Assembly (NCBI RefSeq): GCF_026343125.1
Contig: NZ_JAPEMB010000001.1
Coordinates: 3,038,001 to 3,102,000 of the forward strand
Reading direction: 5' to 3'
From: Streptomyces sp. NBC_00094
GTDB taxonomy: Bacteria; Actinomycetota; Actinomycetes; Streptomycetales; Streptomycetaceae
DNA: 64,000 nt
A model generated the notes under the pieces. That model saw only the letters and a list, made by a program, of their open reading frames with translations. It was not told where the DNA came from and did not search any database. A program made the position numbers and the translations under genes. Shown here piece after piece: positions 1 to 64,000 of this stretch; position 1 is the first letter of the stretch, and each line of letters opens with the position of its first letter.

Positions 1-812
1 CCGTCCTGTGGCAGAAGTTCCACCGGACCAAGCTCGTCGACTGGCTCGGCTTCTTCAACGGCCGCCGCCTCGTCCCGATCATCATGGCCTTCGTCGGCAC
101 CCTCGTCGGTGTCGTCTTCGGCCTGGTGTGGGAGCCCATCGGCAACGGCATCTCGAACTTCGGCGAGTGGATGACCGGCCTCGGTGCCGGTGGCGCCGGC
201 CTCTTCGGCCTCATCAACCGCGCGCTGATCCCGGTCGGCATGCACCAGTTCGTGAACACCGTCTCCTGGTTCCAGATCGGTGACTTCACCAACGCGGCCG
301 GCGAGGTCGTCCACGGTGACCTGAACCGCTTCTTCGCCGGTGACCCGAGCGCCGGAATCTTCATGTCCGGCTTCTTCCCGATCATGATGTTCGGCCTCCC
401 GGCCGCCGCGATCGCCATCGCCCACGCCGCTCGCCCCGAGCGCCGCAAGGCCGTCATGGGCATGATGCTCTCCCTCGCGCTGACCTCCTTCGTCACCGGT
501 ATCACCGAGCCGATCGAGTTCACCTTCATGTTCATCGCGCCGGTCCTCTACGCGATCCACGCGGTCCTGACCGCCGTCTCGATGGCCGTCACCTGGGCCT
601 TCGGTGTCCACGCGGGCTTCACCTTCTCCGCCGGCGGTATCGACTACCTGCTCAACTGGAACCTCGCGACCAAGCCCTGGCTGATCATCCCGATCGGTCT
701 CGTCTTCGCGGCGATCTACTACGTGGTCTTCCGCTTCGCGATCGCCAAGTTCAACCTCCCCACCCCCGGTCGCGAGACCGACGAGGAGCTCGAGGACCTC
801 ACCAAGGCGTGA
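1..812 (+). CDS. nagE2: PTS N-acetylglucosamine permease EIIC, C-terminal part
   Basis: This is the membrane channel subunit of a sugar phosphotransferase system, which imports and phosphorylates its sugar together with EIIB. The gene enters from the left edge and the reading frame begins at base 3, so the N-terminus is missing. The visible part has several hydrophobic segments and the conserved EIIC stretch GITEPIEFTFMFIAP, then a membrane helix and an acidic C-tail. No EIIB domain is fused, as expected for the separate Streptomyces nag genes. Assignment to N-acetylglucosamine rests on similarity and on gene order (followed downstream by cysM/cysO genes as in S. coelicolor), not on a diagnostic residue. 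It may work with the GH20 enzyme at the far end of the window in amino-sugar use. Confidence 0.88.
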   Translation, partial: VLWQKFHRTKLVDWLGFFNGRRLVPIIMAFVGTLVGVVFGLVWEPIGNGISNFGEWMTGLGAGGAGLFGLINRALIPVGMHQFVNTVSWFQIGDFTNAAGEVVHGDLNRFFAGDPSAGIFMSGFFPIMMFGLPAAAIAIAHAARPERRKAVMGMMLSLALTSFVTGITEPIEFTFMFIAPVLYAIHAVLTAVSMAVTWAFGVHAGFTFSAGGIDYLLNWNLATKPWLIIPIGLVFAAIYYVVFRFAIAKFNLPTPGRETDEELEDLTKA

Positions 813-829
813 TCCTCACCCGCACGAAA

Positions 830-867
830 GGGAAGGCCCCGGAACCGACAGGTTCCGGGGCCTTCCC
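830..867. terminator. Strong bidirectional terminator hairpin
   Basis: A perfect inverted repeat with 17-bp arms and a 4-base loop (GACA) lies between the convergent PTS gene and the hydrolase gene. There is no clear U-run on either strand, which is usual for Streptomyces terminators. Confidence 0.85.
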
Positions 868-883
868 CGTATGTACGGAGGCG

Positions 884-1636
884 TCAGATCTCGTAGACCG
901 CGCCCGGCCGCGCCAGCTCCGACGGGCCCGTGTACACCTCGCGCGCGTCCCGCAGGTTCTGTTCGCCGTCCGTCCACGGCGGGATGTGGGTGAGGACCAG
1001 CCGGCCCACATCGGCCCGGGTCGCCTGCGCCCCGGCCTCGCGGCCGTTGAGGTGGAGGGCCGGGATGTCCTCCTTGCCGTGGGTGAAGGAGGCCTCGCAG
1101 AGGAAGAGGTCGGTGCCCTCGGCGAGCTCGTGCAGCGCCTCGCAGACCCCGGTGTCACCGGAGTACGTGAGCGAGCGGCCGCCGTGCTCGATGCGGATGC
1201 CGTACGCCTCGACCGGGTGGCACACCTTCTCCGTACGGACCGAGAAGGGGCCGATCTCGAAGGAGGCGGACTTCAGCGTGCGGAAGTCGAAGACCTCGCT
1301 CATCGAGGTGGGCGAGGGGGTGTCCGCGTACGCCGTGGTCAGCCGCTGCTCGGCGCCCTCCGGTGCGTAGACGGGGATCGCGTCGCAGCGTCCGCCCTCG
1401 TGCCGGTAGTAGCGGGCGACGAAGTACCCGCACATGTCGATGCAGTGGTCCGCGTGCAGATGACTGAGGAAGATCGCGTCGAGGTCGTACAGACCGATGT
1501 GTCGTTGCAGCTCGCCGAGGGCGCCATTGCCCATGTCGAGGAGCAACCGGAAGCCGTCGGCCTCGACGAGGTAGCTCGAACAGGCCGAATCCACGGATGG
1601 GAACGACCCGGAGCAACCGACGACGGTGAGCTTCAT
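884..1636 (-). CDS. Metallo-beta-lactamase-fold hydrolase
   Basis: A 250-residue MBL-fold enzyme of the ribonuclease Z/cyclic-nucleotide phosphodiesterase-like branch. The metal-binding motif HLHADHCID sits near residue 62, with further likely ligands in the SGDTG stretch and in VLTHIPPW near the end. The ATG at 1636 was chosen because the protein begins directly with the first beta strand (MKLTVVGCSGS) and a GGAGG sequence lies about 9 bases upstream; longer reading would add about 70 residues of no family resemblance. No signal peptide is seen, so it is likely cytoplasmic. The substrate cannot be told from sequence. It stands alone, convergent with the PTS gene. Confidence 0.85.
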   Translation of the reverse strand: MKLTVVGCSGSFPSVDSACSSYLVEADGFRLLLDMGNGALGELQRHIGLYDLDAIFLSHLHADHCIDMCGYFVARYYRHEGGRCDAIPVYAPEGAEQRLTTAYADTPSPTSMSEVFDFRTLKSASFEIGPFSVRTEKVCHPVEAYGIRIEHGGRSLTYSGDTGVCEALHELAEGTDLFLCEASFTHGKEDIPALHLNGREAGAQATRADVGRLVLTHIPPWTDGEQNLRDAREVYTGPSELARPGAVYEI

Positions 1637-1839
1637 GGAGCGTGAACCTCCGTGGACGGGTGCGGAAAGCGCGCTGAGGGAGGGGGAGGCTGTGCGGTCT
1701 GTCGAGCGTAAGGCGCACCTGGGCCTGTCGCTCCTTCGTGGCGGCCCGTTGTGGGCGAACTCACGGGCTCTGTCACCGGTTCGGATGGATGGCGGGCCGT
1801 CACGGCGGAGTGGGCCGCGCGCCGGTACGGTCTTGAGGT

Positions 1840-2346
1840 ATGGACACGTCATGGTGGCCCGCGCTGGTCGCGGTCGTGGTGATCGCGCTGGTCGTGGCGG
1901 TCGCCGGCGGACGGAAGCGTTCGTCGGGGAGGCCCTCGGGCCGGAGGCCTTCGGGGCGGCAGCCCTCGGGAAGGCGCCCTTCGGAGCTGACTCGGCCGCC
2001 CGGCAGGCCGTCGGGGCCGCGGAAGGCTCCGTCGCGGCTGCCGCGGGCGGGGGAGATCTGGTGGGCCGACGTGCCCTTCGAGGACGGGCCCGGTTCGAAG
2101 GACCGGCCGTGCCTGGTGCTCTCGCTCCGGGGTGACAGCGTGCTCGTCGCCAAGATCACCAGCAAGTACCACGACGAGCGGCCGGGGGTGATCCCGCTGC
2201 CGCCGGGGGCGGTGGGCGACGCTCAGGGGCGGCCGAGCTTCCTGGAGACGGACGAGCTGCGGGACGTGCCCGTGGTGGGCTTCCGCCGGAAAGTGGGAAC
2301 GGCGGACCCGGTCGTGTGGGACCAGGTCCGCCATCTGGCGCGCTGA
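1840..2346 (+). CDS. PemK/MazF-like protein with an N-terminal membrane anchor
   Basis: The C-terminal 100 residues match the PemK/MazF fold of mRNA-cleaving toxins: GEIWWADVPFEDGPGSKDRP, then VLVAKITS and a conserved ETDELRDVPV segment. MazF proteins are normally about 110 residues and soluble. Here the fold is preceded by a hydrophobic helix (about residues 7-22) and a basic Arg/Pro/Ser/Gly linker with repeats of RPSGRR (about residues 25-60). The predicted topology would tether the domain to the membrane. No antitoxin gene adjoins it: the neighbours are the convergent cysM gene and the divergent hydrolase. It may therefore be a domesticated PemK domain rather than an active toxin. Activity is not shown by sequence. 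Confidence 0.8.
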   Translation: MDTSWWPALVAVVVIALVVAVAGGRKRSSGRPSGRRPSGRQPSGRRPSELTRPPGRPSGPRKAPSRLPRAGEIWWADVPFEDGPGSKDRPCLVLSLRGDSVLVAKITSKYHDERPGVIPLPPGAVGDAQGRPSFLETDELRDVPVVGFRRKVGTADPVVWDQVRHLAR

Positions 2347-2380
2347 CGTCGTACGGGCCCGCGGGTGCGGGTCCGGGCGG

Positions 2381-3831
<1,451 letters not shown>

Positions 3832-3837
3832 GGGCTC

Positions 3838-3843
3838 ATCGTA
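3838..3843 (-). promoter_or_regulatory. -10 element of a likely leaderless promoter for the leader-cysO-cysM unit
   Basis: On the minus strand TACGAT is followed by six bases and then the ATG of the leader peptide, placing the expected transcription start at or next to the A of the start codon. No convincing -35 box is seen. Confidence 0.5.
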
Positions 3844-3875
3844 TCGATTCCCGGTCCGGGTTTCGGAATGTGATC

Positions 3876-4661
3876 TCACATGGTGGATAGTTTCTGACCG
3901 CCTGCCGGACTGTGCAGGTAGACGACGGTCGGGCTGCCGCTCCTCGGATGCGGAATGACCTCGGCGTCCACCCCGTAGACGGCGTCGAGGAGGTCCGGGG
4001 TGAGGACCTCGGCGGGGGTGCCGCCGGTGACGACTCTCCCCCGCTCCAGGACGTAGAGACGGTCGCAGTACGCCCCCGCCAGGTTGAGGTCGTGCAGGGC
4101 GAGCAGGTTGGTGGTGCCCAGGGTGCGGACGAGGCGGAGGACGTCCAGCTGGTGGCGGATGTCCAGGTGGTTGGTGGGCTCGTCGAGGACGAGGAGGGCC
4201 GGGTCCTGGACGAGGGCGCGGGCGACCAGGGCACGTTGGCGTTCGCCGCCGGAGAGGGTGGGGTACGCGCGGTCGGCGAGCTCGGTGAGGCCGACGCGGG
4301 CGAGGGCGGCGTCCGCGCGCTCGTGGTCGGCGCCGGTGTCGCCCTCCCAGAACCGTTTGTGCGGGGAGCGGCCGAGGGCGACGAGTTCGCGGACGGTGAG
4401 TTCGAACTCGGTGGCGCTGTCCTGCGTGACGGTGGCGACGCGGCGGGCGCGGGCCTTGGGGCCGAGGGCACGGAGATCGTCGCCGTCGAGCGTGGCCCGT
4501 CCCTCGGTGGGGGTGAGGGTGCCGTAGACGCAGCGCAGGAGGGTCGTCTTGCCGCTGCCGTTGGGGCCGATGAGGCCCACGGTCTCGCCGGGGTGGACGG
4601 TGAGGTCGACGGAGCGGAGGCGTTCCTCGTACGAGAGTCCGTGCAGCCGGAGTTCGGTCAC
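3876..4661 (-). CDS. btuD: ABC transporter ATPase, cobalamin/siderophore type
   Basis: A 261-residue ATPase of the FecE/BtuD family that powers import of vitamin B12 or a related corrinoid. Walker A is GPNGSGKTT (about 34-42), the signature is LSGGERQRALVARAL, and Walker B is LLVLDEPTNHLDI with the following H-loop region LLALHDLNLAG. The GTG start overlaps the permease stop by four bases (GTGA), so translation is coupled. B12 rather than iron-siderophore is preferred because the operon leader is a cobalamin riboswitch. Confidence 0.9.
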   Translation of the reverse strand: MTELRLHGLSYEERLRSVDLTVHPGETVGLIGPNGSGKTTLLRCVYGTLTPTEGRATLDGDDLRALGPKARARRVATVTQDSATEFELTVRELVALGRSPHKRFWEGDTGADHERADAALARVGLTELADRAYPTLSGGERQRALVARALVQDPALLVLDEPTNHLDIRHQLDVLRLVRTLGTTNLLALHDLNLAGAYCDRLYVLERGRVVTGGTPAEVLTPDLLDAVYGVDAEVIPHPRSGSPTVVYLHSPAGGQKLSTM

Positions 4662-5725
4662 AGGGGTGCTCCTTCGGGACGGCGGCGCATCAGCCAGAGG
4701 AAGAACGGGCCGCCGGTGAGCGCGGTGAGGACGCCGACGGGGATGTCCTGGGGTGCGGCGACGGTCCGGGCGGCGAGGTCGGCGAGGACGAGGGCGAGCG
4801 CCCCGCCGAGCGCGGCGACGGGGAGGAGGCGGCGGTGCGGGGCGCCGACGGCGAGCCGGGCGGCGTGCGGGGCCATGAGGCCGATGAAGCCGACGGCTCC
4901 GCTGGCCGCGACCATGACGGCGGTGACGAGGGAGGCGAGGACGAAGACGGCGGCGCGGAAGCGGGCGGTGTCCAGGCCGAGGACGGTGGCGCCCTCCTCG
5001 CCGACGAGGAGGAGGTCGAGCGGGCGGGCGAGGGTGAGGAGGACGCCGACGCCGAGGGCGAGGACGACGGCGGGTAGGACGAGGGTGTCCCAGCGGGCGC
5101 TGCCGAGACCGCCGAGGGACCAGTACAGCGCCTCCTGGAACTGCTCGGGCCGCCCGGCGACGACCAGCAGGAGGGTGGCGAGGGCGGAGAGGACGTACGA
5201 GACGGCGACGCCGGCGAGGACGAGCCGGGCGCCGGTCATGGTCCCGCCGCGGCGCGCGAGCCCGTAGACGAGGACGAGGGCGAGGAGGGCGCCGGCGAAG
5301 GCCCCGCCGGGCAGGGCGATGGTCGTCGTCACCCCTCCCCCGATGCCCAGGACCAGGACGAGGACGGCGCCGGCGGAGGCGCCGGAGGAGATCCCGAGGA
5401 GGAAGGGGTCGGCGAGGCGGTTGCGGACGAGGGCCTGGAGGACGGCGCCGACGACGGCGAGCCCGGCGCCGACGACGACGCCGAGCAGGACCCGGGGCAG
5501 TCGGACGTCGAGCACGATCGTCCGGTACGGGGAGGGGGCGGCCCGCCCGGTCAGGGCGTCGAGCACCTGGCCGGGCGGGATGCGGACGGACCCGAGGGCG
5601 AGGGAGGCGAGGCCGGCGGCGGCGAGGGCGAGGGCGAGGCCGGTGACGACGAGGGCGTACCGGACGGGGCGTGCGGGGGCCGGGGCCCGGACCGGAGTCC
5701 GGGCCCTGTCGAGGACCGCGGTCAC
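4658..5725 (-). CDS. btuC: FecCD/BtuC-family ABC permease
   Basis: A 355-residue integral membrane protein with about nine to ten hydrophobic segments, beginning with a short basic N-terminus and a helix at about residues 26-47. It carries the FecCD hallmarks: the LRLPRVLLGVVVGAGLAVVGA-like stretch after the first helix, GISSGASAGA, and a late VGFIGLMAPHAARL segment that contacts the ATPase. It forms the channel of the importer with btuD. GTG at 5725 overlaps the stop of the binding protein gene by four bases. It lies in the middle of the three-gene operon. Confidence 0.92.
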   Translation of the reverse strand: MTAVLDRARTPVRAPAPARPVRYALVVTGLALALAAAGLASLALGSVRIPPGQVLDALTGRAAPSPYRTIVLDVRLPRVLLGVVVGAGLAVVGAVLQALVRNRLADPFLLGISSGASAGAVLVLVLGIGGGVTTTIALPGGAFAGALLALVLVYGLARRGGTMTGARLVLAGVAVSYVLSALATLLLVVAGRPEQFQEALYWSLGGLGSARWDTLVLPAVVLALGVGVLLTLARPLDLLLVGEEGATVLGLDTARFRAAVFVLASLVTAVMVAASGAVGFIGLMAPHAARLAVGAPHRRLLPVAALGGALALVLADLAARTVAAPQDIPVGVLTALTGGPFFLWLMRRRPEGAPL

Positions 5726-6693
5726 CGGGCCGGGTGGAGCTGGGCGGCGAGCTTGTCGACGGCGGCGGGGACGCGGACGCCGAGGACGGTGTCGGAGAGG
5801 GGCATGACGGCGAACCGGCGGTTCTTGATCGCGGGCACGTCCTTGAGGGCGGGGTCGTCGAGGAGCCGCTTCTTCTTCTGCTCGACGGTGGTGGTGCCGT
5901 AGTCGTAGATGACGATGACGTCGGGCCGCCTGTCGACGACCTGCTCCCAGGTGGCGTCGCCGAAGGCCTTGTCGAGGTCGGCGAAGACGTTCCGGCCGCC
6001 GGCCCGGGTGATGAGCTCGTCGCCGATGCCCTTGCCGCCCGCCGTGAACGCGGTCTTGTCGCCGCTGTCGTAGACGAAGACGGAGACGGGCGGGGTGCCC
6101 TTGAGGCGCTTCTCGGTGGCGGTGACGGTGGCGCGTGCCTCGCGGGTCCAGGTCTCGGCCCGGTCGGGGACGCCGAACGTCCGGCCGATCTCGTGGACTT
6201 CGCGGTAGAGGTCGTCGAGGGAGGTCGAACCGGAGGGGCAGTACTCGATGTTGAGGCGGGTCCCGATGCCGGAGCGCTTGAGGTCGTCGCGGCCGCGGCC
6301 GTCCTTGGCGTCGAAGGCGGAGGCGTAACCGCCGTACACGAAGTCGGGGTCGGCGGCGAGGAGGGCCTCCTTGGAGGGGTACTCCTTCGCGAGGACGGGG
6401 ACGGAGTCGTAGGCCTTCTTGTACGCGGGGAGGATCGCGTCGTCGAGGTAGGCGGTGCCGGCGAGCGACTTCTCCAGGCCGAGGGCGAGCATGATCTCGG
6501 TGACGTGCTGGTTCATGGTGACGACGCGCTTCGGCGGGGCCTGGTAGGTGGCCTTCACGCCGCAGTTGTCGACGGTGTACGGGAATCCCGGTGCGGGCTT
6601 CGCCGAGGGGGCGGGCTCCGAGGGGGCCGAGCAGGCGGCGAGGAGCGGGACGAGAGCGAGCGCGGGCAGCAGGGCGCGGCGGGGCCGGGTCAT
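5722..6693 (-). CDS. btuF: ABC transporter substrate-binding lipoprotein, cobalamin type
   Basis: A 323-residue binding protein of the helical-backbone class (BtuF/FhuD/TroA-like). A lipoprotein signal with lipobox LLAAC ends near residue 22, and the mature domain contains PKRVVTMNQHVTEIMLALG and a late RPDVIVIYDYG segment. ATG at 6693 is chosen because it gives the signal peptide and has GGAGG about nine bases upstream. A cobalamin riboswitch in the leader argues strongly that the ligand is cobalamin or cobinamide. First gene of the operon with btuC and btuD. Confidence 0.9.
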   Translation of the reverse strand: MTRPRRALLPALALVPLLAACSAPSEPAPSAKPAPGFPYTVDNCGVKATYQAPPKRVVTMNQHVTEIMLALGLEKSLAGTAYLDDAILPAYKKAYDSVPVLAKEYPSKEALLAADPDFVYGGYASAFDAKDGRGRDDLKRSGIGTRLNIEYCPSGSTSLDDLYREVHEIGRTFGVPDRAETWTREARATVTATEKRLKGTPPVSVFVYDSGDKTAFTAGGKGIGDELITRAGGRNVFADLDKAFGDATWEQVVDRRPDVIVIYDYGTTTVEQKKKRLLDDPALKDVPAIKNRRFAVMPLSDTVLGVRVPAAVDKLAAQLHPAR

Positions 6694-6734
6694 GACGGAA
6701 TGCCTCCTCCGGGGATTTCCACGTCCCCGATCGG

Positions 6735-6870
6735 TGGTGAGAGGCGGCAGGTCAGTTCCTGGCTCCCGACGCCCGAGGGCGCCGGTCACAGTGGCGGGAC
6801 CGTGCCGGATTCACACCGGCTTCCTGGGTCCTGCCGCCCGTTGGTCCGGGCCAGTCTCTCACTCGGCCGG
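6735..6870 (-). ncRNA. Cobalamin riboswitch
   Basis: Read on the minus strand the leader of btuF contains the classic pieces of the cobalamin aptamer: AGGAAGCCGGTGTGAATCCG, then the B12 box GCCACTG (6789-6795 on the plus strand), then GGGAGCCAGGAACTGACC. A closing helix pairs 6830-6838 with 6743-6751. The aptamer ends about 45 bases before the start codon, next to the ribosome-binding site, so control of translation start is likely, with B12 turning the operon off. The exact 5' boundary is approximate. Confidence 0.95.
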
Positions 6871-6886
6871 TCCGTCGCTCCGAAGG

Positions 6887-6925
6887 TCCCTCACTCCGGT
6901 CCTTCACTCCGGTCCTTCACTCCGG
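6887..6925. repeat. Three tandem 13-bp units
   Basis: TCCCTCACTCCGG is followed by two exact copies of TCCTTCACTCCGG without spacing. The array covers the 3' end of the HD-domain gene remnant (its TGA is inside the third unit) and the start of the riboswitch upstream region. It looks like local slippage. Confidence 0.8.
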
Positions 6926-7470
6926 CCAGGACGACTCGCGGATGGTCGTCACGAAGTCGCCGGGTGTGAAGCCGGGGACGTAGTGGCGCAGGACGTCCGC
7001 CTTCACGTTGCCGAAGGTGGTGTCCGGCCTGGGGGCGATGCCCTCGGCGAAGGCCTGCAGGATGCGTCGTTTGAAGTCGGGGCGGGGGTGGGCTGCGACG
7101 ATCGCGGCCCGGTCCTCGGGGGTGAGGGCGGCGGGGTCGTCGTAGCCGATGCCGAGGACGTCGTACTCGACGCCGGCGGTGACGAGCGCGACCTCGGGTT
7201 CCATGAACTCCGGTATCCCGGGGGTGGTGTGGAGGGCGATCGCGGTCCAGACGCGGCGGACGGCGTCCTCGTCGGCGCCGTGCGCGCGGAGGAAGGCGGC
7301 GGCTTCCTCGGCGCCGTCGACCTCGAAGCGGCGGCCGCCGCCCCGGTGGGTCTCCGCCAGGCCGAGGTCGTGGAACATGGCGCCGACGTAGAGGAGTTCG
7401 GGGTCCAGGCCGCAGGTGCGGCCTGGAGGACGCCGAAGATGCATACGCGGCGGGAGTGGTGTTGAAGTTC
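6917..7470 (-). pseudogene. HD-domain phosphohydrolase, frameshifted and 5'-truncated
   Basis: The C-terminal part is an HD-domain protein of a type common in streptomycetes: LDPELLYVGAMFHDLGL carries the HD pair, followed by a well-kept domain to the end. The preceding piece, ELQHHSRRVCIFGVLQA with another metal-binding His, is read in a different frame, so a frameshift falls near 7410-7430. Upstream of the HHSRR segment family similarity stops at about 7465. The frameshift point coincides with a perfect inverted repeat (7405-7414 and 7417-7426, two-base loop), so a sequencing or assembly error at a hairpin is possible, but the missing N-terminus is a separate defect. Confidence 0.7.
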
Positions 7471-7665
7471 TCTCCCAGGTGAACTCGGGAGACTCTCCCC
7501 TGGATCGCTCCGGGGAGTTTGACAGGTCATGCCTGTCCGACGACGACCCTTCCGGCCGCCGGAACAAGTACGAGACTCGTTCGGCTTGCTGGGGCCTTGA
7601 CTATCGCCCCCGACAATGCACTGAGCGTATCAGATTCATTACGGAGCGGAACCGCGGTGCAGCGC
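7465..7665. other. Scar segment between two 5'-truncated divergent genes
   Basis: About 200 bases of lower-than-average GC separate the HD-gene fragment from the GlxA/AraC regulator. They contain small hairpins (CTCCCC with GGGGAG, GACAGG with CCTGTC) but no recognisable start region for either neighbour. Both neighbours lose family similarity where they meet this segment, which suggests that a deletion or substitution removed both 5' ends and the original shared promoter. Confidence 0.55.
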
Positions 7666-8547
7666 ACCACTCAAGTGTTCGGTACGGCCGGGGCGGGTTA
7701 CGAGGTGCGGGTGTGTTCGCCCGGCGGGCGGGACGTCCGCACCTCCTGCGGGCTGCGGATCGGCGCCGACCTCGCGGCCGGGGAGGTGTCCGGCGCGGAC
7801 ACGCTGATCGTGCCGGGGGCGGTGGACGTGGAGCTCTGTACGGCGCTGGCGCCGACGGTGGAGGCCCTGGCGGCGCGCTCGCGGCGGGTGGCGTCCGTCT
7901 GCACGGGGGCGTTCGCGCTCGGGGCGGCCGGGCTGCTCGCCGGGCGGCGGGCGACGACGCACTGGGAGCACGCGGCGGAGCTGGCGCGGCGCCATCCGGA
8001 CGTCGAGGTGACGGCGGACGCGATCCACGTGCGGGACGGCGAGGTGTGGAGCTCGGCGGGGGTGACGGCCGGGATCGACCTGTGTCTGGCCCTGGTGGAG
8101 GAGGACCGGGGCCCGGCGGCGGCCCGCGCGGTGGCGCGGGACCTGGTGGTCTTCCTCCAGCGGCCGGGCGGGCAGTCGCAGTTCTCGGCGGCCTCGCGCA
8201 CTCCCCCGTCCGGGCATCCGGTGGTCCGCCCGCTTCTGGACGCGGTGGTGGCGGATCCGGCGGCGGACCACAGCGCGTCGGCGCTCGCGCGGCGGGCGGG
8301 CGTCAGCGTCCGGCACCTGGCCCGGTTGTTCCGGGAGCAGATCGGGGCGACCCCGGCGGCGTACGTGGAGCGCGTACGGGTGGAGGCGGCGCGGATGCTG
8401 CTGGAGGGCGGGGCGAGCGTGACGGGGGCGGCGGCGCGGAGCGGGCTCGGCAGTGACGAGAGCCTGCGGAGGGCGTTCGCCCGGCACTTCGGGGTGACGC
8501 CCTCCGCCTACCTGGCCCGTTTCCGTACGGCGGCCTATCAGTCCTGA
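7519..8547 (+). pseudogene. GlxA-like AraC-family regulator lacking its native N-terminus
   Basis: From about base 7669 onward this is a standard GlxA-type regulator: a DJ-1/PfpI-like domain (QVFGTAGAGYEVRVC, VASVCTGAFALGAAGLLAG) then an AraC DNA-binding domain with two helix-turn-helix motifs (SALARRAGVSVRHLARLF and a second ending GVTPSAYLARFR). The family normally opens with a hydrophobic strand and DG motif before VFG; here that part is replaced by about 50 unrelated residues. The first in-frame ATG is at 7519, without a ribosome-binding site. The body is intact and might still be made from a cryptic start, but loss of the first strand probably disables the sensor domain. Its 3' end overlaps the convergent mec gene by 10 bases. 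Confidence 0.65.
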
Positions 8548-8966
8548 TAGGCCTCGACGATCTTGACGTCCTCCTCGGTCACGACGCCCTCGACGATCGT
8601 GAAGGAGCGGAACTGGAAGGGGCCCGCGCCGTCCGTGTCGGCGGTGGAGACGAGGACGTAGTGGGCCTGCGGCTCGTTCGCGTACGAGATGTCCGTGCGC
8701 GACGGGTAGGCCTCGGTGGCGGTGTGCGAGTGGTAGACGATGACGGGCTCCTCGTCCCGGCCGTCCATGTCGCGGTAGAGCTTGAGCAGGTCCGCGGAGT
8801 CGAACTCGTAGAAGGTGGGCGAGCGGGCGGCGTTCAGCATCGGGATGAAGCGCTCGGGGCGGCCGCTGCCCTCCGGGCCCGCGACCACGCCGCAGGCCTC
8901 GTCGGGGTGGTCCGCACGGGAGTGTTCCACGATCTGGTCGTACAGGGCCCGGGTGATGGTCAGCAT
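8538..8966 (-). CDS. mec: Mec-type JAMM metalloprotease of the CysO pathway
   Basis: A 142-residue M67 family zinc peptidase. The JAMM motif HSHTATEAYPSRTD (HxH, seven residues, S, two residues, D) is complete, and the catalytic glutamate lies early in HPDEACGVV. In M. tuberculosis the homologue Mec+ releases cysteine from CysO-Cys and its gene sits next to cysO and cysM. Here it lies about 5 kb upstream of cysO with the B12 importer and a damaged gene pair in between. Because this CysO ends GGMV, the protease may also trim the C-terminus. It has two strong hairpins just upstream, between it and the amino-acid permease. Confidence 0.87.
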   Translation of the reverse strand: MLTITRALYDQIVEHSRADHPDEACGVVAGPEGSGRPERFIPMLNAARSPTFYEFDSADLLKLYRDMDGRDEEPVIVYHSHTATEAYPSRTDISYANEPQAHYVLVSTADTDGAGPFQFRSFTIVEGVVTEEDVKIVEAYQD

Positions 8967-8985
8967 GCCGACAGGATAAGCAGAC

Positions 8986-9022
8986 GGGCCGTCCCGTACC
9001 GAGGAGTGGTACGGGACGGCCC
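8986..9022. terminator. Hairpin with 15-bp perfect arms upstream of mec
   Basis: Arms 8986-9000 and 9008-9022 pair perfectly around a seven-base loop. It lies 20 bases ahead of the mec start codon and after the terminator of the permease, so it may be a second terminator or a leader structure for mec. Confidence 0.6.
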
Positions 9023-9035
9023 GGATGCCGAGACG

Positions 9036-9073
9036 CCAGGGGGTGTCTTGCTGATCGGCAAGACACCCCCTGG
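9036..9073 (-). terminator. Terminator of the amino-acid permease
   Basis: Perfect 16-bp arms (9036-9051 and 9058-9073) with loop TGATCG begin four bases after the permease stop codon on the minus strand. Confidence 0.85.
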
Positions 9074-9076
9074 AGG

Positions 9077-10513
9077 TCAGGACCGCTTGGCGAAGGCGGC
9101 GCCCTCGGGGTTGCGGGCCTTCAGGACCAGGTACGAGACGGCGAGGATCAGGCCCCACACCGGTGCGCCGTACAGCGCGACCCGGTTGCCCTCGTCCATC
9201 GCCATGGTCACGATGACCATGGCGATGAAGGCGAGCGAGAAGACGCTGAGCCAGATGCCGCCCGGCGCCTTGAACGGCGACTGCGGCAGCTCGCCCCGGT
9301 CGGCCTTGAGCCGGTAGCGGATCTGGCAGATGAGGATGACGATCCAGGCCCACATGCCGGAGATGGTGGCGAAGGAGACGACGTAGTTGAACGCCTCGCC
9401 GGGCCACTGGTAGTTGATCCAGACGCCGACCATCATGAGCGCGGCCGAGACCGTGGTGCCGACCAGCGGGGTGCCGGACTTGGTCAGCTTGGTGAAGGCC
9501 TTCGGGCCCTGGCCGTTGAGCGCGAGGTCGCGCAGCATGCGGCCGGTGGAGTACATGCCCGAGTTGCAGGAGGAGAGGGCCGCGGTCAGGACGACGAAGT
9601 TGACGATCGCGGCGCCGACGCCGAGGCCCATCTTCTCGAAGGCGGCGACGAACGGGCTGACGCCCGGCTGGAACTCGGTCCAGGGGACGACCGACAGGAT
9701 CATGATCAGCGCGCCGACGTAGAAGACGGCGATGCGCCACGGGACGGTGTTGATCGCCTTGGGCAGGACCGTCTTCGGGTCCTTGGACTCGCCGGCGGTG
9801 ACGCCGACGAGCTCGACCGCGAGGAACGCGAACATGACCATCTGGAGGGTCATCAGGGTCGAGCCGATGCCGTTCTCCCCGGCGAAGAAGCCGCCGAGGT
9901 CCCACAGGTGGGTGACGGAGGCGGTGTCGCCGGCGTCGGAGAAGCCGAGGGTGAGGATGCCGGCGCAGATCAGGATCATGCCGACGATCGCGGTGACCTT
10001 GACCATGGAGAACCAGAACTCCAGCTCACCGAAGAGCTTCACGGAGATCAGGTTGGCGCCGTAGAGGATGACGGTGAAGACGAGGGCCGAGATCCACTGC
10101 GGGATGTCCCACCAGTAGGTCATATAGGTGGCGGCGGCGGTGACCTCGGTGATGCCGGTGACGACCCAGAAGAGCCAGTACGTCCAGCCGGTCGCGAAGC
10201 CCGCGAACGGGCCGATGAACTCCCGTGCGTACTCGGAGAAGGAGCCCGAGACCGGGCGGTACATGAGGAGCTCGCCGAGCGCCCGCATGATGAAGAAGAT
10301 GACGAGGCCCGCGACGGCGTACGCGAGGATCAGGCTGGGCCCCGCGATGGAGATGCCCTTGCCCGCTCCGAGGAACAGTCCGGTGCCGATGGCACCGCCG
10401 ATCGCGATCATCTGGATCTGGCGGGCGCCGAGTGCCCGGTGGTAACCCTCGCCCGACGTGGAGTCCTCGGCCTCATTGCCGTCGTGCTGCTTGTCGACCT
10501 GCACTGAGGTCAT
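9077..10513 (-). CDS. Amino-acid permease, APC superfamily AAT family
   Basis: A 478-residue proton-coupled amino-acid transporter with about twelve hydrophobic segments. The first helix carries the family signature IAIGGAIGTGLFLGAGKGI, and the conserved loop RALGELLMYRPVSGSFSEYA follows the second. The sequence is closest in style to asparagine/GABA/aromatic permeases of the AAT group; the substrate cannot be fixed from sequence. ATG at 10513 is supported by a GAAAGG sequence upstream. It is monocistronic: a terminator follows and a long leader precedes it. Confidence 0.9.
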   Translation of the reverse strand: MTSVQVDKQHDGNEAEDSTSGEGYHRALGARQIQMIAIGGAIGTGLFLGAGKGISIAGPSLILAYAVAGLVIFFIMRALGELLMYRPVSGSFSEYAREFIGPFAGFATGWTYWLFWVVTGITEVTAAATYMTYWWDIPQWISALVFTVILYGANLISVKLFGELEFWFSMVKVTAIVGMILICAGILTLGFSDAGDTASVTHLWDLGGFFAGENGIGSTLMTLQMVMFAFLAVELVGVTAGESKDPKTVLPKAINTVPWRIAVFYVGALIMILSVVPWTEFQPGVSPFVAAFEKMGLGVGAAIVNFVVLTAALSSCNSGMYSTGRMLRDLALNGQGPKAFTKLTKSGTPLVGTTVSAALMMVGVWINYQWPGEAFNYVVSFATISGMWAWIVILICQIRYRLKADRGELPQSPFKAPGGIWLSVFSLAFIAMVIVTMAMDEGNRVALYGAPVWGLILAVSYLVLKARNPEGAAFAKRS

Positions 10514-10838
10514 GGTGGTGCGCCTTTCTCCATGCTGATCCGCGCGACTGCGTGTGCGTCTGCCGCGGATCAGGTCCTGATCCCCCCGGATGTGGAATGG
10601 AGTGCCACCGGCGGTCAGCCGGTCGAAGCGCCCTCGGGAACATGGGTGGCGTCCCCGAGTGGTCGTGAAGATTTATCACGGGGTGGGGGGTGATCGACGG
10701 AGATGCGTGTGGCGCACGCCACAGAAAAAGGCAGACAAAAGGGACTCAACACGGCAAGGGTGACGCTCTGATAACGCATTCGTTATCCGGATTTGAGCGT
10801 CCGCTGAGCGAACACCGCCCGCTTCCGCGGTGGTGCCC
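10514..10838. promoter_or_regulatory. 325-bp intergenic region with nested inverted repeats
   Basis: No gene is seen. It holds the permease promoter and the 3' flank of the DUF2017 gene. A nested dyad lies at 10762-10801: outer arms GACGCTC/GAGCGTC enclose inner arms GATAACG/CGTTATC with loop CATT. A second palindrome TGTGGCG-CA-CGCCACA is near 10710. The nested dyad is either the terminator of the clpS-DUF2017 pair or an operator. Confidence 0.5.
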
Positions 10839-11423
10839 CTACGACATCAGGGTCTCGACGAGGGACTCCTGGAGCGCCCCCAGCCAGAGGTACGCCATCA
10901 CCATCGGCTTGCGCGGGTCGGAGTCCGGCAGCCGGTACAGCCGCTCGCTCTCCTCGTCGTCCGCGACCTCCAGCCGGGTGCCGATCGTCAGGCGGAGGTC
11001 GTTGAGCGCGCCGAGCCAGGCCCGGGCCTCGTCGACGGTGAGCTTCAGGACGGCCCCGCCCTCGCCCACCGAGGCGCCGGCGAGCGAGTCCAGGGCGCGC
11101 ACGACCACGAGGGCGTCCTCGCGCTTCCGGGCCCGCAGGTCGTTCTCGGTGTAGCGGCGGAAGTCGGCGGCGGAGGCCCGCAGCTCCTCGCTCCCGTCCC
11201 CGTACGCGTCGGGGAAGAGGCGCCGGAGGGCGGGGTCGGACGGGGGCTCGCTCGGGCCTTCGGCGAAGAGCGCGGCCAGCGGGTCGGCGTCGGCGTCGGG
11301 CTCGTCGCCCGGGCCGATGAGCTCCAGCAGCTGGACGGAGAGGGAGCGGAGGATGGAGATCTCGACCTCGTCGAGCGCGACGGCCGCACCGCCGCCGGGC
11401 AGGGTCTCGAAGTGGCCGGCCAT
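10839..11423 (-). CDS. DUF2017 family protein
   Basis: A 194-residue soluble protein matching the actinobacterial DUF2017 family (GHFETLPGGGAAVALDEVEISILRSL at the start in pieces, PDSDPRKPMVMAYLWLGALQESL near the end). Function is unknown. It is translationally coupled to clpS: the clpS stop and this ATG overlap as TGATG. The conserved pairing suggests a link to Clp proteolysis, but nothing in the sequence shows what it does. Mostly helical with an acidic centre, no membrane segment. Confidence 0.88.
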   Translation of the reverse strand: MAGHFETLPGGGAAVALDEVEISILRSLSVQLLELIGPGDEPDADADPLAALFAEGPSEPPSDPALRRLFPDAYGDGSEELRASAADFRRYTENDLRARKREDALVVVRALDSLAGASVGEGGAVLKLTVDEARAWLGALNDLRLTIGTRLEVADDEESERLYRLPDSDPRKPMVMAYLWLGALQESLVETLMS

Positions 11424-11728
11424 CAGAAGCGGTCCTGGGAGAGGGTCGCCCAGAGGCCGTAGCCGTGCATCGCCTGCACGTCCCGCTCCATCTCCTCGCG
11501 GGTGCCGGCGGAGACGACGGCCTTCCCCTTCTCGTGCACGTCGAGCATCAGCTTGTGCGCCTTGCCTTTGGAGTATCCGAAGTACGACTGGAAGACATAG
11601 GTCACATAGCTCATCAGGTTGACCGGATCGTTGTGCACGAGGGTCACCCAGGGCACGTCCGGCTCGACGACCGCGGAGACCTCCTCGGCGGATTCCGTAC
11701 GTTCGATCTCAATAGGCGCGACGCTCAC
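11423..11728 (-). CDS. clpS: ClpS, adaptor for Clp protease
   Basis: A 101-residue adaptor that delivers N-degron substrates to the ClpC/ClpP protease. The core [20 protein letters not shown] contains the conserved Asn-Asp and Met of the N-end residue pocket, followed by [17 protein letters not shown]. The N-terminal 25 residues are an acidic flexible extension, as usual. GTG at 11728 follows a GGGGTGA sequence. Divergent from pncB, with a perfect palindrome in the shared upstream region. Confidence 0.94.
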
Positions 11729-11798
11729 TCACCCCATGCTGCCACTCTCGGGGGCCCATCGCACAAACGGGGCACACCCGCCACGACGCGAACGCCCT

Positions 11799-11823
11799 AG
11801 AAATCGTCACTCTGACGATTTCT
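11799..11823. promoter_or_regulatory. Perfect 25-bp palindrome in the clpS-pncB promoter region
   Basis: Arms AGAAATCGTCA and TGACGATTTCT flank the triplet CTC. It sits just before a -10-like TAGCAT (11828-11833), itself seven bases before the pncB ATG, so a bound dimer would cover the pncB core promoter. The dyad is AT-richer than its surroundings. No known NAD regulator site was recognised. Confidence 0.75.
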
Positions 11824-11840
11824 GCGCTAGCATCGCTGAC

Positions 11841-13169
11841 ATGAACGCTGCGGACCTTGGGTTGCCGGTGGACGTACCGTCGACCGCGCTCTTCACCGAT
11901 CAGTACGAGCTGACCATGCTCCAGGCGGCCCTCCGGGCCGGTACGGCCGACCGGCACTCCGTCTTCGAGGTCTTCACCCGACGGCTCCCCGAGGGGCGCC
12001 GCTACGGGGTCCTCGCGGGTGTCGGACGGGTCCTGGACGCCGTCGAGAACTTCCGCTTCGACCCCGCCGTCCTCGGCTTCCTGCGCGAGCACGGCATCGT
12101 CGACGAGCCGACCCTGGAGTGGCTGGCGCGGTACCGCTTCTCCGGCGACATCTGGGGATACCCCGAGGGCGAGGTGTACTTCCCCGGCTCGCCCGTGCTG
12201 CGCGTCGAGGGCTCCTTCGCCGAGTGCGTGCTCCTGGAGACCGTGATCCTCTCGATCCTCAACCACGACTCGGCGATCGCGGCCGCCGCCTCCCGCATGT
12301 CGGCCGCGGCTGGCGGGCGCCGGCTGATCGAGATGGGCGCCCGGCGCACCCACGAGCTGGCGGCCGTCGCCTCCGCCCGCGCCGCGTACGTCGGCGGCTT
12401 CGAGGCGACCTCGGACCTCGCGGCCGGCTTCCGCTACGGCATCCCGACCGTCGGCACCTCCGCCCACGCCTTCACCCTGCTCCACGACACCGAGCGGGAC
12501 GCCTTCCAGGCGCAGGTCGAGACGCTGGGCCGGGGTACGACCCTGCTCGTCGACACCTACGACGTGACCGAGGCCGTCCGTACCGCCGTCGAGGTGGCGG
12601 GGCCCGAGCTCGGAGCCGTACGCATCGACTCGGGCGACCTGCTGCTCGTCGCCCACCGGGTGCGGGCGCAGCTCGACGAGCTGGGCGCGCGGGACACGAG
12701 GATCGTCGTCACCTCGGACCTCGACGAGTACGCCATCGCCTCGCTGGCGGCGGCGCCGGTCGACGCGTACGGGGTGGGCACGCAGCTGGTCACCGGCAGC
12801 GGCCACCCGACCTGCTCCATGGTCTACAAGCTGGTCGCCCGGGCCGGCTCGGCCGACCGCAAGGCGCCGCTGGTGCCGGTCGCGAAGAAGTCCCTGGGCG
12901 GCAAGGCCTCGGTCGGCGGGCGCAAGTGGGCGGCCCGGCGGCCCGACGCGTACGGGGTCGCCGAGGCGGAGGTCGTGGGCACGGGACCGGTCCCGCCGGA
13001 GCTCATGGACCACCAGCTCCTGGTCGAGCTGGTGAAGAGCGGCGAGGTGGTCGCCCGGGAACCCCTGGAGGCCGCCAGGTCCCGGCACATCGCGGCCCGC
13101 TCCGGGCTGCCGATGTCGGCGATCCAGCTCTCGCGCGGCGAGCCGGTGCTGCCGACGGAGTACGTGTAG
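11841..13169 (+). CDS. pncB: Nicotinate phosphoribosyltransferase
   Basis: A 442-residue enzyme of the Preiss-Handler branch of NAD salvage, joining nicotinate to PRPP. Signatures include TDQYELTMLQAALRAG at the start, FEVFTRRLPEGRRYGV, the histidine region near GTSAHAFTLL, and the phosphate-binding IDSGDLLLVAHRVRAQL. ATG at 11841 has no ribosome-binding site; the -10-like TAGCAT seven bases upstream suggests a leaderless transcript. The next gene, pncA, supplies its substrate nicotinate from nicotinamide. Probably regulated through the palindrome at 11799-11823. Confidence 0.95.
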   Translation: MNAADLGLPVDVPSTALFTDQYELTMLQAALRAGTADRHSVFEVFTRRLPEGRRYGVLAGVGRVLDAVENFRFDPAVLGFLREHGIVDEPTLEWLARYRFSGDIWGYPEGEVYFPGSPVLRVEGSFAECVLLETVILSILNHDSAIAAAASRMSAAAGGRRLIEMGARRTHELAAVASARAAYVGGFEATSDLAAGFRYGIPTVGTSAHAFTLLHDTERDAFQAQVETLGRGTTLLVDTYDVTEAVRTAVEVAGPELGAVRIDSGDLLLVAHRVRAQLDELGARDTRIVVTSDLDEYAIASLAAAPVDAYGVGTQLVTGSGHPTCSMVYKLVARAGSADRKAPLVPVAKKSLGGKASVGGRKWAARRPDAYGVAEAEVVGTGPVPPELMDHQLLVELVKSGEVVAREPLEAARSRHIAARSGLPMSAIQLSRGEPVLPTEYV

Positions 13170-13291
13170 GAGTCCCCGGAGACGCCCCCTCCCCGGAGGA
13201 GGGGGAAGTCTCTAGGCTCGAACCCATCGAACCCGTCGCCCCCGTCGAACCCCTCGCATCCGCCCCATCCGACGCGCTAAGGACACCCGCC

Positions 13292-13888
13292 ATGCACCGC
13301 GCATTGATCGTTGTGGACGTTCAGAACGACTTCTGCGAGGGCGGCAGCCTCGCGGTGACGGGCGGCGCGGACGTCGCCGCCGCCATCACCGACCTGGTCG
13401 GCCAGACGGCGGGCAGCTCCTACCAGTACGTCGTGGCCACCCGCGACCACCACGTCGACCCGGGCGCGCACTTCGCCCCGGAGGGCGAGGAACCGGACTA
13501 CGTCACGTCCTGGCCGGTGCACTGCGTGGCCGGTACGGAGGGCGTCGGCTTCCACCCGAACTTCGCGCCCGCCGTCGCCAGCGGGGCGATCGACTCCGTC
13601 TTCGACAAGGGCGCCTACGCGGCGGCGTACAGCGGCTTCGAGGGCCGGGACGAGAACGGGCGGACGCTCGCGGAGTGGCTGCGGGAGCGGGACGTCACCG
13701 AGGTCGACGTGGTGGGCATCGCCACCGACCACTGCGTCCGCGCGACGGCCGTGGACGCGGCGCGGGAGGGCTTCCGGACCCATGTGCTGCTCGACCTGAC
13801 GGCCGGGGTCGCGAAGGCGACGACGGAGAAGGCCCTGGAGGAGCTCCGGGCGGCCGGCGTACGGCTGACGGGCAAGCCGGTGGTGTGA
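13292..13888 (+). CDS. pncA: Nicotinamidase
   Basis: A 198-residue isochorismatase-fold hydrolase that converts nicotinamide to nicotinate, feeding pncB. The catalytic triad is visible: Asp in VVDVQNDF (residue 8), Lys in VFDKGAYAAAYSGFEG, and Cys in GIATDHCVRATA. Metal ligands lie in TRDHHVDPGAHF. It starts at ATG 13292, 122 bases after pncB; a GC-rich hairpin (CCCCCTCC with GGAGGGGG) and a -10-like TAGGCT in the gap suggest it may have its own promoter. Confidence 0.95.
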   Translation: MHRALIVVDVQNDFCEGGSLAVTGGADVAAAITDLVGQTAGSSYQYVVATRDHHVDPGAHFAPEGEEPDYVTSWPVHCVAGTEGVGFHPNFAPAVASGAIDSVFDKGAYAAAYSGFEGRDENGRTLAEWLRERDVTEVDVVGIATDHCVRATAVDAAREGFRTHVLLDLTAGVAKATTEKALEELRAAGVRLTGKPVV

Positions 13889-13899
13889 GGCGGTACGCC

Positions 13900-14010
13900 C
13901 AGGCCGTGGGCTTCCAGGCCGGGGGCTCCCAGGCCGGCGGACCCCAGGCCGGCGGACCCCAGGCCGCGGGCTTCCAGGCCACGGCCCCCGGGCTGCAGGC
14001 TTCCAGGCCG
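13900..14010. repeat. 15-bp minisatellite after pncA
   Basis: CAGGCC recurs at 13900, 13915, 13930, 13945, 13960 and 13975, an exact 15-bp period with variable nine-base filler (GGGGGCTCC, GGCGGACCC and similar), with one more diverged copy at 14004. The array begins 12 bases after the pncA stop and ends just before the convergent hypothetical gene. It is open in several frames because the unit is divisible by three, but shows no start site and is probably noncoding. Confidence 0.85.
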
Positions 14011-14031
14011 CGGACCCCAGCCGTGGGCTTT

Positions 14032-14343
14032 CTACGCCGCCGGCTCCTTCGGGAGCGTGCGGACCGGGTGCCAGAGCTCCTGGGCGGCGCCCGGGGCGGA
14101 TCTCCACAGCAGGCCGTCCGGGTGGTGCAGGACGGCCGTGATCTCGTCCGGTGTGGGCGGCTCGGTGTTGCCGCGGAGGTAGACCGCCCGCAGGCCGAGG
14201 TTCCGCAGCCTGGTCAGGGCGCGGGACCGGTTCGCTGCGTGGACCAGGAAGCGGACCGAGGCGCCGTCGCGGGCCGGGCTGGGCAGCCCTATCGCGACGA
14301 CCACGCTGCCTCCCGGCAACTTGCAGAACCCTCCGTTGGGCAT
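14032..14343 (-). CDS. Conserved hypothetical protein
   Basis: A 103-residue protein without signal peptide or membrane segment, not assigned to a family I recognise. It has a compact start (MPNGGFCKLPGGSVVVAIGL) and a middle rich in Arg/Leu (ANRSRALTRLRNLGLRAVYLRGN), consistent with a small alpha/beta fold. ATG at 14343 has GGGGGAG upstream. It is transcribed toward pncA and ends beside the minisatellite. Codon use (GC at third positions) looks normal for a real gene. Confidence 0.7.
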   Translation of the reverse strand: MPNGGFCKLPGGSVVVAIGLPSPARDGASVRFLVHAANRSRALTRLRNLGLRAVYLRGNTEPPTPDEITAVLHHPDGLLWRSAPGAAQELWHPVRTLPKEPAA

Positions 14344-14404
14344 GCGGAACCACTCCCCCGTGGATCAGATGTCAATAAGAACTGCGTCAGACGCACCTAA
14401 ACAC

Positions 14405-14440
14405 GATCGGCCGCCGCCCGCTAGGGGGCGACGGCCGATC
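14405..14440 (-). terminator. Terminator of the M6 metalloprotease gene
   Basis: Arms GATCGGCCG and CGGCCGATC pair perfectly and continue inward through CGCCC/GGGCG around the tetrad CTAG. It starts 25 bases after the protease stop codon. Confidence 0.8.
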
Positions 14441-14465
14441 ATGGCTTGACCTGCAGTTTCACCAA

Positions 14466-16874
14466 TTACTTGGTGGACGGACCCACCTGGACCGTGATCG
14501 TCTGGCCGTTCTTCGGCTCCTTGACGACCTGGATCTTGGTGTTGGTGTCAGTTACCTTGACACCCGCGCGCGGGGTCTCCGGGAACCAGTAGGTGCCCTT
14601 GCGGTCGTCGAAGGTCGGGTTGCCGGCCTGGGACGGGACCCAGGTGCCGACGCCGGCCTTGTGCAGCTGGAAGCCATCCGTGCGGGAGATGCTGAACGGG
14701 GCGTCGTACGACTGGACGCGGTTGCGCATCAGCGTGCCGTCGGACCACTTCAGCGGGCTCGGGTGGGCGTCGATCGGGAGGACCCGCCCCACCCCCTCGT
14801 GCTGAGAGGTGTTGTTGTCCTTCTGGGACAGGTCCCACTTCCAGATGAGCAGACCGTTCTGGTACGGGTAGTGCTCGACCCAGCCGGACTTGTCACCCGT
14901 GAAACCGAAGTTGTACGGGCCGACCTTGAGGGTCTGGTCGTACGAGACGTACTGGCGGTTCTCCGCGATGTAGTACTGCTCGTAGTCCTTGCTGAAGCCC
15001 TTCGCGATCCGCGAGAAGCCCTTCGAGACCCAGCCGTTGTCACCGTTCTCGGCACCGTCGGCGAAGACCGCGGAACCGTCGGCGGTCAGCGTGATGGCGT
15101 CGGCGGTGAAGCCCTTGCCGCCCGCGCCGCCGTCCGTCTGGTAGCGGAAGCGGAGGTCGAACTTCTTGCCCGCGTAGGCGCCCAGGTCGTAGACGAGCTT
15201 CTTGTGCGCTTCGGAGACACCGGTCAGCGCCGAGGCGCCGCTGGCGTCACGCGGGAGCGCCACACCGTCGGCGGTGCCGTCGAGGGCCGTCCAGTTGGCG
15301 CCGCCGTCGGTCGACACCTCGGTGTAGAGGTAGTCGTACTCGGCCTCGATGTCGTACCAGCCCTGGAGCTCCAGGGAGGCCGACGTCTTGCCGGTCAGGT
15401 CGACCGAGCGGGTCAGGGTGTTCTTGAGGTCGTCGCCCATGTTGCTCCACCACTGCGAGGCACCCTCGGCGGGGGCCACGACGTCGGTGGTGACGGCCTT
15501 CTTCGGCAGCTCGACGAGGAGCGCCTGCGGGTTCTCGGTGTTGTACTCCGAGACGCCCAGCTTGTGGGTGGTCTTGGTGCCACGCTGCCAGTCGTTGACC
15601 TTGGCGTAGTTCAGCCAGCCGAGCTGGAGCTTGTCCCAGGCGGTCATGTCGCCGGGCAGGTCGCCGATCGCGTCCTTGCCCTGGCCGAGCCAGGAACCGG
15701 ACGACATCAGGGTCCAGAACCCGGTCGAGTTCTCGCCGCCCGAGGTGTCGTAGTGGTCCGGCAGACCGAGGTCGTGGCCGTACTCGTGCGCGAAGACGCC
15801 GAGGCCGCCGTTCTCCGGCTGCATCGTGTAGTCGCCGACCCAGATGCCGGTGTCACCGATCTGCGTACCGCCGGACTTGTTGTTGTCCGGGCCGGTCTTG
15901 CCGGCGTTGGTGCCGTACGCGTACCAGCGGTGGGCCCACAGGGCGTCGCCGCCCTGGGCGCCGCCGCCCGCCGACTCGTCCTCGCCCGCGTGGACGATCT
16001 GGAAGTGGTCGATGTAGCCGTCGGGCTCGTTGAAGTTGCCGTCGGCGTCGAAGTCGTAGCGGTCCCACTGGTCGTACTGCGCCAGGTCGGCCTTGATCTG
16101 GGCGTCGGTCTTGCCCTTGGCCTTCTGGTCCGCGGCCCACGCCGTGACACCGTCACGGACGGTGTCCCAGACGTTGGCGCAGTTGGTCTCACCGCAGTAG
16201 TTCGAGCCGTAACGGGCCTCGTTGTACTCGACCTTGACCCAGTCGGAGACACCGCCGTCGACCGAGTAACGGCCGGACGAGGTCTTCTCGTAGTAGGTCT
16301 TCAGCGACTGCTTGGGCTGTCCCTTGGCGTCCTTGCCGGTGCCGAAGTACAGGTCCTGGAAGTGCTGCCGGCTGTAGTCCGCCTGCCAGGCCGTGGAGTT
16401 GTCGTTCGCACGGTCCGGCTGGGCTATCTGGTTGTGCAGGGGACCGGGCTGGCCGCCGAACTTCGGCTTGAGCTCGGTCGTGTCGTCGTCCTTGCGGTCG
16501 ACAAGGGTGGTCGTGTCGACCTTGTCGCCGAACTCGACGAGGATCGTGAAGATCTTGTCGGTCTTCTCACGGCCGAGTTCGACGTACTTCTTGCTGTCGA
16601 GCTTGACGACCTTCGAGCCGTTGCGGCTCTCGACCTTGGCGTCGCCGTTCAGCACCTGCTCCAGGGCAGCCTTGCGCTGCTGCTCCTGCTGCTTGCTGTA
16701 CGGGCCCTCGAGGTCGTGGTCGACCGTCGTCTTGTCGACGGTCTGGATGCCGGCCGGCTGCACGCTTCCGTGGTTGTCGGCCCAGGCGGTGGTGAAGGTC
16801 GAGGCGGTCGCGGCGGTGGCCGCGAGCGCCACGACGACTGCGGACGCTCTGATCGCCCGTCGTCTGTTGGTCAC
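14466..16874 (-). CDS. Secreted M6-family zinc metalloprotease, immune inhibitor A type
   Basis: An 802-residue exported protease. The GTG at 16874 is chosen: it follows GGGGAGGA and opens a signal peptide (basic RRRAIR, hydrophobic core, cleavage near AWADN). An acidic/charged propeptide follows to about residue 130. The catalytic motif is GVFAHEYGHDLGLPDHYD (HExxH plus downstream Asp). The C-terminal third contains a beta-rich module with DGGANWTALDG and a RFRYQTDGG stretch, like the MAM/carbohydrate-binding domain of InhA peptidases. No sorting signal is seen, so it is released. It is monocistronic with its own terminator and likely acts on extracellular proteins during development. Confidence 0.92.
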   Translation of the reverse strand: MTNRRRAIRASAVVVALAATAATASTFTTAWADNHGSVQPAGIQTVDKTTVDHDLEGPYSKQQEQQRKAALEQVLNGDAKVESRNGSKVVKLDSKKYVELGREKTDKIFTILVEFGDKVDTTTLVDRKDDDTTELKPKFGGQPGPLHNQIAQPDRANDNSTAWQADYSRQHFQDLYFGTGKDAKGQPKQSLKTYYEKTSSGRYSVDGGVSDWVKVEYNEARYGSNYCGETNCANVWDTVRDGVTAWAADQKAKGKTDAQIKADLAQYDQWDRYDFDADGNFNEPDGYIDHFQIVHAGEDESAGGGAQGGDALWAHRWYAYGTNAGKTGPDNNKSGGTQIGDTGIWVGDYTMQPENGGLGVFAHEYGHDLGLPDHYDTSGGENSTGFWTLMSSGSWLGQGKDAIGDLPGDMTAWDKLQLGWLNYAKVNDWQRGTKTTHKLGVSEYNTENPQALLVELPKKAVTTDVVAPAEGASQWWSNMGDDLKNTLTRSVDLTGKTSASLELQGWYDIEAEYDYLYTEVSTDGGANWTALDGTADGVALPRDASGASALTGVSEAHKKLVYDLGAYAGKKFDLRFRYQTDGGAGGKGFTADAITLTADGSAVFADGAENGDNGWVSKGFSRIAKGFSKDYEQYYIAENRQYVSYDQTLKVGPYNFGFTGDKSGWVEHYPYQNGLLIWKWDLSQKDNNTSQHEGVGRVLPIDAHPSPLKWSDGTLMRNRVQSYDAPFSISRTDGFQLHKAGVGTWVPSQAGNPTFDDRKGTYWFPETPRAGVKVTDTNTKIQVVKEPKNGQTITVQVGPSTK

Positions 16875-17201
16875 TTGATGTAGTCCTCCCCGGCGCCCAC
16901 GCCTGCGGACCGAGGGTGGGGTGTCCGTCCGGCGGGGTCGCGCGTCACAAGTGACGACATTTGACCGGAGTGGCGCAAGAAAAGACAGATCTTGACTTGC
17001 CCCGACCAACTGCACTATGTGGGAGTAGATTTCCGATAATCGGTGACACCGCGGGCACGTACCGGCGGATGGCGCGCGTTCCGTGACTCCGTGCGCCCCC
17101 CGTGCACCGGCACCGTGGGTAAGGTCACGCTTACTTCCGGTCCCGCCAGGGCATCCACCGTCATAGAGTCGTACCGAAGTCCTGAGGGGGCGGTACCCGT
17201 C
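16875..17201. promoter_or_regulatory. 327-bp divergent promoter region
   Basis: No gene is seen. On the plus strand TTGACT (16993-16998) and TATGTG (17017-17022) are separated by 18 bases and could drive the small membrane protein gene. A palindrome GTCAC-AA-GTGAC at 16944-16955 lies 70 bases upstream of the protease start and could be a regulator site. GTAAG and GCTTAC arms occur near 17117-17132. Confidence 0.5.
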
Positions 17202-17492
17202 ATGCAGCGTCCGAACGCCGCACAACTCGCCTACGGTTCGGCCACCGTCGCCCTCGCGACCGTCGCCCTGCTGTTGCTCTCCCGTACGACGACGACCCTC
17301 GGGATCGCGGTGATCTGTACCGCGGGCCTGCTCCTCGGCGTTCTCGTGGCGGTGACGATGCCGGTGCGGGCGGGGTCCGTCAAGACCTCCGCGACACCGG
17401 TTCCCGCCGCGACACCGGCCCCTGAGGACAAGAAGATCCGGGTACCGGCCGCGCGCGTGGGCGCGGGGGCCGATACCCGGATCGGTTCGTGA
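17202..17492 (+). CDS. Small membrane protein
   Basis: A 96-residue protein with two hydrophobic helices at about residues 9-28 and 34-54, then a Pro/Ala/Thr-rich tail with a few basic residues. ATG at 17202 follows GAGGGGG at a slightly long spacing. No family is recognised. It lies divergent to the secreted protease and convergent with an RDD protein gene. Confidence 0.7.
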   Translation: MQRPNAAQLAYGSATVALATVALLLLSRTTTTLGIAVICTAGLLLGVLVAVTMPVRAGSVKTSATPVPAATPAPEDKKIRVPAARVGAGADTRIGS

Positions 17493-17534
17493 CGCTTCGT
17501 CCGGACACGTACGGATACGCGTACGGGGCTGTCC

Positions 17535-18275
17535 CTACTGGGCGGTGACCACCACCGTCTTCGCCGCCTTGTCGTGCAGGCCCTGCTTGTAGGGCTTGTC
17601 GACCAGGATGAGGATCAGCAGGAGCAGCGGCCACAGGCAGGCGCAGCAGATCAGCGCGGGCAGCCACAGCACGACCGCCCGCAGCAGCGACTGGCTCATC
17701 GGGGGCGTCGAGCCGTCGTTGAGCATCGCGACGCGGAGCTTCATCAGCTTCTTGCCGAGCGTCTGACCGTTCTTGGCCGTCATCACCGTGTCGTAGGCGA
17801 CGTACGCGACGATCGTGATGAGCTGGAAGACGAGCTGGCTGCCGCCGTTGAGGCTGTTGACCGTGTCCCCGAAGTCGTTGCCGTCCTCGGTCGCCCGCGT
17901 GTAGATGTCGAACGGGATGCCGATGATCGCGAGCGGCACCGCGATGATCAACCAGTCGATCAGCCGCGCGAGGATGCGCCGGCCCGACTCGGCGAGCGGC
18001 GGCATCCCGGAGAGCGGATCGGTCCCGCCGTAACCACCGCCGTAACCGCTCCCGTACGGGGGTGGGGGCGGGGGCATGTTGTCGTACGGGCTCCCCGGCG
18101 GGGGCCCCGGCGGGGTGCCTGGCGGGGTGCCGTACGGGTTCTCCGGCGGAGGCCCCGACGGCGGCGGACCGTCAGGTGGCGGCTGACCCGCGGAGGGTGG
18201 CGTGGGCTCCTGCGGCCTCTTGAGGAACGGGTCCTCCTCGGGCGGCTGGCCGGGCGGCGGCTGGTCGGTGCTCAT
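17535..18275 (-). CDS. RDD-family membrane protein with proline-rich N-terminus
   Basis: A 246-residue protein. Residues 1-80 are a Pro/Gly/Tyr-rich cytoplasmic tail; residues about 92-235 are an RDD domain with helices near LARLIDWLIIAVPLAIIGIP, LVFQLITIVAYVAYDTVM and ALICCACLWPLLLLILIL. The domain name residues occur at the start (ILARLIDW: R and D) and the family sequence TLGKKLMKLRVAMLN is present. RDD proteins are poorly understood; some act in ion or osmolyte exchange. A second, larger RDD gene lies directly upstream on the same strand. Confidence 0.88.
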   Translation of the reverse strand: MSTDQPPPGQPPEEDPFLKRPQEPTPPSAGQPPPDGPPPSGPPPENPYGTPPGTPPGPPPGSPYDNMPPPPPPYGSGYGGGYGGTDPLSGMPPLAESGRRILARLIDWLIIAVPLAIIGIPFDIYTRATEDGNDFGDTVNSLNGGSQLVFQLITIVAYVAYDTVMTAKNGQTLGKKLMKLRVAMLNDGSTPPMSQSLLRAVVLWLPALICCACLWPLLLLILILVDKPYKQGLHDKAAKTVVVTAQ

Positions 18276-18373
18276 GGGGGCAGTGCATCCCGGGGGCGTC
18301 CACCCCGCAAGGAATCATCGCCCGTTCGGGGGACGCCCCCGCCGACCCGCCGCCATACCGGTCACGGAGCCGG

Positions 18374-19933
18374 CTACCGCGCCACGAAGGTGCGGGCCGC
18401 CTTGTCGTGCCAGCACTGGCGCCACGGGCGGTCGAAGAGGCACCACAGGACGTTGAGGACGCCGACGGCCAGGAGCCCGAGGACGCTGTAGACGAGCCAG
18501 CGCCGCAGGGCCGCGCCGAACCTCGGCGGCTGGTGCGCCTCGATGTCCCGCACCTCGATCCCGCACAGCTTCTTGCCCAGGGTGCGGCCCCACTTGGTGG
18601 TGGGCAGCACCTCGTACAGGATGCCGATGACGAGCAGCGAGGCCAGCACGATCCCGAACTGGACCGAGGTCGTCGAGTCCAGGAGCCACACCTGGACGGT
18701 GGTGCCGGACTGCTTGGCCGCTTCGATCTTGCCGTCGATGTGCTCCAGGGCGGCGGTCACGAAGGGGACGGCGGCGGCGCCGACGAGCGCGCCGAGGACC
18801 ACGGTGTCGATGAGCCGGGCCAGCAGCCGCCGGCCGAGACCCGCGGGACGGGCGGCGGCCTGGGCGCGGGCCGCCTGCTGGAACACGTCCTCGACGGGCG
18901 GCTTCCACGGCAGGACGGGCTGCTGCTCCTGCTGCTCCTGGGGCTGGGGGTGTTGCGGCTGGTGCGGCGGCTGCTGCTGTGCCCAGGAGGGCGTGGAGGG
19001 TACGGGGGCGGGCGCCTGGGCCACGGGCTCGGGGGCCGGCTGCGGCCGGCGTACCGGGGTGGGCGCGGGAGCGGGGGCAGGAGACGGCGTGGGGGCCGGC
19101 GAGGGCGTCGCCACCGGGGTGACGGGCATCCCGCCGAGGCGCGCGGCTCCCCCGGTGGCCCGGGGGTCCGCCGCGGGCACGGGGGCCGGGGCCTGCGCGG
19201 CGGCCGGGGCCTGCGCGGCGGCGCGGGGCTCGGCCGGTTCACTCGCGCCGGCGACGGGCCAGTCGGCCGGGGACCGGGGGTCGGGGACGGGCTGGGGCCG
19301 GCGTTGAGCCTGGGGCTGGGCGGCCTGGGCCGGGGCCTGGGGTTGGGGCTGGGGCTGGTCCTGGGGTGTGCCCCAGGAGACCTTCCGGTCGCTGTCGCCG
19401 CCGAACCCGGACTGCCGGGAGGTGTCCGCCTGCCAGGCCGAGGAGGGCTCCGGCGTCACCGGCTCCTCGTCGTAGTCGTCGAAGAAGACGGGCCCGGTCT
19501 CCTCGACCGCGGGGACGGGCGCGGGGAGGGCTGCCGGAACGGGCGCCGGAGCCAGCGCCGAGCTCGGACTCGGGGCATGGCTCTGGGCCGGGGCCGGGGC
19601 CGGGGCCGGGGCCTGGCTCGGCACCGGGGCCTGGGTCTGGGCAGGTGCGAGGTTCTGGGCCGGTGCGACGCTCTGGGCCGGTGCGAGGTTCTGCGCGGCG
19701 CCGGGGTACTGCGCGACCACCGGCGCGGACGCCGGGCCGGAGGCCAGGACCGGACCCGCGGGGACCGCCCCGGCGGGCGGGTTCGGCGTGCCCTCGCCGT
19801 CCTTGGGAGCGGGCCGGCTCGTACCCGGCACCCAGGCACCGCCGTTCCAGTACCGGATGTATCCGGGAATGGACGGGTCCGGGTAGTACCCCGCCTGCGG
19901 TACCTCTCCGCCGCCTCCAGGAGGAGTAGCCAC
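18374..19933 (-). CDS. DUF2510-RDD membrane protein with a long low-complexity linker
   Basis: A 519-residue protein in three parts. Residues about 12-45 form a DUF2510 motif (AGYYPDPSIPGYIRYWNGGAW). Residues 50-345 are a Pro/Ala/Gln linker with repeated AQ(N/S)(L/V)APAQ units. The last 150 residues are an RDD domain (GLGRRLLARLIDTVVLGALVG, then TLGKKLCGIEVRDIE). GTG at 19933 is the start. It probably forms a pair with the RDD gene downstream, with only about 100 bases between. The linker length is well above that of typical RDD proteins. Confidence 0.85.
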   Translation of the reverse strand: MATPPGGGGEVPQAGYYPDPSIPGYIRYWNGGAWVPGTSRPAPKDGEGTPNPPAGAVPAGPVLASGPASAPVVAQYPGAAQNLAPAQSVAPAQNLAPAQTQAPVPSQAPAPAPAPAQSHAPSPSSALAPAPVPAALPAPVPAVEETGPVFFDDYDEEPVTPEPSSAWQADTSRQSGFGGDSDRKVSWGTPQDQPQPQPQAPAQAAQPQAQRRPQPVPDPRSPADWPVAGASEPAEPRAAAQAPAAAQAPAPVPAADPRATGGAARLGGMPVTPVATPSPAPTPSPAPAPAPTPVRRPQPAPEPVAQAPAPVPSTPSWAQQQPPHQPQHPQPQEQQEQQPVLPWKPPVEDVFQQAARAQAAARPAGLGRRLLARLIDTVVLGALVGAAAVPFVTAALEHIDGKIEAAKQSGTTVQVWLLDSTTSVQFGIVLASLLVIGILYEVLPTTKWGRTLGKKLCGIEVRDIEAHQPPRFGAALRRWLVYSVLGLLAVGVLNVLWCLFDRPWRQCWHDKAARTFVAR

Positions 19934-20240
19934 TGACCCGACTCCGTTCAGTCACAACGCTTTTGATCCCACGGCCGCTCCCCCGGGCAGCCGCGCCCAA
20001 GGAGGACAGTAACGAAGAACGTCCCCGAGGGAAGAAAGAGCCCGTGAGAAAGACCGCCTTCGGGCGACAGAGACCGGAATCCCTCACTCACGGTGATGTT
20101 CGGGCCGGTGCCTCCGGGGTCCGAGAGGGGCGCTGAAAACTTTCCGAAAAAACTTCCCGAAGTCGCGTAATGAACGGCGTGGACCCCGCTCTCTCCTGGT
20201 GAAGGCCCGTCCGGGGCCCGCCACGAGAGGACGTACGACC
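19934..20240. promoter_or_regulatory. 307-bp divergent promoter region
   Basis: No gene is seen. It lies between the GTG start of the DUF2510-RDD gene and the SsgA-like gene. The part nearest the SsgA-like gene is unusually A-rich (GAAAACTTTCCGAAAAAACT near 20136), which is notable in this GC context, and may be an upstream promoter element. Confidence 0.45.
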
Positions 20241-20732
20241 ATGCAGAACACCGACAACACCACCGTCGAGCGCGAGCTGGAGCTGAAGCTGGTGCTCTCG
20301 CCCGAGCGCGCCGTTCCCGTCCCCGCCCGGCTCGCCTACCGCACCGACGACCCGTACGCCGTCCACATCACCTTCCACGTCGGCACGGACCACCCGGTCA
20401 ACTGGACGTTCGCGCGCGAACTGCTCGTCGAGGGCGTCTTCCGGGCGTGCGGCCACGGCGACGTCCGCATCTGGCCCACGAAGGTCGAGGGCCGCAGCGT
20501 GGTCCTGATGGCGCTCTCCTCCCCCGACGGCGACGCCCTGCTCGAAGCCCCCTCCGCGCAGGTCTCCGCGTGGCTGGAGCGGACCCTGCGCGCGGTGCCG
20601 CCGGGCACCGAGTCCGAGCGGCTCGGCATGGACGAGGGGCTCGCCGAGATCCTGGCGACCACGGTGATCACCGACGAGCTGTGGCTGCGCGACCCGTGGC
20701 CGTCGGACGAGTCGCAGGACGGCGAACTGTGA
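20241..20732 (+). CDS. ssgG: SsgA-like sporulation protein, probably SsgG
   Basis: A 163-residue SALP-family protein, unique to morphologically complex actinomycetes, where members place division septa and remodel the wall during sporulation. Family features: ERELELKLVLSPERAVPVPARLAYRTDDPYAVHITFHV, then WTFARELLVEGVF and GDVRIWPTK. ATG at 20241 was chosen over an upstream in-frame ATG because it has GAGAGGA upstream and matches the family start. The symbol rests on position (beside a FAD oxidase, hppD and others as in S. coelicolor) and is from memory. SsgG is reported to affect septum localisation. Confidence 0.85.
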   Translation: MQNTDNTTVERELELKLVLSPERAVPVPARLAYRTDDPYAVHITFHVGTDHPVNWTFARELLVEGVFRACGHGDVRIWPTKVEGRSVVLMALSSPDGDALLEAPSAQVSAWLERTLRAVPPGTESERLGMDEGLAEILATTVITDELWLRDPWPSDESQDGEL

Positions 20733-20765
20733 GCCGCCGTACCCGCCACCTGACGCTCGTGCGCC

Positions 20766-20803
20766 TCGCGCCCCTCGCGCCCCTCGCGCCCCTCGCGCCC
20801 CTC
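20766..20803. repeat. Tandem 9-bp repeat CTCGCGCCC
   Basis: Four head-to-tail copies lie in the short space between the SsgA-like gene and the convergent FAD oxidase. Most likely slippage, with no sign of function. Confidence 0.75.
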
Positions 20804-20815
20804 GTACCGGAGGTC

Positions 20816-22183
20816 TCAGAACAGCTTTCCGGGGTTGAGCAGCCCCAGCGGGTCGAAGGTGTGCTTGATCCCGCGCTGGAGCTCGAGACCGACCGGCCCC
20901 AACTCCCTGGCCAGCCACTCCTTCTTGAGGACGCCCACGCCGTGCTCGCCGGTGATCGTGCCGCCGAGGGCGAGCCCGAGCGCCATGATCTCGTCGAAGG
21001 ACTCCCGCGCCCGCCGCGACTCGTCCTCGTCGGCGTGGTCGAAGCAGACGACGGGGTGGGTGTTGCCGTCCCCCGCGTGCGCGCAGACGCCGATGGTCAG
21101 GTCGTACTTCTCCGCGATCGCCGACGTGCCGTCGAGCATCGCGGCCAGCTTCGTCCGCGGCACGCACACGTCGTCGATCATCGTCGCGGGCTTGATCGTC
21201 TCCAGGGCCGTGAGGGAGAGCCGGCGCGCCTGGAGGAGGAGTTCCGACTCCGCGGTGTCCGCGGCCGGGACGACCTCGGTGGCGCCCGCCGCCGTGCACA
21301 GCTCCCCGACGGCGGCCAGATCGGCGACCGCGTCCCGGGTGTCGAAGGCGCACAGGAGCAGCGCCTCGGTGGTGTCGGGCAGACCCATACGCGCCAGCCT
21401 GTTGACCGCCTGGACGGTGGTGCGGTCCATGAGTTCGAGCAGCGACGGGGTGTGTCCGCGCTCCATGATGGTGCAGACGGCCTCGCAGGCGGCGGCCGCG
21501 GAGGGGAACTCGGCGGCGAGCGCGAGCTGCGCCGGAGGCTGCGGCCGGAGCGCGAGCACGGCCCCCACGACGATGCCGAGACTGCCCTCGGAGCCGACGA
21601 AGAGCCTGGTCAGGTCATATCCGGCGACGCCCTTGGCGGTGCGGCGGCCGGTGGTCAGGAGCCGGCCGTCGGCGAGGACGATGTCGAGGCCGAGGACGTA
21701 CTCGGCTGTCACCCCGTACTTCACGCAGCACAGGCCGCCGGAGGCCGTGCCGATGTTCCCGCCGATGGTGCACGTCTCCCAGCTGGAGGGGTCCGGCGGG
21801 TAGTACAGGCCGTGTTCGGCGACGGCGCGTGACAGCACGGCGTTGACGACGCCCGGTTCGACGACGGCGATCCGGTCGACCGGGTCGATCTCCAGGATGC
21901 GGTCCATCTTGACCAGGGAGAGCACGATGCAGCCCTCGGAGGCGTTGGCGCCGCCGGACAGGCCCGTGCGGGCTCCCTGGGGGACGACGGGGACGCGGAG
22001 TTCGGTCGCGGTGCGCATGACGTGCTGCACCTGTTCGACGGTACGAGGGAGCACGACGACCGCGGGGGTGCCGGCCGTGCAGAAGCTCGCCATGTCGCGG
22101 GAGTAGGAGGCCGTCACGTCCGGGTCGGTGAGGAGCGCCTCGGCGGGGAGCCCGGCGCGCAGCCGCGTCAGAAGATCGTCCAT
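20816..22183 (-). CDS. FAD-linked oxidase, glycolate oxidase GlcD / D-lactate dehydrogenase type
   Basis: A 455-residue flavoenzyme of the VAO/PCMH family. The FAD-binding domain shows PVVPQGARTGLSGGANA and the pyrophosphate-binding PDPSSWETCTIGGNIGT; the C-terminal domain has GVCAHAGDGNTHPVV and ends TGEHGVGVLKKEWL...DPLGLLNPGKLF. Such enzymes oxidise 2-hydroxy acids (glycolate, D-lactate, D-2-hydroxyglutarate). There is no iron-sulfur partner next to it, so a single-subunit enzyme is likely. The substrate is not fixed by sequence. Confidence 0.9.
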   Translation of the reverse strand: MDDLLTRLRAGLPAEALLTDPDVTASYSRDMASFCTAGTPAVVVLPRTVEQVQHVMRTATELRVPVVPQGARTGLSGGANASEGCIVLSLVKMDRILEIDPVDRIAVVEPGVVNAVLSRAVAEHGLYYPPDPSSWETCTIGGNIGTASGGLCCVKYGVTAEYVLGLDIVLADGRLLTTGRRTAKGVAGYDLTRLFVGSEGSLGIVVGAVLALRPQPPAQLALAAEFPSAAAACEAVCTIMERGHTPSLLELMDRTTVQAVNRLARMGLPDTTEALLLCAFDTRDAVADLAAVGELCTAAGATEVVPAADTAESELLLQARRLSLTALETIKPATMIDDVCVPRTKLAAMLDGTSAIAEKYDLTIGVCAHAGDGNTHPVVCFDHADEDESRRARESFDEIMALGLALGGTITGEHGVGVLKKEWLARELGPVGLELQRGIKHTFDPLGLLNPGKLF

Positions 22184-22272
22184 GCGTCCAGCGTGGCACC
22201 CGGGGCCATCGGTGTGAACCCGCCGGGGCGGGCGCTTCGTGTGCTCTTCGTACTGGCGCGTACGGGCGCACA

Positions 22273-23736
22273 GTGAGCGCCATGAAGACCCAGAACGTGT
22301 CGAGGACGGTCCTGGCGGCCGGAGTGGGCGCGGTGCTCGCGGCGACGGCCCTGCTGTACGTCCCCGAGTTCGTCGGCCAGGGGCCGCCTCCCCCGCCGGG
22401 CCCGGCGGAGCGGGCGACGATCGCGGCGCACGCCGGCGCGCAGGCCGCGCTGCCCGACCTGGCCGCGCTGATCACCGACCGGGAGAAGTGGCTGCGCGGC
22501 CATCCGGACGACGACGCGTCCTGGGCGGCGCTCGGCGCGGCGTACACGGAGCGCGGGACGCGGATCGGCGACGTACGGGACTACCCGAGGGCCGAGCGGG
22601 CGCTGCGGCGCTCCCTGGCCGAACGGCCCGCCGCCCGGGGCAACGTGGACGCGCAGCTGGGTCTCGGGGCGCTCGCGGGGGCGCGGGGCGACTGGAGGTC
22701 CGCCAAGGAGTGGGGCGAGCGGGTACGGAAGGCCCAGCCGGGGCGCTGGCCGGCGTACCCGGTCCTGATCGACGCGTACAACGGCCTCGGGAAGTACGAG
22801 GCGGCCCGGACGGCGGCGGAGAAGCTGGAGGAGCTGCACGCGGGCGCGGTCGTGCGCGCGCGTGCGGCGCAGACGTACCGCGACCGGGGCTGGCGCGAGG
22901 ACGCCGACGCGGCGGCGCTCGACGCGGCGGCGCTGGCCGAGACCGACGCGGACAAGGCGTCGTCGCTCGCGCGCCTCGGGGACCTGGCGTGGGAGCGGGG
23001 CGAGGCGGAGGAGGCCCTCGCCCGGTACGGGGCGGCGCTGCGGCTCGTACGGGATCACGGGCCGTCACTCGCGGGGCGTGCGCGGGCGCTCGCGGGCCTG
23101 GACCGGCCGGACGAGGCGCTGCGCGACTGGCGGTCGGCCCTGTCCCGGCTGCCGCTGCCGGAGTACGTCCTGGAGGCGGGCGAGCTGTACGAGGCGATGG
23201 GCCTGGACGAGGACGCGCGGGCGCTGTACGCGCGGCTGCGGACGGGGACGTGGGTGCGGGCGGAGGTGCCTCTGGTGTTGCTCGACGCGGACCACGGCGA
23301 CCCGGTGGCGGCGGTCACCCGGATGCGGGCGGAGTGGGCGCGCGGGCACCGCTCGGTGGCGGCGGCGGACGCGCTGGGGTGGGCGCTGTACCGGGCCGGG
23401 CTGCCGAAGGAGGCGCTGGGGTACGCGAAGCTGGCCACGGACGAGGGCCTGCGGAGCGCGCTCTTCGCGTATCACCGGGGCGAGATCGAGCGGGCCCTGG
23501 AGCAGCACGGGCCGGCCCGCCGCCATCTGGCGGAGGCGCTGCGGATCAACCCGCGCTTCTCGCCGCTGCTCGCACCGAGGGCGGCGGAGGCGGTGGCGGC
23601 CCTGGGCGAACCGCCGGACGAACTGCCGCGGGAGCTGCGACCGGAGAAGGCGGAGACGGCGGAGACGGCGGCACAGACGGCGCAGACGGAGAAGACGGAG
23701 AAGACGGCGCAGGTGAAGAAGTCCGCGGGGGCGTAG
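22273..23736 (+). CDS. TPR-repeat protein with N-terminal membrane anchor
   Basis: A 487-residue protein. A hydrophobic helix at about residues 11-29 (signal anchor) is followed by PPPPPG and then tetratricopeptide-like helices to about residue 455 (for example WAALGAAYTERGTRIGDVRDYPRAERALRRSL). The C-tail is a Glu/Thr/Ala/Lys repeat (EKAETAETAAQTAQTEKTEK). GTG at 22273 is taken; ATG at 22282 is equally possible. TPR domains bind partner proteins; the partner is unknown. Its third-position GC is extreme, as in the rest of the region. Confidence 0.82.
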   Translation: MSAMKTQNVSRTVLAAGVGAVLAATALLYVPEFVGQGPPPPPGPAERATIAAHAGAQAALPDLAALITDREKWLRGHPDDDASWAALGAAYTERGTRIGDVRDYPRAERALRRSLAERPAARGNVDAQLGLGALAGARGDWRSAKEWGERVRKAQPGRWPAYPVLIDAYNGLGKYEAARTAAEKLEELHAGAVVRARAAQTYRDRGWREDADAAALDAAALAETDADKASSLARLGDLAWERGEAEEALARYGAALRLVRDHGPSLAGRARALAGLDRPDEALRDWRSALSRLPLPEYVLEAGELYEAMGLDEDARALYARLRTGTWVRAEVPLVLLDADHGDPVAAVTRMRAEWARGHRSVAAADALGWALYRAGLPKEALGYAKLATDEGLRSALFAYHRGEIERALEQHGPARRHLAEALRINPRFSPLLAPRAAEAVAALGEPPDELPRELRPEKAETAETAAQTAQTEKTEKTAQVKKSAGA

Positions 23737-23741
23737 GACGA

Positions 23742-23773
23742 AGGGAGGGGGCCCGGAACCGGACCCCCTCCCT
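23742..23773. terminator. Hairpin between the convergent TPR and hppD genes
   Basis: Ten-base perfect arms AGGGAGGGGG and CCCCCTCCCT surround a partly paired CCCGGAACCGGA core, directly after the TPR gene stop. Confidence 0.75.
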
Positions 23774-23811
23774 CGTGGCGACTGGCGACTGGCGCCTGGG
23801 CGCCTGGGCGC

Positions 23812-25064
<1,253 letters not shown>

Positions 25065-25078
25065 ATGGGGAGACCGCT

Positions 25079-25552
25079 GTGGCGATCGATCATTTGGACG
25101 GCCGTCTGATCACGCTCCTCGCGCGCGAGCCGCGCATCGGGGTCCTGGAGGCCTCCCGGCGCCTCGGGGTGGCGCGCGGGACGGTGCAGGCGCGGCTCGA
25201 CCGGCTCCAGGAGAGCGGGGTGATCCGCGGATTCGGGCCTCAGGTGGACCCCGCGGCCCTGGGCTACCCGGTGACGGCGTTCGCGACGCTGGAGATCAAG
25301 CAGGGGCAGGGCGCGGACGTGCGGGAGCACCTGGCGACGGTTCCGGAGGTCCTCGAACTGCACACGACGACGGGTCACGGCGACATGCTCTGCCGGCTGG
25401 TCGCACGCTCGAACGCGGACCTCCAGCGGGTGATCGACAAGGTGGTGGGCTTCGAGGGGATCATGCGGGCGTCGACGGCGATCGTGATGGAGAACCCGGT
25501 ACCGCTGCGGATCATCCCGCTGGTGGAGCAGGCGGCGCAGGAAGGGTCGTAG
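25079..25552 (+). CDS. Lrp/AsnC-family transcription regulator, likely regulator of hppD
   Basis: A 157-residue regulator. N-terminal helix-turn-helix: LDGRLITLLAREPRIGVLEASRRLGVARGTVQARLDRLQESGVI; C-terminal RAM ligand-sensing domain with VLELHTTTGHGDMLCRLVA. The GTG at 25079 is preferred over upstream ATGs because it follows GGGAGA at good spacing and because an ATG at 25037 would place coding sequence inside the operator. Its position opposite hppD and the shared dyad argue that it senses tyrosine, phenylalanine or hydroxyphenylpyruvate. The ligand is inference. Confidence 0.88.
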   Translation: MAIDHLDGRLITLLAREPRIGVLEASRRLGVARGTVQARLDRLQESGVIRGFGPQVDPAALGYPVTAFATLEIKQGQGADVREHLATVPEVLELHTTTGHGDMLCRLVARSNADLQRVIDKVVGFEGIMRASTAIVMENPVPLRIIPLVEQAAQEGS

Positions 25553-25562
25553 GAGGTAAGGG

Positions 25563-25646
25563 CGCAAAGAATTCGCTGCAAAAAGGTCTCTGCAAAGAAG
25601 AGGTTGCAAAGAACCCCTTGCAACTCTTCCTTTGCAACTCTAGGGT
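25563..25646. repeat. Six iteron-like 14-bp units ahead of an ArsR-type regulator
   Basis: TGCAA starts at 25577, 25591, 25605, 25619 and 25633, an exact 14-bp period; a sixth unit with CGCAA starts at 25563. Filler bases differ, so the core pentamer is conserved rather than simply copied. Three units extend to the palindrome TTGCAA. The last unit runs into a -10-like TAGGGT (25641-25646) six bases before the ATG at 25653, implying a leaderless promoter. The array fills almost the entire intergenic gap and is AT-rich relative to its surroundings. Confidence 0.85.
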
Positions 25647-25652
25647 CGAGTC

Positions 25653-26234
25653 ATGTCCGAGCCCGAGGAATTCCTGAGCCGCACCCTGGACCCGCGATCC
25701 CTGCGCGGGCTCGCCCACCCGCTGCGCATCCGGTTGCTGCGCGCCCTGCGTCGCCACGGGCCCGCCACCGCCTCCCAACTGGCCGAGCGGCTCGGCGAAT
25801 CCAGTGGCGCGACCAGCTACCACCTACGCCAGCTCGCGGTCGTCGGCTTCGTCGAGGACGACCCGACGCGCGGCAAGGGCCGGGAGCGGTGGTGGAAGGC
25901 GGCCCAGCAGGGGACGCGTCTGGACGAGACGATCCACAGGAACCCGGACCCCGACGTCCAGGGCGCCCTGGAGGTCTTCCTGTTCGAGATGGCGACCATC
26001 CACGCACAGGAGATGAACACCTACCTCGGCACCCGGCACGACTGGGACGAGGACTGGCAGGGCGCCTCGGACATGAGCGACTTCACCCTGCGGCTGCCGA
26101 TCGAGCAGCTGCGCGAGCTGACCGAGAAGATCCACGAACTGATCGACGTCTACCGCGACACCGCCGACACGGACGCGCCGGGCGCCGAGCGCGTACGCGT
26201 CCATCTGCACGCGTTCCCCCAGCAGGAGGACTGA
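25653..26234 (+). CDS. ArsR-like winged-helix regulator of the adjacent efflux pump
   Basis: A 193-residue regulator with an N-terminal winged helix (LAHPLRIRLLRALRRHGPATASQLAERLGESSGATSYHLRQLAVVGFV, in the ArsR/HTH_20 style) and a helical C-terminal half that ends with an acidic tail. No metal-binding cysteine pair is seen, so it is not a classic metal sensor. It lies upstream of a 64-residue protein and an MFS transporter on the same strand, the usual layout of a drug-efflux unit under a local repressor. It probably binds the 14-bp repeat array over its own promoter. Confidence 0.87.
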   Translation: MSEPEEFLSRTLDPRSLRGLAHPLRIRLLRALRRHGPATASQLAERLGESSGATSYHLRQLAVVGFVEDDPTRGKGRERWWKAAQQGTRLDETIHRNPDPDVQGALEVFLFEMATIHAQEMNTYLGTRHDWDEDWQGASDMSDFTLRLPIEQLRELTEKIHELIDVYRDTADTDAPGAERVRVHLHAFPQQED

Positions 26235-26284
26235 CCGCCACCACCGGCGCGTCCTCACCCACCGCTCACGGAAGGAACCGCACC

Positions 26285-26479
26285 ATGCATGCCGACATCC
26301 ACCTGCAGCTGCACGCACTGACCGCCGAGGAGCTGCGCCGCGAGGCCGCCGGCGCCCGCCGGCACACCACCACCCAGGCCCCCGCCGCGCCGCTCCGCGT
26401 CCAGCTGGGCTGGAAGCTCGTCGAGTTGGGCCTGCGGATGGTCACGCCCACCGACCGCCCGGTCACCCTCGCGGCATGA
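26285..26479 (+). CDS. Small conserved protein between regulator and transporter
   Basis: A 64-residue basic protein with no membrane helix: an N-terminal helical part (LHALTAEELRREAAGARRH) and a C-terminal part LRVQLGWKLVELGLRMVT. ATG at 26285 follows AGGAA. Its stop overlaps the transporter start (ATGA), so translation is coupled. No family is assigned; similar small frames often follow ArsR-type regulators in streptomycetes (from memory). Confidence 0.72.
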   Translation: MHADIHLQLHALTAEELRREAAGARRHTTTQAPAAPLRVQLGWKLVELGLRMVTPTDRPVTLAA

Positions 26480-27852
26480 ACGCTCCGGGGGGAGAAGAAG
26501 CTGATGTGGCACAGGGCTCCCGCGGCCCGCTGACCACCGTCCTGACCGCCAACGCCATCTCGATCACCGGCAATTCACTCACCCTCATCGGCGTCCCGTG
26601 GTTCGCGCTGGACACCACGGGAAGCCCGGGCAAGGCAGGGTTGGTCGCCTTCTGCGCGGCCCTCCCCGTCCTCCTCTCCACACTCGCCGGCGGCCCGCTC
26701 ATCGACCGGTTGGGCCGCCGCCGGGTCAGCATCGCCTCCGACCTGGTCTGCGGACTCGCGCTCGCCGCGATCCCCCTGCTGCACCGCTTCGGCGTCCTCG
26801 AGTTCTGGATGCTGTGCGCCCTGATGGCGGTCACCGGCCTGTGCCACGCGCCCGGCGAGATGGCCCGGCACGTCCTGGTCCCCGACCTCGCCCAGCGCGC
26901 CGGGATCGCGCTCCCCCGGGTGGCGAGCCTGTACGACGCCGTGGCGCGCGGCGCTCGGATGGCGGGCGCCGTACTCGCCGGACTGCTCGTCGCGTTCATG
27001 GGCGCCGACACGGTCCTGTTCCTCGACGCGGCCACCTTCGGCCTCTCCGCGCTGCTCGTCGCCGCGGGCCTGCGCGGGGTGCCGTCGGCTGAGCCGATGC
27101 GCGACGGGCCCCGGCTCTCCCCCGCCCGCTACCGGGCCGATCTGCGCGAGGGGTACGCCTTCCTGTTCCGCAGTCGACTACTGCTCGGCATCATGGTCAT
27201 GGTGATGGTCACCAACGGCCTGAACCAGAGCTGGAGTTCGGTACTACTGCCGGTCCACGCCAGGGCGGAGCTGGACGGTCCGGCCGCGCAGGGCCTGCTG
27301 GTCGCGGTCTTCGGCGGCTGCGCGCTCGCCGGGGCGCTGCTGTACGGGGCGGTCGGGGAGCGCTTCCCCCGCCGGGCCGTGTTCGCTGCCGGGTTCCTCG
27401 TCGGCGGCGCCCCGCCGTACCTGGTGGCCGCGTTCACGGACACCACGGCGCCGCTGCTCGTGACGATGGCGGCGGCCGGGTTCGGCGTCGGAGTGCTCAA
27501 CCCGATCCTGACGACGGTCATGTACGAGCAGGTGCCGGACGCGCTGCGCAGCCGCGTCATGGGGGCGAGCACGGCGGGAGTCCTGCTCACGACGCCGCTC
27601 GGAGGTCTGGCGGCCGGCTTCCTGGTCGAGCGGGTCGGGCTGACGGCGACGCTGCTCGGGATCGGCGCGCTCTACTTCGTGGCGACGCTCGCCCCGGTCG
27701 TCTTCCCCGCCTGGCGGGGCATGGATGTCACGGTGTCGACGGGCATACCCGGCGGCGGCAGAACCATCACCGGACCGACAGGGTCCAGGCCGACCGCCGC
27801 CGGACCAACCGCCGCCGGACCGACAGGGTCCAAGCCGACCACCGCCGCCTGA
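26476..27852 (+). CDS. MFS transporter, drug efflux type
   Basis: A 458-residue major facilitator with about twelve hydrophobic segments. The loop between helices 2 and 3 reads GGPLIDRLGRRRVSIASD, the MFS A-motif variant, and helix 5 has MAVTGLCHAPGEMARHVLVPD, as in MFS_3-type (macrolide efflux-like) exporters. The last 30 residues are a Gly/Pro/Thr repeat (TGPTGSRPTAAGPTAAGP) produced by direct DNA repeats and probably not structural. Coupled to the small gene upstream; likely induced when the ArsR-type regulator binds the drug. Substrate unknown. Confidence 0.88.
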   Translation: MNAPGGEEADVAQGSRGPLTTVLTANAISITGNSLTLIGVPWFALDTTGSPGKAGLVAFCAALPVLLSTLAGGPLIDRLGRRRVSIASDLVCGLALAAIPLLHRFGVLEFWMLCALMAVTGLCHAPGEMARHVLVPDLAQRAGIALPRVASLYDAVARGARMAGAVLAGLLVAFMGADTVLFLDAATFGLSALLVAAGLRGVPSAEPMRDGPRLSPARYRADLREGYAFLFRSRLLLGIMVMVMVTNGLNQSWSSVLLPVHARAELDGPAAQGLLVAVFGGCALAGALLYGAVGERFPRRAVFAAGFLVGGAPPYLVAAFTDTTAPLLVTMAAAGFGVGVLNPILTTVMYEQVPDALRSRVMGASTAGVLLTTPLGGLAAGFLVERVGLTATLLGIGALYFVATLAPVVFPAWRGMDVTVSTGIPGGGRTITGPTGSRPTAAGPTAAGPTGSKPTTAA

Positions 27853-27886
27853 CCGGCCACGTCCGGGCCCACCGGGTCCGGGGTGG

Positions 27887-28681
27887 TCAGCAGCTCGGAA
27901 CCTTCGACTCCTGCCCCTGTTCCAGGGCCCGGAGGGACTCCACGGCGTCGCTGAGCGCGGTGACGGGCACGAGCCGCAGGCCCTTCGGCTGTTCGGCCTG
28001 AGCGTCGGAGCACTCCGCCTTCGGTACGAGGAAGACGGTGGCCCCGTCCCGCGCGGCGGCCTGGGTCTTGAGGGAGACGCCACCGACGGCGCCGACCGTG
28101 CCGTCCGCCTCGATCGTTCCCGTACCGGCGACGATCCGGCCGCCGGTGAGGTCGCCGCCCTCCCCGTCGCCGTCGAGCTTGTCGACGATGCCGAGGGAGA
28201 AGAGCAGTCCGGCGCTGGGACCGCCGATGTCGGCGAGGTGCAGGCTCACCTTCACCTGCTCGGGGCTCAGCTTGAGGTAGTCGAGAGCGGCGAGGGTGGC
28301 CGCGTCCTGCGACTCCTTCATCTGACCGAGGTTGTGCTTCTCGACCTCGGCGTCGGACTTCCCCGAGGGGTAGACGGAGTCGTGCGGCAGGACGGCCCGG
28401 TCGGTCCGGAACCAGGCGTCGGCCACGTCCCCGAGGTCGACCTCGGTGGACGGACCGGTGGCGACGATCGTCGTCATCCGGAGCTGCCCCTCGGTCGGCC
28501 GGACCGGGGCGCCGGTGATGGTGATGATCTCCCGCCCCTTGTCCTTGCCGAGCACGTCGGCGGTCGTGCCGGGCTGCGCGATCGCGTACGGCAGCGGCGC
28601 GAGCCCGACGACGGCGAAGAGCGCGACGACGGGCAGGGCGCAGAGCGCGAGGGCACGGTGACGAGGAAGGCTGGAGAGCAC
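27887..28681 (-). CDS. Membrane-anchored Lon-type (S16) serine protease
   Basis: A 264-residue protein with an N-terminal signal anchor (about residues 8-32) and a C-terminal Lon proteolytic domain: the nucleophile serine is in DIGGPSAGLLFSLGIVD and the partner lysine in GGVSLKTQAAARDGA. There is no ATPase domain. The relatives (YlbL family) usually carry a PDZ domain between anchor and protease; at 264 residues the PDZ part here is reduced or very divergent. It probably acts on the outer face of the membrane. Convergent with the MFS gene. Confidence 0.82.
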   Translation of the reverse strand: MLSSLPRHRALALCALPVVALFAVVGLAPLPYAIAQPGTTADVLGKDKGREIITITGAPVRPTEGQLRMTTIVATGPSTEVDLGDVADAWFRTDRAVLPHDSVYPSGKSDAEVEKHNLGQMKESQDAATLAALDYLKLSPEQVKVSLHLADIGGPSAGLLFSLGIVDKLDGDGEGGDLTGGRIVAGTGTIEADGTVGAVGGVSLKTQAAARDGATVFLVPKAECSDAQAEQPKGLRLVPVTALSDAVESLRALEQGQESKVPSC

Positions 28682-28690
28682 GCCCCCAAT

Positions 28691-29165
28691 CTACTGGGAC
28701 GCGCGCCGCCCCCGGGCCGGGGGCGCGGGCACCGGCAGGTGGCGGGCGAAGAACGATCGCGTCCCGCGCCGCACGGCGTCGACCGCCGCCGCCGGGTCGG
28801 CCGCCCCGACGAGCGCGGCCCTCGCCGCCTCGGTGACGAGCCCGGTGGCCTGGAGCTGGGGGACGAGGAACGCGTAGTCGGCGAACACCCAGTGGTCGCT
28901 GTCGGTCAGCAGGACGCGCCGGGCGCGCAGCCGCTCCCAGGAGCGTTCGAGGCGCTCGGCGCCGTCGAAGCCGTCGGTGCGGAACAGGAGGAGGGGCCGG
29001 TCGAGCCCGTCCAGCGGGTCCGGATCCAGGTCCCGATCCCGATCCCGATCCCGTTCCCGATCCCGATCCCGGTCCAGGTCCAGGTTCAGGTCCAGATACC
29101 CCTCCAGGTTCACGCTCGCGGCGAGCCGGTCGTCGGCGGCCAGCGCGAGCCGCCCGGAGTTCGTC
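28691..29165 (-). pseudogene. Alpha/beta hydrolase remnant, C-terminal half
   Basis: The minus-strand frame reads GRLALAADDRLAASVNLEGY, then LDRPLLLFRTDG and LTDSDHWVFADYAFLVPQL to a normal end. This matches the second half of platelet-activating-factor-acetylhydrolase-like serine hydrolases: the nucleophile elbow that should directly precede the ALAADDR segment is missing, while the catalytic His (SDHW) is kept. Similarity stops at about 29165, where the opposite strand becomes a regulator gene remnant. A hexanucleotide repeat has also expanded inside it (Asp-Arg repeats). It cannot be active. Confidence 0.75.
29019..29096. repeat. Hexanucleotide repeat, 13 units
   Basis: Units of six bases in strict phase: TCCGGA, TCCAGG, then seven TCCCGN units (mostly TCCCGA), then TCCAGG, TCCAGG, TTCAGG, TCCAGA. 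It encodes alternating Asp-Arg and Asp-Leu in the hydrolase frame and Ser-Arg on the other strand. It sits inside a dead gene, where expansion would be tolerated. Confidence 0.9.
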
Positions 29166-29846
29166 CGGTCGGAGCTGGAGCGGGTGTACGCGGGCGGGGG
29201 CCCGGTGCCGCCGTGGATCCGCGACCTGCACGGCGGGGACGAGGGCGCCTGGCGCAGGCTCGACCACGCCCAGGGGGCGGCGTACGAGACGGTCCTGGCC
29301 CCGGTGTGGCCGCTGGTCCAGGACCTGCACCGGGCGGAGTTCACCCGGCACGCGCTGACGGTCGCGGAACAGGGCCTGGGCGCCGCCCTGACGGCCGCGG
29401 CCCCGAGCTCACGGCTGCGGGACGGGATGTGGGAGTGGCCCGGCGTCCCGGGCGGCCGTGACGTTCACCTCGACGGCCGGGAGCTCGTGCTGCTGCCGAC
29501 CTTCCACTGGCGGGGCGGGCCGCTCGTCCAGGACCTGCAGGGGCGCCCCGTGGTCCTGGCCTACCCGGCGGGCCGGGGCCTGCCGCTCGCCCCGGACGGC
29601 GGCGGGACGCGAGAGGAGGCTCTCACGGGGGTCCTCGGCAGGACCCGGGCCGAGCTGCTCCGTGCCCTGGACGAGGCCAGGACGACGACGGGCCTGGCCC
29701 GCCGTCTCGGCGTCAGCAACGCGACGGCCTCGGCCCACGCCCAGGCCCTCCGCACGGCGGGCCTGATCACGACGACCAGGACGGGCAGGTCGGTCCACCA
29801 CGAGCGGACCCCGCTGGGCGGTCTCGTCGCGGGCGACAGCCCGTGA
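29160..29846 (+). pseudogene. DUF5937/ArsR-type regulator remnant, 5' part missing
   Basis: From about 29160 the plus strand encodes the second half of a winged-helix regulator: ELVLLPTFHWRGG and GRPVVLAYPAGRG, then a C-terminal helix-turn-helix TGLARRLGVSNATASAHAQALRTAGLI with a basic wing. Relatives have about 120 further residues at the front. Those are absent; upstream the frame runs into the hexanucleotide repeat (Arg-Ser repeats) of the opposite-strand hydrolase. No ribosome-binding site precedes the fragment. The two genes were probably divergent neighbours that lost both 5' ends in one deletion. Confidence 0.72.
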
Positions 29847-29937
29847 GACGGCGATCCGGTCGGCCGAGCCCCGACCGGCTGCCGCGCGCTCACGACGCCC
29901 CCTAGGGGGCGTCCGGCGGATCAGGGCAAGACGCCCC

Positions 29938-30579
29938 CTAGCGCAGCGCGTCGGCGACCTCGCGGGCCGCGTCCACGACGCGGGGGCCCACGCGCTCGGG
30001 GACGGCGTCCGCGAGCATCACCACGCCGACGCTGCCCTCGACGCCGGTGACGCCGACCAGCGGCGCGGCGGCCCCGCTCGCGCCGGCCTCCAGCTCGCCG
30101 TGGGTGAGGGTGAAGCCGGGTTCGATCAGGGAGCCCTGGCGGGCGGCGAGGATCGCGCGCCCGGCCGCGCCCCGGTCGAGGGGGTGACGGAAGCCGGCCC
30201 GGTAGGCGACGTGGTAGTCGGTCCAGGTCGGTTCGACGACCGCGACGGCGAGCGCCTCCGCCCCGTCGACGAGGGTCAGGTGGGCCGTGGCCCCGATGTC
30301 CTCGGCGAGCGAGCGCAGCGCGGGCAGGGCGGCCTCGCGCACCAGGGGGTGCACCTGGCGGCCGAGCCGGAGCACACCGAGGCCGACGCGGGCGCGCCCG
30401 CCGAGGTCGCGGCGGACGAGGGCGTGCTGTTCGAGTGTGGCCAGCAAGCGGTAGACCACCGTCCGGTTGACACCGAGTTTGTTGGACAACTCGGTGACCG
30501 TCAGGCCGTGGTCGGTGTCGGCGAGCAGTTTGAGGACTCTGAGTCCCCGGTCGAGCGTCTGGGAGGTCTCCGCGGTCAC
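29938..30579 (-). CDS. IclR-family transcription regulator
   Basis: A 213-residue regulator. The N-terminal winged helix reads RGLRVLKLLADTDHGLTVTELSNKLGVNRTVVYRLLATLEQHALV, and the C-terminal effector domain has RSLAEDIGATAHLTLVDG and AGRAILAARQ. The length is short for the family (usually about 250), the effector domain being compact. GTG at 30579 follows GGAGAGG. The target is unknown; no catabolic operon adjoins it. Confidence 0.9.
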   Translation of the reverse strand: MTAETSQTLDRGLRVLKLLADTDHGLTVTELSNKLGVNRTVVYRLLATLEQHALVRRDLGGRARVGLGVLRLGRQVHPLVREAALPALRSLAEDIGATAHLTLVDGAEALAVAVVEPTWTDYHVAYRAGFRHPLDRGAAGRAILAARQGSLIEPGFTLTHGELEAGASGAAAPLVGVTGVEGSVGVVMLADAVPERVGPRVVDAAREVADALR

Positions 30580-31008
30580 GACGCCCTCTCCTTCGGAGTG
30601 AGTGGCGGCGGGCTCTCACGGGAGTGCGACGCCGGTCCCGTCGGCGACGCACGTCAGAGGCCGCCGGCAGGAAGGGGTACACCGGCTGCGCTCCGTGGCG
30701 GCGCTGCCACGGGACGATTGCTTTTGAGCCGGGACAGTAGCGACCCGCTCCGCTCAGCGGAAGACCTCGTCCAGAATCCGGGCGTCGACGACCGGATAGA
30801 GACGGTTCGGGACCTTCGTCGGCCGTACGAAGGACTTTGGCGGACAAGATCGGCTTTGTCGTGCGCCTAGTTTGGAAGGCGCTCGGAGGCCGACCGTGGG
30901 GGCCGGTCTCCGAACCGGATCCCGTCCCCACGGGATGCGTGAGGCCCGTACGCGCAGACTCGTACGGGCCTCATCGGCATCCGGCGGCCACTCGGCCCCG
31001 GCGGGAAC
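30580..31008. promoter_or_regulatory. 429-bp intergenic region
   Basis: No gene is supported. It contains the upstream region of the IclR gene and the 3' flank of the helicase gene. A strong terminator for the helicase lies at 30940-30973 (13-bp perfect arms TGAGGCCCGTACG and CGTACGGGCCTCA). A weaker dyad CCTTCGT/ACGAAGG is near 30813-30833. Confidence 0.65.
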
Positions 31009-32799
31009 TCACCGCATCCGGGTGGCCCACTCCTGGACCTTCTTGATCCGCTCGCGGATCTGCCCGGCGGTGGCCTCCGCGCTCGGCGGCCCGCCGCACA
31101 CCCGGCGCAGCTCGGTGTGGATCACGCCGTGGGGCTTGCCGGTCTGGTGGACATAGGCGCCGACCATCGTGTTGAGCTGCTTGCGCAGCTCCAGGAGCTC
31201 CTTGTGGGAAACGACAGGGCGGCGCTCGGCGGGAAGCTCCAGGAGGTCCGCCTCGTCGTCCGGCTTCTTGCGGCTGTGCGCGATCTGCCTGGCCTGGCGC
31301 TTCTGCAGCAGCAGCTGGACCTGGTCGGGTTCGAGGAGGCCGGGGATGCCGAGGTAGTCCTGCTCCTCCGCGCTGCCGGGGTGGGCCTGCATGCCGAACT
31401 CGGCGCTGTTGTAGAGCACGCGGTCGAAGACGGCGTCCGACTCCAGCGCCTCGAAGGGCAGCATGTCCTGCTCGCCGGTGTCCTCGTCCTGCTGGCGCTC
31501 GGCCTCGGCGAGCTCCTTCTCGGACTCGGCGTACGGGTCCTCCTCGCCCTGCTTCTTCGGCTTGTCGAGGACGTGGTCGCGCTCGACCTCCATCTCGTTG
31601 GCGAAGCCGAGGAGGCTGGGGATCGTCGGAAGGAACACGGAGGCGGTCTCGCCGCGCCTGCGTGAACGCACGAAGCGGCCGACGGCCTGGGCGAAGAAGA
31701 GCGGGGTCGAGATGGTCGTCGCGTACACGCCGACCGAGAGGCGGGGCACGTCGACGCCCTCGGACACCATGCGGACGGCGACCATCCAGCGGTCGGTGTT
31801 CTCGCTGAACTCGTCGATGCGGTTCGAGGCGCCGGTGTCGTCGGAGAGGACGACGGTGGCCTTGGTGCCGGTGATCTCGCGGATCAGCTTGGCGTACGAG
31901 CGGGCCGATTCCTGGTCGCTCGCGATCACCAGCCCGCCGGCGTCCGGAATCGACTTCCTGACCTCGGTGAGCCGCTGGTCGGCGGCGCGCAGGACGTTGG
32001 GCATCCAGTCGCCCTTCGCGTCGAGCGCGGTGCGCCAGGCCTGCGAGACGGCGTCCTTGGTCATCGGCTCGCCCAGCCGGGCGGCGATCTCGTCGCCCGC
32101 CTTGGTGCGCCAGCGCATGTTGCCGCTGTAGGAGAGGAAGATGACCGGCCGGACGACGCCGTCGCCGAGGGCGTTGCCGTAGCCGTACGTGTAGTCCGCC
32201 GAGGACCTGCGGATCCCGTCGTTCCCCTCCTCGTACGTGACGAAGGGGATGGGGTTGGTGTCGGAGCGGAACGGGGTGCCGGTGAGCGCGAGGCGCCGTG
32301 TGGCGGGCTCGAAGGCTTCCAGGCAGGCCTCGCCCCAGGACTTGGAGTCTCCGGCGTGGTGGATCTCGTCGAGGATGACGAGGGTCTTGCGCTGCTCGCA
32401 GCGGTTGCGGTGGAGCATGGGCCGGACGCCGACACCGGCGTAGGTGATGGCGACCCCGTCGTACTCCTTGCTGAGCGGCCCGGCGCTGTAGTCCGGGTCC
32501 AGCTTGATCCCTATGCGCGCGGCGGCGGCGGCCCACTGCTTCTTCAGGTGCTCGGTGGGCGCGACGACGGTGATCTGCTGCACGACGTGGTGGTGCAGCA
32601 GCCAGGACGCCAGGGTCAGCGCGAAGGTCGTCTTGCCGGCGCCGGGGGTGGCGACGGCGAGGAAGTCCCGGGGCTGCTCCTGGAGGTACCTGTCCATGGC
32701 GCCCTGCTGCCAGGCACGCAGCTTGCCGGCGGTACCCCAAGGGGCCCGTCCGGGGAAGGCGGGAGAGAGGTGATGGGAGGTGGTGGTGGTAGTAGTCAC
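31009..32799 (-). CDS. DEAD/DEAH-box superfamily 2 helicase
   Basis: A 596-residue SF2 helicase. Motif I is ATPGAGKTTFAL, motif II is the variant DEIHH, motif III ALTGTPFRSD, and the second RecA domain has VAVRMVSEGVDVPRLSVGVYAT with the arginine motif FAQAVGRFVRSRR. The C-terminal 180 residues are charged and coiled-coil-like (EKELAEAERQQDED, then KELLELRKQLNTMVG), ending with WATRMR. A Thr-run starts the protein (GTG at 32799). It resembles UvsW/XPB-like helicases that act on DNA; precise role unknown. Monocistronic. Confidence 0.9.
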   Translation of the reverse strand: MTTTTTTSHHLSPAFPGRAPWGTAGKLRAWQQGAMDRYLQEQPRDFLAVATPGAGKTTFALTLASWLLHHHVVQQITVVAPTEHLKKQWAAAAARIGIKLDPDYSAGPLSKEYDGVAITYAGVGVRPMLHRNRCEQRKTLVILDEIHHAGDSKSWGEACLEAFEPATRRLALTGTPFRSDTNPIPFVTYEEGNDGIRRSSADYTYGYGNALGDGVVRPVIFLSYSGNMRWRTKAGDEIAARLGEPMTKDAVSQAWRTALDAKGDWMPNVLRAADQRLTEVRKSIPDAGGLVIASDQESARSYAKLIREITGTKATVVLSDDTGASNRIDEFSENTDRWMVAVRMVSEGVDVPRLSVGVYATTISTPLFFAQAVGRFVRSRRRGETASVFLPTIPSLLGFANEMEVERDHVLDKPKKQGEEDPYAESEKELAEAERQQDEDTGEQDMLPFEALESDAVFDRVLYNSAEFGMQAHPGSAEEQDYLGIPGLLEPDQVQLLLQKRQARQIAHSRKKPDDEADLLELPAERRPVVSHKELLELRKQLNTMVGAYVHQTGKPHGVIHTELRRVCGGPPSAEATAGQIRERIKKVQEWATRMR

Positions 32800-32918
32800 G
32801 ATCTCCGGGTTCGACGCTCGTCCAGATATGACAACCGGGCCACCTTACCGGCGGCCCGGTCGGAACCTCGTATGAAACGGGGTGGGGATGGTGCGGTTGC
32901 GACTCACCTCACGTCGGG

Positions 32919-33302
32919 TCACGCGGCCTCGTGCAGCCCCCGCAGACGGCGCGCGATCAGGGCGATGTCCTCCAGGTCGCCAGTGGCCACGTCGATGACC
33001 AGCTTGTACGCCTCGTCCTGGTCCACGCCGACCATCTCGGTACCGTTGAAGTCGAGGAAGACCACAGCGCACATCCACGCCATGCGCTTGTTCCCGTCGA
33101 CCAGCGGATGGTTCACCGCGAGCGACTGAAGGAGGGCGGCGGCCTTCTCGAAGAGATCGCTGTACGCCTCGACACCGAACATCTGGGACTGCGGGCGGTG
33201 CACCGCCGAGCTCAGGAGTCCGAGGTCCCGAACGGCGATCTGCTGGCCCGCGCAGGCGAACTCGGCCAGCTCCAGGACCTCCTGGACCGTCAGGTACTTC
33301 AC
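32919..33302 (-). CDS. doc: Doc-family (Fic fold) toxin
   Basis: A 127-residue Doc toxin. The active-site motif HPLVDGNKRMAW matches the Doc/Fic consensus (HxFx(D/N)GNxxR-like, with Leu for Phe). Doc kinases phosphorylate elongation factor Tu and stop translation. GTG at 33302 directly abuts the TAA of the antitoxin gene, so the two are co-translated. The partner is a ribbon-helix-helix protein rather than the usual Phd. Confidence 0.88.
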   Translation of the reverse strand: MKYLTVQEVLELAEFACAGQQIAVRDLGLLSSAVHRPQSQMFGVEAYSDLFEKAAALLQSLAVNHPLVDGNKRMAWMCAVVFLDFNGTEMVGVDQDEAYKLVIDVATGDLEDIALIARRLRGLHEAA

Positions 33303-33506
33303 TTACTCCCCCAGGCGCTTCAGCAGGTCGGCGTGGTGCAGGGCGTACTTGGCGCCGAGCTTGCGGACGACCCCCCGGTCGGCCTCCTGCTCCAAGTAGC
33401 GGTCGATCGCTTGAAGCACTATGGCGTGCATGCTGCGGCCCTCCTCCTCAGCACGGAGCTTGAGGGCCTCTTGCTGGTCGTCGCGGAGACGCAGGTTCAT
33501 TGCCAT
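33303..33506 (-). CDS. Ribbon-helix-helix antitoxin paired with Doc
   Basis: A 67-residue protein: the first 45 residues form an Arc/CopG-type ribbon-helix-helix (NLRLRDDQQEALKLRAEEEG, then SMHAIVLQAIDRYLEQ), the last 20 an extension (KYALHHADLLKRLGE) that would lie in the toxin groove. It comes first in the operon, as antitoxins do. An imperfect dyad with GTACC and GGTAC arms lies upstream (about 33517-33542) and is a likely autoregulatory site. Confidence 0.82.
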   Translation of the reverse strand: MAMNLRLRDDQQEALKLRAEEEGRSMHAIVLQAIDRYLEQEADRGVVRKLGAKYALHHADLLKRLGE

Positions 33507-33549
33507 ACCTGAACGGTACCACCAGTGGGGCCATCTTGGTACTAAATGC

Positions 33550-35043
33550 TCAGCCCTGCACCCGCTCCGCCTCCAACCGCGTAGCGACCCACGCCCCCAC
33601 CGCCGCCACCCCCGCCATCGGCAGGAAGACCGCCGCGAAGGCCGCCGGGTGGGAGCCCGTGGCCGCGTGGGAACTCACCGCGTGGCCCGCCGCGCCGCCG
33701 CCCAGGGCGGCGAAGGCCGCGCCGCCGGCGGCGAGGAGCAGGACGTTCGAGAGGCCGTCCGAGATCTGGAGGGCGGCCGAGTTCGCGCCCGCCTCCTCCG
33801 GCGCCGAGAGCTTCATGAGCAGCACGCTCGTGGAGGCGATCACCGCGCCCATGCCCAGGCACCCGAAGGCCCAGGCCACCGCGACCACCCACACCGGCAC
33901 CGCAGTGATCAGGACGCTCGGCGCCGCCGCGATCGCGAGGGCGACCAGGACCATCCCGGCGACGACCAGCCGTTCGCGGTACGGCTCCGTCCACGGCCGG
34001 GACTGGATCCACGAGCCGAGCGCCCAGGTGAGACCGCCCACCGCCAGGGAGAGCCCGGCCAGGGTCACGCTCAGGCCGCGCTGGGTGACCAGCATCAGCG
34101 GGACGAAGGACTCGGCGGCGATGAAGGACCCGGCGGCGATGCCGCGCAGCAGGATGACCGAGGGCAGGCCGCGCTCCGCCCGGGAGGTGCCGCGCGGGAG
34201 CAGGCCGCGAATGGCGGGCACGAGGAGCGCGACGCCCGCGGCGGCGGGGAGCAGGGAGAGCCAGCGCAGCTCCTGCCCCGCGTACTGGAGGAGTCCCGCG
34301 CCGGCCGAGATGGCGAGCGCGAGTCCGATCTGCCGCCGGTCCCAGGGGGCGACGGGCGCCTCCGGGTCCGCGGGGCCCGAGGCGGTCCGGCGTATCGCGG
34401 GGAGGGCGAGGGCGAGCGGCAGGACGACGAGGGCGGGGATGCCGACGAAGACCCAGCGCCAGCCGAGGTGCTCGGTGATCGTTCCGGAGGCGAGCGGTCC
34501 GACGACGGAGGGCACGACCCAGCTCGCGGCGAACGCGGCCATGATCGCGGGCCTGAGGTGCTCCTCGTACGCCCGGCTGACGATCACGTACAGCGCGACG
34601 ATGACCAGACCGCCGCCGAGCCCCTGCACGGCCCGGCCGAGGATGAACATCAGCATGCCGCCGGCGGTCCCGGAGAGGAGCAGTCCGGCGGCGAAGGCGG
34701 TCATTCCGGTGGCGAGGGATCCGAGCGGCCCCCGCCGGTCGGACCACTGGCCGGCCAGGACCATGCCGAAGAGGCTGGTGGTGAAGTACGCGGAGAAGGC
34801 GAAGGCGTAGAGGGAGACGCCGTTCAGCTCGCGGGCGGCGACGGGCATCGCGGTGCCGACGGCGGTCGCCTCGAAGGCGATGAGCAGGACGACGGAGACG
34901 ATGCCGATGCTGAGCGCCCGGTGGTCGCCGTCGAGGACGGACCCCTTGGTGTCGTCGTGTGCGGCGGCACGGGGTTCGGGGAGGTCGGCGATGTCGGTGG
35001 CGGCGGCATCTGCGCCGGCGTCACGGGGTTCGAGGGCACTCAT
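33550..35043 (-). CDS. MFS transporter, drug:H+ antiporter type
   Basis: A 497-residue MFS exporter with about fourteen hydrophobic segments after a 42-residue soluble N-terminus. Helix 2-3 loop reads AGQWSDRRGPLGSLATG, and helix 1 has LLIAFEATAVGTAMP, as in DHA2-type drug exporters. The substrate is unknown. It starts at ATG 35043 and ends 44 bases before the antitoxin gene. Confidence 0.88.
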   Translation of the reverse strand: MSALEPRDAGADAAATDIADLPEPRAAAHDDTKGSVLDGDHRALSIGIVSVVLLIAFEATAVGTAMPVAARELNGVSLYAFAFSAYFTTSLFGMVLAGQWSDRRGPLGSLATGMTAFAAGLLLSGTAGGMLMFILGRAVQGLGGGLVIVALYVIVSRAYEEHLRPAIMAAFAASWVVPSVVGPLASGTITEHLGWRWVFVGIPALVVLPLALALPAIRRTASGPADPEAPVAPWDRRQIGLALAISAGAGLLQYAGQELRWLSLLPAAAGVALLVPAIRGLLPRGTSRAERGLPSVILLRGIAAGSFIAAESFVPLMLVTQRGLSVTLAGLSLAVGGLTWALGSWIQSRPWTEPYRERLVVAGMVLVALAIAAAPSVLITAVPVWVVAVAWAFGCLGMGAVIASTSVLLMKLSAPEEAGANSAALQISDGLSNVLLLAAGGAAFAALGGGAAGHAVSSHAATGSHPAAFAAVFLPMAGVAAVGAWVATRLEAERVQG

Positions 35044-35333
35044 TCCCCCAGAGTAAGAGGTGAAGTGCTGAATGACCCCTGTCAGGAGTCCCGGTCACGC
35101 TCGGTCCTTGGACGTACGACCGGACGTGAGGACAGGGCAGGCCCGGGGCGCGACCGGGCCCGACCGGGGCAGACACGGGGCGCGACCGGGCCCGACCCGG
35201 GGCAGGGCCCACGCCGTACCCGCGCGCGACTGTGAACGGCGTGTGGCAGCGGTATGGCAGTCGCATGGCACGGCCCCGGAACCCCTTGAGCCCCTCCCGG
35301 CCCCCGCCCTACGGTCGTACCAGTGCACAACAC
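35044..35333. other. Intergenic region with a duplicated GC-rich segment
   Basis: About 290 bases without a supported gene. A segment of about 30 bases (GGGGCGCGACCGGGCCCGAC and its flank) is present twice in tandem between about 35140 and 35210. It precedes the tRNA gene and may hold its promoter; the rest shows nothing clear. Confidence 0.5.
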
Positions 35334-35405
35334 GACCGTGTGCCCGAGTGGTTCAGGGGCTCGCCTGCAAAGCGAGTTACGTGGGTTCGAATCCCGCCAC
35401 GGTCT
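35334..35405 (+). tRNA. tRNA-Cys(GCA)
   Basis: The acceptor stem pairs GACCGTG with CACGGTC. The anticodon stem CTCGC/GCGAG closes the loop CTGCAAA, so the anticodon is GCA. The T arm is GTGGG-TTCGAAT-CCCGC. The discriminator base is T, the universal cysteine identity element. No CCA is encoded. Translation of cysteine codons here links loosely with the cysO leader peptide, whose control would depend on Cys-tRNA. Confidence 0.93.
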
Positions 35406-35522
35406 CTCATTCCCCCTCCGCAGGCCCCCGTAGGCCTCCGCAGGCCTCCGCAGGCCCCCAGGCCCCCCATGGGAACAGGCGGCGGCCGAGCGCCCCACCG
35501 TGAGCGTCGGCCCCGCCGTCCC

Positions 35523-36176
35523 TCACTTCACGGGCTTGAGCACAGGCTCCCCGGTGAGGCCCGCGTCCCCCTCGCAGCCCAGTTCCCGTGCGACCGCCAG
35601 GCCGACGGAGTGCAGCACCGTGAGGTTGGCCTCGCGGACGGCGGCGGTGTCCTGCGGGAACGGGGGCCCGACCTCGACCGTGCCCCTGATCCTCGCCGGA
35701 CGCTCCTGCGAGCCCTTGAGCCGGGGGCTGACGCACTCCAGGAAGAGGTAGGCCCTCTTGGAGCCCGCCCGCGCCTCACGACCCATGTCGTACGCGTACA
35801 GGCCGGCCGACCGCGTCTTCCCGAAGAGGTCGCTCTCGTCGTACAGGCCGAACTGGACGTCGAGCCCGCGGCGCCCGTCGGCGTCCTGCACCTCGCACAT
35901 CGACGGGTGCGACGTCCGCCGCTCGCCCTTCGCCTGGTCCTCCTCCAGCTGCTCCACGGCACGCCGGAGCCCACCGCTCCCGGCGGGGTTGAACGTCTTC
36001 GTACCCAGCACCGTTTCGAGCCCCTCGGCCGCGCCCTGCGACAGCGTGCCGTCGCACTGCTGCGCGGCGGTGACGCGCGGCGGCTCCTCCTCGCCGCCCG
36101 TGCAGGCGGTGAGGAGGACGCAGAGGGCCAGCCCCGCGGTGACGGACGTGAGCGTTCTTGCCATGGCGTTCCTCAT
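35523..36176 (-). CDS. Putative secreted lipoprotein at the end of a WXG-type operon
   Basis: A 217-residue protein with a lipoprotein signal (lipobox LLTAC near residue 25). The mature part is acidic with no family I recognise; two cysteines in the middle (MCEVQDADG, FLECVSPR) could form a disulfide. ATG at 36164 is an alternative start within the same signal. It is the last gene of a three-gene unit after a WXG-type protein and a DUF6571-like protein, with 22 bases to the gene above. Confidence 0.75.
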   Translation of the reverse strand: MRNAMARTLTSVTAGLALCVLLTACTGGEEEPPRVTAAQQCDGTLSQGAAEGLETVLGTKTFNPAGSGGLRRAVEQLEEDQAKGERRTSHPSMCEVQDADGRRGLDVQFGLYDESDLFGKTRSAGLYAYDMGREARAGSKRAYLFLECVSPRLKGSQERPARIRGTVEVGPPFPQDTAAVREANLTVLHSVGLAVARELGCEGDAGLTGEPVLKPVK

Positions 36177-36198
36177 GAGCGGTCGAGCGGTCGGGGGA

Positions 36199-38532
36199 TC
36201 AGCCGGTCTCCGGGGTGTTGCCCGTCTGGTTCGCGTGGTCGTTGCCCTTCGCGTAGCCGCCGTCCACGGATTCGATCATGTTCTGCTTGAACTCGCTGCT
36301 CACCTTGTCGCCGTGCTGCGCGAGGAACCGCTCCATCGGCGACTCGGCGCTGTAGCGGCCCGCGGTGTAGAGCTCCTTCGTGTCGTCGTGGATCTGCCCC
36401 TCGGTCTTGCCCTTGTGGTCCTCGACGGACTTGTCCGACCAGTCCCCGATGACCTGACCGGCCAGCTGCTCCATGACGCCGGAGCCGGTGTCGACCGCGA
36501 GCGGTACGAGGATGGCGGCCGCGCCGACCGCCGCGGTGGCGGGCAGGAAGGCGACACCGGCCGCGATGCCCACCGTGGCGCCGAGCTCCACCCAGCCGGC
36601 CTTCGCCGCCTGCGCCTTCTCGTACTCCTCGTGCTTCTTCATGCCCTCGGCCTCGACCTGGTTGGCACGCGACTCGTCCAGCACGCCCTGCAGCGTGGCG
36701 CCCGTGTACACGGTGGCGCGGGCGGCGCCCTCGTCGATCTTCCCGTCGGGGCCGACCTGCGCCTCCAGCACACTGGTGGTGTAGAGGCGTTCGGCCGTGG
36801 AGACCGTGGCGTAGGCGTCCGGGTGCTGACCGAGCGTGGACAGGAAGTCGATCGCGCCCTCCCGCCCGAACTCCGGGTGGGCCCCCGGCATCTTCGACGG
36901 CGCGAAGACGCTCTCGGGGTCGTTCTTGGCGAGGGCCCAGTTGAGGTCGTCGATGTAGCCGGCGCCCATGTTGCCGAGGCTGTCGGCCATCGAGGACTGG
37001 TACTTCTTGAGGAGCTCCGGGTCGCTGCCGTACTTCTCGACGACCTGCGTCATGATCTCCGCGCTGGTCTCGTCGCGCTTCAGCTCCGGCTTCGGGTCGT
37101 CCCAGCCGTGGCCGAGCGTCGCCGCCTCCAGGGCGTGGCCGAACGCGTCGGGCATGTAGTCCGCGGACTTCTTGGCGTCGTCGGGGTGGTGCCCGTCGAT
37201 GTCGGGGAAGAAGTCGTACTTGGCGTCGGCGAAGTAGTCCAGGTAGTTGGTCTGCTTCCCGTCCTTCTTCGGGTCCAGGTCGACCGAACCGCCGACGCTG
37301 CCGTCCTTGTTGTACGAGGTCGGCTCCTTGGAGAAGTACTCCTTGGCCGCCTCCGGGCTGTGGCCGAGCGCCTCCAGCATCGAGATCATCGGGTCGAAGC
37401 CCGAGCCGTTGACGCCGGACGGGTTGTACTGGTTCTTCAGCCAGCCGCCGCCCAGCGGCTTGCTGTCGGCGAACATGTACGGGTCCTTGGCGTGGAGCTG
37501 GGTGACGTGCTCCGCGATGGGGACCACGAACTTCGGGTCGTAGTTGCCGAAGCGCATGATGCCGCCGAGCAACTGGTAGCCGAAGGCCGGGTTGTTGTCG
37601 TACTTGGCGAGGGGGATGCGCTCCGTGCCGAGCTTGCGCATGTCCGCGGACCACTTGTCGGTCCAGGCGTCGCCGCCCTGCGTGGCCGTCGCCAGGTTGA
37701 GACCCAGGTTCTTCTGGAGCTCCTGGACGTCCGCGAGGCGCTCCTTGTCGACCTTGGAGTACTCGTACGTGTCCGTGGACAGCTGCCCGAAGAACTCCAG
37801 GGAGCCCTTGGGGCCGAGGCCGTCGTAGAAGGTCCTGGAGAACTCCTTCGAGCCGCTGTTGTCCTTCAGCAGCTCGTTGAGGCGCATCAGCTCCTCGTGG
37901 GAGATGTCCCGGCCCTTCTTGGCCAGGTCGACGGCGCGCTGCGCCTCCTCGGCGTCGAGGCTGGTGTACTTCGGGCCGCTGAAGTTGTGCTTGTCCCCGG
38001 TGATGTTGGCCTTGAGCGCGTTGGAGCAGGACACGTCGGCGTCGTCGCAGGTCTCGACGATGGTCTCGATCCGCTTCTGCATCGCCGCGATGTCGGCGCG
38101 CTCCTTGCGGCACATGTCCTGGAAGTCGGGGTCGTGCCGCATGCCCTGGTCCTTGGTGGAGGACAGCGGCTCCCTGGCCTCGACCGTGCCGTCGGACTTC
38201 ACCAGGAAGCCCTTCGCGGGGGCCTCCGTCTCGGCGATCGTCTTGAGGTCGTCCTTCGCCTTCTTGAAGGCGTTGTAGCCGTCCTCCAGGACCTTGTGGA
38301 TGCCGTCGGCGGCCTTGGCGGCGTCGTCGAACTCCTTGGCGGTCTTGTCCACGAACGGCTTCGTGACCTCGGCGTTCACGCCGCGCCAGTAGTCGTCCTT
38401 GGCCTTCGCCGCCATCGTCGTGCGGGCGTCCTCGGCGAGCTTCTCCAGCTTGCCCTTCATCGCGGACCAGTCGTCGGATGCCGCCTTCATCTTCTCGAGC
38501 GGCGCATGGACGACGTTGTCGTAGGTCAACAC
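36199..38532 (-). CDS. Large DUF6571-like, WXG-type secreted protein
   Basis: A 777-residue protein. The N-terminal 120 residues are a helical hairpin with WRG in the turn (KDDYWRGVNAEVTKPFVDKT), like the targeting domain of type VII substrates. The long central part resembles DUF6571 proteins of streptomycetes (SLEFFGQLSTDTYEYS, SMADSLGNMGAGYIDDLNW). Near residue 640-690 a hydrophobic stretch (VGIAAGVAFLPATAAVGAAAILVPL) could span or enter a membrane. GTG at 38532 gives the family start VLTYDNVVHAPL. Fourteen bases separate it from the small WXG-type gene upstream. Function unknown; toxin-like size is noted. Confidence 0.78.
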   Translation of the reverse strand: MLTYDNVVHAPLEKMKAASDDWSAMKGKLEKLAEDARTTMAAKAKDDYWRGVNAEVTKPFVDKTAKEFDDAAKAADGIHKVLEDGYNAFKKAKDDLKTIAETEAPAKGFLVKSDGTVEAREPLSSTKDQGMRHDPDFQDMCRKERADIAAMQKRIETIVETCDDADVSCSNALKANITGDKHNFSGPKYTSLDAEEAQRAVDLAKKGRDISHEELMRLNELLKDNSGSKEFSRTFYDGLGPKGSLEFFGQLSTDTYEYSKVDKERLADVQELQKNLGLNLATATQGGDAWTDKWSADMRKLGTERIPLAKYDNNPAFGYQLLGGIMRFGNYDPKFVVPIAEHVTQLHAKDPYMFADSKPLGGGWLKNQYNPSGVNGSGFDPMISMLEALGHSPEAAKEYFSKEPTSYNKDGSVGGSVDLDPKKDGKQTNYLDYFADAKYDFFPDIDGHHPDDAKKSADYMPDAFGHALEAATLGHGWDDPKPELKRDETSAEIMTQVVEKYGSDPELLKKYQSSMADSLGNMGAGYIDDLNWALAKNDPESVFAPSKMPGAHPEFGREGAIDFLSTLGQHPDAYATVSTAERLYTTSVLEAQVGPDGKIDEGAARATVYTGATLQGVLDESRANQVEAEGMKKHEEYEKAQAAKAGWVELGATVGIAAGVAFLPATAAVGAAAILVPLAVDTGSGVMEQLAGQVIGDWSDKSVEDHKGKTEGQIHDDTKELYTAGRYSAESPMERFLAQHGDKVSSEFKQNMIESVDGGYAKGNDHANQTGNTPETG

Positions 38533-38546
38533 AGCAGGGCCCCCGC

Positions 38547-38975
38547 CTACTTGAAGTATTCGTTGATCTTGGACGCCGCGAGGGACGCCCGGATGTCTTC
38601 CTCTTCCTTCGCGTGGGAGGCCGCGCTGTAGTCGAGGTGGTTGGAGATGTTCGCGCAGGCGTCGAGCAGCGTGTTCAGCTGCGAGCTCCACGTCTCCTGC
38701 ACCGTCGACATCGCGGATCCCGTGAGGAAGCCGTTGCTGGACATGCCCGTCGCCGCTTCCGTGGTGTTCGTGCGCGCGTGGTTCCCGTCCTTGACCAGCC
38801 GGCCGTGCAGCGCGTACGCGGCGCTGCCGATGGCCCCGAGCTTGTCCTGGTCGACGCTGAGGTCGGCGTTCCCGCCGCCCCCGCCACCGGGCTCCGGGGC
38901 GACCTGGTTGAGTCTCATGCTCACGCTGGTCGTGGACGTGGACCGGACCGACGCCCACTCCTCTTCGAACGACAT
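38547..38975 (-). CDS. WXG100-like small secreted partner
   Basis: A 142-residue helical protein. The first 55 residues are charged then Gly-rich (PEPGGGGGGNADLSV), the remainder is a helical pair with TWSSQLNTLLDACANISNHL. It lacks a strict WxG but has the size, helix layout and gene position of WXG100 partners in type VII systems. ATG at 38975 follows GGGGAGAG. First gene of a three-gene unit, presumably a heterodimer partner of the downstream large protein. Confidence 0.7.
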   Translation of the reverse strand: MSFEEEWASVRSTSTTSVSMRLNQVAPEPGGGGGGNADLSVDQDKLGAIGSAAYALHGRLVKDGNHARTNTTEAATGMSSNGFLTGSAMSTVQETWSSQLNTLLDACANISNHLDYSAASHAKEEEDIRASLAASKINEYFK

Positions 38976-39385
38976 GCTCTCCCCCGTGCGGTTCGTGCGG
39001 TTCATACGGTGATCGTGCGGTGATCGTTCCGGCTTCGCCTCAGCAAGTTCCGTGCCCGCGGAATCATGGGCGATCGTAGTCGCACGGCCATCCGTTCGAG
39101 CACTCCCTACCGGGAAATCCCGTACGGAACGAGATCTTCACGACGCTTCACGGCACGCTCATGCCCACTTCACCTTCGCAACTCCGGACAGCCCTGGGCG
39201 TTCCGGGCCCGCCCGCGGCCACCCGGCCCGGCCCCGCACAGCCCCGAGCCCCCGACGCTCCCCGGTCCCTGCCCCGCCGGGCCGTGCGGCCCGGCGGCCT
39301 CGATAGGCTCGTCCCACCCCGGGCGGCCCCGGGGACGTCGCAACGACAGGCGTGACGGCAGCCGCAACGACAGGGGGACGCACCG
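38976..39385. promoter_or_regulatory. 410-bp divergent promoter region
   Basis: No gene is supported. It separates the WXG-type operon from the kinase genes. Near the operon start are short direct repeats (CGGTTCGTGCGG, CGGTGATCGTGCGGTGATCG). The half nearest the kinases is very GC-rich and featureless. Confidence 0.45.
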
Positions 39386-40420
39386 GTGGAACGGTCGCGC
39401 ACGCAGGGGGAGTCCGCACGCCGGAACGCCCCGGACCGGTCGGCGGACCCGGACGGACGGAACGCCCCGGACGGAACGGCGCCCCACGCGCGGCCCGCGG
39501 CACAGGGACAAGGACAGGGACAGGGACAGCCGAACGCCCAGGCCCGGCCCTCGACCCCGGACCGGCGGATCGGCCCGTACCGGCTCATCACCCGCCTCGA
39601 CCCGCCCGGCTCCGCCGTCCCCTGCCGCCGGTTCGTCGCCCGCACGCCGGACGGCGACCGTACGGTCCTGCTGAGCGCCCCGCTGCCCGGCGCCGACCCG
39701 GCGCGCTTCGCCGCCGAGGCAGACGCGGCCCGGCGCCTCCTCGGCCCGTGGATCGCGCCGGTGTCGGACGCGGCCGAACCGACCGCCCCCGCCTGGTACG
39801 CGAGCCCGTACGTGCCGGCGCTCCCGCTCCCCGTGGCCCTGGCCGTCCACGGCGGCCCCCTGCCCGAGGCCACCGTCCGGGCCGTCGGCGCCGCCCTCGC
39901 CGAGGGCCTCGCCGCCGCGCACTCCCAGGGCCTCACCCATGCCGGGGTCTCCCCCGCCGCCGTCCTGCTCACCGCCGACGGACCCCGGCTGAGCTGCTTC
40001 GGCGCGGTACGGGCGGCCGCGGCCGACGGCGAACCCCGCACCGGTCTGCCGGGCCTCGACCCGGGGGCGCTCGCCCCGGAGCAGGTCTCGGGCGGCAGGC
40101 CCCGCCCGCCGGGCGACGTCTTCGCGCTCGGCGCGGTCCTCGCGTACGCCGCCACCGGCCACACCGTGCCCGAACGCGAGGAACTCCCGCCCGCCCTGCG
40201 CCCGGTGGTCGCCGCCTGCCTGGCCCGCGACCCGGCCGACCGGCCCACGGCGGCGGCCCTGATGGCCTCGCTGGCGCCGGCGACCGGGCACCAGACGGTG
40301 CTGAACTCGGCCGGCACCCTGCTCACCCCCGGCTGGCTGCCGGGCCGGGTGGTCGCGGCACTGGCCCGCCAGTCGGCGGAACTGCTCGCGGCCGAACTCC
40401 CCGAGCCCGCCCACCCGTAG
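39386..40420 (+). CDS. Ser/Thr protein kinase-like pseudokinase
   Basis: A 344-residue protein with the overall fold of a bacterial Ser/Thr kinase (IGPYRLITRLDPPG start, later GDVFALGAVLAYAATG and RPTAAALMASL). The catalytic residues are gone: the beta-3 Lys region reads TVLLSAPLPG, the catalytic loop HRDLKPxN is HAGVSPAAVLL, and DFG is CFG. It cannot be expected to transfer phosphate. A Gln/Gly-rich N-terminus precedes the domain and no membrane helix follows. It lies upstream of two active-looking kinases on the same strand and may act as a regulatory partner. GTG at 39386 follows AGGGGGA. Confidence 0.82.
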   Translation: MERSRTQGESARRNAPDRSADPDGRNAPDGTAPHARPAAQGQGQGQGQPNAQARPSTPDRRIGPYRLITRLDPPGSAVPCRRFVARTPDGDRTVLLSAPLPGADPARFAAEADAARRLLGPWIAPVSDAAEPTAPAWYASPYVPALPLPVALAVHGGPLPEATVRAVGAALAEGLAAAHSQGLTHAGVSPAAVLLTADGPRLSCFGAVRAAAADGEPRTGLPGLDPGALAPEQVSGGRPRPPGDVFALGAVLAYAATGHTVPEREELPPALRPVVAACLARDPADRPTAAALMASLAPATGHQTVLNSAGTLLTPGWLPGRVVAALARQSAELLAAELPEPAHP

Positions 40421-40513
40421 CCCCACCCGTAGCCCCACCCGCAGGCCCCACCCGTGGGCCCGCGCCCACGCCCCGCCCCTGCCCCACCTCCTGGATCTGA
40501 CGGACCTGACCTC

Positions 40514-42697
40514 ATGCTGTCGCCCCTGACCCACGACGACCCGGCCACCGTCGCCACGTACCGCCTCCTCGCCCGCCTCGGCTCCGGCGGCATGGGCACG
40601 GTCTACCTGGCGCGCACGCCCGGCGGCCGTACGGTGGCCCTCAAGACCGTGCACGCCCGGCTCGCCATCGACCCCGCCTTCCGCGCCCGCTTCCGGCTGG
40701 AGACGGACGCGGCGCGGATCATCGGCGCACGCCACGGCGCGGCCGTCGTCGACGCCGACCCGCTGGCCGAAACCCCTTGGCTGGCCACCGAGTACGTCCT
40801 CGGTCCGCCGCTCGACGACGCCGTCGCGCTCGGCGGCCCGCTCCCCGAGCCGACGGTCCGCGCGCTCGGCGCCGCGCTCGCCGGAGCCCTCGCGCAGCTG
40901 CACTCCTCGGACGTGGTCCACCGCGACCTCAAGCCCTCGAACGTCCTCGTCACCGCCTACGGCCCGAAGATCATCGACTTCGGCATCGCCCGAGCGGCCG
41001 GCGACGACCACCTGACCCGCACGGGAGCGGCGGCCGGCACACCCGCCTACATGTCCCCGGAGCAGGCGAGCGGCACGGAACACCCCCCGGCCGGCGACGT
41101 GTTCGCGCTCGCGGGCGTCCTGGTCTTCGCCGCCACCGGTCACGGACCCTTCGGTACGGGCTCCCCCGCCGACCTCCTGTACCGCGTGCGCTACGCCGAG
41201 CCCGACCTCACCGGCGTACCGGAGGCCCTGCTGCCGCTCCTGACGGCCTGCCTGTCCAAGGACCCGGCGGCCCGCCCCACGACGGGCGTCCTGGTCGACC
41301 ATCTCCACGACGGCCACGGCGAGTTCGCGGACCACCTCCCGCCGCTCGTCCTCACCGACATCGCCCGCCGCGCGACCGACGTCTGGCTCCAGTCCCCCCA
41401 CCGCCTCCCGGCCCCGGCGGGCGCGTCCGTCGCGGAGACCACCCCGAGCACCCCCCTCTCCCGCCGCCGCGCCCTCACCCTCGGCGGAGGCTCCCTCGTC
41501 GGCCTCGCGGGAGCGGGCGCGGGTGTGTGGGCGTGGCTGGGGTCGCGGGAGACGGCCACCACGGGTACGGGTGGCGCGCCGGCCCCGACCGGCCCGACCG
41601 CGATCCCCGCCACGACCGCCTCGGACGGCGCCCCGGCGGCGCTGTGGCAGGGCGAGTCCCTGGACCGCGAGCAGAGCACGACGCAGCTGCTCGCCGGGGA
41701 CGTCGTGGGGTTCGCCGAGACCGTCTCGTTCCGGGCGCTGGACCCGCGGAGCGGGGCCGTGCTGTGGGAGGACGGCATGGTGATGGATCCCCAGCAGGTC
41801 ACCACGGACGGCACGAACTTCTACGTGTCCGACGGCCCCAACAATGGGCCGGGCTCCCTCCTGATCCGGACGCTCTCACCCCGTACCGGCAAGGAGACGG
41901 CCCGGACGATCCAGCTGAAGGGCTTCGAGGGCACCCAGTTCGGTACGAAACTCCTCACGGCCTCCGGCGGGCGGCTCTTCGCCACCTCACGTCTCGGCAG
42001 GCAGACGGACCCCCTGGAGGAACGGGACAACGGCTGGCACCTGCTCGCCGTCGACCTGCGCACGGGCAAGGAGCTGTGGCGCCGGCCGTATCCGTACGGC
42101 AACGCCCGCCGGTGGCTCTCCCTCGTCGTCGGCGACCGGCTGCTGCTCGGCAAGAACAGCGACGACCTGGAGTCCTTCGTCGTGGAGACGAGGGACGTGC
42201 GCACCGGCCGCCAGCTGTGGCGGCGGAGCATCCCGCTCGAACAGTCCCTGTCCTTCATCCCCGGCCAGCTCGCGGCCGACGACCGCCACCTCTACCTCGG
42301 AGGTGACCGTCTCCGGGCGGTGCGCCTCACCGACGGCGGGACGGCCTGGGAGTACGGCAAGGGTTCCGTCTTCGGCGTGCCGGCCGTCTCGGGTGGTCTC
42401 GTCCACGCGAACGAGGCCGGTCGCGGGCTCGTCGTCGTCAGCGCCGACAAGGGCGTCCGGAGCTGGCAGGAGGAGCCGTCCGGGCGCAGTCTCACCCCGG
42501 CTCTCCTCACCGTCCCGGTGGTCGGCGAGAAGTACGTGTACGCGCCCGTGCAAGGCGGTCTGAGCGCGATCGACCGGGTGACCCGCCGTTCGGCCTGGGT
42601 GTTCCCGACGGACGCCGAACGGTACGTCGTCGACGCGACACGGACCCGGATCCTCGGAGCGGGCGAGACGTCCGTCGTGGCGATCCCCTTCGCCTGA
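40514..42697 (+). CDS. Membrane Ser/Thr kinase with extracellular PQQ-type beta-propeller
   Basis: A 727-residue receptor kinase. Kinase domain about 16-285: GSGGMGTVY, Lys44 in VALKTV, HRDLKPSNV, DFGIARA, all complete. One hydrophobic segment at about 318-340 is preceded by SRRRALTLGGG, which resembles a twin-arginine motif. The rest is a PQQ-like beta-propeller (repeats such as GKELWRRPYPYG, GRQLWRRSIPL), which would face outside and sense a ligand. ATG at 40514. Likely works with the kinase downstream and the pseudokinase upstream; targets unknown, type VII proteins nearby are candidates. Confidence 0.9.
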   Translation: MLSPLTHDDPATVATYRLLARLGSGGMGTVYLARTPGGRTVALKTVHARLAIDPAFRARFRLETDAARIIGARHGAAVVDADPLAETPWLATEYVLGPPLDDAVALGGPLPEPTVRALGAALAGALAQLHSSDVVHRDLKPSNVLVTAYGPKIIDFGIARAAGDDHLTRTGAAAGTPAYMSPEQASGTEHPPAGDVFALAGVLVFAATGHGPFGTGSPADLLYRVRYAEPDLTGVPEALLPLLTACLSKDPAARPTTGVLVDHLHDGHGEFADHLPPLVLTDIARRATDVWLQSPHRLPAPAGASVAETTPSTPLSRRRALTLGGGSLVGLAGAGAGVWAWLGSRETATTGTGGAPAPTGPTAIPATTASDGAPAALWQGESLDREQSTTQLLAGDVVGFAETVSFRALDPRSGAVLWEDGMVMDPQQVTTDGTNFYVSDGPNNGPGSLLIRTLSPRTGKETARTIQLKGFEGTQFGTKLLTASGGRLFATSRLGRQTDPLEERDNGWHLLAVDLRTGKELWRRPYPYGNARRWLSLVVGDRLLLGKNSDDLESFVVETRDVRTGRQLWRRSIPLEQSLSFIPGQLAADDRHLYLGGDRLRAVRLTDGGTAWEYGKGSVFGVPAVSGGLVHANEAGRGLVVVSADKGVRSWQEEPSGRSLTPALLTVPVVGEKYVYAPVQGGLSAIDRVTRRSAWVFPTDAERYVVDATRTRILGAGETSVVAIPFA

Positions 42698-42772
42698 CCG
42701 CCCGTACCGCCCTCTCACCCCCTCCCTCCCTCTCCCCCTCCCCGGATCGTTCCCACCGACTTGGAAGCCCAC

Positions 42773-44875
42773 GTGACCACACAGCCCCTCGCCACCGGAG
42801 ACCCGCTCCGCCTCGGCCCGTACCGCCTCCTCGGCGTCCTCGGCGAGGGCGGCATGGGCAAGGTGTACGTCGGCAGGGACGCCTCCGGTACCCCCGCCGC
42901 CGTCAAGGTCCTCCGCCCCGAGCTCGCCCATGACCAGCACCTCGCCCAGCGTTTCGTCCGCGAGGCCGACATGGCGCGGGCCGTCACGAGCCACGGCGTG
43001 GCCCGGGTCCTCGACGCGCAGACCGAGGGCGGACGGCCGTGGATCGCCGCCGAGTTCCTCGCCGGTCCGACGCTGGACGTGGCCGTCCGCGCGTACGGGC
43101 CGATGGACGTGCCGACGGTCCGCGCCCTCGCCGCCCACCTCGCCCGGACGCTGCACGACATCCACGCCGCCGGGCTCGTCCACCGCGACCTCAAGCCCGC
43201 GAACATCGTGCTCACCTCGACCGGCCCGCGGATCATCGACTTCGGCATCGCCCGCCCCGAGCACGGACTCACGCTCACGACGACCGGCCAGATCCCGGTC
43301 ACCCCCGGGTACGGGGCCCCGGAGCAGGTCCTCGGGCAGCGCGTCGGCCCGGCCTCCGACGTCTTCTCGCTCGGCGCGGTCCTCGCGTACGCGGCGAGCG
43401 GCCGGCGCACCTTCGACGCGGGTCATGTGGCGGCGGTGCAGTACGAGGTCGTCCACGGCACCCCGGACCTGAGCCTGGTGCCGCCGGAGCTCCAGGAGCT
43501 GATCGGCCCGTGCCTGGCGAAGGACCCGGCGTTCCGCCCGGCTCCCCCGCAGGTGGCCCAGGCCTTCGCCCCGCCGAAGGGCGCCGACCGCGCCTGGCGC
43601 AAGGGCCCGCTCGCCGAGGACATCAAGCGGCGCGAGACGGCGACGAAGCGTCTGGCGGCCCCCGAGGACACCGCCGTACCCTCCTCCTCGCCGTCCCGGC
43701 GCCGCTTCCTCACCGGCGCGGCCGTGGGCCTGGCGGTCCTGGGCGCGGGCGGCGGGGCGGGCGCCTGGTGGCTGAACCGCGAGGGGACGAAGTCACCGAC
43801 CGCCGACGTGCCGCCCGCCGTGGCGACACCCGAGGCGGCGTTCATCTCGGTCATCGACGCCCGGCTGGGCGAGACCCCGAAGGCCCTGTGGGGGCCGCTC
43901 GACGTGATGACGGAGGAGGGTGAACTCCCCCTGCCCGTACGGGACGTGCTGGTCGTACGGGCGAAGGCGGGCGGCCTGCTCGCCCTCTCCGTCACGAACG
44001 GCGAGGAACGGTGGCGGGCCGACGACATCGACGCCGACGCCGGTTTCGTCTCCGTCGCCGGCCGACTGGTCGTGGGCGTCGACGCGAACGGCGTCGCCCA
44101 TGCCTTCGTCGCCTCCACCGGCAAGCCCGTCTGGCAGTCGCAGAACGACGTCGACAGCCTCCTCGCCGCCGACGACACCCACGTCTACCTGGTGACGAAG
44201 GGCAACGAGGTGCGCGCCGTCGACGCCTGGACCCTCACCACCGCCTGGACGCGCCCCATGGCGTCTCCGCGCTCCCCGAGCGGCGCCGCGAAGGCCGCCG
44301 TGGGCGGGAAGCGGCTCGCGATCCACGGCAGGGACGGGCTCGTCACGGTCCTGGACACCGGGACGGGCGAGACGGCGTGGAAGCTCAAGGGCCAGGGAAC
44401 CCACGGGCAGGCCCCGGCGATCGGCGGCAACACCCTGTACCTCGGCGGCCAGTTGCTGATGGCCCGCCGCCTCGACAACGGCTCCTTCCTGTGGAAGGAG
44501 GACAGTCAGGGCTTCAGCAACGAAGAAGTGGGCTGGGGCAGTCCGACGGCGGAGGAGGAGTCCGTCTTCGCTGTCGACGGGTTCACCGCCCACCGCTACA
44601 GCACGCTGCCCGAAGCGCGCTCCGCGTCCACTGACTGGACGGACTACCTGGACGGCCTGGGCGGCAACATCACCGCCCCCGTCGTGGAAGGCGCGACGGC
44701 CTGGCTCCCGGCTCCGGACGACAGCTACGTCCGCGTGGTCCACAAGGCGACCAAGCGGCCCTTCTTCACCATGAAGAGGGACGGCGGAGGCTCCCACGAG
44801 CTGGCGAGCGACGGCAACCGCGTCTTCATCGCCAGGGGCGGCCGGATCACGGCGATGCCGGTGTACGGGGCCTGA
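42773..44875 (+). CDS. Membrane Ser/Thr kinase with extracellular PQQ-type beta-propeller
   Basis: A 700-residue receptor kinase, paralogous to the gene before it. Kinase domain about 14-275: GEGGMGKVY, Lys45 in AAVKVL, HRDLKPANI, DFGIARP. The membrane segment (about 314-335) follows SRRRFLTGAAVGLAVLG, a near-perfect twin-arginine consensus in the middle of the protein. The outer part is a PQQ-like propeller (ERWRADDIDADAG, GETAWKLKGQGT). GTG at 42773 follows GGAAG; TTG 12 bases upstream is in frame but less likely. Last gene of the kinase set, convergent with the mycosin gene. Confidence 0.9.
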   Translation: MTTQPLATGDPLRLGPYRLLGVLGEGGMGKVYVGRDASGTPAAVKVLRPELAHDQHLAQRFVREADMARAVTSHGVARVLDAQTEGGRPWIAAEFLAGPTLDVAVRAYGPMDVPTVRALAAHLARTLHDIHAAGLVHRDLKPANIVLTSTGPRIIDFGIARPEHGLTLTTTGQIPVTPGYGAPEQVLGQRVGPASDVFSLGAVLAYAASGRRTFDAGHVAAVQYEVVHGTPDLSLVPPELQELIGPCLAKDPAFRPAPPQVAQAFAPPKGADRAWRKGPLAEDIKRRETATKRLAAPEDTAVPSSSPSRRRFLTGAAVGLAVLGAGGGAGAWWLNREGTKSPTADVPPAVATPEAAFISVIDARLGETPKALWGPLDVMTEEGELPLPVRDVLVVRAKAGGLLALSVTNGEERWRADDIDADAGFVSVAGRLVVGVDANGVAHAFVASTGKPVWQSQNDVDSLLAADDTHVYLVTKGNEVRAVDAWTLTTAWTRPMASPRSPSGAAKAAVGGKRLAIHGRDGLVTVLDTGTGETAWKLKGQGTHGQAPAIGGNTLYLGGQLLMARRLDNGSFLWKEDSQGFSNEEVGWGSPTAEEESVFAVDGFTAHRYSTLPEARSASTDWTDYLDGLGGNITAPVVEGATAWLPAPDDSYVRVVHKATKRPFFTMKRDGGGSHELASDGNRVFIARGGRITAMPVYGA

Positions 44876-44971
44876 GACGGCTCCCCTCCCGGCCGGGGCC
44901 ACCCGGGCAAGGCCACCCGCTCCCGGGCGAGGCCGCTCCCAGGCGGCCCCGCCGTCGGCGCGTGACCGCCC

Positions 44972-46231
44972 TCAGCCCCGCCGCGAGCGCCGTACGGATA
45001 CGGCGACAGCGGCACCGATCAGCGCGGCCGCACCGATCCCGAGGCCGATCCAGAGGCCCGTGCCGCCACCCTCGTCGCTCGCCGCCTGGGCGTCGGGAGC
45101 CGGCGCGGGCGCGGCGGGGGACGACCCTGACGGGGTCGGCTCCTCCGACGGCCGGCCTTCGGAGGAGGGCGTGGCGGACGCGGTCTCCGGGGCGGCCTCG
45201 ACGAGGTCGTCGATGGGCCGGACGTCGGCCGGGCCGGGGTCGCCGGGGGTCTTCAGCGTACGGAGGGGCCGGATGGCGCCGTAGCCGACGAAGTCGCTGC
45301 GCTGCTCGCCCCCGGTGGGCTTGGCGACGGTGTTGAGCATGACCTTCAGGACCTGGTTGTTGGTCCAGTCGGGGTGCTTCGACCAGAGGAGCGCGGCCGC
45401 GGCGGAGGCGAGGGCGGTGGCGTCACTCGTACCGACGGACACGCACATGCCCGTGTCGCTGCCGCAGGCGTGCACCAGGTCCTTGCCGGGGGCCACGATG
45501 TCGACCTGGCTGCCGTGCTGGGAGGTCGGGATGCGCAGCATCTTGTCGTCGACGGCGCCGACGCCGACGACGCCGGGGGTGGCTGCCGGGTACTCGACCT
45601 GGTTGCCCTTGTCGGCGGTGTTTCCGGTGGCCGCGAAGATCAGTGCGCCCTTGTCCAGGGCGTACTTCACCGCTTCGGTGAGCTGCGTCGAACCCGCCGT
45701 GGCGCCCTGCGAGATGTTGATGACCTTCGCCCCGGAGTCGGCGGCGTAGCGAATGGCCTGCGGCACGATCCGGTTGAACTCCGCGTTGGCCGCCGCCTGG
45801 CTGGTGTCGCCGATCTCCGCGCTCGACACGCGGACCGGCAGGATCTTGGCGCCCGGGGCGAGCCCGTAGGCCCCGTTACCGCCGTCCCGTGCGCCCGTGC
45901 CGGCGATGAGACCCGCCATGCCCGTACCGTGCCCGGTGTTGTCGGTGTACTCGTCTCCCGACGTGTCCGGAGAGAAGTCCTTGCCCTTGAGGATCTGGCC
46001 CCTCAGGTCCGGGTTGTCCTTCTCCACACCGCTGTCGAGGACCGCGACGGTGACGCCCTTGCCCGTGCTGAGCTGCCAGATCTCCTCGGCGCCCATGGCG
46101 TCGAGGTGCCACTGCCGCTGGCGGAAGTTCTCCGCGTGAGCGGGCACGGATGCGATGCCCACCAGCAGCATCCCCAAGGCGGCCGAGGCGGTGACACGGG
46201 CACGGCTCCGACGAATACTGCTGGTACGCAT
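44972..46231 (-). CDS. mycP: Mycosin, type VII secretion-associated subtilisin protease
   Basis: A 419-residue S8 serine protease. Signal peptide to about AHAEN; triad Asp in VAVLDSGVEKDNPDL, His in NTGHGTGMAGLIAGTG, Ser in GTSDATALASAAAALL. After the domain comes a Pro/Ser/Glu linker and a C-terminal membrane helix (IGLGIGAAALIGAAVAVSV) with a basic end, the mycosin layout. In mycobacteria mycosins stabilise ESX systems and process substrates. No EccB/C/D/E genes lie in the window, so the translocase is encoded elsewhere. Starts at ATG 46231, 17 bases after the gene upstream. Confidence 0.88.
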   Translation of the reverse strand: MRTSSIRRSRARVTASAALGMLLVGIASVPAHAENFRQRQWHLDAMGAEEIWQLSTGKGVTVAVLDSGVEKDNPDLRGQILKGKDFSPDTSGDEYTDNTGHGTGMAGLIAGTGARDGGNGAYGLAPGAKILPVRVSSAEIGDTSQAAANAEFNRIVPQAIRYAADSGAKVINISQGATAGSTQLTEAVKYALDKGALIFAATGNTADKGNQVEYPAATPGVVGVGAVDDKMLRIPTSQHGSQVDIVAPGKDLVHACGSDTGMCVSVGTSDATALASAAAALLWSKHPDWTNNQVLKVMLNTVAKPTGGEQRSDFVGYGAIRPLRTLKTPGDPGPADVRPIDDLVEAAPETASATPSSEGRPSEEPTPSGSSPAAPAPAPDAQAASDEGGGTGLWIGLGIGAAALIGAAVAVSVRRSRRG

Positions 46232-46248
46232 CTGCTTCCTCGCGCTGA

Positions 46249-47781
46249 TCAGTCGACGACGGGCGGCGCCACACGGCGGTTGCCCTGCTGCCAGGTCTCC
46301 TCGTCCTCGACGAGGTAGTCGGGACGCTCTCCGTTCCGTTCCTCGCGCCGGTCACCGGCGGGAGTGGAGGCTCCGCGCACGAGGCCGGAGCCGCCGGGCG
46401 TGAAGGGGCGCGCGCCGCCGGCCGCGGCGCCGGAGCGCTGCGCCTTGCCGCCGACGACCCCGCCGGTCTCACCGGCGAGGCGGCGCCCGCCGCTGACGCC
46501 GTTCTGGCCGGCTCCCATGCCGCCGCCCATGGCGCCGCCCATACCGCCGCCCATCGGGCCGCGGCCGACGCCCGAGCCGTTGCGTCCGCCGGTCTCGCCG
46601 CCGATGACGGTGCTGCGCGGGATGCCCGTCGCGGGACGCCCCTGCGTACTGGGCACCTGCCGGCCGCCGCTGATGCCCTCGCGGGTGCCGCCCAGCGGAC
46701 CGGGGCCCGTCGGGAGCCCACGGGGACCGGTGGTCACCGGACCGCGCGTGCCGCCGGTGGAGGGACCGAGGGGAGGCAGCTGTCCGGTACCGCCGCCCTT
46801 CGTGGTGAACGGGGGGACCCCGGTGGTGGTGGTGACGAACGGAGGCGTACCACCGTCCGGCTTCACCGGCGGCGGCGTCGGCCCGGTGGTCTGCGGCGGT
46901 CCGGTCGTGGGCGCCGGCAGGGTGTCCACGCTGTCGATGCCGAGGTCCACGGGGACCTCGGGACGGGTCTCCGTGCGGCCGTCGGGACGGATGACGTGCG
47001 TCGGCCCGGTCGGGTCACCCGACGGCGGGACGGTGTTCGTCTCGGTCGTGGGGCGGGTCTCCGACTGCTGACGCGGGGTCTGCGTCGACGTCCCGTTGTC
47101 CGTGCCGGTGGAGTAGCCGTCGCTCCGCTGGGTGGAGCCGATGGAGGTACTGGTGCCACGGTCGGCGGAGGACTCCGGCACGAACGCCCCGGGCGGCGGC
47201 GGGAACGTCGGCGGTTCCGTGTTCCCCATGTGGAAGCTCGACCACTGGTACGCGGAGGAGAGCTTCTCCATCTCGGCCGCCGCGGCCTGCTGGTTCGCCT
47301 TCTCCTTGGCCTCGATCGCCGCGAGCTCCTCGCTGGCGGCCATGGCCTTCCTCGCGTTGGCCGCGACGGTCGCCGAGTCGGGGTCGTTGCGGTACTTCTG
47401 CGCGGCTTCCAGGTTCGCCTTGGCGGACTCGTGGGAGGTGTACCGGGGAATGGCGCTCTGCGCCAAGGAGATCGCGGAGGCGTTCTCCGTCATCCAGACG
47501 GATCCGCGCTCGCTGTAGTCCGCGAGGCCGGTGGTCGCGTTGGCCACGTTGTTGGCCCACTCGACGAAGGCCTTCTCGGCCTCGCCCTCCCAGTCCATCT
47601 GACCCATGCTGGTGCGCAGTTCGTCGGCGATGACCGCCAAATGCGCCGCGACGGCCTTCAAGCGCTGAGCCGCCGCTCCGACGTTGTAGCTGCTGGCCTC
47701 GTCGACCCACGCCAGCATCTGCTGGTGGGTCATACCGCGGAAGTTGGTACCCCCGCCTCCGCCGCCCTCTGCAGGCCTCAT
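46249..47781 (-). CDS. PPE-like/WXG-type substrate with long Gly-Pro-Thr tail
   Basis: A 510-residue protein. N-terminal 200 residues are helical with WEG in MDWEGEAEKAFVEWANNVA, the type VII targeting fold of PPE-like proteins. From residue 200 on it is Pro/Thr-rich and then Gly/Met-rich (GPMGGGMGGAMGGGMG) with no hydrophobic span, which fits an extended surface or wall-associated tail. Function unknown. It is in one unit with a smaller WXG-type gene upstream and mycP downstream. Confidence 0.82.
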   Translation of the reverse strand: MRPAEGGGGGGTNFRGMTHQQMLAWVDEASSYNVGAAAQRLKAVAAHLAVIADELRTSMGQMDWEGEAEKAFVEWANNVANATTGLADYSERGSVWMTENASAISLAQSAIPRYTSHESAKANLEAAQKYRNDPDSATVAANARKAMAASEELAAIEAKEKANQQAAAAEMEKLSSAYQWSSFHMGNTEPPTFPPPPGAFVPESSADRGTSTSIGSTQRSDGYSTGTDNGTSTQTPRQQSETRPTTETNTVPPSGDPTGPTHVIRPDGRTETRPEVPVDLGIDSVDTLPAPTTGPPQTTGPTPPPVKPDGGTPPFVTTTTGVPPFTTKGGGTGQLPPLGPSTGGTRGPVTTGPRGLPTGPGPLGGTREGISGGRQVPSTQGRPATGIPRSTVIGGETGGRNGSGVGRGPMGGGMGGAMGGGMGAGQNGVSGGRRLAGETGGVVGGKAQRSGAAAGGARPFTPGGSGLVRGASTPAGDRREERNGERPDYLVEDEETWQQGNRRVAPPVVD

Positions 47782-47826
47782 CTCTCGCCTCTTCCCCGTG
47801 TTCCCCGAAATTCCGTCTTCGCCGGC

Positions 47827-48297
47827 CTACTTGAAGGACGTGTCGCTCTCGGTCCCCTGGCTGCCCTCGCTCGCCGAAGGCCCCCGGCCGGCTTCCTTGT
47901 CCGCCTTCTCCTTGGCGTCGAAGGTGCGCTGGTGGATCGCGATCATCTTGCGCTTGACGTCGTCGTCCATCTCCTCGAAGCCGTTCTTGGAGGCGACGAC
48001 GGCGATGCCGAGGCCCTCCAGGCAGTCGTTGAGAAGGCCGGAGAGCTGCACCAGCTTGCCGAGGACCTCGTCGTAGGCCGCGTGAGCGCTCTGCGCCTCG
48101 CCCCAGGCCGCGCCGCCCCCGCCGAACTGGGTTCGGGTGACCTGATCGGACTTGAGCTTGCCCGCGCCGGCCTCGGAGCCTTCGAGCTGCGTGATGAGGT
48201 GCTCGACGCCCTTCCTGAAGGTCTCCATGGAGTCGGCGCTGTACTTCACGGCCTGCGTCCGCATCCCGGACGCGAGTCCTCCCACGTAGGCTTCCAT
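47827..48297 (-). CDS. WXG100-like partner, first gene of the mycosin operon
   Basis: A 156-residue helical protein: helix 1 TQAVKYSADSMETFRKGVEHLITQLEG, a Gly-rich turn with WGE (GGGGAAWGEAQSAHAAYDEV), helix 2 LVQLSGLLNDCLEGLGIAV, then a charged tail ending SDTSFK. This is the ESAT-6-like layout with an extension. ATG at 48297 is taken over an upstream ATG because it gives the fold directly. Likely partner of the PPE-like protein encoded next. Confidence 0.78.
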   Translation of the reverse strand: MEAYVGGLASGMRTQAVKYSADSMETFRKGVEHLITQLEGSEAGAGKLKSDQVTRTQFGGGGAAWGEAQSAHAAYDEVLGKLVQLSGLLNDCLEGLGIAVVASKNGFEEMDDDVKRKMIAIHQRTFDAKEKADKEAGRGPSASEGSQGTESDTSFK

Positions 48298-48416
48298 GCC
48301 CGCGCTCCTCCCCCTGTGAACCACATACCGCGTACTACCGAGTCTAGAAGTTCACTGTAGTCAGGAACGACGACAGTGCGCACCTCCCGGTTGCACAAGC
48401 AACGGACATCACATGG

Positions 48417-50738
48417 TTACGAATTGGGCACGGCCACGGCCGCCTGCGGGCGGATCGGGAGGCGGTTGACGGGGCGTCCGGTCGCCGCCCGTACCGCTGA
48501 GGCCACTGCGGCGGGTGAGGTGACGACCGGGATCGCGCTGGCCGCCTTCGCGCCGAAGGGGGCCACGACGTCGCGTTCCTCGACGAGTTTCACGATGCGA
48601 ATGTCCGGGGCATCCAGGGATGTCGGAAGTGCGTAGCCCGTGAAGTCGGGGTGCCGGACCAGGCCGCGGGCGGTGCGGAGGTTCTCCGTGAGGGCCGCGC
48701 CGACGCCCTGGGTGACGCCCGCCTCGATGCGGGTGGCCAGCTGGGCCGGGTTGAGGATGCGGCCGACGTCCTGGGCGACGGCCATCTCCACGACCCGTAC
48801 CGCGCCGAGTTCGATGTCCACGTCCACCACCGCGCGGATCGCGCAGAAGGCGAGGCCGACGAAGGCGTCGCCCTGGCCGTCCTCGTCGAGCGGTTCGGTG
48901 GGGTGGGGGCGGCACTGGGCGGTGGCCCAGAGCTCCTTGCCGTCCATCGCCTCCGTGACCGTCGTCGAGAGCACCCCGTCGTACGAGGTGATCTTGCCGT
49001 CGGTGATCTGGAGCAGCTCCGTCGACATGCCGAACTTGTGGGCCAGCGGCTGGAGGAGCTGGGTGCGGACCATCTTGGCCGCGCGCTCCACCGCCCCGCC
49101 CGAGACCCAGGTGTGGCGCCCGTGGGCGGACGCGCCGGCCGGCGGCTGGTCGGTGTCGACGGGGGCGACGTGGACCTCGTCGATGCCGAGGGTCTCCTGC
49201 ACGATCTGGCGGGCGAGCGTCGAGAAGCCCGAACCGGTGTCCACGGCCGAGCAGATGACCGTCGCCACGCCGTCCATGACCCGTACGGTCGCCGTCGAGA
49301 CCTCGTCCGTGCCCTCCGCGCCCAGCATGTGCACCATGCCGAGGGCGTAGCCCACGCCCCGCCGCACCGCGCCGGGTTCGCCCGCGCCCTCGGGGCCGCC
49401 GGGCAGCAGCCAGTCGTCCTCCGAGGTGTCCTTGGGGAGCGGCGGCAGCGGGAAGTCGCGTACGGCGGAGAGGAGTTCGGCCACGGGGGCCGGGCAGGTC
49501 ACGGTCTGGCCGGTCGGCAGGATGTCGCCGGTCGCCAGGACGTTCCGCATCCGCAACTCGGCCGGGTCCAGGCCGAGTTTGACCGCCAGTTTGTCCATCT
49601 GCGCCTCGTACGCGGCACACACCTGCATCGCGCCCTCGCCCCGCACGTGTCCGGACGGCGGGTTGTTCGTACGGACCGCCCAGCCCTCCACGAAGGCGTG
49701 CGGGACGACGTACGGGCCACAGGCGAAGGCCACGGCCGCCGCGAGGGACTCGGACGAGGAGTCGGCGTACGCGCCCGCGTCGAGCAGGATCTGCGCCTCC
49801 ACCTTGACCAGGCGTCCCTCCGCGTCCGCGTGGTGGCGGTAGCGCAGCAGGGTGGGGTGGCGGTGGGCGTGGCCGAGGAAGGACTCCTCGCGCGTAGCGG
49901 TGAGCTTGACGGGGCAGCCGGTACGGAGCGCGAGCAGGCCCAGCGGGATCTGGAAGCCCGGGTCCTCCCGGTCGCCGGTGGCGCCGGGGACGCCGGTCAC
50001 GACCACCTTGACCTGGTCGGGCCGCAGGCCGAAGCAGGCGGCGGCCAGGTCACGGTCGGTGTGCGGGTCCGTCGACGCGGTGTAGAGCTCGACGCCGCCG
50101 TCGGGGCGGGGCACGGCGAGGCCGGCCTCGGCACCGATCGGCGCCGGGTCCTGGCGGCCGATCCGGTACAGCCCCTCGACGATGGTCTCGCCCGTCGCCT
50201 CCGGGTCGCCGAAGCGCAGGGGGATGTGCCGGATCAGGTTGCCGTCGGGGTGCAGCGGCTCGGCGGCGAAGGCCTTCTCCGGGTCGGTCACCGGGTCGAG
50301 GAGCTCGTACTCGACGCTGATCGCCGCCGCGGCGAGCCGGGCCGTGTCGGGGTGGTCGGCGGCGACGGCCGCGAGGGCCTCGCCGTGGTGCCGGACCAGG
50401 TCGGAGGCGAAGACGGGCCGGTCGGCGACGCGCCGGCCGTAGGTCGCCGCGCCCGGCACGTCGGCGGCCGTCACCACGGCCCGTACCCCCGGCATGGCGA
50501 CGGCGGCCGACGTGTCGACGGAGACGATCCGGGCGTGCGGGTGCGGGGAGCGCAGGATCGCCGCCCAGAGCAGGCCCTCGGCCCACAGGTCGGCGGCGTA
50601 CGGGAAGGTGCCCTCGGTCTTCGCCCGCGACTCGGCCTGCGGGAGCGAGGTGCCGAGGCCGTGCGCGGCCGGCTCCTGCCCCGGGGCGCCGGGGGCGCCG
50701 GGGGCGTCCGGAGCCGCGGTGGTCGCGTCGCTGCTCAC
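48417..50738 (-). CDS. Molybdenum hydroxylase large subunit (xanthine dehydrogenase type)
   Basis: A 773-residue molybdopterin-binding subunit of the xanthine dehydrogenase/CO dehydrogenase family. Landmarks: AKTEGTFPYAADL near residue 40, GHVRGEGAMQVCAAYE, VDTGSGFSTLARQ, and a C-terminal GVTQGVGAALTEN with the catalytic glutamate. There is no CoxL-type cysteine active-site loop, so CO oxidation is unlikely. GTG at 50738 overlaps the FeS gene stop by four bases. It forms an operon FAD-FeS-Mo subunit. Substrate (xanthine, nicotinate, aldehyde) not determined. Confidence 0.88.
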   Translation of the reverse strand: MSSDATTAAPDAPGAPGAPGQEPAAHGLGTSLPQAESRAKTEGTFPYAADLWAEGLLWAAILRSPHPHARIVSVDTSAAVAMPGVRAVVTAADVPGAATYGRRVADRPVFASDLVRHHGEALAAVAADHPDTARLAAAAISVEYELLDPVTDPEKAFAAEPLHPDGNLIRHIPLRFGDPEATGETIVEGLYRIGRQDPAPIGAEAGLAVPRPDGGVELYTASTDPHTDRDLAAACFGLRPDQVKVVVTGVPGATGDREDPGFQIPLGLLALRTGCPVKLTATREESFLGHAHRHPTLLRYRHHADAEGRLVKVEAQILLDAGAYADSSSESLAAAVAFACGPYVVPHAFVEGWAVRTNNPPSGHVRGEGAMQVCAAYEAQMDKLAVKLGLDPAELRMRNVLATGDILPTGQTVTCPAPVAELLSAVRDFPLPPLPKDTSEDDWLLPGGPEGAGEPGAVRRGVGYALGMVHMLGAEGTDEVSTATVRVMDGVATVICSAVDTGSGFSTLARQIVQETLGIDEVHVAPVDTDQPPAGASAHGRHTWVSGGAVERAAKMVRTQLLQPLAHKFGMSTELLQITDGKITSYDGVLSTTVTEAMDGKELWATAQCRPHPTEPLDEDGQGDAFVGLAFCAIRAVVDVDIELGAVRVVEMAVAQDVGRILNPAQLATRIEAGVTQGVGAALTENLRTARGLVRHPDFTGYALPTSLDAPDIRIVKLVEERDVVAPFGAKAASAIPVVTSPAAVASAVRAATGRPVNRLPIRPQAAVAVPNS

Positions 50739-52021
50739 GCCATGCCTCCGTCGTGCGGGTGGGGGATCCGGTGCGGTACGCGGGCCTCGCCGGCGGCCTC
50801 GGGCTGGGTCGGCGCCGCGGCGGCGGCGCTCGCCTCGCGCTCGGCGACGACGTCCCGTACGGCTTCGAGGACGCCCCGGTAGCCGGAGCAGCGGCACAGG
50901 TTGCCGGCCAGGGCCTGGCGGGTCTCCAGTTCGGTGGGGGCGTGGTTGCCCTCCAGGAGGTCGTGCACGGTCATGCACATGCCCGGGATGCAGAAGCCGC
51001 ACTGGACGGTCCCGCACTTGGCCATCGCCCGCTGCACGTCGGACGGCTCGCCGTCGGTGGCGAGGCCCTCGACCGTCCGCACCTCGGAGCCCGCGGCGGT
51101 CGCCGCCGGCACGAGACACGAGGCGACGAGCCGGCCGTCGACCTTCACGTTGCACGCGCCGCACTCGCCCTGGGAGCAGCCGTCCTTCGCCCCGGCGAGG
51201 CCGAGGCGCTCGCGCAGGACGTAGAGCAGGGACTCGCCGATCCAGGAACCCGTGACGGGCCGGTCGGTGCCGTTGACCCGCAGGGTGTACGAGGTGTGGG
51301 GGTGCTCGTCGCTGTCGGTGGAGGCGTAGCCGTTGCCGTGGGCTTCGGTGGTGGTGGCGCTCGGGGCGGGAAGCGCGTCCTCGGCGCCCGGCACGTCGTC
51401 CGGGGCCTCCACGGTGTCCTCCGGGGCGTCCGGCGCGGCGGGTTCCCCCTCCGCCTCCGGCTCCTCGGCCGCCGCCTCCGGAGCGGTCTCCGGCTCCTCC
51501 GGGAGGGCCCAGGGCGCGGGCGCGCCGCCCGGCAGGGTCGCCGGGGCCTCGGCGTACGACGGAGGGAGCGCGGGCTCCACCGCGTCCGGAGCCGCCGGGA
51601 TCTCCCACTGGCCCGTGCCGCCGCCGGCGAAGTTCCACTCGGCCGTCGCGTGCGGGTCCTGCCCGAAGTTCCCGCCGTACTCCACGCGCTCCGCGTGGTC
51701 CGTGTGGTCCGCGTACTCCACGCGCTCCGCGGGCTCGGCCTGCTCCACCTGGTCGAAGTACTGGACGTGCTCCGCCTCCGTCGGCAGGTGCACCGTCCAC
51801 GAGCCCGTCGCCGCCGGATCGGTCGCGGCCGCCGGGGTGAGCGGCTGCAGCGGGGTGATCATCGGCGGTACGTAGCCGTGGCCCGGCGCCTCCAGGGGGA
51901 CGCCGTCCAGCATGAAGTCGGGCGGCAGCTGGACGAAGGCGGTCGCGTCGCCGTCGTACCCCTCGCTCTGCGGGATCGGCTCCCAGCCGCCCGGGTTCCC
52001 GTGCTGTTCGTCAGTGCTCAC
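50735..52021 (-). CDS. Molybdenum hydroxylase 2Fe-2S subunit with a 240-residue acidic extension
   Basis: A 428-residue protein, more than twice the usual 160-200. The C-terminal 190 residues are the normal two-cluster FeS subunit: plant-type cluster CSQGECGACNVKVDGRLVASC (in outline C-x4-C-x2-C-x11-C) and the second cluster CGFCIPGMCM with LCRCSGY. Residues 1-240 are Pro/Ala/Glu-rich and acidic, with an internal repeat AERVEY; no fold is recognised. GTG at 52021 was taken because it overlaps the FAD gene stop by four bases, so the extension is in frame and co-translated. A later internal start cannot be excluded. Confidence 0.85.
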   Translation of the reverse strand: MSTDEQHGNPGGWEPIPQSEGYDGDATAFVQLPPDFMLDGVPLEAPGHGYVPPMITPLQPLTPAAATDPAATGSWTVHLPTEAEHVQYFDQVEQAEPAERVEYADHTDHAERVEYGGNFGQDPHATAEWNFAGGGTGQWEIPAAPDAVEPALPPSYAEAPATLPGGAPAPWALPEEPETAPEAAAEEPEAEGEPAAPDAPEDTVEAPDDVPGAEDALPAPSATTTEAHGNGYASTDSDEHPHTSYTLRVNGTDRPVTGSWIGESLLYVLRERLGLAGAKDGCSQGECGACNVKVDGRLVASCLVPAATAAGSEVRTVEGLATDGEPSDVQRAMAKCGTVQCGFCIPGMCMTVHDLLEGNHAPTELETRQALAGNLCRCSGYRGVLEAVRDVVAEREASAAAAAPTQPEAAGEARVPHRIPHPHDGGMA

Positions 52022-52893
52022 GCCAGTGCCCTCCCCAGTGCCCGTCGAGCGAGTGCGGCGACCGTGCGCCGCAGGTGCAGTACGGCCGGCGGCAGCTGTT
52101 CGCCGTCCTGCGGGTCCGGGATGCAGGCGGCGGCGACGTACTCGCCGAACGCGGTCAGCGCCTCCGGGGCCAGCCCCCGGTCGTTGTCCCAGTCCACCAG
52201 CGAGGCGATCCAGCGCTCCGCCTCCAGCGGCCGCAGCGGCATCGGGGCGACGGCGCCGACCGCGCAGCGCACGCCGCGCCGGGCCGGGTCGAGGACGACG
52301 GCGACGGAGGCGGTGGCGCGGGCCGGGCCGGTGCGGCCGGTGGCCTTCACGAAGACCTGGGGGGCGTGGAGCAGCGGTACGCGGACGAAGCCGACCAGCT
52401 CGCCGGGGGCCAGCAGGTCGCGGCCCGCGAGCAGGTGGGAGACGGGGATCTCGCGGGTGCCGAGGGGGCCGAGGACGACGAGGTCGGCCTCCAGGGCGGC
52501 GAGCACGGGCAGCGAGTCGCCGGTGGGCGCGGCGGTGACCACGTTGCCGCCGAGGGTGCCCGCGTTGCGGATCTGGGGCGGTCCCGCGGCGCGGGCGGCG
52601 GCGGCGAGGGCCGGGATGAGGGCGGCGAAGTCGGGGCGGCCCATCCGGGCGTGGGTGAGGCCCGCGCCGAGGAGGGCGTGCCCGTCCTGGTACTGCCAGC
52701 CGCGGATCTCGTTGATGCGGCTCAGCCCGACGAGTCCGGCGGGGCGGAGCTGACCTCGGTTGACGGCGGCCATCAGGTCGGTACCACCGGCGACGGGCAC
52801 GGCGGCCGGCATGGCGGTGAGCGCCGCCACGGCCTCGTCGAGCGAGGCGGGCAGCGTCACGGACTGCGCCGTCTGTGGTGCGTGCGTGGTCAA
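52018..52893 (-). CDS. Molybdenum hydroxylase FAD subunit
   Basis: A 291-residue FAD-binding subunit (CoxM/XdhB type). It shows PVAGGTDLMAAVNRGQLRP, and PQIRNAGTLGGNVVTAAPTGDSLPVL, the two flavin-binding motifs. TTG at 52893 is the proposed start (GAAGGGG upstream, family N-terminus THAPQTAQSV follows). First gene of the operon with GTGA overlaps to the FeS and Mo subunits. Electrons pass Mo to FeS to FAD and then to an acceptor. Confidence 0.88.
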   Translation of the reverse strand: MTTHAPQTAQSVTLPASLDEAVAALTAMPAAVPVAGGTDLMAAVNRGQLRPAGLVGLSRINEIRGWQYQDGHALLGAGLTHARMGRPDFAALIPALAAAARAAGPPQIRNAGTLGGNVVTAAPTGDSLPVLAALEADLVVLGPLGTREIPVSHLLAGRDLLAPGELVGFVRVPLLHAPQVFVKATGRTGPARATASVAVVLDPARRGVRCAVGAVAPMPLRPLEAERWIASLVDWDNDRGLAPEALTAFGEYVAAACIPDPQDGEQLPPAVLHLRRTVAALARRALGRALA

Positions 52894-53118
52894 CCCGCTG
52901 CCCCTTCCCGGTGTCCCGGTGGTCCCCGACTGTGCCCGGCGGTCGCGCCTGTGTGTGGGCGTACCGTACGTGCTCACAGGCCGGACGTGGCAACTCTGGC
53001 ACATCTTCCGAGCCGTCCGGCGCGAGGGTCCACGAAGGACTGTTCCGTCCGGGACGCCCCGGGAGCGACGGTAACTTCCGTTTCGCCGCTCTTGGGTGAA
53101 CCGGGGACGCGACGTCCC

Positions 53119-54771
53119 TCACACGATCGGGGGCGTCCCCTCCAGAGGTCGTCCGACCACTCCCGGGCGCCGCTGCCAGGGGTGGGGTCCGGCGGGCGGC
53201 CGGTAGTCGACGCCGAGGGCGTCGAGGCGCCGGTAGTGGGTGTCCATCCGGCGGGCGAAACCGGCGTGGTCGCGGGCGTCCGGGGCGGGCAGCTCGGACC
53301 AGGCGACCTCGGCGAAGGCGGCGAGGCGCGGGAAGACCTGGTAGTCGACGCGGGCCCGGTTCTCCATGACCTCGGTCCAGACGTTGGCCTGGGTTCCCAG
53401 GATGTGGGCGGCGGCCTCCGGCGAGAGCCCCGGCGGGACGGGCTCGAAGCGGTAGACGTCCTCCAGGGTGCGGACGTATCCGATGGGCATCGGCTCGTCC
53501 TCGCCCGGCGCCTGACGGTGGTCCAGGTAGACGTGCTGCTCGGGGCACATGACGACGTCGTGGCCGGCCTCGGCGGCGGCGATCCCGCCCGCGTACCCCC
53601 GCCAGGACGAGACGGCCGCGCCCTCCGCGAGTCCGCCCTCCAGGATCTCGTCCCAGCCGATCAGACGCCGCCCGCGCGCGGCGAGCCAGCGGTCGAAGTG
53701 GCGGATGAACCAGGACTGGAGCTCGTCCTCGTCGGCGAGCCCGAGTTCCTTGATACGGGCCTGGGCGGCCGGGGAGGCCTTCCACTGGTCCTTGGGGCAC
53801 TCGTCGCCGCCGACGTGGACGAAGGTGGACGGGAAGAGGTCGAGGACCTCCTCGAAGACGCCCTCGTAGAAGCGCAGGACGGCCTCGGTCGGGGCGAGGA
53901 CGTTGGGGTTGACGCCCCAGGTGTCCCAGACGGTGAGGGCGGCGGTGTCGACGACGTCGGTGTTGCCGAGCTCCGGGTACGCGGCGATGGCGGCCTGCGC
54001 GTGTCCCGGGAGGTCGATCTCGGGGACGACGGTGATGTGCCGTTCGGCGGCGTAGGCGACGATCTCGCGGATGTCGTCCCGGGTGTAGAAGCCGCCGTGC
54101 GGGGTCTCGGTCCAGAGCGGCGAGGCCCGGTGGCCCCACTTGGTACGCGCCCGCCAGGCGCCGACCTCGGTGAGCTTCGGGTGGCGCGCGATCTCGATGC
54201 GCCAGCCCTGGTCGTCGGTGAGGTGGAAGTGGAAGACGTTGAGCTTGTGGGCGGCGAGGAGGTCGAGCTGGCGCAGGACGTCGTCCTTGGGCAGGAAGTG
54301 CCGGGAGACGTCGAGGAGGAGTCCGCGCCAGCCGAAGCGGGGACTGTCCTCGATCGTGATCAGGGGGAGGTCACGGTCCCCGTCCTGCACGGGCGCCTTG
54401 CGGTACGCGTCGGGGCCGAGGAGCTGCCGGAGGGTCTGGGCGCCCCAGAACACCCCGGCGGGGCCGCCGCCCTCGATGACGACGGCCGCGTCGTCGGCGA
54501 CCGAACCGTCGGTGGACAGGCGGTAGCCCTCGGGGCCGTACTCCCGCGCGACCTCCTCGCTGATCCGCAGCCGGACGGCGTGCGGGCCGGCGCCATCGGA
54601 GAACGGCAGTCCGGTGGCGGCGCCCAGGGCGGCGCGCAGCCAGCGCGCGGTGGACTCGGTGCCCGCGCCGGCGTCGATGGTGGTCCGCCGGTCGAGCGGG
54701 ACGTGTCCGGGGGTGCTCCCCCGGTGCTCGACCGTCAGGGGTGCGGGGATGAGATGCAGATCGTCCGTCAT
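53119..54771 (-). CDS. GH20 beta-N-acetylhexosaminidase
   Basis: A 550-residue glycoside hydrolase that removes terminal N-acetylglucosamine from chito-oligosaccharides. The catalytic Asp-Glu pair is in FVHVGGDECPKDQW; the barrel includes RGLLLDVSRHFLPKDD and HFHLTDDQGWRIEI. No signal peptide, so it works in the cytoplasm on imported oligomers. GTG at 54774 is an equally possible start. It is the last gene of a former sugar ABC importer operon whose upstream genes are broken, so its substrate supply and promoter are in doubt. Confidence 0.92.
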   Translation of the reverse strand: MTDDLHLIPAPLTVEHRGSTPGHVPLDRRTTIDAGAGTESTARWLRAALGAATGLPFSDGAGPHAVRLRISEEVAREYGPEGYRLSTDGSVADDAAVVIEGGGPAGVFWGAQTLRQLLGPDAYRKAPVQDGDRDLPLITIEDSPRFGWRGLLLDVSRHFLPKDDVLRQLDLLAAHKLNVFHFHLTDDQGWRIEIARHPKLTEVGAWRARTKWGHRASPLWTETPHGGFYTRDDIREIVAYAAERHITVVPEIDLPGHAQAAIAAYPELGNTDVVDTAALTVWDTWGVNPNVLAPTEAVLRFYEGVFEEVLDLFPSTFVHVGGDECPKDQWKASPAAQARIKELGLADEDELQSWFIRHFDRWLAARGRRLIGWDEILEGGLAEGAAVSSWRGYAGGIAAAEAGHDVVMCPEQHVYLDHRQAPGEDEPMPIGYVRTLEDVYRFEPVPPGLSPEAAAHILGTQANVWTEVMENRARVDYQVFPRLAAFAEVAWSELPAPDARDHAGFARRMDTHYRRLDALGVDYRPPAGPHPWQRRPGVVGRPLEGTPPIV

Positions 54772-54783
54772 CACGTCGGTTCC

Positions 54784-55311
54784 TTAGTCCTTCACCGCCC
54801 CGCCCAGTCCCGAGACCAGGCGGCGCTGTACGAGTACGAAGAAGACGAGCACCGGGATCGTCATCACGGTCGACCCGGCCATGATTCCTCCCCAGTCGTT
54901 CTCGTCGGGCTTGAAGAAGACGAGCAGTGCCATGGGGAGGGTCGACTGCGAGGTGTCGCTGATGAGGAAGGACTTCGCGAAGAGGAAGTCGTTCCAGGTC
55001 GAGATGAAGGAGAAGACGCTCGCCGCCAGGAAGGCGATGAGCGCGGAGGCGAGGACGACCGTGCCCGCCACGATCAGCGAGTTGACGAAGTAGCGGCCGA
55101 ACTCCTGCTGGTCGAAGACGCGTCGGAAGGAGTCGAGGGACGGGGAGAGCGTCCACGGCCGGGGGTCGGTCGACTGGATCTCGCCCGCCGGCTTGAAGGC
55201 CGAGAGGACCATCCAGTACAGGGGGAAGGCGACGGCCGCCGCGACGAGGAGCGTCACGGCCTCGGCGGCGAGGCGCCCGGGCCGCCGGATCCGGATACGG
55301 AACACGGTCAA
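54784..55311 (-). pseudogene. Sugar ABC permease (MalG/DasC type) with internal deletion
   Basis: The frame is open from TTG 55311 to 54784 (175 residues), but relatives have about 275. The first two helices are present (VTLLVAAAVAFPLYWMVLS, then FVNSLIVAGTVVLASALIAFLAA) and the C-terminus is normal (SVFSFISTWNDFLFAKS, then VQRRLVSGLGGAVKD). The segment between FLAA and SVFSFIS, about 95 residues including the EAA loop that contacts the ATPase, is missing, so the junction is near 55021. An in-frame deletion of this kind leaves no function in import. The start overlaps the upstream permease stop as TTGA. Confidence 0.85.
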
Positions 55312-55409
55312 AGTTCTTCTCCCTGGCGTCGCAGGAGCCTCAGGTAGACCAGGGTCACGGCCAGCAGGATCAGCAGCATGACCACGCCGATCGCCGATCC
55401 CAGGCTCAC
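55308..55409 (-). pseudogene. C-terminal remnant of the partner sugar ABC permease
   Basis: Thirty-three codons read GSAIGVVMLLILLAVTLVYL and end LLRRQGEEL, matching the last helix and tail of a MalF/LacF-type permease, followed by the stop that overlaps the next gene. Similarity stops at about 55409. Right of it begins the TnpB element. A GGAGGAA ribosome-binding-like sequence lies five bases before the GTG at 55409, so this stub could be translated. Confidence 0.8.
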
Positions 55410-55411
55410 GT

Positions 55412-57513
55412 GTTTCCTCCTGCCTCGGGTAGGGATGCATCGTCCACCGGCGTCCGGTGTCGCAGCTGAGTACGGGGATCGAATGCGTGACCTTTTCGTG
55501 GGGGTGTCGTTGATCGGATGACAGCATCAGTGGCGGGAAGGGGTTCTGGTGAACCGGAGACTGCCGCTCACCGAGGGCGAAACCGCTCGCACCGCGTGCA
55601 CCCGCGCATTGCTTCGTACGGGAGTTGACGAGGGGACGGGCGAACTCCTGGCCGCCTCTGCGTTGGCTGAACGGATCGACTGGGCCACTGACCTCGTGTG
55701 TGGAATGGCTCGCGGACTGCTGGTCGAGCATTGGAACGCAGGCGATGTCGACGCCCTCGCCTCGGGTGTGGACCCGGGCGGGCAAAAACTGCCGTCGAAC
55801 GCGTGGATGGCGCTGCGCCGGCTGGGCTGGACCGTGACCGAGCTGGACGGTATCCGTGTCAATGACCGGATCGTGCGGATGGCTCAGGAGCAGGCCGGGC
55901 GCACGTTGCGGTCGGCGAAATGGCGGGTTGATCTGACTGCCGGGGTGCTCGCGACCTGGCCCGCTGATCCGGCCAGGCGCACGCCCGAGGAGTGGGATGC
56001 GGTACGGGCTGCCATACCCGGTGGGAAGCATCTGCCGTCCAGTGCCATCAAGGGGCGCACCCGGCAGATCGCCGCGTATCTGCGCAGGAACGGGCGGCCG
56101 CCGGTCGATGTCTTCGAAGCGGAGACCGCGCCCCGGATCGCACGGATGCTGCTGCTGTCGGCGTGTGACGGGCAGCAGGCCACCATCGAGCGGCACGAGA
56201 CCGATCCGGGCCGAGCGCTGATCCGGCTGCAACTCCCCGCCCGGCCCGATCCGCGGTCGTACAAGGACTGGACGTGGGTGTCCTGCCCGATCACTCTGCC
56301 GCCGACGATCCCGGCTTCGGCGGCGTTGCACCTGCCCACCCTGCGCGTGGCCGGCGGCCGGGTGCGCGCGGATCTCGCATACTCCCACGCCGTTCCCAGG
56401 GCCGCCAGAGCCGGGCACACGGTCGCACTCGGCGTGGACTGGGGCCTGAACACCCTGCTCAGTGCCGGGGCTGTCCGGCTCCACGATGACGGCCGCCTCA
56501 CCGCCCTCGGAGCCGGGGGCATGTTCCGTGCCGGCGGTGTTCTCGCCAAACAGCACCGGCTCCGCCGCGAAAGCGGGTACGTGCAGGCCAAGGCCGACCA
56601 CTACCAGCGGCTCATCGAGGGGACCACCGCGCATCAGCTGGCCGCCGGACACGATGTGCTCCGTGAGGAGATCCACCGCCTGTCCGAGCGGCGGACGAAC
56701 CTGAACGATGCTCTGGCGTGGGCCGCGGCGCGGTGGGCTGTCGACCAGGCAGTTGCCGCCGGAGCGACCGTCATCTACGTGGAAGACCTGCGGTCGATGG
56801 AAGCACGCGGCATGGGCCGCTCGATGAACACCCGCCTGTCCCAGACAGTGCGCGGGCAGATCGCGGACCGCATGCGGCACCTCGCCACCGAGGTGGGCAT
56901 CGCGGTGGTCACCGTGCCCGCGAAGAACACCTCGAAGCACTGCCCGGAGTGTCTGACCCCGCTGCGGCACCGCAAAGCCCCCGACCGGCCCACCGTCCCG
57001 GGATGGAAATGGGCTATCTGCCCCGGCTGCGGATACCAGGGCGACCGCGACCAGGGTGCGTGGAAACGCATCGCCGCACGCGGCCTCACCCACCAAACGA
57101 AGACCGTGACCGAGCGCGCCAACGGCGGCGTCATGGCCATCCGCTCGGTGGTAGACAAGCTCGAAGCCAAAGCCGTGGTCAACCCGACCACCGCTAAGAC
57201 CAGCCGGGACCGGTCCAAGACCGGACCCACCCGGCGACAGACACCATGCCCCGCGCCCAGGCGACGCAGGGCACCCTCCCCCACCAGGTCGCAAGGCCAG
57301 GCGGGCAAGCGTCCGGAGGGACACGCTCACACGGACCGGCCCCGACTGCCCCGCGCAGCCCACCGGCACCAGGACGTGACGACGATCAGCACACCCACCA
57401 TCGGCCACCGGCCACGAGGAGCAGCCCTGGGCGCGGGATTCCACCTGCACGCCCACGCCACCCCTCCACGATGGGAACCCCGATGCCAGACACTACGTCT
57501 GACACGGGATCGC
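55412..57513 (+). mobile_element. Solo TnpB (IS1341/IS605-like) element
   Basis: About 2.1 kb with one tnpB-type gene and no tnpA. Subterminal hairpins are visible on both sides: CACCGG-CGT-CCGGTG at 55445-55459 on the left, and near the right end CAGAC-ACTAC-GTCTG (57487-57501) nested in CCCG/CGGG. There are no terminal inverted repeats and no target duplication, as expected for this class. Left flank is a permease C-terminus, right flank is a lipoprotein start, so the element spans a deletion in the host operon. Boundaries are estimates. Confidence 0.7.
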
Positions 57514-57525
57514 TTAGCTGATTAG
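55549..57525 (+). CDS. tnpB: TnpB/Cas12-superfamily RuvC-like nuclease
   Basis: A 658-residue protein. RuvC catalytic residues are all present: Asp in VALGVDWGLN, Glu in IYVEDLRSME, Asp in GDRDQGAWKRIAARG. The zinc ribbon is NTSKHCPECL followed by CPGCGY. TnpB proteins are RNA-guided DNA nucleases of about 400 residues; here the first 190 residues are an unusual extra N-terminal part, and the last 130 residues are basic low-complexity sequence that overlaps where a guide RNA would be encoded and crosses the element's right end. GTG at 55549 follows AAGGGG. No CRISPR array is nearby. Confidence 0.85.
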   Translation: MNRRLPLTEGETARTACTRALLRTGVDEGTGELLAASALAERIDWATDLVCGMARGLLVEHWNAGDVDALASGVDPGGQKLPSNAWMALRRLGWTVTELDGIRVNDRIVRMAQEQAGRTLRSAKWRVDLTAGVLATWPADPARRTPEEWDAVRAAIPGGKHLPSSAIKGRTRQIAAYLRRNGRPPVDVFEAETAPRIARMLLLSACDGQQATIERHETDPGRALIRLQLPARPDPRSYKDWTWVSCPITLPPTIPASAALHLPTLRVAGGRVRADLAYSHAVPRAARAGHTVALGVDWGLNTLLSAGAVRLHDDGRLTALGAGGMFRAGGVLAKQHRLRRESGYVQAKADHYQRLIEGTTAHQLAAGHDVLREEIHRLSERRTNLNDALAWAAARWAVDQAVAAGATVIYVEDLRSMEARGMGRSMNTRLSQTVRGQIADRMRHLATEVGIAVVTVPAKNTSKHCPECLTPLRHRKAPDRPTVPGWKWAICPGCGYQGDRDQGAWKRIAARGLTHQTKTVTERANGGVMAIRSVVDKLEAKAVVNPTTAKTSRDRSKTGPTRRQTPCPAPRRRRAPSPTRSQGQAGKRPEGHAHTDRPRLPRAAHRHQDVTTISTPTIGHRPRGAALGAGFHLHAHATPPRWEPRCQTLRLTRDRLAD

Positions 57526-57561
57526 AGACGCTGTACTGGGACGAGGCGAGCTTCGCTTCAT
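57514..57561 (-). pseudogene. 5' stub of a sugar-binding lipoprotein gene
   Basis: ATG at 57561 has GGAGG nine bases upstream. It reads MKRSSPRPSTASLIS then stops, the basic start of a signal peptide cut off before its hydrophobic core. Its place (first gene position of the former operon that ends with two permeases and GH20), strand and orientation all fit a substrate-binding lipoprotein. The last codons already lie in the mobile element's right end. Identity as a binding protein is inferred from operon layout. Confidence 0.6.
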
Positions 57562-57580
57562 GCGGACCCCCCTCCAAGCG

Positions 57581-57640
57581 TGTTGCAACATACGCAATGA
57601 GCGTTTCGTTCTGCACAACACGCGTGAGGTTAGGCGCGCC
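57581..57640 (-). promoter_or_regulatory. Preserved operator/promoter of the destroyed sugar operon
   Basis: Upstream of the stub is the perfect palindrome TGTTGCAACA (57581-57590) and, on the minus strand, the sequences AACGAAACGCTCATTGC and TGTTGTGC. The arrangement resembles a regulator site such as those of LacI or IclR families. It is AT-rich compared with its surroundings. It would now transcribe only the stub and then the antisense strand of tnpB. Confidence 0.5.
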
Positions 57641-57763
57641 CGCCGCGGGCCGACAAGAGGTCTCGACCACCTCAACCACTCCGTGACCGGAGAAAGCACC
57701 CTGCGCAACGGCCGGGCGGCCCCGCGCGCCCCGGAAACGTCCCGCGAGCCCCGGAAACGCGGA

Positions 57764-57807
57764 ACGGCCCCCGTCGCACGTGCCGAAGCACACGCGACGG
57801 GGGCCGT
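57764..57807 (-). terminator. Terminator of the DUF3039 gene
   Basis: Perfect 14-bp arms ACGGCCCCCGTCGC and GCGACGGGGGCCGT with a 16-base loop, about 50 bases after the DUF3039 stop codon. Confidence 0.8.
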
Positions 57808-57859
57808 CCCCGACGTCGGACCCGCGGGGTCCGCAGGACCCGCTTACTCGTCCTTGCCG

Positions 57860-58147
57860 CTACTTGTCCTTGCCGCCCTTGTCCTTGTCGCCGCCGCCGG
57901 CGCCCATGGACTCGTAGATCTCCTTGCACATCGGACAGACCGGGTACTTCTTGGGGTCGCGCCCCGGTACCCAGACCTTTCCGCACAGCGCCACGACGGG
58001 AGTCCCGTCGAGGGCGCTCGCCATGATCTTGTCCTTCTGGACGTAGTGGGCGTAGCGCTCGTGGTCGCCGTCACCGTGGGACACCTGCGGAGTCGGCTCC
58101 ACGAGGGTTCCCGTACCTGCCCCGCGCTCGGGCTCGAGAGTGCTCAT
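57860..58147 (-). CDS. DUF3039 family protein
   Basis: A 95-residue actinobacterial protein of unknown function. It has a likely zinc-binding pair of cysteine pairs: ALCGKVWVPGR and YPVCPMCKEIYESM. The C-tail is Gly/Lys/Asp-rich. ATG at 58147 is the usual family start (MSTLEPERG). It stands 30 bases from the yqgE gene on the same strand and is followed by a strong terminator. Confidence 0.88.
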   Translation of the reverse strand: MSTLEPERGAGTGTLVEPTPQVSHGDGDHERYAHYVQKDKIMASALDGTPVVALCGKVWVPGRDPKKYPVCPMCKEIYESMGAGGGDKDKGGKDK

Positions 58148-58177
58148 AACCGCCAAGGGTACTGAAAGGCGTGGGGC

Positions 58178-58738
58178 TCAGTTGAGGGACGGGTCGTCGG
58201 GGTACGTCGCGATCATGGCGAGCTCGCCGCGCTGGCGCCGCAGCACCTGGCGCCAGAGGGTCTCCGGGCGCGGCGAGGAGACGTCGCCGGGCTCCGACTC
58301 GACCACGTACCAGGCGCCGTCGCCGAGCTCGGACTCCAGCTGGCCGGGGCCCCAGCCCGCGTACCCGGCGAAGATCCGCAGCGAGCCGAGGGCCGGTCCG
58401 AGCAGTTCGGGCGGGGTCTCCAGGTCGACGAGGCCGATCGCTCCGTACACCCTCCGCCAGCCGAGAGGGCCCTCGTCACCGGGGATCACGGCGACGCCGA
58501 GCGCCGCGTCGAGCGAGACGGGCCCGCCCTGGAAGACCACGCCGGGCTCGCCGGCGAGTCCGGCCCAGGGCGCGAGGATGTCGCCGACGGTCACCGGCGT
58601 CGGCCGGTTGAGGACCACGCCGAGCGAGCCCTCGTCGTCGTGGTCGAGCAGCAGGACCACCGCGCGGTCGAAGTTCGGGTCCGCCAGCGCGGGGGTGGCG
58701 ACGAGCAGTCGTCCTGTGAGCGAGGACACCTCGGTCAT
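58178..58738 (-). CDS. YqgE/AlgH (DUF179) family protein
   Basis: A 186-residue conserved protein of unknown biochemical role. Family hallmarks: LTGRLLVATPALADPNFDRAVVLLLDHD, GVVLNRPTP, VFQGGPVSLDAALG and YAGWGPGQLESEL. ATG at 58738 is taken; an in-frame ATG nine bases upstream is possible. Divergent from murA. Confidence 0.9.
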   Translation of the reverse strand: MTEVSSLTGRLLVATPALADPNFDRAVVLLLDHDDEGSLGVVLNRPTPVTVGDILAPWAGLAGEPGVVFQGGPVSLDAALGVAVIPGDEGPLGWRRVYGAIGLVDLETPPELLGPALGSLRIFAGYAGWGPGQLESELGDGAWYVVESEPGDVSSPRPETLWRQVLRRQRGELAMIATYPDDPSLN

Positions 58739-59036
58739 GCGACACATGATCCCGCATCTTCGCCGTTCGCGGAGGCCGTCCGGCGCGATCGGGTCGCGAT
58801 CCGTCCACGATCCCGGGAAGTCGGCCGCCTTCGCAGTTCAGAGGGGGCGCGCCCGGTCCCCGGGCCCACGCGGGCCGAAGGAAGCGGACGGTAACGCTCC
58901 GCAAGATCACGGGAGCAGAGGGTGTTGTGCCGAATTCATTACATCTGACAGACCCCCCGACACACCCGATCGGGGTCTCATGGCCCCTTACCCTTTTCTC
59001 TGGCCACCCGACCGACTCCACCGGAACGCGAGATTC
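58739..59036. promoter_or_regulatory. murA-yqgE divergent region with a leader hairpin
   Basis: About 300 bases, no gene. Near murA a TTGTGC box and TACATC (-10-like) lie at about 58925-58946, followed by arms AGACCCC (58950-58956) and GGGGTCT (58972-58978) that could form a leader hairpin in the murA transcript. Confidence 0.4.
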
Positions 59037-60377
59037 ATGACCGGCACAGACGATGTCCTGCTTGTCCACGGCGGAACCCCGCTGGAGGGCGAGATCCGCG
59101 TCCGCGGCGCGAAGAACCTCGTGCCCAAGGCGATGGTCGCCGCCCTGCTCGGCAGCGGTCCCAGCCGACTGCGCAACGTTCCCGACATCCGTGACGTCCG
59201 CGTGGTCCGCGGACTGCTCCAGCTGCACGGGGTGACGGTCCGTCCGGGCGAGGAGCCCGGCGAGCTCGTCCTCGACCCGACGCACGTGGAGTCCGCGAAC
59301 GTCGCCGACATCGACGCGCACGCCGGCTCGTCCCGCATCCCGATCCTCTTCTGCGGCCCGCTGCTGCACCGCCTCGGCCACGCCTTCATCCCGGGCCTCG
59401 GCGGCTGCGACATCGGCGGCCGGCCGATCGACTTCCACTTCGACGTGCTCCGCCAGTTCGGCGCCACGATCGAGAAGCGGGACGACGGCCAGTACCTGGA
59501 GGCCCCCCAGCGCCTTCGCGGTTGCAAGATCCGCCTCCCGTACCCCTCGGTCGGCTCGACCGAGCAGGTGCTGCTGACGGCGGTGCTCGCCGAGGGCGTC
59601 ACCGAGCTGTCGAACGCGGCCGTGGAGCCCGAGATCGAGGACCTCATCTGCGTACTGCAGAAGATGGGCGCGATCATCTCCATGGACACCGACCGGACCA
59701 TCCGGATCACCGGTGTCGACCGCCTCGACGGCTACACCCACCGGGCGCTCCCGGACCGCCTGGAGGCGGCCTCCTGGGCGTCGGCGGCGCTGGCGACCGA
59801 GGGCAACATCTACGTGCGCGGCGCCCAGCAGCGCTCGATGATGACCTTCCTCAACACGTACCGGAAGGTGGGTGGCGCCTTCGAGATCGACGACGAGGGC
59901 ATCCGCTTCTGGCACCCGGGCGGCTCGCTCAACGCGATCGCCCTGGAGACGGACGTGCACCCCGGCTTCCAGACGGACTGGCAGCAGCCGCTGGTCGTGG
60001 CCCTGACGCAGGCCTCCGGCCTCTCCATCGTCCACGAGACGGTGTACGAGTCGCGCCTCGGCTTCACCTCCGCGCTGAACCAGATGGGCGCGCACATCCA
60101 GCTGTACCCCGAGTGCCTGGGCGGCTCCGACTGCCGCTTCGGCCAGCGCAACTTCCTGCACTCGGCGGTCGTGAGCGGCCCCACCAAGCTCCAGGGCGCC
60201 GACCTGGTCATCCCCGACCTGCGCGGCGGCTTCTCGTACCTGATCGCGGCGCTCGCGGCCCAGGGCACCTCCCGGGTGCACGGCATCGAGCTGATCAACC
60301 GCGGCTACGAGAACTTCATGGAGAAGCTGGTCGAGCTCGGCGCGAAGGTCGAGCTCCCGGGCAGCGCGCTCGTCTGA
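59037..60377 (+). CDS. murA: UDP-N-acetylglucosamine 1-carboxyvinyltransferase
   Basis: A 446-residue enzyme of the first committed step of peptidoglycan synthesis, moving enolpyruvate from PEP to UDP-GlcNAc. Lys26 (RVRGAKN) matches the essential lysine, and the active-site loop has Cys124 in GLGGCDIGGRP, the residue that fosfomycin alkylates; mycobacterial MurA has Asp there, so this one should be sensitive. The C-terminal part ends ELINRGYENFMEKL. ATG at 59037 gives a family-typical start. Followed by a strong terminator shared with hupA. Confidence 0.96.
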   Translation: MTGTDDVLLVHGGTPLEGEIRVRGAKNLVPKAMVAALLGSGPSRLRNVPDIRDVRVVRGLLQLHGVTVRPGEEPGELVLDPTHVESANVADIDAHAGSSRIPILFCGPLLHRLGHAFIPGLGGCDIGGRPIDFHFDVLRQFGATIEKRDDGQYLEAPQRLRGCKIRLPYPSVGSTEQVLLTAVLAEGVTELSNAAVEPEIEDLICVLQKMGAIISMDTDRTIRITGVDRLDGYTHRALPDRLEAASWASAALATEGNIYVRGAQQRSMMTFLNTYRKVGGAFEIDDEGIRFWHPGGSLNAIALETDVHPGFQTDWQQPLVVALTQASGLSIVHETVYESRLGFTSALNQMGAHIQLYPECLGGSDCRFGQRNFLHSAVVSGPTKLQGADLVIPDLRGGFSYLIAALAAQGTSRVHGIELINRGYENFMEKLVELGAKVELPGSALV

Positions 60378-60389
60378 CGGCCCGTACGC

Positions 60390-60431
60390 ACGCACTGAGG
60401 GGCCTCGCATCCGCGGGGCCCCTCAGTGCGT
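60390..60431. terminator. Terminator after murA
   Basis: Perfect 15-bp arms ACGCACTGAGGGGCC and GGCCCCTCAGTGCGT around a 12-base loop, 12 bases after the murA stop. Confidence 0.85.
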
Positions 60432-60465
60432 ACAGCGTGCGTACAGCGCGTTCTGCCGGGCAAAC

Positions 60466-60504
60466 GGAAGGGCGGCCACCCCCTGACAGGGTGGCCGCCC
60501 TTCC
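60466..60504. terminator. Terminator after hupA
   Basis: Perfect 16-bp arms GGAAGGGCGGCCACCC and GGGTGGCCGCCCTTCC around a seven-base loop, 17 bases from the hupA stop on the opposite strand. Back-to-back with the murA terminator, isolating the two convergent genes. Confidence 0.85.
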
Positions 60505-60521
60505 TGCGCCTACAGGCTGCC

Positions 60522-60803
60522 TTACTTGCCCTTGGCGGCTTCCTTGAGCTTCGAGCCCGCGGAGACCTTCACGCTGTAGCCGGCCGGGATGTTGATCGGG
60601 TCGCCGGTCTGCGGGTTACGAGCGGTGCGAGCGGCACGGTGGGTGCGCTCGAAGGTCAGGAAGCCGGGGATGGTGACCTTCTCGTCGCCCTTGGCGACGA
60701 CCTCACCGACGGTCTCGGCGAGAGCGGCCAGCACGGCGTCGGCGTCCTTGCGGGTCACCTCGGCGCGGTCGGCCAGGGCGGCCACCAGCTCACTGCGGTT
60801 CAT
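60522..60803 (-). CDS. hupA: HU DNA-binding protein
   Basis: A 93-residue HU that packages DNA as a dimer. Motifs: MNRSELVAALADRAEVTRKDA, VTIPGFLTFERTHRAARTARNPQTG with the DNA-grasping arm (RNPQTGDPINIPA), and a Lys-rich end. It lacks the long Lys/Ala tail of the developmental HupS, so it corresponds to HupA, the vegetative form. ATG at 60803 follows GGGAG. Next to murA and the malic enzyme gene as in S. coelicolor (from memory). Confidence 0.95.
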   Translation of the reverse strand: MNRSELVAALADRAEVTRKDADAVLAALAETVGEVVAKGDEKVTIPGFLTFERTHRAARTARNPQTGDPINIPAGYSVKVSAGSKLKEAAKGK

Positions 60804-61194
60804 GTTGTTACTCCCGTGTTCTTCTTGCCTGTGAGGCGTGCCACGCGGCGGAAGCCGCGTGATTGGGTACAGCGAAGCCGATGCTGCCAGGGCCTTCGGA
60901 CAGTCCCCGGACCCGGGTCTAATGACAGACCCTCGCGCCCAAACACGCATCCTGCCCCCACCAGCGGCGGGAACGCCAATCCGGCACCCCCTGGGGTCAC
61001 ACGAAAAGTGCCGGAGCCCCGTGGCGGTGACGTTCCGTCGACTCCGCGATTTCCGTGCGGAGCCGAAAAGCCACCCTAAAGGCGGGTTTGCGGCTCCGCG
61101 AATCGCGACGCGCCGTCAGCGCGCGCCGGGTGAGTACCGGGTGAGTGCCGGATGCATGCTTGATGCATGCCGGATGTGCGCCTGGCGGGCGCTG
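60804..61194. promoter_or_regulatory. 391-bp region holding the hupA promoter and malic enzyme 3' flank
   Basis: No gene is supported. Near the malic enzyme stop there is a small inverted repeat (ATGCAT twice within CCGGATGCATGC/GATGCATGCCGG, about 61149-61172) and the hairpin GGGCGCT-GTC-AGCGCCC (61187-61203), which overlaps the malic enzyme stop codon and may end its transcript. Confidence 0.5.
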
Positions 61195-62625
61195 TCAGCG
61201 CCCGTTCGACGCCGCGCCCGCGCCCGCCGCCTTGGCCGCGGTGCGCACCGCTCCCGCGACCGCGCCGGCGACCTTGTCGTTGAAGACCGACGGGATGATG
61301 TAGTTCGGGTTCAGCTCGTCCTCGGTGACGACGTCGGCGAGGGCCGTGGCCGCCGCCAGCATCATCTCCGTGTTGACCGTACGGGACTGGGCGTCCAGGA
61401 GGCCGCGGAAGACACCCGGGAAGACCAGGACGTTGTTGATCTGGTTCGGGAAGTCCGAGCGGCCCGTGGCGACGACGGCGGCCGTCTGGCGCGCGGCGGC
61501 CGGGTCGACCTCCGGGTCGGGGTTCGCGAGCGCGAACACGATGGCGCCCTCCGCCATGGCGGCGACGTCGTCCGCGCCCAGCAGGTTCGGGGCCGAGACG
61601 CCGATGAAGACGTCCGCGCCGGCGACGGCCTGCTTGAGGGTGCCGGTGACGCCCTCCGGGTTGGTGTTGTCGGCGATCCAGCGCAGCGGCGAGTCGGCCG
61701 GGGCGTCCACGAGGTCCGGGCGGTCCGCGTGCACGACGCCCTGGATGTCGGCGACGACGGCGTGCTTGACGCCCGCCGCGATGAGCAGCTTGAGGATGGC
61801 CGTACCGGCGGCGCCGGCACCGGACATGACGACCCGTACGTCACCGATGCCCTTGCCCACCACGCGCAGCGCGTTGGTGAGGGCGGCGAGGACGACGATG
61901 GCCGTGCCGTGCTGGTCGTCGTGGAAGACGGGGATGTCGAGGGCCTCGCGCAGCCGGGCCTCGATCTCGAAGCAGCGGGGCGCGGAGATGTCCTCCAGGT
62001 TGATGCCCGCGAAGCCGGGGGCGATCGCCTTGACGATCGCGACGATCTCGTCGGTGTCCTGGGTGTCGAGGCAGAGCGGCCAGGCGTCGATGTCGGCGAA
62101 GCGCTTGAACAGGGCCGCCTTGCCCTCCATGACCGGCATGGCGGCCATCGGGCCGATGTTGCCGAGGCCGAGGACGGCGGAGCCGTCGGTGACGACCGCG
62201 ACGGTGTTGCGCTTGATGGTGAGGCGGCGGGCGTCCTCGGGGTTCTCGGCGATCGCCATGCACACGCGGGCGACGCCCGGGGTGTAGATCATGGAGAGGT
62301 CGTCACGGTTGCGGATGGGGTGCTTCGACGCCATCTCGATCTTGCCGCCGAGGTGCATCAGGAACGTACGGTCGGAGACCTTGCCGAGGGTGACGCCCTC
62401 GATGGTGCGGAGCTGCTCGACGATCTCGTCGGCGTGCGCCGTGGAGGTCGCGGCGATGGTGACGTCGATCCGCAGCTTCTCGTGGCCGGAGGCGGTCACG
62501 TCGAGGCCGGTGACGGATCCGCCGTGGGACTCCACCGCCGTGGTGAGCTGGGAGACCGCGGTTCCGCTCGCGGGAACCTCCAGCCGGACCGTCATCGAGT
62601 ACGAGACGCTGGGCGCCGTTGCCAT
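61195..62625 (-). CDS. NAD-dependent malic enzyme with N-terminal ACT-like domain
   Basis: A 476-residue malate oxidoreductase (decarboxylating). Residues about 5-85 form an ACT-like regulatory domain (SYSMTVRLEVPASGTAVSQL), then the catalytic domain: SMIYTPGVARVCMAI with active-site Tyr, the catalytic Lys in VMEGKAALFKRFADI, metal-site DDQHGTAIVVLAALTNAL, and NAD-binding GAGAAGTAILKLL. S. coelicolor has an NAD and an NADP malic enzyme; this type is the NAD one (SCO2951, from memory). The leader upstream contains a candidate structured RNA with a terminator. Confidence 0.93.
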   Translation of the reverse strand: MATAPSVSYSMTVRLEVPASGTAVSQLTTAVESHGGSVTGLDVTASGHEKLRIDVTIAATSTAHADEIVEQLRTIEGVTLGKVSDRTFLMHLGGKIEMASKHPIRNRDDLSMIYTPGVARVCMAIAENPEDARRLTIKRNTVAVVTDGSAVLGLGNIGPMAAMPVMEGKAALFKRFADIDAWPLCLDTQDTDEIVAIVKAIAPGFAGINLEDISAPRCFEIEARLREALDIPVFHDDQHGTAIVVLAALTNALRVVGKGIGDVRVVMSGAGAAGTAILKLLIAAGVKHAVVADIQGVVHADRPDLVDAPADSPLRWIADNTNPEGVTGTLKQAVAGADVFIGVSAPNLLGADDVAAMAEGAIVFALANPDPEVDPAAARQTAAVVATGRSDFPNQINNVLVFPGVFRGLLDAQSRTVNTEMMLAAATALADVVTEDELNPNYIIPSVFNDKVAGAVAGAVRTAAKAAGAGAASNGR

Positions 62626-62784
62626 GGCCGAGTTCCTCTGCTTTCCCTGAGCTTCGTTGCTACGCCGCCCCGGCTGGTTGCCTGGCGGCGCCCTCCGATG
62701 GTCGCACCTACCTGCCGGTAGCAGGTAATGCGGTCATTTTGTTTTCGGAAAGTAGTTTCCACCATACGAGAGGCATGGGGGAAA

Positions 62785-62935
62785 CAGAAGAGGCTCCCGT
62801 CACCGGAGGTGACAGGAGCCTCAACTTTGTGCGTACGTCTAAGTGGCACCGACCCGCCATGCTCGCCTCGCGGCAAGTGGTCCCTCAAAGGGACGAAGGT
62901 TGGGCCCGGGGGCTTGGATCGAGCCGGTGCCACGA
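62785..62935 (-). ncRNA. Candidate structured leader RNA upstream of the malic enzyme gene
   Basis: On the minus strand, arms GTGGCACCG (62925-62933) and CGGTGCCAC (62843-62851) close a 91-nt multibranched region with hairpins GTCCC-TTTGA-GGGAC and CTTGCC-GCGA-GGCGAG. About 20 nt later comes a terminator-like hairpin (62790-62822: GAGGCTCC and GGAGCCTC outer arms, GTCACC/GGTGAC inner) followed by TTCTGTTTCC. It ends 160 bases before the malic enzyme start. It matches no riboswitch class I know. It could be a cis regulator by attenuation or a small RNA. The rest of 62626-63015 shows no gene. Confidence 0.5.
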
Positions 62936-63015
62936 CAAGGCTAACAAACCACCCTGCTTGGCGATTCCAGCGCCACAGGTTGACCGGAAATCGTCCCCGC
63001 CAACCCGCGCCCGGC

Positions 63016-64000
63016 TCAGTCCCGCAGCAGGTCGGGCACCCCCGCCTCGTCCGGCATGTCCCCCGGTCCCGCGACCACCGTGAGCTGCTGCGTCGCCCGC
63101 GTCAGCGCCACGTAGAGCACCCGCAGACCGGCCGGGGACTCGTCCGCGATCTCCGCCGGCGACACGACCACCGTGGCGTCGTACTCCAGGCCCTTCGCCT
63201 CCAGGGAGCCCAGCGCCACCACCCGGTCACCCAGCTCGGCGAGCCAGCGCGCGGCCTCCGCGCGCCGGTTCATGGCGACGACGACACCTACCGTGCCCTC
63301 GACCCGCTCCAGGAGCAGGGCCGCCTCGGACCGTACGGTTTCGGCCAGGCCGGCCTTCTCCTGAACCGGGACGAACCGGGGCTCGACGCCCGTCGAGCGG
63401 ACCGCGCGCGGCGACTCCTTGCCCGGCATGGCGAGGGCCAGCACCTTGGCGGCGAGCTCGGCGATCTCCGCCGGGTTCCGGTAGTTCACGGTCAGCTCGA
63501 AGCGACGGCGCGGCCGGCTGCCGAGCGCCTCGTCCCGGGCCTCCGCGGCCTCGTCCGGGTTCGACCAGGAGGACTGCGCCGGGTCGCCGACGATCGTCCA
63601 GGTGGCGTGCCGGCCGCGTCGGCCGACCATCCGCCACTGCATGGGCGTGAGGTCCTGCGCCTCGTCGACGATGACGTGCGCGTACTCGGTGCGCTCCGCC
63701 GCGAGCCGCTCGGCCCGCTCCCGCTGCGTCTCCTCCCGTACGGGCATGAGCTCTTCCAGGCCCGAGAGCTGGTCCAGCGGGTCGTACTCCCGCTTCTTGC
63801 GGGGCCGGGCCGGGGCGCCGAGCAGGGTGTGCAGCTCGTCGAGGAGCGCCACGTCGTGGACGGAGAGCTCCCGGCGGCGCAGCGAGCGGGCGAGCCGCCG
63901 CACCTCGCCCGGGTTGAGGATGCGACGGGCCCAGCGGCCGAGCCGCCGCTCGTCCGCCATCGCGTCGAGCACCCCGCGCGGGGTGAGCTCGGGCCACCAG
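63016..64000 (-). CDS. UvrD/HelD-type superfamily 1 helicase, C-terminal part
   Basis: The gene continues past the right edge; about 328 residues are visible. Helicase motifs present: VIVDEAQDLTPMQW (Walker B), TIVGDPAQSSW, VNYRNPAEIAEL (motif IV), LEAKGLEYDATVV (motif V) and LYVALTRATQQLTVV (motif VI). The reduced and diverged arrangement resembles HelD-like helicases that act on RNA polymerase in Gram-positive bacteria, which in streptomycetes are linked to rifamycin tolerance, but UvrD-type DNA repair is equally possible without the N-terminus. Convergent with nothing; the malic enzyme lies downstream on the same strand. Confidence 0.82.
   Translation of the reverse strand, partial: WWPELTPRGVLDAMADERRLGRWARRILNPGEVRRLARSLRRRELSVHDVALLDELHTLLGAPARPRKKREYDPLDQLSGLEELMPVREETQRERAERLAAERTEYAHVIVDEAQDLTPMQWRMVGRRGRHATWTIVGDPAQSSWSNPDEAAEARDEALGSRPRRRFELTVNYRNPAEIAELAAKVLALAMPGKESPRAVRSTGVEPRFVPVQEKAGLAETVRSEAALLLERVEGTVGVVVAMNRRAEAARWLAELGDRVVALGSLEAKGLEYDATVVVSPAEIADESPAGLRVLYVALTRATQQLTVVAGPGDMPDEAGVPDLLRD

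What the first reader, a model, noticed from the sequence alone, without database searches (positions are those of the whole stretch)
55308..57640. A solo TnpB element has replaced the core of a sugar ABC operon and its guide would read the operon's own start
Left of the element are the last 33 codons of a sugar permease; right of it are a ribosome-binding site and the first codons of a lipoprotein-like gene with an intact upstream palindrome. Everything between (almost all of the binding protein and first permease) is gone. In TnpB systems the guide RNA ends in the sequence just outside the element's right end, here the start codon region of the destroyed operon. Either the element landed and deleted its flank, or TnpB cutting at the guide-matched site drove the loss. 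This is a rare clear footprint of TnpB-linked deletion.
Basis: partly seen in the sequence, partly recalled or inferred. Interest (0 to 1): 0.85.

Follow-up and report, generated by a model that had tools for sequence, protein, structure and literature searches.

The report
TnpB insertion with cut-site deletion scar
A small mobile element carrying a probable RNA-guided DNA cutter landed cleanly inside a sugar-transport gene of a Streptomyces, and a separate deletion of about 2.15 kb starts 17 bases from its edge, about where that kind of cutter cuts, which is suggestive but so far a single case.

Summary
A solo tnpB element (55407-57532, 2126 bp) sits in a sugar ABC operon that has lost most of its first permease and nearly all of its binding protein. 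Comparison with relatives corrects the reading. The element inserted cleanly after AGGCT inside permease 1: L061 and others read AGGCT|GTACTGGGACGAGGCGA|AGGCC; the window has AGGCT-element-GTACTGGGACGAGGCGA. The loss (2144-2213 bp against nine relatives) is separate: it begins 17 nt beyond the element's right end and ends at codon 3 of the binding protein, with 5 extra bases. So the first 17 nt of the would-be guide are permease 1, not the operon start. Published TnpB cuts lie there (16/22 nt in an IS607 TnpB, 15-21 in ISDra2), and the genome has two Ku genes. Some family members carry a serine recombinase, so I call the family IS607-like. Against a TnpB cause: it is one case; of 29 other copies tested, 18 have an unbroken right flank, one probably, and none shows a break at 15-22 nt (two undetermined, seven without a listed homolog); a second deletion in the operon is unrelated to the guide; a relative lost the transporter without the element. 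TnpB-cut scar: about 0.48. Unrelated deletion: about 0.35.

The parts
55402..55406 (+). AGGCT, target/TAM-like motif directly left of the element
   Evidence: present in the empty site of relatives; exactly AGGCT in 22 of 32 copies, the window's included, whose left end I marked by eye
55407..57532 (+). solo tnpB element, 2126 bp, no target duplication apart from a shared GCT
   Evidence: ends defined by family comparison and by the empty site
55549..57525 (+). tnpB ORF, 658 codons; part conserved at protein level ends near 57180
   Evidence: D297, E412, D499/D501 and four zinc-finger cysteines conserved
57302..57532 (+). conserved 3' region (start approximate), probable guide-RNA scaffold, ending exactly at the right end (...GAGACGCT)
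   Evidence: alignment of 38 copies; consensus fold with little covariation; no RNA data
57533..57549 (+). 17 nt of permease 1 left beside the element; would be the start of the guide
   Evidence: AGGCT plus these 17 nt is found exactly in 10 of 28 relatives, including all 8 that keep the operon
57550..57554 (+). 5 extra bases GCTTC at the deletion join, repeating the next 5
   Evidence: not in the relatives read at this place; other alignments of the join are possible
57555..57561 (-). remains of the binding-protein gene: first two codons plus one base
   Evidence: alignment to relatives
57570..57623 (-). ribosome-binding site and upstream palindrome of the lost binding-protein gene
   Evidence: similar in relatives
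55308..55406 (-). last 33 codons (stop included) of permease 1
54784..55306 (-). permease 2 with an in-frame 306-bp internal deletion at about 55020-55031
   Evidence: no Pfam hit

Best explanation
A solo, IS607-like tnpB element inserted cleanly at AGGCT in the 3' part of permease 1 (shown by comparison). TnpB, guided by an RNA whose 3' end copies the right flank, then made a double-strand break about 17 nt right of the element or at the matching place of an un-inserted chromosome copy (inferred). The free right end was eaten back by about 2.15 kb and rejoined by Ku-dependent end joining with 5 added bases, removing the rest of permease 1 and the binding protein while leaving the element and 17 nt of target in place (inferred). 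The simplest route to an intact element plus 17 nt is a rare cut of the inserted copy itself, where the right end (ACGCT) differs from AGGCT by one base; the alternative is faulty repair of a cut empty copy using the inserted copy. The rest of the operon then decayed (the order of the permease-2 deletion is inferred).
For: Clean empty site in relatives. Break 17 nt from the right end, a right end shared to the base by 38 aligned copies, 19 of them (the window's included) known from protein search. Published cut sites: mostly 16 nt on the non-target and 22 nt on the target strand for the IS607 TnpB ISFba1 (PMC11061315, passages); 15-21 bp from the TAM for ISDra2 (PMC8612924, passages). TnpB conserved at the expected catalytic positions. 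Two Ku genes over the Pfam cut-off. Repair of induced breaks in S. ambofaciens gave deletions of 191-23,591 bp, with nucleotide additions in 40% of scars (PMC5869714, section 5).
Against: One case only. Of 29 other copies tested, 18 have an unbroken right flank, 1 probably so, 1 breaks at about +51 to +55, 2 are undetermined and 7 had no homolog listed; none shows a break at 15-22 nt. The right end did not carry AGGCT in any of 21 distinct copies found by protein search (base -4: C in 20, T in 1), so the inserted copy should be protected; in ISFba1 any single TAM change abolished cleavage. The same operon shows a guide-unrelated 306-bp deletion, and relative G342 lost the transporter at this locus without the element. 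The 5-base repeat is not the 1-4 nt fill-in described for S. ambofaciens. Activity and guide length of this TnpB are unknown.
Confidence: 0.48

Rival explanations
1. The element inserted cleanly and killed the operon; later an unrelated deletion, one of several in a dispensable operon, happened to end 17 nt from it.
For: A second, guide-unrelated in-frame 306-bp deletion lies in permease 2; G342 lost the transporter with no element at the locus; copy L126 shows a break about 51-55 nt from its right end, so near-end breaks outside the cut window occur.
Against: The break falls in the 15-22 nt window. My rough estimate of that by chance is 8 of about 2170 positions (0.4%), or 8 of 300 (3%) if only breaks within 300 bp would have been noticed.
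Confidence: 0.35
2. The deletion came first, and the element later inserted at an AGGCT that happened to lie 17 nt from the join.
For: The final sequence alone does not order the events; G342 shows that the transporter can be lost without the element.
Against: Needs a coincidence of the same size; none of the 28 relatives read at the site has this deletion, and the loss in G342 has other ends.
Confidence: 0.12
3. The element removed its flank during integration.
For: Loss beside an element is the naive reading.
Against: Both flanks are collinear with the empty site for 17 nt beyond the element, and most other informative copies are clean on the right.
Confidence: 0.02
4. Assembly or sequencing artefact at the join.
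For: No reads were available.
Against: The genome is in 2 contigs and listed as 100% complete. The join was not checked against reads.
Confidence: 0.03

Closest known systems
IS607-family TnpB systems (ISFba1, PMC11061315; passages and Discussion seen)
   Same: Gene of the TnpB kind, 5-nt motif beside the left end, serine recombinase match upstream in 10 of 50 tnpB-bearing family loci, cut distance compatible with the break
   Different: This TnpB is larger (about 544 conserved residues against an average of 390), the motif is AGGCT rather than AGGAG or GAGGG, the reading frame runs through the scaffold, no Rfam match at gathering threshold, and the window copy has no recombinase
ISDra2 TnpB (IS200/IS605, PMC8612924; passages seen)
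   Same: Guide from the right flank, cut 15-21 bp from the TAM, scaffold at the 3' end of the element
   Different: Family recombinase is serine type where one was found; motif differs from TTGAT
End-joining scars after induced breaks in Streptomyces ambofaciens (PMC5869714; section 5 and passages seen)
   Same: Kilobase-scale deletion, added nucleotides, Ku genes present
   Different: There the break was made by I-SceI; here the cause is inferred, and the 5-base repeat at the join is not the 1-4 nt fill-in described there

Membership tests
IS607-like TnpB elements | serine recombinase TnpA encoded upstream in the family | tested here: met
   a match to the L019 recombinase in 10 of 50 tnpB-bearing loci among the 81 examined, several of them partial (one of the 50, L020, duplicates L005); Resolvase PF00239 plus HTH in L019, the only one scanned; the window copy itself has none and is read as a solo derivative
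IS607-like TnpB elements | insertion without loss or long target duplication | tested here: met
   empty site in relatives; only GCT shared by both ends
TnpB nucleases | RuvC acidic triad and zinc ribbon | tested here: met
   D297, E412, D499/D501, C465, C468, C491, C494 invariant in 18 aligned sequences; profile matches Cas12g (residues 336-508) and Cas12f (355-515) chains; assignment of D297 by recalled motif
TnpB nucleases | guide RNA ending in the right flank | tested here: inconclusive
   conserved 3' region ends exactly at the right end, weak covariation; no RNA data
TnpB nucleases | RNA-guided cleavage next to a TAM | not testable with these tools
   needs biochemistry
IS607 TnpB with RAGATH-18 RNA | RAGATH-18 scaffold | tested here: inconclusive
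   no Rfam family at gathering threshold in the element; whether Rfam 15 holds RAGATH-18 was not checked
IS200/IS605 | Y1 transposase | not tested
   no search for Y1 was run; where a transposase gene was found in the family it matched the serine type

The most novel reading that the evidence does not exclude
This is a natural scar of TnpB cutting: a chromosomal break made at the guide-defined position beside its own element and closed by end joining, so that TnpB activity deletes host genes next to the element where end joining is available. With it goes a self-protection rule: the right end keeps the GCT shared with the target motif but has no G at -4 (0 of 21 distinct copies found by protein search), the base found in 31 of 32 left flanks, so the inserted copy lies one base away from being a target.
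Probability: 0.4. Interest if true: 0.75.

Novelty: new member of a known kind. Interest (0 to 1): 0.5.

Why it matters
TnpB is thought to keep its transposon by cutting empty sites for repair from an inserted copy (PMC8612924 and PMC11870625, passages). What happens when the cell joins ends instead seems little documented in natural genomes. My paper searches (lists capped, open-licence library only) listed no title on deletions beside native TnpB elements; the one paper holding both 'TnpB' and 'adjacent deletion' (PMC11708052, listing only) concerns insertion sequences in general. If breaks at guide distance recur, TnpB would be a source of directed gene loss in bacteria with Ku, and the position of such breaks would report TnpB activity from genome sequence alone. 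The candidate is directly testable: element, motif and target are defined to the base.

Tried and rejected
Rejected: loss on landing (empty sites collinear). Rejected: guide from the binding-protein start (first 17 nt are permease 1). A recurring 17-nt break in the family was looked for and not found. L134 first looked like a second case, with homology starting 16 nt from the right end in three of four relatives, but its left flank is rearranged (in G009 and G024, the two pairs I compared, the left-flank gene lies about 5 kb away in inverted relative orientation) and the region upstream of the right-hand gene varies among relatives, so it is undetermined. L009 looked broken (homology from +10 and +21) but aligns by eye across the join. 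L165 has homology only from about +66 to +72, undetermined. Guide matches elsewhere in the genome: only the element's own flank matches exactly; up to 3 mismatches gives 124 places against 83 for the reversed control; three places with 2 mismatches were read and none follows AGGCT, the others were not. RNA structure: 36 pairs predicted, only 2 with double changes, so no strong claim. Plasmid search found 8 records, one covering at least 80% of the query; phage search found none.

Selection and bias: left ends were marked by eye looking for AGGCT-like motifs, so the motif counts lean that way. Right ends of L111-L170 came from a pattern ending in GACGCT with at most one mismatch, so the base count at -4 was taken only from the 21 distinct copies. 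Six of the 120 places listed end in GAGAGGCT, that is with AGGCT at the right end; I took them for other sequence: the one held as a locus (L085) has no tnpB within 1.5 kb, the other five were not read. Of the 120 places I fetched 60; about 20 more were already held, and the rest, mostly with mismatches shared by several genomes, were left out. Of 31 distinct other copies with a marked left end, 24 were tested, plus 5 of the 8 candidates; L027, L028, L116, L128, L136, L142 and L152 were marked but not tested. In the joined-flank searches only 6 or 2 candidates per genome were scored and tables were cut at about 150 rows, so 'no homolog' means none listed. The query is one base longer than the 4840 intended.

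Full report
What is there. At 55549-57525 (+) is a tnpB-like ORF, matched by Pfam Cas12f1-like_TNB. It is the only copy in its genome; 18 of 199 genus genomes, the window's own included, carry a relative. In the named collection 51 loci were found, 28 of them in Streptomyces and the rest in other actinobacteria. On both sides of the window copy lie pieces of a sugar ABC operon on the minus strand.

Ends of the element. Copies found by protein search share a right end ...GCTGATYAGAGACGCT with small changes, after which the sequences diverge at once, and left ends beginning CACG-like after an AGGCT-like motif. In the window these fall at 57532 and 55407, giving 2126 bp. A match to a serine recombinase lies upstream of tnpB in 10 of the 50 tnpB-bearing loci among 81 examined, several of them partial (Resolvase domain in L019), so I treat the family as IS607-like and the window copy as a solo derivative. 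The own genome holds two genes 36% identical to that recombinase and no closer one was reported.

The empty site. In relative L061 the operon is intact, with permease 1 at 2521-3483 and the binding protein at 3489-4793. Its permease 1 reads CCCAGGCT GTACTGGGACGAGGCGA AGGCC. The window reads CCCAGGCT, element, GTACTGGGACGAGGCGA, then GCTTCGCTTCATG. The 20 relatives first fetched show the same arrangement with substitutions, and eight more from near the top (L258-L262, L264-L266) have AGGCT plus the 17 nt exactly (10 of 28 overall exact). The insertion was therefore clean. The loss is a second event: from 17 nt right of the element to the third codon of the binding protein, 2150 bp by L061 coordinates and 2144-2213 bp against the eight. 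Five bases, GCTTC, are added at the join and repeat the next five; other alignments of the join are possible.

Why 17 nt matters. TnpB takes its guide from the flank at the right end. An IS607 TnpB, ISFba1, cuts mostly 16 nt (non-target strand) and 22 nt (target strand) from the TAM, leaving 5' overhangs (PMC11061315, passages); ISDra2 cuts at 15-21 bp (PMC8612924, passages). The break here is inside that range. The genome has two Ku genes above the Pfam cut-off. In S. ambofaciens, breaks made by I-SceI gave deletions of 191 to 23,591 bp, microhomology in half of the scars and nucleotide additions in 40% (PMC5869714, section 5). TnpB itself looks intact: acidic residues and zinc-finger cysteines are invariant among 18 sequences, and the profile matches Cas12g and Cas12f chains.

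Controls. I joined left and right flanks of 29 other copies and looked for contiguous homologs in other genomes (details). In 18 the right flank is unbroken past 17 nt: L002, L004, L006, L007, L013, L014, L015, L024, L118, L124, L127, L144, L145, L158, L162, L209, L213, L245. L009 is probably unbroken. L126 breaks at about 51-55 nt. L134 and L165 are undetermined. Seven had no homolog listed: L003, L005, L111, L112, L135, L211, L218. So deletion at guide distance is not a general habit of this family.

Against a special cause. The operon decays by other means too: permease 2 has an in-frame 306-bp deletion with short imperfect homology and no visible relation to the guide. G342, whose neighbouring DNA is 97% identical over 311 bp, has lost both permeases and the binding protein at this locus without the element (no right-end pattern in that genome). 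By rough estimate (mine), a random end would fall in the 15-22 nt window in 0.4% to 3% of cases, depending on what would have been noticed. The sequence alone does not order insertion and deletion.

How it could work. If the empty copy is the target, as in the accepted model, the cut end must be repaired partly from the inserted copy and partly by end joining. If the inserted copy is cut, the observed product follows directly, but its right end, ACGCT, lacks the base that left flanks almost always have (G at -4 in 31 of 32 left flanks; G in 0 of 21 distinct protein-found right ends). I read this as a one-base safeguard that could leak rarely; that is inference.

Verdict. The element and the clean insertion are shown; the deletion 17 nt away is shown; the TnpB cause is an inference at about even odds. 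The element is a new member of a known kind. The scar reading is the part of interest.

Noticed in passing
window 57562-57640: After the deletion the binding-protein promoter region (position inferred) points leftwards into the element about 50-90 bp from its right end, so it could drive antisense transcription through the guide-RNA region and tnpB.
   Followed up: no
window 55020-55031: In-frame 306-bp internal deletion in permease 2 compared with relatives, with short imperfect homology at the join.
   Followed up: partly
L263 (G342), 7961-8001: A relative has lost the whole transporter (both permeases and binding protein) at this locus; the hexosaminidase gene and the old upstream region are joined, with no tnpB element.
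   Followed up: partly
L116, L136: Short elements (246 and 487 bp) with recognisable left and right ends but no or almost no tnpB, MITE-like.
   Followed up: no
L126 and L128: Copies in two genomes lie at what looks by eye like the same intergenic site in opposite orientation; L126 has a rearrangement about 51-55 nt from its right end.
   Followed up: partly
L014 and L028; L024 and L142: Pairs of copies in different genomes share what looks by eye like the same insertion site.
   Followed up: no
L258, L259, L262, L264, L265: Several relatives carry a GC-rich repeat (TGCTCG...CCGAG-like) inside the start of the binding-protein gene.
   Followed up: no
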